NCBI RefSeq assembly: GCF_038562415.1
Contig: NZ_JBCFBA010000034.1
Span: forward strand, 1-33,508
Reading direction: 5' to 3'
From: Solidesulfovibrio sp.
GTDB taxonomy: Bacteria > Desulfobacterota > Desulfovibrionia > Desulfovibrionales > Desulfovibrionaceae
Length of the DNA: 33,508 nucleotides
Every line of letters begins with the position of its first letter. Position 1 is the stretch's first letter. Shown piece by piece: positions 1 through 33,508 of this stretch. The notes below the pieces were generated by a model. It saw nothing but the letters and a program-made list of their open reading frames with translations, did no database searches and was not told the DNA's origin. The translations under genes were made by a program, and so were the position numbers.

Positions 1-110
1 GCCCGGAGCGCAGCGACGGCATCGAAAGGCGCAATTCCGGCCTCGCATCTTCGGGCCGCGCGCATCCGCCCCCCCGGTGACCGGCACCCCGCCCGCCCGC
101 CAAAGCCGAC
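1..110. other. Window edge, no gene supported
   Basis: I see no supportable gene, RNA or promoter in these first bases. They may be the edge of a neighbouring gene outside the window or plain intergenic DNA. Confidence 0.4.
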
Positions 111-213
111 CGGGGGGGCCGGGGGGCGTGACGCCCCCCGGTGGGGTCCAGGGGCAACGCCCCTGGTGGGGTCCGGGGCAACGCCCCGGTGGGGCCTGGG
201 GCAACGCCCCGGT
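111..213. repeat. Tandem G/C hairpin repeats downstream of tyrS
   Basis: Three tandem units of 23-25 bases each begin TGGGG and contain the self-complementary core GGGGCAACGCCCC, the first with slightly longer arms. A fourth, related hairpin (a G6 arm, loop CGTGA, a C6 arm) lies just before them. The block starts 8 bases beyond the tyrS stop codon. The stems are strong but no T-run follows on either strand, so they resemble a REP-like element that could stabilise the 3' end of the tyrS transcript or aid its termination. That function is inference. Confidence 0.7.
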
Positions 214-220
214 CTATCCG

Positions 221-1495
221 CTAGCCCAGGGTCACGACGCCGTAGTTCTTCTTGCCTTTGCGCAGGATCAGGAGATCGCCGCCGAGGAAATCCTCCGGCC
301 CGAGCGCCCGGTCCTCGGCGGTCACGCGCGCGTTGTTTATCGAGATGGCGCCGGCCTTGATGTCCTTTCGCGCCTGGGAGTTGGACGGGCACAGGCCCAT
401 GTCGGCCAGCAATTTGGGCAGGGGCGGCAGGTCGGCCAGGCCGGCGAAGGTCAGGCCCGGCGCGGCCTCCAGGGCGGCCTTCAAGGTCTTGGGATCGACC
501 GTGGCCAGGTCGCCGCCGCCGAACAGGGCCGTGGTCACGGCCTCGACCTTGGCCAGTTCGGCCTCGCCGTGGATCATGGCCGTGGTCTCGCGGGCCAGGC
601 GCTTCTGGGCGGCGCGCAGGTGGGGCTCGGCGGCGGTCTGTCCGGCCAGGGCGTCGATCTCCTCCTTGGGCAGGAAGGTGAAGTAGCGCAGGAAGTTCAC
701 GACGTCGCGGTCGTCGGCGTTGATCCAGTACTGGTAGAAGGCATAGGGCGAGGTCAGCTCGGGGTTGAGGTAGATGGCCCCCTTCTCGCTCTTGCCGAAT
801 TTGGCGCCGGAGGCGGTGGTGATAAGCGGAAAGGTCAGGGCGTAGGCCGTGTTGCCGGATTTGCGGCGAATGAGTTCCAGCCCGGCGGTGATGTTGCCGA
901 ACTGATCGCCGCCGCCAATCTGCAACGTGCAGCCGTGCGTCCGGTTGAGGTACTCGAAATCCAGGGACTGGAGGATCATGTAGCTGAATTCGGTGTAGGA
1001 GATGCCGGTGTCCTCGCGGCCGATGCGCGATTTCACCGAATCCTTGGCCATCATGTAGTTGATGGTGAAGTGCTTGCCGGTATCGCGCAGGAAGTCGATG
1101 ATCGACAGGGGCCGGGTCCAGTCGAGGTTGTTGGCCGGCGTGACGGCGCCGTCCAGGCCCAGGCGGGCGAAAAAGGCCATGGCCTGCGCCTTGATCTTCT
1201 CGGCCGAGGCGGCGACCGTGTCGGCCGTACGCATCTGCCGTTCCTTGTCCTTGCCGCTGGGGTCGCCGATAAGGCCCGTGGCGCCGCCCAGGAGAAACAA
1301 CGGCTTGTGTCCGGCCTTGGCGAAGCGGGCCAGGGCCAAAAGCGGCACGAGGTTGCCGATGTGCAGGCTGTCGGCCGTGGGGTCGAAGCCGCAGTAGAGC
1401 ACGCGGCCGGGCGTGTCGAGGTGGTCGCGCAGTCCGGCCTCGTCCGAGGCCTGGTGGACGAGGCCGCGCCAGGAGAGTTCGTCGAAGATGTTCAA
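221..1495 (-). CDS. tyrS: Tyrosine--tRNA ligase
   Basis: Class I aminoacyl-tRNA synthetase charging tRNA-Tyr with tyrosine in the cytoplasm. At 424 residues it has the length of the bacterial TyrRS family. The HIGH signature appears as HIGN near residue 46, the KMSKS-type loop as KFGKS in the middle of the chain, and an S4-like RNA-binding domain occupies about the last 65 residues (SNSQARKDI through KNYGVVTLG). The start is a TTG, chosen because AAAGGA lies six bases upstream and because the protein then begins MNIFDELSWRG as expected for the family. It is the last gene of the minus-strand run from rny, 46 bases after the SPOR lipoprotein gene, and is followed by hairpin repeats. Confidence 0.97.
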   Translation of the reverse strand: MNIFDELSWRGLVHQASDEAGLRDHLDTPGRVLYCGFDPTADSLHIGNLVPLLALARFAKAGHKPLFLLGGATGLIGDPSGKDKERQMRTADTVAASAEKIKAQAMAFFARLGLDGAVTPANNLDWTRPLSIIDFLRDTGKHFTINYMMAKDSVKSRIGREDTGISYTEFSYMILQSLDFEYLNRTHGCTLQIGGGDQFGNITAGLELIRRKSGNTAYALTFPLITTASGAKFGKSEKGAIYLNPELTSPYAFYQYWINADDRDVVNFLRYFTFLPKEEIDALAGQTAAEPHLRAAQKRLARETTAMIHGEAELAKVEAVTTALFGGGDLATVDPKTLKAALEAAPGLTFAGLADLPPLPKLLADMGLCPSNSQARKDIKAGAISINNARVTAEDRALGPEDFLGGDLLILRKGKKNYGVVTLG

Positions 1496-1541
1496 GGACG
1501 GTCCTTTTTGCGGAAGACGGTTGGCGATTCGGCAGGGCCGC

Positions 1542-1922
1542 TTACAGGTCCTTGCCGGGAATGGGCGGGGCGGCCCCCGGCGCGGGCGCGGGCGAGGACG
1601 CGGCCTTGTCGGCCTTGGGGCCGCGCGGATAGGGCTTGACGCCGCTTATGCGTTCCAGCCGCGCCAGGTTGTCCGGCGCCTTGTCGTAGAGGTCCACGAG
1701 CACGTTCAGGGTGAACTGCCCGTTTTTGATATCGGTTTCGATGCGGCTGTCGAAGCCGTTTTTCTGCAATTCGTTCTTGAGGGTCTCGGCGTTCTGGTAC
1801 TTGCTAAACGAGCCCACCTGGTAGGTCTCGTGGGGGCGTTGCCAGTCGTAGACGGTTTCGTCGGCGCAGCCGGCCAGGGCCAGGGCGGCGACGACGAGCA
1901 ACGCGGCGAGAAAACGCGGCAT
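1542..1922 (-). CDS. SPOR-domain lipoprotein
   Basis: Small 126-residue protein with a lipoprotein signal peptide: a hydrophobic stretch ending in the lipobox LAGC, with the lipidated Cys at residue 19. Residues about 33-80 (YQVGSFSKYQNAETL onward) look like a single SPOR repeat, a fold known to bind denuded peptidoglycan glycans at division sites. The tail is rich in Pro and Ala. The ATG at 1922 is chosen because a longer upstream reading would remove the signal peptide. It sits 10 bases after the preceding secreted hypothetical gene and before tyrS. An envelope or septal role is inferred from the SPOR similarity; the specific function is unknown. Confidence 0.8.
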   Translation of the reverse strand: MPRFLAALLVVAALALAGCADETVYDWQRPHETYQVGSFSKYQNAETLKNELQKNGFDSRIETDIKNGQFTLNVLVDLYDKAPDNLARLERISGVKPYPRGPKADKAASSPAPAPGAAPPIPGKDL

Positions 1923-1932
1923 GGCGGGCTCC

Positions 1933-2409
1933 CTAGGGCTTGCCGCCGGCGCGGCGCTGTTTGTCGTTGTATTCGATGACCTCGGTGCGGCCATTTTGCT
2001 TTTCCGTGACGAGCATGAGCTTGTCGCCGTCCACGTTGATGTTGACGAGCCTGGAGCACTTGTTGATGCCCGGCACCACGGCGAAGGCCTTGTCCGCGCC
2101 CACGGCCACCAGGTCGTAGGTGATGGGGCATTCGGCGTTGCCCACGCCATGGCGGATGAGCAGGGCGTCGTAGCCGTCGCCGGGCTCGCCCACGCTCATG
2201 TAGGACTGGGCGGTCAGGGCCGCGCCCGTGGCCTGGTGGATGACCCGGCCACCCAGGTAGACGGCGGAGGACGCGCCGTCGCGCACGACTTCCAGGGGAC
2301 CGGCCACGGTCATGTAGATGGCCATGCGTTCGGGCGCGGCAAAGGCGCCGGGCGCGGCCAGGCAGACAAGCAGGACGGCCGAACAAACCGCGAGGGTGCG
2401 AGGCGTCAT
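1933..2409 (-). CDS. Secreted hypothetical protein
   Basis: I do not recognise the family. The 158-residue protein begins with a typical Sec signal peptide (hydrophobic core about residues 5-20, AFA-A cleavage near residue 25), so it is probably periplasmic. The mature part has two cysteines (NAECPITY and INKCSRLV) that could form a disulfide. Its ATG overlaps the ymdB stop by four bases (ATGA), implying translational coupling, and the SPOR lipoprotein gene follows after 10 bases. It probably belongs to the same transcript as ymdB and tyrS. An envelope-related role is suggested only by the signal peptide and the neighbouring lipoprotein. Confidence 0.8.
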   Translation of the reverse strand: MTPRTLAVCSAVLLVCLAAPGAFAAPERMAIYMTVAGPLEVVRDGASSAVYLGGRVIHQATGAALTAQSYMSVGEPGDGYDALLIRHGVGNAECPITYDLVAVGADKAFAVVPGINKCSRLVNINVDGDKLMLVTEKQNGRTEVIEYNDKQRRAGGKP

Positions 2410-3212
2410 GGCGTTTCCTCCGTTGGCGGCGGCGGTGACGGATGCCGCCAGGCAGCGATAGTTACGACCTTGCCCGTGGCCGCGTCAACATCGAGCAGCG
2501 CGCCCTGCATCTCGGGCGGCGACGTGGAGACGACGAACCGAACCGGCCGGGCCGTGAGAAACCGGCCGATGACCTCCGCGGGATCCATGCCCAGGGCCGA
2601 GGCGGCCGGGCCGGTCATGCCGCAGTCGGTCAGATAGGCCGTGCCCCGGGGCAGCAGTTGGGCGTCGGCGGTCTGGACGTGGGTGTGGGTGCCGCACACG
2701 GCGCTGACCCGGCCGTCGAGAAAATAGCCTAGGGCCTTTTTCTCGGAGGTGGCCTCGGCGTGGAAATCCACCAGGCGCACGGGCACATCGGCCGGCAGCT
2801 CGGCCAGGATGGCCTCGGCGGCCCGGAAGGGGCAATCCACGGCGTTCATGAAGACGCGGCCCAGGAGGTTGATCACGGCAAAGGGCGGGCGGTTGGCCGG
2901 CCGAAAGACCCGCCAGCCCCGGCCGGGCGCGCCGGGCGGGTAGTTGGCCGGGCGCAGCAGGCGCTCCTCGGCGTCGAGGAAGGGGCCGATGTCGGCGTGG
3001 CGAAAGACGTGGTTGCCGCCGGTCAGGACGTCGATGCCGGCCTCGAGCAACTGGCGGGCGGATTTGGCCGTGATGCCGATGCCGCCCGAGGCGTTCTCGC
3101 CGTTGGCCACGACCAGGTCGAGCCGCAGGTCGCGGCGGACCTGGCGCAGGCGTTCGAACACGATGGCCCGGCCCGGCCGGCCGACGATGTCGCCCAGAAA
3201 GAGAATGCGCAT
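2406..3212 (-). CDS. ymdB: YmdB-family metallophosphoesterase
   Basis: TIGR00282/YmdB-type calcineurin-like phosphoesterase of 268 residues, the usual length. Metal-binding motifs are visible: FLGDIVGRPGR at the N-terminus, VVANGENASGG near residue 36, GGNHVFRH near 66, and CGTHTHVQTAD near 173. Family members hydrolyse phosphodiesters such as 2',3'-cyclic nucleotides. In Bacillus subtilis YmdB affects mRNA levels and binds near RNase Y targets. Here it also lies near rny, separated only by the DnaJ-like gene, which supports a conserved functional link. The start ATG at 3212 gives the canonical MRILFLGD start. The stop overlaps the start of the next gene. Confidence 0.94.
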   Translation of the reverse strand: MRILFLGDIVGRPGRAIVFERLRQVRRDLRLDLVVANGENASGGIGITAKSARQLLEAGIDVLTGGNHVFRHADIGPFLDAEERLLRPANYPPGAPGRGWRVFRPANRPPFAVINLLGRVFMNAVDCPFRAAEAILAELPADVPVRLVDFHAEATSEKKALGYFLDGRVSAVCGTHTHVQTADAQLLPRGTAYLTDCGMTGPAASALGMDPAEVIGRFLTARPVRFVVSTSPPEMQGALLDVDAATGKVVTIAAWRHPSPPPPTEETP

Positions 3213-3239
3213 GCGATGCCTGTCCCCAGGGCCAGGATT

Positions 3240-3971
3240 TCAGACCGGCGCATCCGGGTCAAGCACCCGGGCCACGAAATACAGATCACCGTCCGGGGCG
3301 CCGCCGATCCCGAGCCCGCCGGCGCCCCGGGCCACCAGGACGTCGCCCGTGACCGTGCCCGGGGGCACGGTCACCACCGCCGGGCGCGAGCCGGGCACCA
3401 GGCTGCGGCCGCCGCAGGCCGGGCACGGGGAAGGAGCCAGACCGCGACCGGCGCAGGCCGGGCAGGTCCGCGACAGGACAAGCCCCTGCCAGGGCTGCCG
3501 GATGCTCCCCCGCCCGCCGCAGACCCAGCAGGGGCAAAGCCGCCTTCCCGCGCCGCCGCAGGCGGGACACAAAACCGACGGGCCGCCCTCGAAGGCGATC
3601 CGGCCGCCCTGCCGCGCCAGGCCAGGCGGAAGGTCGAGGCTCCAGCGCAGGTCGTCCCCGGGCCGGTAGGCCGGCGGCGGCGGGACGACGAAAAACGGGC
3701 TCTCCCCGGCCGGGACGGGATCGGGAGGCCGAAAGCCGCCCGGCACCCGCCCGGCGGCCCGCCGCAGGCGGTCGCAGGCGGCGCGCCTGTCCGGGTCGGC
3801 CAGGACGGCGAAGGCCTCGGTTACGGCCACGAACCGGCCGGCGGCCTCGGGATCGTCGGGGTGGAGGTCGGGATGGCAGGCAAAGGCCAAGGCCCGGTAG
3901 GCCCGGCGGATCGTTTCCGGTTCGGCGTCCTCGGCGACGCCGAGCAGCGCATAGGGATCATCCGTGGCCAT
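3240..3971 (-). CDS. Short DnaJ-like co-chaperone (J domain plus zinc finger)
   Basis: 243-residue J-domain protein. Residues 1-65 form the J domain with the HPD motif (CHPDLHPDD), needed to stimulate DnaK ATPase in the family. Then come a proline-rich linker instead of a Gly/Phe region, the beginning of a DnaJ-type substrate-binding domain, four zinc-binding CxxC motifs (CPACGGAG, CWVCGGRG, CPACAGRG, CPACGGRS) and the end of that first beta domain (GDLYFVARV). The second C-terminal beta domain and dimerisation segment of full DnaJ (about 375 residues) are absent. The reading ends cleanly before ymdB with a 27-base gap, so this looks like a genuine short form rather than a broken dnaJ. It lies between rny and ymdB; its client is unknown. 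Confidence 0.88.
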   Translation of the reverse strand: MATDDPYALLGVAEDAEPETIRRAYRALAFACHPDLHPDDPEAAGRFVAVTEAFAVLADPDRRAACDRLRRAAGRVPGGFRPPDPVPAGESPFFVVPPPPAYRPGDDLRWSLDLPPGLARQGGRIAFEGGPSVLCPACGGAGRRLCPCWVCGGRGSIRQPWQGLVLSRTCPACAGRGLAPSPCPACGGRSLVPGSRPAVVTVPPGTVTGDVLVARGAGGLGIGGAPDGDLYFVARVLDPDAPV

Positions 3972-4038
3972 GTTGTTCCCGTCGCCCGGGCGGGGGACGC
4001 CGTTACGCCCCCGCCGCCGGCCACACCCGATCGACGTG

Positions 4039-5598
4039 CTACTTGGCGAAGCCCACCGCGCGCTTCTCGCGGATGACCGTGACCCGGATCTGGCCGGGAT
4101 AGGTCAGGTTGTCCTCGATGCGCTTGGAGATGTCCTTGCACAGCAAAAAGGTCTTGTCGTCGTCGACGTTTTCGGAATCGACCATGACCCGGATCTCGCG
4201 GCCGGCCTGGATGGCGTAGGCCTTGGCCACGCCGTCGAAGTCCAGGGCCAGGTTCTCCAGCTCCTCCAGGCGTTTGACGTAGCTTTCCAGGAGTTCCTTG
4301 CGGGCGCCGGGCCGGGCGCCGGACAGGCTGTCGGCGGCCTGGACGAGGGTTGCCAGCACGGACTTGGGCGGCACGTCCTCGTGGTGGGCCTGGATGGCGT
4401 GGAGGATGTCGGCGGGCTCGCCGAATTTCTTGGCCAGGTCGGCGCCGATCAGGGCGTGGGGGCCCTCGATCTCGTGGTCCACGGCCTTGCCGATGTCGTG
4501 GAGCAGCCCCGCCCGTTTGGCCCGTTTGACGTCCAGGCCCAGTTCGGCGGCCATGATGCCGGCCAGGGTGGCCACTTCGAGCGAATGCTGGAGCACGTTT
4601 TGCGAGTAGCTGGTACGGTATTGCAGCTGGCCCAGCAGGCGCACGAGTTCGGGGTGGATGCCGTGGACGCCGCTGTCGAAGGTGGCCTGCTCGCCAATCT
4701 CGCGGATCTTGATGTCGAGCTCCTGCTCGCACTTTTTGACGATATCCTCGATGCGGGCCGGGTGGATGCGGCCGTCGGTGATCAGCCGCTCCAGGGCCAT
4801 CTTGGCGATCTGCCGCTTAAGCGGCGAAAAGGCCGAGAGGATGACGGTCTCGGGCGTGTCGTCGATGATGAGGTCCACGCCGGTGGCCGCTTCCAGGGCG
4901 CGGATGTTGCGGCCCTCGCGGCCGATGATGCGGCCCTTCATCTCCTCGGAGGGCAGGGTCACGGCGGTGACGGTCTGCTCGGCCACGAAATCGCCGGCGT
5001 AGCGCTGGATGGCCAGGGCCAGGATCTTCTTGCCGCTCTTGTCGGCCGTTTCCTTGGCCTCCATCTCGATCTGGCGGACCATGCGGGCGGCCTCGTGGCG
5101 GGTCTTGGACTCGATTTCGTCCATGAGGCGCTTCTTGGCCTCTTCCATGGTCAGCCCGGAAATTTCCTGGAGGCGCTTGTCGTGCTCCTCGGCCAGGCGG
5201 GAGAGCGCCTCGCCCTTTTCGTCGAGTTCGCGCTCCTTGGCCGTGAGCCGCTTTTCCACGGCCAGCATCTCGGATTCCTTCTGGACGATCTGCTCCTGCT
5301 TTTCCTCCAGGCGTTCGCGCCGGCGCAGGATCTGCTCCTCCTTTTCCTCCACGGCGGCGATCTTGTCGCGGTATTCCTTCTCCAGTTCCTGTTTCAGGCG
5401 GAACAGTTCGTCCTGGGCGGCCAGGACGACTTCCTTTTTATGGGCCGAGGCTTCCTTGCGGGCCTCGTCCAGGATACGGTCGGCCAGGGTCCTGGCTTCG
5501 TTCAGGGTTTTCTGGGAAATCCACTTGTCGAGGTAGTAGCCCGCCGGCAGCCCCAGGCCCACGCCAAAAAGGCCCATGAATATGGTCGAGAATTCCAT
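4039..5598 (-). CDS. rny: Ribonuclease Y
   Basis: Membrane-anchored endoribonuclease that initiates mRNA decay. The 519-residue length is normal. It has an N-terminal membrane helix ([21 protein letters not shown]), a long Glu/Lys-rich coiled coil over about residues 30-200, a KH RNA-binding domain with [10 protein letters not shown], and an HD catalytic domain with [10 protein letters not shown] and the metal-binding HD in [12 protein letters not shown]. The ATG at 5598 follows GGGAGAAG and places the anchor at the N-terminus; a longer upstream reading has no family support. It is preceded by the 6S RNA gene and followed by the DnaJ-like gene and ymdB. Confidence 0.97.
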
Positions 5599-5765
5599 GG
5601 CTTCTCCCAAAAGCGGCGAGGGAACCGAAAGACCATGGCAAAGAGACGGATCCGTTCGGAATCCGCATTGACGGCCAAACGGCCGCACGGGATCGGCGCG
5701 ATGGGGGAACGCTGGCCGGCGACACCCGTCGCCGGCGGGCAGCACTGCCCCGTTTTTATGTAAAA
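5599..5765. other. Leader between 6S RNA and rny
   Basis: No gene seen. It holds a perfect 9-bp hairpin at 5715-5736 (GCCGGCGAC arm, four-base loop) and a smaller GGGCAG/CTGCCC hairpin at 5737-5750. On the minus strand neither is followed by a T-run, so neither is a convincing terminator for the 6S RNA; they could be part of the rny leader. Confidence 0.4.
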
Positions 5766-5941
5766 GCCCCGGAGCGCCGTGTCGTCAATTCTTTTGAACC
5801 TTGGCAACCAAGGTGGACGCCCCTGTTTGGCCTTCAGGCCACCCGGACAGCGCCGGGCACGCTCACCGGCCACGCGTCGCGGCATCCTATTTTTGAGTAT
5901 CGGCTCAAAAATAAATTAACAATCACGCACACTCCAGGGTA
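5766..5941 (-). ncRNA. ssrS: 6S RNA
   Basis: Regulatory RNA that mimics an open promoter and binds housekeeping RNA polymerase. About 176 bases lie directly downstream of zapA, the classic location of ssrS. The termini close perfectly: CCCTGGAG (5932-5939) pairs with CTCCGGGG (5767-5774), followed by GTG/CAC and CGT/ACG pairs. The sequence shares with E. coli 6S RNA the segment GAGCCGATA, then GGTGAGCGTGCCCGG with its CCGGG partner, GGCCTGAAGG, and CACCTTGG...CCAAGGTTCAA, in the same order. An additional AT-rich stem flanks CCGATA (ATTTTTGAG pairs with CTCAAAAAT). Ends are approximate and I see no convincing own promoter, so it may be processed from a zapA transcript. Confidence 0.88.
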
Positions 5942-5972
5942 CTTTCCCACATGCCGCGCATGTTGGCGGACA

Positions 5973-6227
5973 TCAATCTATCTTGGTCAGCAGCTTCCCG
6001 ACCCGGGATTCGAACTCTTCGAGCCGCTGGTGAGACATAAGCACGTCGTCGGCCAGACCCAATGCGACAAAGGCCAGTAATTTCTCCTTGCCGAGAGGTT
6101 TCCCGCCCGCCTGCAGCAAGTTGTATCGTTGCTCCACCAACGCCTTGGCGGAATCGACGCGCTCCGGTTGCGCGTCCGTCTTAAACGACAAATCGAGGCC
6201 CAATATGGACAAATTATAGCTGGGCAT
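5973..6227 (-). CDS. zapA: Cell division protein ZapA
   Basis: 84-residue protein matching ZapA, the cytoplasmic factor that binds and cross-links FtsZ protofilaments at the division ring. Visible features are the N-terminal beta strand (YNLSILGLDLSFKT), the conserved region ERVDSAKALVEQRYN, and a C-terminal coiled-coil helix (LADDVLMSHQRLEEFESRVGKLL). The ATG at 6227 is preferred to the adjacent TTG at 6230. The ribosome-binding site is weak. The zapB-like gene lies 45 bases upstream and the 6S RNA immediately downstream. Confidence 0.9.
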   Translation of the reverse strand: MPSYNLSILGLDLSFKTDAQPERVDSAKALVEQRYNLLQAGGKPLGKEKLLAFVALGLADDVLMSHQRLEEFESRVGKLLTKID

Positions 6228-6272
6228 CAACGTACCGGGGAAACCCGCCCGTCCGGAAAACCCGCCAGGCGC

Positions 6273-6452
6273 CTAGCCATCGAGCTCCCCCTGGAGCTTT
6301 TCCAGGAGGCGGTCGATGCGTTCGGCCACGGCTTTTTTCTCCGCGGCAAGCTGGGACGCCTCGGCCCGAAGCGCGGCGTTTTCCTCCTCAAGGGCCTTTT
6401 TACGGGCCAGGAGCTCACCCACGCGTCCTTCAAGCGTATCGAAAATGTCCAT
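6273..6452 (-). CDS. zapB: ZapB-like coiled-coil cell division protein
   Basis: 59-residue, almost wholly coiled-coil protein (MDIFDTLEGRVGELL, then regular Leu/Glu/Lys heptads) resembling ZapB, which joins the division ring through ZapA. The next gene being zapA strongly supports this, since sequence alone is weak for so short a coiled coil. The start at 6452 is chosen over an in-frame ATG at 6494 because it has AGGAAAA upstream and gives the expected MDIFDTLE beginning; the longer form would nearly abut the glmU stop. It lies 43 bases after glmU. Confidence 0.78.
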   Translation of the reverse strand: MDIFDTLEGRVGELLARKKALEEENAALRAEASQLAAEKKAVAERIDRLLEKLQGELDG

Positions 6453-6495
6453 GGTTTTTCCTACCCCGAGGCGGCCCGAAATGCAAGCCGCCATG

Positions 6496-7857
6496 TCATT
6501 TCCGCGTTTTCGTCACCTGCCTGCCGCGCCCCAGGGCCAGCCCCCCGTCCGGCACATCGGAAGTAATCACCGATCCGGCCCCGACAAGGGCGCCGGCGCC
6601 GATGGTCACCGGCGCGACCAGGGCGCTGTTGGAGCCGATGAAGGCCTTTTCGCCGATGACCGTCTTGTGCTTGCGCACCCCGTCGTAGTTGCAGGTGATG
6701 GTGCCGGCGCCGATGTTGGCTGCGGCGCCGACCGTGGCGTCGCCCAGGTAGGTCAGGTGGCCGGCCTTGGCGCCCGGGCCGAGGGTGGATTTTTTCATCT
6801 CCACGAAATTGCCGACCTTGGCGCCCTCTTCCAGCACGGCCCCGGGCCGCAGCCTGGCGTAGGGGCCGACCTGCGCCCCGGCGGCCACCCGGGCGCCCTC
6901 CAGGTGACAGAAGGCCTGCACCGTGACGTTTTCGCCGATGACCGCGTCGCGCAGCACGCAGTGGGAGGCGATGGCGGCCCCGGCGGCGATGGACGTGCTG
7001 CCGTAAAGTTCCAGCGGGCCGCACAGCTCCGCGCCCGGGGCGACCCGCACGTGGGGGCCGACGCGCACGCTGTCCGCGGCGCGCACGAGGACGCCCTCGT
7101 CGAGCAGCGCGTCGATGCGCCGCCGGCGCAGCCGTTCCTCGGCCGCCACCAGTTCCCGGGGGCTGTTGATGCCGAGGTAGGCCGGGTCGTCGCCCCGGTT
7201 GACGGCCAGCACGGACAGCCCCGCCCCGCCGGCCAGCCCGACCAGATCGGTGATGTAGTATTCGCCGCCGGCGTTGTCGTTGCGCAGGTCGGCCAGCAGC
7301 GGGGCCACGGCGGCCAGGCGCAGCAGGTAGACCCCGGCGTTGATTTCACCCGTGACCGGGCCGTCGCGGGCGGTGTCGTAGTCCTTGGCCTCGACGATGC
7401 GCACCGCCCCGCCCTGGCGCACCACCCGGCCGTAGGCCCCGGCCTGGGGCAGCTCGATGGTGACAAAGGCCAAATCGGCCGCGCCGGCCAGGGCGGTGGC
7501 GACAAAGACGCCCAGGCTTTCGGCCGTGACCAGGGGCGCGTCGCCGTTGACCACGAGGACGTACTCCAGGCCCTCGGCGGCCAGGCGCGGCAGGGCCGCG
7601 GCCAGGGCGTGGCCGGTGCCGAGTTGCTCGGCCTGGAGCACGAACCGGCCGGCCATGTCCGGAAAGGCCGCTTCCACAAGCGCCGCCCGGTGGCCGATCA
7701 CGGCCAGGACGCGCGGCCCGAAAAGCCCGGCCAGGGCGTCCAGGCCGTAGCGCAGCATGGGTTCGCCAAGGAGCGTTTTGAGCACCTTGGGCGCGTCGCT
7801 TTTCATGCGCGTGCCCTTGCCCGCGGCCAATACCAGTGCGCCGATGCGCTCGTGCAT
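6496..7857 (-). CDS. glmU: Bifunctional GlmU (GlcNAc-1-P uridyltransferase / GlcN-1-P acetyltransferase)
   Basis: Cytoplasmic enzyme making UDP-GlcNAc for peptidoglycan and LPS: it acetylates glucosamine-1-phosphate with acetyl-CoA and then uridylates it with UTP. The 453 residues are the normal length. The N-terminal nucleotidyltransferase shows LAAGKGTRMKS, QAEQLGTGHA and the VNGDAPLV region; the C-terminal half is a left-handed beta helix of hexapeptide repeats, with NFVEMKKS, HLTYLGDA and GAGTITCNYDG acetyltransferase motifs. The ATG at 7857 gives MHERIGALVLAAGKG. It lies 37 bases after the second atpC gene and so may share its transcript. Confidence 0.97.
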   Translation of the reverse strand: MHERIGALVLAAGKGTRMKSDAPKVLKTLLGEPMLRYGLDALAGLFGPRVLAVIGHRAALVEAAFPDMAGRFVLQAEQLGTGHALAAALPRLAAEGLEYVLVVNGDAPLVTAESLGVFVATALAGAADLAFVTIELPQAGAYGRVVRQGGAVRIVEAKDYDTARDGPVTGEINAGVYLLRLAAVAPLLADLRNDNAGGEYYITDLVGLAGGAGLSVLAVNRGDDPAYLGINSPRELVAAEERLRRRRIDALLDEGVLVRAADSVRVGPHVRVAPGAELCGPLELYGSTSIAAGAAIASHCVLRDAVIGENVTVQAFCHLEGARVAAGAQVGPYARLRPGAVLEEGAKVGNFVEMKKSTLGPGAKAGHLTYLGDATVGAAANIGAGTITCNYDGVRKHKTVIGEKAFIGSNSALVAPVTIGAGALVGAGSVITSDVPDGGLALGRGRQVTKTRK

Positions 7858-7894
7858 GGGGATCTCCAAGGGGGCTTGCGGCGGGAAGCGCCGG

Positions 7895-8344
7895 TCAAGG
7901 AACTGAGGGTTTGCCCGGCCGGACCAGGCCCAGGCCGCCGCCGGCCATCTCGTGAAGCCGGATGCGCGTGATCGCCCGTTGCAAGGCGGCCTTGGCCCGG
8001 GCGTAGTCCACGGCTTCCCGCTGCTCGACCAGGCGGGCCTCGGCGCGCTCCCGGGCCTTGCGGGCCCGGTCGATATCGATTTCGTGCGGCATTTCGGCGA
8101 CTTCAGCCAGGACAAGCACCCGGGACGACGTCACCTCGATAAAGCCGCCGCTGACGAAAACATACTGCGCCGCGCCATCGCGCTTGTAGGCGATGGAGCC
8201 CACCCGCAACGAGGAGAGAAAGGGAATGTGCAGGGGGAGGATCGTGAATTCGCCGGCAACGCCCGGGGCGGTGACGGCGTCCACTTCCTGCCCGAACACC
8301 CGGCGGTCGGGCGTCACGATTTCCAGGACCAGGCTTTTGGGCAT
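7895..8344 (-). CDS. atpC: Second ATP synthase epsilon subunit paralogue
   Basis: 149-residue, full-length epsilon-type protein: an N-terminal beta sandwich ([44 protein letters not shown]) and a two-helix C-terminal domain (RARKARERAEARL, AKAALQRAITRIR). By eye about half of its residues match the first atpC product encoded just upstream, so the two are ancient tandem paralogues. Epsilon connects the F1 rotor to the c-ring and can inhibit ATP hydrolysis through its C-terminal helices. Substitutions cluster in the Leu-His-Ile loop surroundings and the tail. The gene begins after the strong terminator of the ATP synthase operon, with GAGGAAG before its ATG, and is followed by glmU. It may be an alternative or regulatory subunit. 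Confidence 0.92.
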   Translation of the reverse strand: MPKSLVLEIVTPDRRVFGQEVDAVTAPGVAGEFTILPLHIPFLSSLRVGSIAYKRDGAAQYVFVSGGFIEVTSSRVLVLAEVAEMPHEIDIDRARKARERAEARLVEQREAVDYARAKAALQRAITRIRLHEMAGGGLGLVRPGKPSVP

Positions 8345-8417
8345 GCGCGCTTCCTCGGCTCGGCGGTGTCGTTGCCTCGTATCAGGAATCGGGCCGGGAT
8401 AGAAGACGGCCAGGCCT

Positions 8418-8456
8418 CGAAAAAAAAGCGGGCGGACCGAAAGGTCCGCCCGCTTG
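8418..8456 (-). terminator. Intrinsic terminator of the ATP synthase operon
   Basis: On the minus strand a perfect 13-bp stem (AAGCGGGCGGACC with its complement) with a TTTC loop is followed by a run of eight T, about 28 bases after the first atpC stop. This is a textbook rho-independent terminator. It separates the two atpC genes. Confidence 0.93.
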
Positions 8457-8484
8457 GCGCGGCGGTTGTGAACAGCCGACGGAC

Positions 8485-8910
8485 CTAGTGGGCCAGGGAG
8501 GCGACGGTGCCGGCGGACTCGCGCACTTTCATGCGGAAGAAGGCACGTTGCAGGGCGGCCTGGGCCCGGGCGAAGTCGACCTGTTCCTTTTCGCGTTCCA
8601 GGCGCTGCTTGGCCCGTTCCTGGGCCTTGCGGGCGCGCTCGACGTCGATGTCCTCGGGGCGCTCGGCCACCTCGGCCAGGATGGTCACCTTGTTCCCGGA
8701 CACTTCGGCGAAGCCGCCGGAGACGAAGACGTAGTGCGCCTTGCCGCCGGACTTGTACATGAGGCTTCCAATGCCGAGGGCGGACAGGAACGGAATGTGA
8801 TTGGCCATGACGCCGAACTCACCCAGCAGACCCGGCGCGCCCACATACTCCACGTCCTGGGACAAGACGAGCTTGTCCGGAGTGACGATTTCAAGGAGGA
8901 GTTGGGCCAT
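8485..8910 (-). CDS. atpC: ATP synthase epsilon subunit
   Basis: 141-residue epsilon subunit of F1, part of the central rotor stalk with gamma. The beta-sandwich motifs [27 protein letters not shown] and [11 protein letters not shown] are present, followed by the helical hairpin with [13 protein letters not shown] and [13 protein letters not shown]. It starts five bases after the atpD stop, with AAAGGA upstream, and is the last gene before the operon terminator. This copy, inside the operon, is the one expected to be the standard epsilon. Confidence 0.96.
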
Positions 8911-8915
8911 GGCGT

Positions 8916-10346
<1,431 letters not shown>

Positions 10347-11228
10347 TTATCCCTTGAGTGCTTCGGAACCGCCGACGATGTCCATCAGTTCCTTGGTGAT
10401 GGCCGCCTGCCGGGCCTTGTTGTAGACCAGGGTCAGCGAGCTGACGAGGTCGTCGCAGTTCCTGGTGGCATTGTCCATGGACCGCATGCGGGCGGCGTGC
10501 TCGCTGGCCGAGGTGTCCAGCAGCCCGCGGTAGATCTGGACATTGATAAACCGCGGCAGCAGTTCGGCGAGCAAGCCTTCCACCGACGGTTCGTAGAGGT
10601 ATTCGGCCTTGGGACCGCTGGGTTCGGCCGCCTCGCCGGCCTCGGCCGGGGACAGGGGCAGAACCGGCAGCAGGGTGGGATCCTGCTTGGCAAGGCTCAC
10701 GAACTTGCCGAAGGCCATGATGACTTCGTCGTAGGTCCCGCCGACATAGCCGCCGATGACCTCGCCGCCGATGCGCGTGGCCAGGGAGAAGTCGAAGGAG
10801 CCCATTTCGTTGACGTAGGCGGCGACGATCTCGAAGTCCGTGCGGCGGAAGGAGTCCCGGCCCTTGCGGCCCACGCACAGGATCTTGACCGTCTTGCCCT
10901 CGGCGGCCTTGGCCCGGGCCAGTCTGAGGGCCGCCGTGACGATGTTGTTGTTAAACGCGCCGCACAGGCCCCGGTCCGAAGTGATGACGACCAAAAGGAC
11001 GGTCTTCACTTCCTCCCGGGCCTCGAGCAGCGGATGGACCGAGGGATCGGCCCCCTTGGCCAGTTCGCCGAGCATTTCGTAGAACTTGTCGGCATAGGGG
11101 CGAAACCGCTCGATGCGCGCCTGGGCGCTGCGCAGCTTGGCCGAGGCCACCATGTTCATGGCCTTGGTGATCTGCTTGGTCTTCTTGACCGCGGTGATCT
11201 TGTTTTTGACGTCTTTGAGCGCAGGCAT
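10347..11228 (-). CDS. atpG: ATP synthase gamma subunit
   Basis: Rotor shaft subunit of F1, 293 residues. The N-terminal helix MPALKDVKNKITAVKKTKQITKAMNMVASAKL and the C-terminal helix MRSMDNATRNCDDLVSSL...NKARQAAITKELMDIVGGSEAL are highly characteristic coiled-coil segments. A short acidic, Pro/Ala-rich insert (LSPAEAGEAAEPSGPKAE) lies around residue 200. The start ATG follows AAAGGGGGAG. It sits 65 bases after atpA, the widest gap in the operon. Confidence 0.97.
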   Translation of the reverse strand: MPALKDVKNKITAVKKTKQITKAMNMVASAKLRSAQARIERFRPYADKFYEMLGELAKGADPSVHPLLEAREEVKTVLLVVITSDRGLCGAFNNNIVTAALRLARAKAAEGKTVKILCVGRKGRDSFRRTDFEIVAAYVNEMGSFDFSLATRIGGEVIGGYVGGTYDEVIMAFGKFVSLAKQDPTLLPVLPLSPAEAGEAAEPSGPKAEYLYEPSVEGLLAELLPRFINVQIYRGLLDTSASEHAARMRSMDNATRNCDDLVSSLTLVYNKARQAAITKELMDIVGGSEALKG

Positions 11229-11293
11229 GGCTCCCCCTTTAGGCCTGTCGTTGCGTTGGCAAAAACACGTTTCTGTTTTTAGCGAACGCCCGC

Positions 11294-12802
<1,509 letters not shown>

Positions 12803-12806
12803 GGCC

Positions 12807-13358
12807 CTACTCACCCCTCTTGATTTGTTCTTTCAATATTTCAAGTTGAGCGCGAAGGCTCGCGTCCAACACCTTGTCGCCGACCTTGAGGAGCACGCCG
12901 CCGAGGATGGCGGGATCGACGCCGAAGGAAAGCACCAGCTTCTTGCCGGACTGCTTCTCGAGTTTGGCCTTGATCTGGTCCTGCCGCTGGTCGGTCAGGG
13001 TGTAGGCGGTGACGAGCTGGCCGCGCAGCACGCCCTCGGCCTCGTCCAGCAAGGTCCGGTAGTAGGCGGAGACTTCCAGCACGAAGGACAGCCGGTCCTT
13101 GTCGGCCAGAAGGGAAAGGAAGTTGGCTACCATGGGCTTCAGGCCGAGCTTGCCCACCACGCCGGCCAGCACCGCCTTCTTGTCCTCGGCGGCGATGACG
13201 GGGTTGGCGAAGACCCTAAGCAGGTCCGGGGACGCCTCAAGGACCTCGGCGAACGCCTCGAGATCCTTGCCGTACTCCGCCGGTGCCTTCTTGCCGGCCT
13301 TTTTGGCCAGCGCGAAGAGCGCCTTGGCGTAACGGCGCGCGACGATGTTGCCGGTCAA
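12807..13358 (-). CDS. atpH: ATP synthase delta subunit
   Basis: Peripheral-stalk subunit delta (OSCP family), 183 residues, joining the b/b' stator to the top of F1. The N-terminal [14 protein letters not shown] helix and the C-terminal [27 protein letters not shown] signature are diagnostic. The start is a TTG at 13358 that overlaps the atpF stop (TTGA), so translation is likely coupled to atpF. No ATG in the right position exists. Confidence 0.95.
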
Positions 13359-13939
13359 TTGAACACCACCTTTGTTAAGTATTCATCCACAAGCTTTTCC
13401 TGGTCCTTGGCGGTCAGCTTCTTTTGCAGCATGGTCGTGGCGGCGGCCACCACGGAATCGGCCAGTTCGGCGCGCAGCTTCTGCACGGCGACCCTGGCCT
13501 CGGCCTCGGCGGCGACGCCGGCCTGCTCGCGGATCTGGGCGGCCTTGGCCTCGGCGGCGGCGACGATGGAATCGCGAAGGGCCTCGCCCTGCCGGCGGTA
13601 CTCTTCCTCGATTTTCAGCTTCTCCTCGGCCAGATTGCTGATGGAAGCCTCGATGTCGGCCAGGCGCTTGGCGGCGTCGGCCTTGCGCACGTCAAGGTCG
13701 GACAGCTGGTTCTCGATTCCCTGCGTGCGGCCGCGGAAGAAACCCGCGATCTTCTTGCCGGCCAGCTTGGCGATCACGGCGAAGACCAGCACGAAGTTGA
13801 CCACGCGGAACAGGAAATCCTTCCAGTTCAGCCCGTGGTGAGCCGCTTCCGCGCCCTGCTCGGCATCCCCGGACGCGTAGGCCAGGGCGGCCATGCCAAG
13901 GACGAGCGCCACGGCGACGATGAGGTGGAGCCTTTTCAA
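13355..13939 (-). CDS. atpF: ATP synthase b subunit
   Basis: Stator subunit b of ATP synthase, 194 residues from a TTG at 13939. That start is chosen because AAAGGGAGG lies six bases upstream; a GTG at 13969 would run through this ribosome-binding site. The protein begins with a positively charged hydrophobic segment ending AYASGDA that looks like a cleavable signal peptide, then a second hydrophobic helix (FLFRVVNFVLVFAVIAKL) that is the real membrane anchor, then a long Ala/Glu/Arg coiled coil. It pairs with the b' gene 47 bases upstream, and its stop overlaps the start of atpH. Confidence 0.9.
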   Translation of the reverse strand: MKRLHLIVAVALVLGMAALAYASGDAEQGAEAAHHGLNWKDFLFRVVNFVLVFAVIAKLAGKKIAGFFRGRTQGIENQLSDLDVRKADAAKRLADIEASISNLAEEKLKIEEEYRRQGEALRDSIVAAAEAKAAQIREQAGVAAEAEARVAVQKLRAELADSVVAAATTMLQKKLTAKDQEKLVDEYLTKVVFN

Positions 13940-13986
13940 TTGAACCCTCCCTTTCCTTGAGAAATCCACGTAAACCCCCGCAACCC

Positions 13987-14406
13987 CTAGGCCGCCAGCA
14001 CCTTGGCCACGGCCTTGGACGCCAAACCCGACACCTTGGCCACAAGCGCCTTGTTCGCCGCCTCGGACTGGCTGGCGATGTCCGCGCGAGCGGCCTGCAC
14101 CTTGGCCGCCGCTTCGGCGCCGGCGGCGTCCAGTATGGCCTTTTCCTTGACCTGCCCCTCCGCCTTCATGGACAGCCGGCCGGCCGTGGCGGCCGTGCGG
14201 GCCGCGTCGAGGGCCGCTTCGTAGTCCTTGAGCTTGGTGTCGGCGGAGGTGGTGAACGATTCGATGCCTTCCATCTGGGAGGCGATGAATTCGGCCCTTT
14301 TCTTGAGCATGCGACGGATGGGCCCGATGAGGATGACGTTGAGCAGGATCAGGATGAGCAGAAAATTGACGGCTTGGACGAAAAACGTGGCGTTTAAGTC
14401 AATCAT
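13987..14406 (-). CDS. atpF': ATP synthase b' subunit
   Basis: 139-residue second b-type stator subunit: MIDLNATFFVQAVNFLLILILLNVIL membrane helix followed by a long amphipathic, Ala-rich helix that dimerises with b. The ATG at 14406 has GGAGG at good spacing; a longer in-frame reading upstream is not family-like. It is the first gene of the ATP synthase operon, which therefore has separate b and b' genes. The genes for the a and c subunits (atpB, atpE) are not in the window. Confidence 0.92.
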   Translation of the reverse strand: MIDLNATFFVQAVNFLLILILLNVILIGPIRRMLKKRAEFIASQMEGIESFTTSADTKLKDYEAALDAARTAATAGRLSMKAEGQVKEKAILDAAGAEAAAKVQAARADIASQSEAANKALVAKVSGLASKAVAKVLAA

Positions 14407-14453
14407 CGGCACCCTCCGGGAGGTTGTGAAAATTTTTGCAAAGTCAGCAAGCG

Positions 14454-14482
14454 GCTGTAGCGAATTTGGGCCGGCCTGTCCA
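14454..14482 (-). promoter_or_regulatory. Candidate promoter of the ATP synthase operon
   Basis: On the minus strand TGGACA and TACAGC are separated by exactly 17 bases, 48 bases upstream of the atpF' start. The match to the sigma-70 consensus is moderate. A 13-base symmetrical element, TTTTTGTCAAAAA (14487-14499), lies just upstream of the -35. Confidence 0.45.
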
Positions 14483-14548
14483 GCCCTTTTTGACAAAAAC
14501 CGCGACGCCGCCACGGCGACAAACCCGCGCCCGGCCTGGCTTGACGGG

Positions 14549-14938
14549 CTATTCCGGGACGTTGCCCGCCCCGCCGGGAGCCAGGGCCGCCCGGGGCACG
14601 GCCACGGCCGCGTCCTCGCCCATGACCACCTCCCCATCCAGGCCGCCGCCCTCCTCCACCACCAACACCGGCGTGCGCACGGAACCGGTCAGATGCCCCG
14701 TGGCCGTCACCGTCACCTTGGCCGCGGCCGTCACCTCGGCGGCGACGCTGCCGCCGCAGGTCAGGCGCCCCACCGCGATCCGGCCGGCGATGCGCGCTTT
14801 TTGGCCCACCAGCAGCGTGCCCCCGGACACGATTTCCCCGTCGAACGCCCCGTCGATGCGCACCACGCCATCAAAGGCCAGCCGCCCCGTAAAGGACGTG
14901 CCGGCCCCCAAAAACGCGTTGATGTCGTGTTTGCCCAC
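14549..14938 (-). CDS. Bactofilin
   Basis: 129-residue bactofilin (DUF583 beta-helix) that polymerises without nucleotide at the inner face of the membrane and scaffolds envelope enzymes. Visible features are the N-terminal NAFLGAGTSFTGRLAFDG.VRIDGAFDGEI pattern and repeating short beta-helix rungs with Gly and Val. The start is a GTG at 14938 with GGAGGG upstream. It lies 60 bases after rodA on the same strand, so it appears to be the last gene of the rod-shape operon. A role with MreB or RodA in wall growth is inferred from position. Confidence 0.87.
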   Translation of the reverse strand: MGKHDINAFLGAGTSFTGRLAFDGVVRIDGAFDGEIVSGGTLLVGQKARIAGRIAVGRLTCGGSVAAEVTAAAKVTVTATGHLTGSVRTPVLVVEEGGGLDGEVVMGEDAAVAVPRAALAPGGAGNVPE

Positions 14939-14998
14939 GTCGGCCCTCCGGCTGCCGGCGCACCGTGCCGCCCGGCGCGCCGCATGGTCCCGCTCCGG

Positions 14999-16111
14999 CT
15001 AGCCCTTCTTGAACAGGAAGCGCCGCATGGAGACGTTGACCACGATGCCCACGAGGGTGAAGTTCACGATGGTGGCGCTCCCGCCGTAACTGATGAACGG
15101 CAAGGGGATGCCAACGACCGGCATGATGCCGAGCACCATACCCATGTTGATGAGGATTTGCCAGAAGAAATAGAAGAAAACCCCGGCCGCCAGGTAGCTG
15201 CCGAAGCGGTCCTTGGCGTTGCGGGCCGTGACGTAGAACTGGAGCAAAAACAGACAGAAAAGCGTCAGCAGGACGATCCCGCCCACGAACCCCCATTCCT
15301 CGGCGAACACGGCCACGGCGAAGTCCGTGTGCTTCTCCGGCAGGTAGCGCAACTGGCTTTGGGTGCCCTCCAAAAAGCCCTTGCCCCACATCTGGCCCGA
15401 ACCGATGGCGATCTGGGACTGGATGATGTGGTAGCCGGCGCCCAGGGGATCGCGCTCGGGGTCGAACAGCGTCAGGATGCGCCCCTTCTGGTAGGGTTTG
15501 AGGAAGAACCAGCCGCAGGGGATGAGGATGGGGCCGGCGATGGCCAGGGTCTTGAAGACCGGCCCGGCCAGGCCCCGGTAGAGGATCAGGCCGCACACCA
15601 GGAGCAGGACGTTGAGGCCCGTGCCGAGGTCGGGTTCGACGATGATGAGCCCGGCCACGGGCAGGGAGACGGCCAGGACGCCGGCCAGCTCCAGCCAGCC
15701 CAGGCGCTCCGAGCGCTTGGACAGGAGCTTGGCCGAAAGCAGCAGCATGGCGATCTTGGCCAGTTCGCTGGGCTGGAAGGAATAGCCGCCCACGGGCAGC
15801 CAGCGCTTGGCCCCGGACACGGTCTTGCCGAATAAAAGCACCATGACCAGCAGCACGGCCACGCCGATGGTCAGCGGCCAGGCGATGGTGGCGAGGTGCT
15901 TGTAGTCGAAAAGCACCATGCCGACCAGGCAGCACAGGCCGCCCAGGCCCCAGATGAGCTGCTTGTTGTAAAAGGGCTGCAGGGACAGCTCGTCGCCCAT
16001 GCGAAAGCCGCTGGCCGAATAGAGGTTGAGCACGCCCACGCCAAAAAGCAGCGCGGTCAGGCCCAGGAGCGGCCAGTTGATGCACAGGATCAGGCGGCGG
16101 TCGAACGGCAT
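14999..16111 (-). CDS. rodA: Rod-shape SEDS peptidoglycan glycosyltransferase RodA
   Basis: 370-residue polytopic SEDS protein that polymerises lipid II glycan strands in the elongasome, with PBP2 as cognate transpeptidase. About ten hydrophobic helices are evident. Family motifs include NLYSASG near the N-terminus, SGAKRWLPVGGYSFQPSELAKIA, VEPDLGT, QSQIAIGSGQMWGKG, HTDFAVAVFAEEWGFVGG and the final PFISYGGSA. It starts 20 bases after the mrdA stop, consistent with co-production of the RodA-PBP2 pair. Confidence 0.97.
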   Translation of the reverse strand: MPFDRRLILCINWPLLGLTALLFGVGVLNLYSASGFRMGDELSLQPFYNKQLIWGLGGLCCLVGMVLFDYKHLATIAWPLTIGVAVLLVMVLLFGKTVSGAKRWLPVGGYSFQPSELAKIAMLLLSAKLLSKRSERLGWLELAGVLAVSLPVAGLIIVEPDLGTGLNVLLLVCGLILYRGLAGPVFKTLAIAGPILIPCGWFFLKPYQKGRILTLFDPERDPLGAGYHIIQSQIAIGSGQMWGKGFLEGTQSQLRYLPEKHTDFAVAVFAEEWGFVGGIVLLTLFCLFLLQFYVTARNAKDRFGSYLAAGVFFYFFWQILINMGMVLGIMPVVGIPLPFISYGGSATIVNFTLVGIVVNVSMRRFLFKKG

Positions 16112-16131
16112 GGAACGTTCCTACGCGAAGG

Positions 16132-17979
16132 CTAATCGCCGACGTCGCCGGGTTCGGCGGCGGGCTCGTGGGGGACGCCGGCCCTGGCCGCCCTGCCGGG
16201 CGCCGGGCCGAACAGGTACTCGTAGACCTTGCGCACGACGGGACCGGCGATCTCGCCGCCGTGGCCGCCGTGCTCCACCAGGCAGACCACCACGTAGGCC
16301 TTGCCGTCCTTCTTGCCCCAGCTGGCCATCCAGGCGTGGTCGCGCTGCTCGTAGGGCATGGCGTGGGTCTTGCGCCGCACGTCGGGGTTGATGAGCTTGA
16401 CCACCTGGGCGGTGCCGGTCTTGCCGCCGAGGACCGCGTCGGAGCGCAGCAGCGACTTGGCCGTGCCCTGCTCCACCGTGGCGACCATGGCATCGAGGAT
16501 GAACTGCCGGTCGGCGTCCTTAAGCGGCAGCACGGCGTCCACCTTGGGCGGCTCGGTTTCCACCAGCTCCGGCTTCATGAGCTTGCCGCCGCCCACCAGG
16601 GCCGAGACGTAGCGGGCCACCTGCAGGGGCGAGGTCAGCACGTAGCCCTGGCCGATGGAGGCGATGACGGTCTCGCCCTTGGACCAGGCCGCGCCGAAGC
16701 GCTTGCGCTTCCACTCCTTGGACGGGATGAGCCCGGCCTTCTCGTGGGGCAGGTCGATGCCGGTGCGGGTGCCGAAGCCGCTGGCCGTGGCGTATTCGGA
16801 CAGGCGGTCGATGCCCATGCGATCGCCCAGTTTGTAGAAATAGATGTCGCAGGAATGGACCAGGGCGCCGCGCATGTCCAGGGCGCCGTGGCCGCCCTTT
16901 TTCCAGTCGTGGAAGTCGCGGTTGCCCACCCGGTACACGCCCGGGCAGGCCACCACGTCGCCGGGGCGGACGAAACCCTGGCTCAGGCCCGCCGCGGCCA
17001 TGAGCAGCTTGAAGACCGAGCCCGGCGGGTACACGCCCTGGGTCACCCGGTTCTGGATGGGGTGGCGGGGATTGTCGCGCAGCTCCTTCCATTTGTCCGC
17101 CGGCACGCCCAGCACGAACATGTTGTTGTCGTAGCTCGGCTCGCTGACCATGGCCAATATCTTGCCCGTGTCCGGCTCCATGACCACGATGGCCCCGGCT
17201 TGGCCCTCCATGAGGCGCGCGCATTCCCGCTGGAGGTTGACGTCGATGGCCAGGCGCACGTCGCCGCCGGCGCGGGGGGGGTCCAGGATCTGTTCGTTGT
17301 GCTGGCGGCCGAAGGCGTCGACCTCGACCTGCTTGCGGCCCTTGGCCCCGCGCAGCTCGTCCTCCAGGGCGTATTCCAGGCCCTGCTTGCCCACGGAATC
17401 GCCCAGGGACAGCTCGGGCTTTTTTTCCAGCTCCTCCTCGTTGGCCTCGGCCACGTAGCCGAGCACGTGGGCCATGAGCGCCCCGGTCGGGTAGGAGCGT
17501 TTCTGGCGCACCACGATCTCCAGGCCCGGATAGAGCATGGCGTTGGCCTCGATGCGGGCCAGGGACTCGTAGGGCAGGTCGGTGATGAGCGTTAAGGGCT
17601 CGAAGGGCTTGACGCGCTTCTTGCCGCGCCGAAACGTTTCCAGCAGTTGCGCCTTGTCCACGCCCGTCCACTCCGAGACCTTGGCCAGGGTGGCGTCCAC
17701 GTCGGCGCAGTCCTCGCGCACCAGGCCCAGGGCGAAGGAGGGCTCGGACACGGCCAGGGGCTGGCCGTTTCTGTCCACGATGCGGCCCCGGGCGGAGTTG
17801 ATGCGCACCTGGCGCAGCTGGTTGTCCCGGGCCATGTCCGCGAATCGCGTGCCCTTGTGGACCTGGAGATACCACAGGCGCAGGGTGAACAGGCAAAAAA
17901 GCCCGAGCACCAGCGCCTGGAGCAGGATCAGCCCCGAGCGGGGAGCGTGTTGTTGGGGTGTTTCGCTGTCAAGCCGCAT
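16132..17979 (-). CDS. mrdA: Penicillin-binding protein 2 (transpeptidase)
   Basis: Class B PBP of 615 residues that cross-links peptidoglycan during cell elongation. It has one N-terminal membrane helix (about residues 16-38), a PBP dimerisation domain with GRIVDRNGQPLA, and a transpeptidase domain with the catalytic SVFK motif at 321-324, SCD at 376-378 and KTG at 520-522. All three active-site motifs are intact. The start overlaps the end of mreD by 11 bases, indicating coupling. A short Pro/Ala-rich tail follows the catalytic domain. Confidence 0.97.
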   Translation of the reverse strand: MRLDSETPQQHAPRSGLILLQALVLGLFCLFTLRLWYLQVHKGTRFADMARDNQLRQVRINSARGRIVDRNGQPLAVSEPSFALGLVREDCADVDATLAKVSEWTGVDKAQLLETFRRGKKRVKPFEPLTLITDLPYESLARIEANAMLYPGLEIVVRQKRSYPTGALMAHVLGYVAEANEEELEKKPELSLGDSVGKQGLEYALEDELRGAKGRKQVEVDAFGRQHNEQILDPPRAGGDVRLAIDVNLQRECARLMEGQAGAIVVMEPDTGKILAMVSEPSYDNNMFVLGVPADKWKELRDNPRHPIQNRVTQGVYPPGSVFKLLMAAAGLSQGFVRPGDVVACPGVYRVGNRDFHDWKKGGHGALDMRGALVHSCDIYFYKLGDRMGIDRLSEYATASGFGTRTGIDLPHEKAGLIPSKEWKRKRFGAAWSKGETVIASIGQGYVLTSPLQVARYVSALVGGGKLMKPELVETEPPKVDAVLPLKDADRQFILDAMVATVEQGTAKSLLRSDAVLGGKTGTAQVVKLINPDVRRKTHAMPYEQRDHAWMASWGKKDGKAYVVVCLVEHGGHGGEIAGPVVRKVYEYLFGPAPGRAARAGVPHEPAAEPGDVGD

Positions 17980-18435
17980 GGGCGCTGTCCGGCAGATGAT
18001 GGTGGATGAGATAGACCAGGCCCCATTCGACGGGGAAGATCAAGGCTTGCCAGGCGCTCTCCGTGAGCAGCCGCTCCAGGGGCACGCTGCGGTCCTGCAG
18101 CAGCAGCATCACGGCGATGAGCAGGAAGTGCATGGCGCCGAGGCTTACGCCCAGGATGAACACGAACAGGAAGTTGCGGGCTTCGAAGAGCCAGTGCCCC
18201 AGGAAATAGAGCCCGGCCAGGGTGCCGTACCACAGGATGCCCGAGCCGAAGGCCAGGCTGCCCGTGCCTTCCTGCAAAAAAAGCCAGATCAGCCCCAACC
18301 ATACCGGCACCGTCCATTTCTCTTCCTGCATGGCCAGGATAAGGCCGGGGGCCAGAAAGTCCACCCCGGGAAACAGGCTTTCCAGCCACAGGCCGGCGAG
18401 GGTGAAAAACGTCCAGAAGACGACGCGGGCCGGCT

Positions 18436-18439
<4 letters not shown>
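17969..18439 (-). CDS. mreD: Rod-shape determining protein MreD
   Basis: 156-residue integral membrane protein with about five to six hydrophobic helices, matching MreD in size, topology and position between mreC and mrdA. MreD links the MreBC core to PBP2/RodA. Sequence conservation in this family is low, so operon position carries much of the assignment. Its ATG overlaps the mreC stop by four bases (ATGA). Confidence 0.92.
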
Positions 18440-21606
<3,167 letters not shown>

Positions 21607-21727
21607 CCGGGCGGGTGCACCGCGGGCGTCACGGCGTCGGGCCGGACAGGCCGCCCTCCCTGAAGACCGCCCGGGCACCCGACCAGTTCCCTACAACGGG
21701 TCCGGGATTCCGAGCCAACCGCATCCA

Positions 21728-21755
21728 TTGACTTCGGGTTCTTTTTTTATATCTT
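21728..21755 (+). promoter_or_regulatory. Candidate brnTA promoter
   Basis: TTGACT at 21728-21733 is followed after 16 bases by TATCTT at 21750-21755 (TATATC overlaps at 21748-21753). This AT-rich block stands out from the GC-rich surroundings. The -10 lies only about seven bases from the brnT ATG, so the mRNA may be leaderless. Confidence 0.5.
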
Positions 21756-21761
21756 TTTCCC

Positions 21762-22022
21762 ATGGAGTTTGCTTTCGACCCGGAGAAAAGCCGCATGAAC
21801 CAGGAAAAGCACGGCATCGATTTCGTCGCCGTGCAAGCGCTTTGGGACGATCCGGATCTGTTGCAAATCCCGGCGCGCACCGAGGATGAACCCCGGTTTC
21901 TGGTCATCGGCCGGCTGGCCGGAAAACACTGGTCCGTGGTGATCACCTTTCGAGGCGACACGGTTCGCCTCATTTCGGCCAGGCGCTCCCGGAAAAACGA
22001 GGTGCTCTTGTATGAAAGCTGA
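21762..22022 (+). CDS. brnT: BrnT family toxin
   Basis: 86-residue BrnT-type type II toxin, a RelE-like ribonuclease fold that inhibits translation until bound by BrnA. Typical features are MEFAFDPEKSRMNQEKHGIDF at the N-terminus, the RFLVIGRL strand, and the C-terminal VRLISARRSRKNE stretch carrying family basic residues. The full family length is present, so it appears intact. No Shine-Dalgarno precedes the ATG. The antitoxin gene follows with an 11-base overlap, toxin first, as is usual for brnTA. Confidence 0.93.
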   Translation: MEFAFDPEKSRMNQEKHGIDFVAVQALWDDPDLLQIPARTEDEPRFLVIGRLAGKHWSVVITFRGDTVRLISARRSRKNEVLLYES

Positions 22023-22257
22023 GGAATTCGACGCCGCCTTCGAAAGCGGCGAAAACATGCTGCCGCATCTGGACCTCGACGGCGCCGTGCGCCGCAACCA
22101 GCAAGTCCGGCGCGTCAACGTGGATTTTCCCCTGTGGATGGTCAAGGAACTCGACCGGCGGGCCAGGCGCCTGGGCGTCACCCGCCAGTCCCTGCTCAAG
22201 GTCTACATCGCCGCCTCCCTCAGGGACCAGGGCGAAACCACTCCCCTGCCGCTCTAG
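22012..22257 (+). CDS. brnA: BrnA family antitoxin
   Basis: 81-residue antitoxin with a C-terminal ribbon-helix-helix DNA-binding domain: RRVNVDFPLWMVKELDRRARRLGVTRQSLLKVYIA. The acidic N-terminal half (MKAEEFDAAFESGEN) is the expected toxin-binding portion. Family members neutralise BrnT and autoregulate the operon through the ribbon-helix-helix domain. The start overlaps the brnT stop, giving coupled translation. Confidence 0.92.
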   Translation: MKAEEFDAAFESGENMLPHLDLDGAVRRNQQVRRVNVDFPLWMVKELDRRARRLGVTRQSLLKVYIAASLRDQGETTPLPL

Positions 22258-22413
22258 CCAGGGCCGGCCGCCGCCTCTGGCAGGCCGGGCCGAAACGGCG
22301 TAGATTCCCCCCGCCCGCGCGGCCGACGGCCTGTTGCCCGGCCGGCGGGCGGCGGCATCCGCCTTCCCCATGCTTGCCCGCCCGGCGCGACACCGGGCAT
22401 ACGGAGGCGCGCC

Positions 22414-22902
22414 ATGGCGACACGGACCGAAACATGCCTGGCCGGGCCGCTGGCCCTGACCATCCACTGGCAAGGCGACGAGGTCGCCAGCCTGTCCCTG
22501 GACTGGTCCAAGGGCAAGACGCGGCGCCTGGCCACCGAGGCCGGCGAGGCGGTGCAGGCCGCCCTGGAACGCTACGTGGCCGGCGAGGAAACGGACTGGC
22601 CCGCCCTGCCCTGGCGCCTGGAGGGCCTGTCGGACTTCGCCCGGCGGGTGCTCGCCGAACTGGCCCGGGTGCCCCGGGGCCAGATGGTCAGCTACGGCTG
22701 GCTGGCGGCCAAGGCCGGCCGGCCCAAGGCGGCCCGGGCCGTGGGCCGGGTCATGGCCCGCAACCCCTTCCCCATGCTCGTTCCCTGCCACCGGGTGGTG
22801 GGGGCCGACGGCACGCTCACGGGCTTCGGCCCGGGGCTCGACATGAAACGCTACCTGCTGGAGCGCGAAGGCGCCCTGGCCCCAAAGCCCACACAAGGAT
22901 GA
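22414..22902 (+). CDS. ogt: Methylated-DNA--protein-cysteine methyltransferase
   Basis: 162-residue suicide repair enzyme that removes O6-alkyl groups from guanine by transfer to its own cysteine. The active-site motif PCHRVV is present with the acceptor Cys at residue 125, and the DNA-binding helix region (QMVSYGWLAAKAGRPKAARAVGRVM) precedes it. The length fits Ogt without an Ada N-terminal domain. The ATG follows CGGAGG. It ends nine bases before ribE, so the two probably share a transcript, although no functional link is known. Confidence 0.95.
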   Translation: MATRTETCLAGPLALTIHWQGDEVASLSLDWSKGKTRRLATEAGEAVQAALERYVAGEETDWPALPWRLEGLSDFARRVLAELARVPRGQMVSYGWLAAKAGRPKAARAVGRVMARNPFPMLVPCHRVVGADGTLTGFGPGLDMKRYLLEREGALAPKPTQG

Positions 22903-22910
22903 CACGCGCG

Positions 22911-23564
22911 ATGTTTACCGGACTGGTGATGGGACTTGGCCGCATCGAGGACGTGCGCGCCCGCGGCGAGGAAACCCGTTTTCGCATCAAGGCGCTTTTC
23001 GACCTCGACCACCTCGTCCTTGGCGAATCCATCGCCGTCAACGGCGCCTGCCTGACCGTGGAAACGGCCGGGGACAAGGAATTTTCCGCCTACGCCTCGG
23101 CCGAGACCCTGTCCAAGACGGGCCTGGGGACGCTCAAGGCCGGCAGCACCGTCAACCTGGAGCGCGCCCTGGCCCTCGGCGACCGCCTGGGCGGCCACAT
23201 GGTCGCCGGCCACGTGGACTGCCAGGCCAGGATCGAATCCGTGACCCCGGCCGGCCAGTCCACCCGCTTGCGCCTGACCTTTCCCCAGGAATTCTCCACC
23301 CAGGTCGTGCCCAAGGGCTCGGTGGCCCTGGACGGCATCAGCCTCACGGTCAACGAATGCGGCGACGGGTTCCTCACGGTCAACATCATCCCCTCGACCC
23401 TGGGCGCCACCACCATCGGCTCCTGGAAGCCGGGCGTTTCGGTCAACATGGAGACGGACCTGATCGGCAAATACGTGCTGCGCCTGCTCGGCCCGTGGAA
23501 AGAGGCCGGCGGCGGCAAGGGCTCGCGCCTCACCGAGGGCTTCCTGCGCGAGCACGGCTTCTAG
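22911..23564 (+). CDS. ribE: Riboflavin synthase alpha chain
   Basis: 217-residue enzyme forming riboflavin by dismutation of two molecules of 6,7-dimethyl-8-ribityllumazine. It has the two tandem lumazine-binding domains: MFTGLV at the very start with GESIAVNGACLTV in the first, and GSVALDGISLTVNE in the second; the GGHMVAGHVD linker motif is intact. The start at 22911 gives the near-universal MFTGLV; an ATG four codons earlier overlaps the ogt stop and cannot be excluded. No other rib genes and no FMN riboswitch are seen here. Confidence 0.96.
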   Translation: MFTGLVMGLGRIEDVRARGEETRFRIKALFDLDHLVLGESIAVNGACLTVETAGDKEFSAYASAETLSKTGLGTLKAGSTVNLERALALGDRLGGHMVAGHVDCQARIESVTPAGQSTRLRLTFPQEFSTQVVPKGSVALDGISLTVNECGDGFLTVNIIPSTLGATTIGSWKPGVSVNMETDLIGKYVLRLLGPWKEAGGGKGSRLTEGFLREHGF

Positions 23565-23590
23565 CGCCCCCCGATAACGCAACCGGGGAT

Positions 23591-23637
23591 CGCGGGCCAC
23601 GGGCCGGGATGCCCCTTTGCGCGCGACGTGGCCCGCG
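23591..23637. repeat. Inverted repeat between convergent genes
   Basis: Perfect 11-bp arms (CGCGGGCCACG and its complement) separated by 25 bases lie between the convergent ribE and aldo/keto reductase genes. It may act as a bidirectional transcript end, but there is no T-run on either side. Confidence 0.5.
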
Positions 23638-23682
23638 CCGCCGCCCGGCGGCCCCGAACGGCGGCGGGACGGTCGGCCCGGC

Positions 23683-24714
23683 CTACCAGGCCACGGGCTT
23701 GGGGTTGATGTCGTCGGAGCCCATCTGGTGCCAGTAGGGATAGGCCGGGGTGCGGCGGCTGACGGCGTCCAGGCGGCCGATCTGGTCCGGGGTCAGGCGC
23801 AACTCCACGGCCCCGAGGTTTTGCCGCAACTGCGCCTCGTCGCGGGCGCCGACCACGATGTTGCACACCGTGGGCCGGGTCAGCAGCCAGGCCAGGGCGA
23901 CCTGGGCCACGGTGCCACCCGTTTCCCCGGCCACGGCGTCAAGCACGTCCACCACGTCGTAGAGGAAGGCGTCGTCCACGGGCGGCCCTTTTTCGGCCCC
24001 GCCCGACTTGATGCGGCCCTCGCCCATGGGCTGGCCCCGGCGGATCTTGCCGGTCAGCCGCCCCCAGCCCAGCGGGCTCCAGACCATGAGCCCCAGCCCC
24101 TGGTCCACGGCCAGGGGCATGAGCTCCCATTCGTAGTCCCGGCCCACGAGCGAATAGTTGCCCTGGTAGGCGACGTAGCGGCCCAGGCCGTACTTCTCGG
24201 ACACGGCCAGGGATTTCATGACCTGCCAGCCCGAGAAGTTGGAGCAGCCGATGTAGCGGATCTTGCCGGCCCGGATCAGGTCGTCGAGGGTGCGCAGCGC
24301 CTCCTCCACCGGGGTGCGGCCGTCGAAGCCGTGCATGAAGTAGACGTCGATGTAATCGGTGCCCAGGCGCCGCAGGCTGTCCTCGCAGGCCCGCAGCAGG
24401 TGGTGGCGCGACGAACCCCGGTCGTTGGGACCCGGCCCCATGGGAAAGGTGGCCTTGGTGGCGACAAGCGCCTTGTCGCGCCGACCGGCCAGGGCCTGGC
24501 CCAGGATGCGTTCGGCCTCCCCCTCGGAATAGATGTCGGCCGTGTCGAAGAAGGTGACGCCCGCCTCCAGGCAGATGTCCACCAGCCGGGTGGCCTGGGC
24601 GGCGTCGGTCGCCCCCCAGCGCTGGAAGAAGGCATTGGTGCCGCCGAAGGTGCCCGTGCCGAAGCTTAAGACCGGGACATGCAGCCCCGATCGCCCGAAT
24701 TGCCGGTTTTCCAT
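23683..24714 (-). CDS. Aldo/keto reductase
   Basis: 343-residue NAD(P)H-dependent oxidoreductase of the AKR superfamily. The catalytic tetrad is visible as Asp57, Tyr62, Lys87 and His128 (FFDTADIYSEGE, ALVATK, YFMHGFDG). The rest follows the TIM-barrel pattern, with cofactor-binding segment GCSNFSGW and NIVVGARDEAQL near the C-terminus. The ATG follows AAAAGGAG. Substrate cannot be told from sequence. It is in the same orientation as the MFS gene upstream (124-base gap), so co-transcription is possible. Confidence 0.94.
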   Translation of the reverse strand: MENRQFGRSGLHVPVLSFGTGTFGGTNAFFQRWGATDAAQATRLVDICLEAGVTFFDTADIYSEGEAERILGQALAGRRDKALVATKATFPMGPGPNDRGSSRHHLLRACEDSLRRLGTDYIDVYFMHGFDGRTPVEEALRTLDDLIRAGKIRYIGCSNFSGWQVMKSLAVSEKYGLGRYVAYQGNYSLVGRDYEWELMPLAVDQGLGLMVWSPLGWGRLTGKIRRGQPMGEGRIKSGGAEKGPPVDDAFLYDVVDVLDAVAGETGGTVAQVALAWLLTRPTVCNIVVGARDEAQLRQNLGAVELRLTPDQIGRLDAVSRRTPAYPYWHQMGSDDINPKPVAW

Positions 24715-24838
24715 GCGCTACTCCTTTTCATGGCTCCCCGCGCACATCGCGCCGGCCGTCGGGCCGGGGCCCCGGGGATTGGCCGGACCATAACCCGGCC
24801 GCCCGGCCAGCGCCAGCCCGGCGGACGATTTTCGCGCT

Positions 24839-26038
24839 TCACGACCGGGCGGCGCCGCGCACCTCCACGGCCAGGGCGCCAAGGCCGCAGGCCAGGCCCA
24901 GGGCGCACACCCCCGCCCAGCCCCAGGCGGCGAAGACCCGGGCGCCCACGGCCGTCCCCAGCGCCCCGCCCACGAACATCACGGTCATGAAAACCGTGTT
25001 GAGGCGGCTGCGGGCCGTGGCGTCCAGGGCGTAGACCCGGGCCTGGTTGGCCACCATGGCCGCCTGAAGCCCCACGTCCATGAGGACGATGGCCGCGATG
25101 AGGGCGGCCCAGGAGGCGGGGAAAAGCCACAACAGCCCAAAGCCGGCGGCCACACCCGCGGCCCCCCAGGCCACGAGCCGGCCCTTGCCGCTCCGGTCGG
25201 CCAGCCGGCCGGCCAGGGGCGCCGCCGCCACGCCGGCCAGGCCCACCAGCCCAAGCAGCCCGGCCACGGCGCTGCCCTGGGCAAAGGGCGGCTTTTCCAG
25301 AAAGATGGCCAGGTCGGACCAAAAGGCCACGAACGCGCCGAAAAGCAGGCCCTGGACCAGCCCGGCCCGGCGCAGGCTGGCATGGGCGGCGTAGAGCCGG
25401 CCAAGCGAGGCCAGCATGGCCGGATAGGACAGCCGCGTGACCGGCGCCACCCGGGGCAGCCTGGCCAAAAGCACCGCGCTCATGGCCGCAACGGCCAGGC
25501 CGGCGCCGCCGAACATGGCCCGCCAGTCGCCGTACTCGGCCACCAGCCCGCTTATGGTGCGCGAGAGCAGAATGCCGGCGAGCAGCCCGGCCATGACCGT
25601 GCCGACCACGCTGCCCCGGCGCTCCTCCCCGGCCAGTTGGGCGGCCATGGGCACGATCTGCTGGGCGACCGTGGCCAGCAGGCCGATCAGCAGGCTCGCC
25701 ACCAGAAGCAGCCCCAGCCCCGGCGTGAACGCCGCCGCCATCAAGGCCACGGCCAGGGCCAGGGAGGTGAGCCCGACCAACGCCCGGCGCTCGAACCGGT
25801 CGCCCAGCGGCGCCAGCAGCAGCAATCCGGCCGCATAGCCCAGTTGGGTCAGCACCGCCACCCAGGAAACGGCGGACGGATCGGCCGCGAACCGCCGGGC
25901 CAGTATCCCCAGCATCGGCTGGTTGTAATAGATGCTGGCCACGGACAGCCCGGCCGCCGCCGCCATCAAGGCCACCGTCCCCCGGCCGAGCCCGGGCGCG
26001 TCGTCGGCTTCAAGGGGCAAAGAGGTCGAATCGTGCAC
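24839..26038 (-). CDS. MFS transporter, probable efflux type
   Basis: 399-residue major facilitator protein with about twelve hydrophobic helices. The MFS loop motif appears as LAPLGDRFERR between helices 2 and 3 and again in a weaker form (LAGRLADRSGKGR). The sequence resembles drug/arabinose-type exporters, but the substrate is unknown. The start is a GTG at 26038 with AAAGGAG upstream. A promoter with overlapping palindromes precedes it, and a TetR-family gene lies directly upstream, so repression by that TetR and induction by the exported compound is the likely arrangement. Confidence 0.92.
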   Translation of the reverse strand: MHDSTSLPLEADDAPGLGRGTVALMAAAAGLSVASIYYNQPMLGILARRFAADPSAVSWVAVLTQLGYAAGLLLLAPLGDRFERRALVGLTSLALAVALMAAAFTPGLGLLLVASLLIGLLATVAQQIVPMAAQLAGEERRGSVVGTVMAGLLAGILLSRTISGLVAEYGDWRAMFGGAGLAVAAMSAVLLARLPRVAPVTRLSYPAMLASLGRLYAAHASLRRAGLVQGLLFGAFVAFWSDLAIFLEKPPFAQGSAVAGLLGLVGLAGVAAAPLAGRLADRSGKGRLVAWGAAGVAAGFGLLWLFPASWAALIAAIVLMDVGLQAAMVANQARVYALDATARSRLNTVFMTVMFVGGALGTAVGARVFAAWGWAGVCALGLACGLGALAVEVRGAARS

Positions 26039-26055
26039 AGGTCACTCCTTTGCTT

Positions 26056-26105
26056 CGTTTCGAAACGATACGTATCGTATATAATCAGAATCGAAGCCGC
26101 GTCAA
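26056..26105 (-). promoter_or_regulatory. MFS promoter with palindromic TetR-type operators
   Basis: On the minus strand TTGACG (26100-26105) is followed after 16 bases by TATATA, or after 18 by TATACG. Directly over and downstream of the -10 are two adjoining perfect palindromes: ACGATACGTATCGT (26065-26078) and CGTTTCGAAACG (26056-26067), sharing three bases. This is the expected layout for repression by a TetR dimer. Confidence 0.72.
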
Positions 26106-26164
26106 GCCCGGGCTCGTAAATTTTAAAACAATTTATTTCAGGCTATTGGAGAAGAAACGAACAA

Positions 26165-26782
26165 TTACGGCCGCTCGGCCGCGTCCGCCCGTCCCGGGGC
26201 GAGCCCGGCAAAGACGAGGCCGGCGACGTCGCGCACGAACGTGTCGTCCAGGGGCAGGTGGCCCAGGAGCATGCGGTGGAAGAGGGGGCCGTAGAGGGCG
26301 TCCACCATGATATCCAGCTCGACGTCGGCCCGGATTTCCCCGGCTGCCACGCCCCGGCGCAGGACCTCCTTGGCCGCCTCGCGCCGCGGGGTCATGTAGC
26401 CGTCGAGAAAGGCTTGGCGCACTTCCGGATCGGCCTGGCCCAGGGCGATGCACTCGCACACCAGCCGGCCCGGGAGGCTGCGGTAGGCGGCGGCCAGGCG
26501 CAGCATCTGCGTGGTGATGTCGGCCACGGCCGAATCGGTGCGGGGAAAGGCGAGACGGGGCGAGACGGCGGCCAGGAAGGCCTCCATGGCCACCGCCCCT
26601 TTGCTCGGCCACCAGCGGTAGAGCGTGGCCTTGCCCACGCCGGCCCGGGCGGCGATGCCCTCCATGGTCAGCCGGGCGAAGCCCGCCTCCTCGAGCAGGC
26701 GGCCCGCGGCCTCGAGCACGGCGGCCCGGACCGCGTCACTGCGCGGCCGGCCGGGCAGGCGCTTGGCGGCGGCTGGACCCAT
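26165..26782 (-). CDS. TetR family transcriptional regulator
   Basis: 205-residue TetR-type repressor. The DNA-binding domain occupies about residues 16-62, with the helix-turn-helix LTMEGIAARAGVGKATLYRWWPSK; the rest is an all-helical ligand-binding and dimerisation domain of the C-terminal AcrR-like type. The ATG at 26782 is chosen because AAGGAGGTGA lies at ideal spacing; a longer reading to 26899 is unlikely. It is 126 bases upstream of the MFS gene on the same strand, with palindromes in between, making it the probable regulator of that gene. Confidence 0.94.
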   Translation of the reverse strand: MGPAAAKRLPGRPRSDAVRAAVLEAAGRLLEEAGFARLTMEGIAARAGVGKATLYRWWPSKGAVAMEAFLAAVSPRLAFPRTDSAVADITTQMLRLAAAYRSLPGRLVCECIALGQADPEVRQAFLDGYMTPRREAAKEVLRRGVAAGEIRADVELDIMVDALYGPLFHRMLLGHLPLDDTFVRDVAGLVFAGLAPGRADAAERP

Positions 26783-26945
26783 GGACGTCACCTCCTTGGC
26801 CGCGACCCCGGCGGCGGGTGGCGCGGCAGGCGGCCAGGATAACCACGAGCCGCCACGGGCGGCAAGGCCGCGCCCGGCCGCAAAAAGCGTGGGGCACAAC
26901 GCCCGGCGATTGACGGCCCGGTGACAAGGCGGCTAGTCCTTGGCC

Positions 26946-28687
<1,742 letters not shown>

Positions 28688-28691
<4 letters not shown>

Positions 28692-30130
28692 CCGCCGCCC
28701 CGACCCCCGCCTTCGGCATCCTGCTCGTGGACGACGAGCCGGCCTGGCTGCGCTCCCTGTCGCTGACGCTGGAATCCGCGGCCGGCATCACCAACACCTT
28801 CCTGTGCCAGGAAAGCCGCGACGTCCTGCCGCTTTTGGAAAAAGGCGGCATAAGCCTGGTGCTCCTCGACCTGACCATGCCGGGCCTGTCCGGCGAGGAA
28901 CTGCTGGCCGCCATCGCCGAGCGCCATCCCGACGTGGCCTGCATCATCGTCAGCGGCGTCAACCAGATCGACACGGCCGTGCGCTGCATGAAGCTCGGGG
29001 CCTTCGACTACTACGTCAAGACCGACGAGGAGGACCGCATCGTCGGCGGCGTGGCCCGGGCCATCCGCATGCTGGAGCTTCGCGACGAGAACCGGGCCGT
29101 CAAAAGCCGGCTGGTGGCCGGCGGCCCGGCCCATCCCGAGGCCTTTGCCGGCATCGTCACCCGCTCGCGGGCCATGCTCTCGGTGTTCGCCTACATCGAG
29201 GCCGTGGCCCAAAGCCCCCAGCCGCTGCTGGTGACCGGCGAATCGGGCGTGGGCAAGGAGAACCTGGTGCGGGCCGCCCATGCCGTGAGCTCCCGCGACG
29301 GGCCGCTCGTGGCCGTCAACGTGGCCGGCCTCGACGACGCGGTTTTCGCGGACACGCTGTTCGGCCACGTCCGGGGGGCCTACACCGGGGCCGAGGCGCC
29401 GCGCCGGGGCATGGTCGAGGAGGCCGCCGGCGGGACGCTGTTCCTCGACGAGATCGGCGACCTGGCCGTCGCCTCCCAGGTGAAGCTGCTGCGCCTGCTC
29501 CAGGAGGGCGAATATTTCGCCCTGGGCAGCGATCAGCCCAAGCGGCTGCGGGCCCGGGTCATCGTGGCCACCCACCGCGACCTGGCCGCCGACGAGGCCG
29601 ACGGGAAATTCCGGCGCGACCTCTATTTCCGGCTGCGCACCCACCATGTCCACATCCCGGCCCTGCGGGAGCGCAAGGAGGACATCGAGCCGCTTTTGCG
29701 CCATTTCCTGGACGAGGCCGCCACGGCCATGGGCAAGCCCAGGCCCACCCCGCCGCCGGAGCTGGCCGCCTGCCTGGCCGCCTACCCCTTCCCCGGCAAC
29801 ATCCGGGAGCTGCGGGCCATGGTCTTCGACGCCGTGAGCCTGCACACCGGGCGCATGCTGTCCATGAAAAGCTTCCTGGCCGCCATCGGCCGGACCAGGC
29901 CCTGCCCGGCCGCGCCGCCGCCCAACCCCTTTGCCCCCTTCGAGCGGCTGCCCACCTTCGCCGAGGCGGCCCGGTTTTTGGTGGACGAGGCGCTGGCGCG
30001 CTCGGGCGGCAACCAGACCCTGGCCGCGCGGCTGCTCGGCATCTCCCAGCCGGCGCTGAGCAAGCGCCTCAAGCACGCCGCCGCCGGCAACCCCCATAAC
30101 CCCGGCAATGGCCATAACCAGGGGTTATAG
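28688..30130 (+). CDS. Sigma-54-dependent response regulator (NtrC type)
   Basis: 480-residue enhancer-binding protein. The receiver domain (1-120) has phospho-acceptor Asp61 and Lys111; the usual Pro after that Lys is Thr. The AAA+ domain (about 155-385) has Walker A GESGVGK (184-190), a sigma-54 contact loop reading GAYTGA (230-235) in place of GAFTGA, and Walker B LFLDEI (251-256). A Fis-type helix-turn-helix lies at about 440-462 (GNQTLAARLLGISQPALSKRL). The start is a GTG overlapping the kinase stop. The last dozen residues (NPHNPGNGHNQ) are encoded by palindromic DNA that looks like binding sites. It probably activates the sigma-54 promoter at 30.27 kb. Confidence 0.95.
30086..30130 (+). 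promoter_or_regulatory. Two enhancer-like palindromes (UAS sites A and B)
   Basis: Site A (30094-30111) reads CCATAACCCCGGCAATGG, 16 of 18 bases like the perfect palindrome at site C. Site B (30112-30130) reads CCATAACC-AGG-GGTTATAG. They lie 145-180 bases upstream of the -24 element and overlap the 3' end of the activator gene. Binding by that activator is inferred. Confidence 0.65.
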
Positions 30131-30172
30131 CGGGTAACACCCTCTCTTCAAAAACTTTTTTCTCTTCCTTCG

Positions 30173-30207
30173 GGCAACCCCCCATAACCCCGGTTATGGG
30201 GGTTGCC
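30173..30207 (+). promoter_or_regulatory. Large perfect palindrome (UAS site C)
   Basis: Core CCATAACCCCGGTTATGG (30182-30199) is a perfect palindrome, extended to 15-bp arms (GGCAACCCCC.ATAACC and its complement, with one extra C on the left). Its left arm repeats the 20 bases at 30086-30105. It lies about 85 bases upstream of the sigma-54 promoter. As RNA it would fold into a strong hairpin and could also end the activator transcript, but no T-run follows. Confidence 0.7.
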
Positions 30208-30272
30208 GGCCCGTTGCCGGGTCTTTCAATAATTCCACTGTCATTCAAGCAAGTTACCAATCCGACACCGGA

Positions 30273-30290
30273 CTGGCACCCATCCTGCTT
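30273..30290 (+). promoter_or_regulatory. Sigma-54 (-24/-12) promoter
   Basis: CTGGCACCCATCCTGCTT has GG at 30275-30276 and GC at 30287-30288 with exactly 10 bases between, matching the TGGCAC-N5-TTGC pattern except for one base. It lies about 130 bases before the transporter start and downstream of the enhancer-like palindromes. Confidence 0.82.
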
Positions 30291-30333
30291 TGGGACGCCA
30301 CACAGGCTGTTCCGCCATGCGGCCTTACTTCGG

Positions 30334-30364
30334 CCGGGCGTGGCGTTTCCCGCGCCACGCCCGG
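30334..30364 (+). other. Leader hairpin before the transporter gene
   Basis: Perfect 12-bp stem (CCGGGCGTGGCG and complement) with a seven-base loop, in the 5' untranslated region predicted from the sigma-54 promoter. No T-run follows, so it is more likely a stabilising or regulatory stem than a terminator. Confidence 0.6.
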
Positions 30365-30418
30365 AAATGCCCCGAACGGCGGACGGTTCCGAAACGACGC
30401 AGCCCAAAGGAGCCTCCC

Positions 30419-31849
30419 ATGCAACGCGCCATCAAAGCCCTGGCCCCGATCCTGCTCGGTCTGCTGATCTGGGCGCTACCCGCCCCCCAAGGCCTCACCC
30501 CCGCCACCTGGACCTACTTCGCCCTGTTCGCGGCGGTGGTGCTGGCGCTGGTGCTCGAACCCGTTCCCCCGGCCCTGGCCGGGCTTCTTGGCGTCACGGT
30601 GGCCACCGTCCTGCGCCTGGTGCCCGTGACCCCGGGCAAGGCGCCTTCGCCGGGCGACGCCATCAAGTGGTGCCTGTCGGGCTTTTCCAACGGCACGGTC
30701 TGGCTGATTTTCGCCGCCTTCATGTTCGCCCTGGGCTACGAGAAAACGGGCCTCGGCAAGCGGCTGGGGCTCACGCTGATCCGGCGCATGGGCAGAAAGA
30801 CCCTGGGCCTGGGCTACGCCGTGGCCCTGGCCGACCTGATCCTGGCGCCGTTCATGCCGTCCAACACCGCCCGAAGCGGCGGCACCATCTTTCCCATCAT
30901 CAAGAACATTCCGCCGCTGTACGGCTCCACGCCCGAGAACAACCCCCGGGGCCTGGGCGCCTACCTCATGTGGACGGCCCTGGCCACCACCTGCGTCACC
31001 TCCTCCATGTTCCTGACCAGCCTGGCCCCCAACGTCCTGGCCCAGTCCCTGGTGGAAAAGACCGCCCACGTGAGCCTCGGCTGGAACCAGTGGTTCCTCA
31101 GTGTGCTGCCCGTGGGCGTCATCCTGTTTCTGGCCACGCCGCTTCTGGCCTACGTCCTCTACCCGCCCACCCAGAAGACCTCGGAAAACGCCCCGATCTG
31201 GGCGGCCGAGGAACTGCGCAAGCTCGGGCCGCTGACCGGCCGCGAGGTCACCATGGCCGCCCTGGCCGTCTGCGCCCTGCTCGGCTGGATCTTCCTCAAG
31301 GATTTCGTCGACGCGACCACCGTGGCCCTGGCCGCCATCTGCGTCATGTGCCTGGCCAGGGTCGTCACCTGGGAGGACGTCATCGGCTACAAGCAGGCCT
31401 GGAACGTGCTGGCCTGGTTCGCCACCCTGGTCACCCTGGCCGACGGCCTGGGCAAGACCGGCTTTCTCAAGTGGTTCGCCGAGGCCGCCTCGACCCACAT
31501 GCAGGGCCTGTCCCCCACGGCCACCCTGCTTGGCCTCACCGTCCTGTTTTTCGTCAGCCACTACATGTTCGCCAGCGTCACCGCCCACGTGGCCGCGCTG
31601 TTGCCGGTCATGCTGGCCGCGGCCATGGCCGTGCCCGGGCTCGATATCGCCACCGCCTCCATGGTCCTTTGCGCCACGCTCGGCATCATGGGGATCATCA
31701 GCCCCTACGGCACCGGCCCTTCGCCCATCTATTTCGGTTCCGGCTACATCAAGGGCAAGGAATTCTGGGTGCTGGGCGCCATCTTCGGCGTCATCTACCT
31801 GGGCGTGTTCCTGCTCGTCGGCTTCCCCTGGATTCTGTCCCGGGCCTAG
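30419..31849 (+). CDS. DASS-family dicarboxylate transporter
   Basis: 476-residue polytopic transporter of the divalent anion:sodium symporter family, close in pattern to the CitT/TtdT antiporter branch. About twelve hydrophobic helices are seen, with the two substrate-site motifs PSNTARSGGTIFPII and SPYGTGPSPIYFGSGYI. Branch members exchange dicarboxylates such as tartrate, malate, fumarate, citrate or 2-oxoglutarate for succinate. The ATG at 30419 follows AAAGGAG. It is the first gene of a probable operon under the sigma-54 promoter; fumarase genes follow after 29 bases, pointing to malate or fumarate as substrate. Confidence 0.92.
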   Translation: MQRAIKALAPILLGLLIWALPAPQGLTPATWTYFALFAAVVLALVLEPVPPALAGLLGVTVATVLRLVPVTPGKAPSPGDAIKWCLSGFSNGTVWLIFAAFMFALGYEKTGLGKRLGLTLIRRMGRKTLGLGYAVALADLILAPFMPSNTARSGGTIFPIIKNIPPLYGSTPENNPRGLGAYLMWTALATTCVTSSMFLTSLAPNVLAQSLVEKTAHVSLGWNQWFLSVLPVGVILFLATPLLAYVLYPPTQKTSENAPIWAAEELRKLGPLTGREVTMAALAVCALLGWIFLKDFVDATTVALAAICVMCLARVVTWEDVIGYKQAWNVLAWFATLVTLADGLGKTGFLKWFAEAASTHMQGLSPTATLLGLTVLFFVSHYMFASVTAHVAALLPVMLAAAMAVPGLDIATASMVLCATLGIMGIISPYGTGPSPIYFGSGYIKGKEFWVLGAIFGVIYLGVFLLVGFPWILSRA

Positions 31850-31878
31850 ACCGGCCCGTCGAGGGAAAAGGAGTCCCC

Positions 31879-32718
31879 ATGCGTACCATCCCCCGCGAGA
31901 CCGTCGTCGACGCCGTGGCCGCCCTGTGCGTCGACGCCAACCGCTTCCTGCCCGCCGACGTCCTGGCTTCCTTTGCCCGGGCGCAGGCGGCCGAAACCCT
32001 GCCGGCGGCCAGGGAGATCTTCAGCCAACTGACGCAAAACGCCGCCCTGGCCGCCGAGACCGGCCTGCCGCTGTGCCAGGACTGCGGCCTGGGCGTGTTC
32101 TTCGTCGAGGTGGGCGAGGACGTCCGCCTGGCCGACGGCTCCCTGCGCGAAGCCATCAACGCCGGCATGGTCAAGGGCTACCGGGAAGGGTTCCTGCGCA
32201 AGTCCACCTGCGATCCGTTCAGCCGCAAAAACGTCGGCGACAACTCCCCGGCCGTCGTCCACTTCGACCTCGTGCCCGGGGACACGCTCAAGATCTGCAT
32301 GATGGCCAAGGGCGGCGGCTCGGAGAACATGTCCCGGGTCACGATGCTCGCCCCGGCCCAGGGCTGGAAGGGCATCCGCGAATGCGTCATCCGCCGCGTG
32401 GCCGAGTCCGGCTCCAACCCCTGCCCGCCCGTCCTCGTCGGCGTGGGCATCGGCGGCAACTTCGAACTCGCGGCCATCAACTCCAAAAAGGCCCTCCTGC
32501 GCGCGGTGGACGACGTCCACCCCGACCCCGAGGTCGCGGCCATGGAAGCCGACCTGTTCGCCTCCATCAACCGCCTGGGCATCGGCCCCATGGGCCTTGG
32601 CGGGCGAACCACCTGCCTTGGCGTCAAGGTCAGGGTCGCGCCCTGCCACCTGGCCAGCCTGCCGCTGGCCATCAACATCCAGTGCCACAGCGCCCGGCAC
32701 AAGGAGGTCACGCTCTGA
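31879..32718 (+). CDS. Class I fumarate hydratase, alpha subunit
   Basis: 279-residue catalytic subunit of the two-subunit, [4Fe-4S] class I hydro-lyases, which interconvert malate and fumarate. The three expected cluster cysteines are in PLCQDCG, NPCPPV and TTCLGVKV; KGGGSENMS is also conserved. L(+)-tartrate dehydratase (TtdA) belongs to the same family and cannot be excluded, but the length fits the fumarase alpha subunits of anaerobes. The ATG follows GGAG. The beta subunit gene follows with a one-base overlap (TGATG). The cluster is expected to be oxygen-labile, in keeping with an anaerobe. Confidence 0.93.
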   Translation: MRTIPRETVVDAVAALCVDANRFLPADVLASFARAQAAETLPAAREIFSQLTQNAALAAETGLPLCQDCGLGVFFVEVGEDVRLADGSLREAINAGMVKGYREGFLRKSTCDPFSRKNVGDNSPAVVHFDLVPGDTLKICMMAKGGGSENMSRVTMLAPAQGWKGIRECVIRRVAESGSNPCPPVLVGVGIGGNFELAAINSKKALLRAVDDVHPDPEVAAMEADLFASINRLGIGPMGLGGRTTCLGVKVRVAPCHLASLPLAINIQCHSARHKEVTL

Positions 32719-33272
32719 TGGCCGAATACCACCTGACCACCCCCCTTCGCGACGCGGAGGTGGAAATGCTGCGCGCCGGCGACGTGGCGCTGCTTACCGG
32801 CGTCATCTACACCGGCCGCGACGCCGCCCACAAACGCCTGGTCGAGGCCCTGGACGCCGGCCGGGAACTGCCGTTTCCGCCCAAGGGCGCGGTCATCTAC
32901 TATGTCGGCCCCTCGCCGGCCCGGCCCGGCTATCCCATCGGCGCGGCCGGCCCCACCACCAGCTACCGCATGGATTCCTACGCCCCCAGGCTCCTGGCCG
33001 AGGGCGTAAAGGGCATGATCGGCAAGGGCATGCGCGCCCCGGAGGTCAAGGCGGCCATGATCGCGCGCAAAGCCGTCTATTTCGGGGCCACCGGCGGCGC
33101 CGGGGCGCTCCTTGGCCTTCGCATCAAGGAAGCCAGGATCGTCGCCTACGAGGACCTCGGCCCCGAGGCCGTGCGCGAGCTTGTCGTCGTCGCTTTCCCG
33201 GTCCTGGTCATCAACGACTGCCTCGGCGGCGACCTCTACGCCACGCCCGACCTGGAGGCCGCCCTTGGCTAA
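32718..33272 (+). CDS. Class I fumarate hydratase, beta subunit
   Basis: 184-residue partner of the preceding alpha subunit, equivalent to the C-terminal domain of single-chain class I fumarases. Typical segments are LTTPLRDAEVEMLRAGDV, GVIYTGRDAAHKR, YYVGPSPARPG and the GPTTSYRMDSYAPRLL motif that helps form the active site. The strong AAGGAGGT before the start lies within the alpha gene, and the stop and start overlap, so the subunits should be made in equal amounts. A tartrate dehydratase beta subunit is the alternative reading. Confidence 0.93.
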   Translation: MAEYHLTTPLRDAEVEMLRAGDVALLTGVIYTGRDAAHKRLVEALDAGRELPFPPKGAVIYYVGPSPARPGYPIGAAGPTTSYRMDSYAPRLLAEGVKGMIGKGMRAPEVKAAMIARKAVYFGATGGAGALLGLRIKEARIVAYEDLGPEAVRELVVVAFPVLVINDCLGGDLYATPDLEAALG

Positions 33273-33305
33273 CGCCACGATTTCCCCCGCAAGGAGCACC
33301 TCCCC

Positions 33306-33508
33306 ATGAGCGGCCACAAAGCGATCTACAAATCATTGTATTTCTGGGTCATCTTCGGCATCGTCGCCGGCATCGTCCTCGGCCTCATCCCGGCCACCAA
33401 GGGCTTCGCCGAATCCATGCAGCCCTTCGGCACCGCCTTTATCCGCATGGTCAAGATGATCATCGCCCCGATCATCTTCTGCACCGTGGTCACCGGCATC
33501 GCCAAGAT
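33306..33508 (+). CDS. dctA: DctA-type dicarboxylate:cation symporter (partial)
   Basis: First 67 residues of a dicarboxylate/amino acid:cation symporter; the gene runs off the window. It shows [20 protein letters not shown], the first membrane helix, then [22 protein letters not shown], a hallmark of the DctA/GltP family. The ATG follows AAGGAG. Located 33 bases after the fumarase beta gene, it probably belongs to the same operon as a second uptake route for C4-dicarboxylates. DctA rather than GltP is inferred from context and the YKSLYF start. Confidence 0.88.

What the first reader, a model, noticed from the sequence alone, without database searches (positions are those of the whole stretch)
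30086..30290. Self-contained sigma-54 control region for a C4-dicarboxylate operon
A near-consensus -24/-12 promoter (GG-N10-GC, 30273-30290) sits upstream of transporter, fumarase and symporter genes. Three palindromes of the type CCATAACC-N2/3-GGTTATGG lie 85-180 bases upstream, right beside the gene for an NtrC-type activator. The layout predicts that the activator binds these sites. This specific operator sequence and its regulon are, as far as I know, undescribed.
Basis: partly seen in the sequence, partly recalled or inferred. Interest (0 to 1): 0.75.

Follow-up and report, generated by a model that had tools for sequence, protein, structure and literature searches.

The report
Sigma-54 enhancer for a dicarboxylate operon
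This stretch looks like a conserved DNA switch by which a two-component sensor turns on genes for taking up and using malate- or fumarate-like acids; the layout recurs in related sulfate- and metal-reducing bacteria in front of different transporters, so it is probably real, but it belongs to a known type of control.

Summary
Window 30094-30199 carries three palindromes of the type CATAAC-N4/5-GTTATG (one perfect, two imperfect), followed by a -24/-12 element (30274-30289) and a DASS transporter / class I fumarase / DctA-like operon, directly behind a sensor kinase and NtrC-type activator. Relatives in Desulfovibrionaceae and Geobacter-type bacteria share the layout: two palindromes 18-19 bp apart, a third 67-71 bp on, the promoter about 92 bp after that. 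In the 50 relatives (window included) with this half-site, the three slots hold sites in 47, 40 and 33 cases, against 4 of 450 control slots. The array precedes DASS, DcuB or DctA genes, and in four loci stays with dcuB 2.3-4.7 kb from the activator gene. Paralogues with other half-sites have changed recognition helices (19 of 20, against 0 of 50), but independent events are few and their geometry is less clear. Best reading: the activator binds this array and drives sigma-54 transcription of C4-dicarboxylate uptake. Sigma-54 control of Geobacter dcuB with an activator gene upstream was already published; the operator I did not find in the papers searched. There are no binding or expression data.

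The parts
26940..28691 (+). sensor histidine kinase: periplasmic SBP_bac_3 domain, HisKA, HATPase_c (start codon uncertain)
   Evidence: Pfam; SBP domain matches PDB chain 3h7m_A 'Sensor protein', E 5.5e-94
28688..30130 (+). NtrC-type response regulator: receiver, AAA+ sigma-54 activation domain (GAYTGA loop), Fis-type HTH; candidate activator
   Evidence: Pfam; whole-genome search
30094..30111 (.). distal palindrome 1, CCATAACC-CC-GGcaATGG (right arm degenerate), inside the 3' end of the regulator gene
30112..30130 (.). distal palindrome 2, CCATAACC-AGG-GGTTATAG; contains the regulator's stop codon
30182..30199 (.). proximal palindrome, perfect CCATAACC-CC-GGTTATGG, within a longer inverted repeat 30173-30207
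30274..30289 (+). sigma-54 type -24/-12 element TGGCACCCATCCTGCT
   Evidence: similar position relative to the sites in relatives
30334..30364 (+). G+C-rich inverted repeat in the presumed untranslated leader
   Evidence: I6
30419..31849 (+). DASS-family anion symporter (presumed dicarboxylate transporter), first gene of the presumed operon
   Evidence: Pfam Na_sulph_symp; NCBIfam dass TIGR00785
31879..32718 (+). class I fumarate hydratase, alpha part
32718..33272 (+). class I fumarate hydratase / Fe-S hydro-lyase, beta part
33306..33508 (+). DctA-like dicarboxylate:cation symporter, cut by the contig end
   Evidence: Pfam SDF above cut-off; NCBIfam DctA model below cut-off for the 67-residue fragment

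Best explanation
The region is the enhancer and promoter of a C4-dicarboxylate uptake and fumarase operon. The membrane sensor kinase (periplasmic SBP_bac_3 domain) detects a carboxylate, probably a C4-dicarboxylate (inferred), and phosphorylates the NtrC-type regulator encoded next to it (inferred from adjacency and domains). Regulator dimers bind a distal block of four half-sites (CATAAC-N4/5-GTTATG twice, 18-19 bp apart) and a proximal palindrome about 70 bp further on, assemble into the active AAA+ ring, and by DNA looping remodel sigma-54 RNA polymerase at the -24/-12 element, which starts about 92 bp after the start of the proximal site. This switches on transporter, fumarase and symporter. 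Shown: sequence elements, their conservation and geometry in relatives, co-occurrence with the regulator, association with dicarboxylate transporter families. Inferred: binding, activation, operon structure, ligand.
For: Geometry: in 50 loci with the CATAAC half-site, sites with at most 3 of 12 mismatches fill distal slot 1 in 47, distal slot 2 in 40, proximal slot in 33; 4 of 450 control slots do. Without assuming a sequence, exact 6/6 palindromes fill distal 1, the junction of the distal sites, distal 2 and proximal in 16, 30, 20 and 21 of 71 loci; control slots mean 1.0, maximum 3, n=104. The exact 16-mer is in 9 of 149 family genomes, 8 of them among the 26 of 149 with the regulator (Fisher p 2.5e-6). 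First gene downstream among the 50: DASS 10, DcuB 18, DctA 19, one DctA-like, two unassigned. In L023, L025, L027 and L051, where dcuB begins 2.3-4.7 kb after the regulator, the array lies directly before dcuB. Half-site class and recognition-helix start agree in 69 of 70 loci. rpoN is present. SBP-type kinase upstream in 53 of 53 loci tested. In G. sulfurreducens dcuB has an RpoN promoter by primer extension and an activator gene upstream (PMC2725144, passages).
Against: No binding, footprint or expression data. The -24/-12 match alone is not above chance. 24 of 71 loci have no exact palindrome in any of the three site slots, 13 of them CATAAC loci. The proximal site has more than 3 mismatches in 17 of 50. 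Helix/half-site agreement rests on few independent events: 2 contrasts on well-supported branches, 4 on the best tree, sign test not significant; L064 (Anaeromyxobacter) keeps the usual helix with another half-site. Geometry of the other half-site classes is clear only for CTTAAC distal sites (distal 2 exact in 7 of 8, proximal in 0 of 8); CATGCC, CATTCC and CATAGC loci rarely have exact palindromes in the slots. 31 of 102 non-redundant regulator loci had no such promoter within 620 bp: 3 are cut by contig ends, 9 showed a candidate CATAAC-type site with promoter somewhere in the locus (one weak, L020), 19 showed none. The 50-locus set was chosen by half-site counts upstream of the promoter. 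The ligand is untested. Nine other two-mismatch sites in this genome and two were not examined for promoters.
Confidence: 0.87

Rival explanations
1. The palindromes are RNA hairpins: a terminator or attenuator for the sensor/regulator transcript, not protein-binding DNA.
For: The 3' region folds strongly as RNA (-84.9 kcal/mol, z -4.7); the proximal site here sits in a longer inverted repeat, and in some relatives such as L005 and L006 it is followed by T-rich DNA.
Against: No terminator-like site in 29900-30500 (0 found, 0.8 in shuffles). The array keeps its distance to the -24/-12 element, and in four loci lies before dcuB 2-5 kb away from the regulator gene. The half-site sequence is conserved, not only the pairing, and the 2-3 base gap between the 7-8 base arms is tight for a hairpin loop (general knowledge).
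Confidence: 0.06
2. The sites are real operators but for a different protein (a repressor or another activator), the neighbour being coincidental.
For: Binding is not shown; 18-19 bp between the distal centres is not a whole number of helix turns.
Against: 8 of 9 family genomes with the exact site carry this regulator. Regulators with altered recognition helices have altered half-sites in 19 of 20 loci, and three close paralogues in Citrifermentans bremense R1 have three different arrays (the third read by eye).
Confidence: 0.06
3. The palindromes are a dispersed genomic repeat or chance inverted repeats.
For: Two of three sites are imperfect; a 21-base stretch is repeated at 30091 and 30179.
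Against: One perfect copy in 5.07 Mb, at this place; shuffles expect 0.02 in the window; conserved position in relatives.
Confidence: 0.01

Closest known systems
Geobacter sulfurreducens dcuB (GSU2751) RpoN-dependent promoter with an activator gene upstream (PMC2725144; abstract and passages seen)
   Same: C4-dicarboxylate transporter, sigma-54 promoter by primer extension, activator gene upstream; probably the same regulator family, since Geobacter-type relatives in hand have regulator, array and dcuB in this order
   Different: The passages seen name no specific activator for dcuB and no operator; the G. sulfurreducens sequence itself was not examined here; the window drives DASS, fumarase and DctA-like genes instead of DcuB
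Geobacter bemidjiensis sensor/regulator pairs beside dcuB, dctA and a porin (PMC2996986; sections 9 and 21 read)
   Same: Periplasmic-binding-type sensor kinase plus response regulator 5' of dcuB and of dctA; [quoted passage not shown]
   Different: No operator described in those sections; unspecified multicopy sequence features are drawn in a figure that is not held; sulfate reducers not covered
DctB/DctD of rhizobia (recalled; search listing only)
   Same: NtrC-type regulator and sigma-54 promoter control dicarboxylate uptake (dctA)
   Different: DctB senses with a PAS-like/PDC periplasmic domain (recalled), here SBP_bac_3; operator and target set differ
Desulfovibrio vulgaris sigma-54 regulome (PMC4641369, sections 5 and 6 and passages; PMC3333781, section 4 part 1, section 6 and passages)
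   Same: Same order of bacteria; activators often beside their target promoters; one sigma-54 operon (DVU2822-2825) holds dicarboxylate transporter genes with pyruvate formate-lyase
   Different: That operon is assigned to the single-component DVU2827, and in PMC3333781 also listed as a target of a response regulator; no activator in the table is assigned to fumarase genes; 'fumarate' and 'malate' occur 0 times in both texts; motif logos are figures and could not be compared

Membership tests
sigma-54 (-24/-12) promoter | GG-N10-GC within TGGCAC-N5-TTGCW | tested here: met
   30274-30289, one mismatch; GG and GC ten apart
sigma-54 (-24/-12) promoter | rpoN in the genome | tested here: met
   TIGR02395 449.6 bits, cut-off 277.35
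sigma-54 (-24/-12) promoter | transcript start about 12 bases after the GC element, lost without rpoN | not testable with these tools
   needs RNA and mutant
NtrC-family response regulator (bacterial enhancer-binding protein) | receiver + AAA+ sigma-54 activation domain + Fis-type HTH | tested here: met
   PF00072, PF00158, PF02954 above cut-off
NtrC-family response regulator (bacterial enhancer-binding protein) | sigma-54 contact loop GAFTGA or tolerated variant | tested here: met
   GAYTGA read by eye from 29360-29420; related variants GAYTDA and GAYTGS are counted as tolerated in PMC4641369
NtrC-family response regulator (bacterial enhancer-binding protein) | binds inverted repeats upstream of the promoter | not testable with these tools
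   only indirect: conserved array and helix/half-site agreement
DctB/DctD system | sensor with PAS-like/PDC periplasmic domain (recalled) | tested here: not met
   SBP_bac_3 found and no such domain at E up to 0.001
DctB/DctD system | controls a DctA-type dicarboxylate symporter from a sigma-54 promoter | tested here: inconclusive
   DctA-like gene is fourth after the promoter and cut by the contig end; DctA is the first gene in 19 of 50 CATAAC loci
a named regulator equivalog (NtrC, AtoC, ZraR, ...) | score above the NCBIfam cut-off | tested here: not met
   none of the 25 best shown of 77 matches reaches its cut-off; best 299.6 against 558.6 for ntrC

The most novel reading that the evidence does not exclude
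A portable sensor/regulator/enhancer cassette for C4-dicarboxylates in sulfate- and metal-reducing bacteria: one near-invariant three-palindrome geometry to which unrelated transporters (DASS, DcuB, DctA) have been attached more than once, and whose paralogues insulated themselves by matched changes in recognition helix (QPAL to A/P-PAL, QSAL, QPSLW) and half-site (CATAAC to CTTAAC, CATGCC/CATTCC, CATAGC). If confirmed it would give a natural specificity code for NtrC-type HTH domains and name the activator of the Geobacter dcuB promoter. The odds were lowered from 0.5 to 0.45 on rechecking, because the geometry is clear only for the CATAAC and, distally, the CTTAAC class.
Probability: 0.45. 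Interest if true: 0.6.

Novelty: new member of a known kind. Interest (0 to 1): 0.45.

Why it matters
Fumarate/succinate exchange by DcuB is described as essential for fumarate respiration in G. sulfurreducens, and its RpoN promoter was mapped in 2009, the passages seen noting only that an activator gene lies upstream (PMC2725144). The conserved array gives a concrete candidate operator for the neighbouring activator in metal reducers and sulfate reducers alike. The paralogue series offers a testable link between recognition-helix residues and half-site bases of enhancer-binding proteins.

Tried and rejected
Terminator reading: no terminator-like site, and in four loci the array lies with dcuB rather than with the regulator; rejected as main reading. 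Dispersed repeat: rejected. IHF site between array and promoter: strict consensus in 2 of 71 loci, 0 in the control stretch; not supported as a fixed element. A larger regulon: no second exact site in this genome; in G121 a second exact site (L101) reads as a hairpin followed by T-rich DNA between genes, with no -24/-12 noticed by eye, and the site in G019 (L094) lies in what reads as coding sequence, so both are taken as chance (by eye). Finding the source genome of PDB 3h7m: 29 of 48 genomes searched had matches at E up to 1e-90, best identity shown 70%, source not found; the paper on that structure is not held.

Literature limits: ten searches of open-licence PMC papers only, each seen as a listing of at most 20; one search listed 10 of 1,438 and 10 of 272. 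Supplements and closed papers were not available. Passages only were seen of PMC7962754, PMC12316311, PMC3543383, PMC2700814, PMC545781 and PMC3831638; none shown describes this operator. PMC12316311 does report sigma-54 control of dicarboxylate symporters in Proteobacteria; PMC2700814 mentions putative regulator binding sites curated in pairs, whose letters were not shown, so overlap is not excluded.

Choices that bear on counts: of 120 regulator loci I dropped before counting six judged distant (L002, L003, L124, L126, L127, L129) and four duplicates (L130, L131, L132, L134), then eight near-copies; the equally distant L138 and L139 stayed in. Class labels come from half-site counts between -200 and -60; the control slots are from the same loci. 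Transporter labels of L133 and L136 were set by hand; the helix of L018 was set by hand because the pattern missed it; L021 was anchored on its second promoter match. The scan of the 31 promoterless loci sought only CATAAC-type sites.

Full report
What is there. The window is a whole 33,508-base contig of a 5.07 Mb genome whose best-matching named relatives are Solidesulfovibrio. At its end lie a sensor kinase (26940-28691; SBP_bac_3, HisKA, HATPase_c), an NtrC-type response regulator (28688-30130; receiver, AAA+, Fis-type HTH), a DASS transporter (30419-31849), the two parts of a class I fumarase (31879-32718 and 32718-33272) and the first 67 codons of a DctA-like symporter, cut by the contig end. 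Between regulator and transporter is a -24/-12 element, TGGCACCCATCCTGCT, at 30274-30289. Upstream of it are three palindromes: 30094-30111 (right arm degenerate), 30112-30130 and 30182-30199 (perfect).

Chance. Two matches to CCATAACC-N2-GGTTATGG with at most 3 mismatches are seen, 0.02 expected. The perfect 16-mer occurs once in the genome, at 30183-30198; with 2 mismatches allowed there are 11 places, 2 for the reversed control pattern. With a 3-base gap there are 3 places, one of them site 2, and 3 for the control. The promoter motif alone is not above chance (7 seen, 15.1 expected); what makes it credible is its place relative to the sites in relatives.

Conservation. Of 316 regulator relatives found, the best 80 were kept. 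With loci from whole genomes I had 120 regulator loci including the window; after the drops named under Tried and rejected 102 remained. In 71 of 102 a -24/-12 element lies within 620 bp after the regulator; in 31 it does not. In the 71, exact 6/6 palindromes of any sequence fill distal slot 1 in 16, the junction of the two distal sites in 30, distal slot 2 in 20 and the proximal slot in 21; control slots have 1.0 on average, at most 3. But 24 of 71 have no exact palindrome in the three site slots, 13 of them CATAAC loci. Fifty loci use the CATAAC half-site. In these, sites with at most 3 of 12 mismatches fill distal slot 1 in 47, distal slot 2 in 40 and the proximal slot in 33; control slots 4 of 450. 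Where both distal sites are good they start 18 (19 loci) or 19 (21 loci) bases apart; where distal 2 and proximal are good they are 67-71 bases apart (25 loci). Window values are -179, -161 and -91 relative to the promoter match.

Linkage to regulator and transporter. The exact 16-mer is present in 9 of 149 family genomes, the regulator (E at most 1e-140) in 26 of 149; 8 of the 9 have both (Fisher p 2.5e-6). In seven of these a site is beside the regulator; in G109 the contig ends between them, and the piece L100 shows site, promoter and, by eye, a Dcu-like gene start. The ninth (G019) is a site within apparent coding sequence. Downstream of the CATAAC arrays are DASS (10), DcuB (18), DctA (19), one DctA-like and two unassigned genes. 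Within the Solidesulfovibrio part of the tree three loci (L009, L107, L109) have DcuB where the others have DASS, with the same half-site class. In L023, L025, L027 and L051 dcuB begins 2.3-4.7 kb after the regulator and the array with promoter lies directly before dcuB; L048, and L036 with a CTTAAC-type site, show similar arrangements before DctA. This separates the array from the regulator's 3' end and argues against a terminator.

Helix and operator. Other regulators in the set go with other half-sites: CTTAAC (8 loci), CATGCC (7), CATTCC (3), CATAGC (2), one unclear. All 50 CATAAC loci have QPA at the start of the presumed recognition helix; 19 of 20 others do not (L064 is the exception). 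On a tree built from the first 400 residues, without the HTH, the half-site class changes 6-7 times. Only 2 contrasts on well-supported branches are independent (4 on the best tree), so this is suggestive and not statistically established. The slot geometry is clear for CTTAAC distal sites (junction 8 of 8, distal 2 in 7 of 8, proximal 0 of 8 exact) but not for the smaller classes. Citrifermentans bremense R1 has three close regulators and a fourth at 48% identity: dcuB with CATAAC, dctA with CTTAAC, and one before a gene that reads like a porin with a CTATAG-type array (third by eye), which parallels the three pairs reported for G. bemidjiensis (PMC2996986).

Sensor. All 53 promoter-bearing loci with at least 2 kb upstream have an SBP-type kinase there. 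In 74 SBP domains (75 loci had enough upstream DNA) the arginine that in amino-acid binding relatives holds the carboxylate (role recalled) is kept in 73, while the position aligned by eye with the aspartate that holds the alpha-amino group (role recalled) is alanine in 74 of 74. This fits a carboxylate without alpha-amino group and so a C4-dicarboxylate, but is inference. A solved homologue exists, 3h7m_A.

Mechanism. Kinase senses dicarboxylate, phosphorylates the regulator, which binds distal block and proximal site, forms the ring and activates sigma-54 polymerase by looping. The elements and their conservation are shown; binding, activation, operon structure and ligand are inferred. rpoN is present.

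Known and new. PMC2725144 (abstract and passages) reports by primer extension an RpoN promoter for G. sulfurreducens dcuB and an activator gene upstream. PMC2996986 (passages, sections 9 and 21) reports sensor/regulator pairs 5' of dcuB and dctA. The D. vulgaris surveys PMC4641369 and PMC3333781 (parts named under Closest known systems) have a sigma-54 dicarboxylate transporter/pyruvate formate-lyase operon under another regulator and no mention of fumarate or malate. Ten literature searches, seen as listings, showed no paper on this operator; their limits are given under Tried and rejected. I therefore file it as a new member of a known kind: an NtrC-type, sigma-54 dependent dicarboxylate switch that works like DctB/DctD but lacks a DctB-type sensor domain.

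Noticed in passing
window 30086-30130: The regulator's last codons (...NPHNPGNGHNQGL) are encoded by distal sites 1 and 2, with the stop codon inside site 2; near relatives L004-L006 stop earlier (...KPS), just before or at the first site.
   Followed up: partly
window 30300-30418: Presumed leader with a G+C-rich hairpin (30334-30364); relatives L004-L006, L103 and L104 have a hairpin of different sequence at a similar place (by eye).
   Followed up: no
L003 (G000:C7, regulator paralogue 48% identical): Another sensor/regulator pair in the same genome is followed by palindromes of GTCAAC type, two 18 bases apart (one mismatch each) with an exact one between them and one nearer a -24/-12 match, then an ORF that reads like a flavoprotein oxidoreductase.
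   Followed up: partly
proximal region in relatives, e.g. L014, L028, L033: CCCCTTC-like sequence near the proximal slot in 13 of 71 loci, 0 in a control stretch; absent at the window's proximal site. Unexplained.
   Followed up: partly
L017, L118-L121, L128: A paralogue group with CATGCC half-sites and a -24/-12 element; the downstream gene was not matched by my five reference proteins (DASS, DcuB, DctA, two fumarase parts).
   Followed up: no
L101 (G121): A lone exact CATAACC-N2-GGTTATG between genes, followed by T-rich DNA, looks like a terminator: single sites can be chance (by eye).
   Followed up: partly
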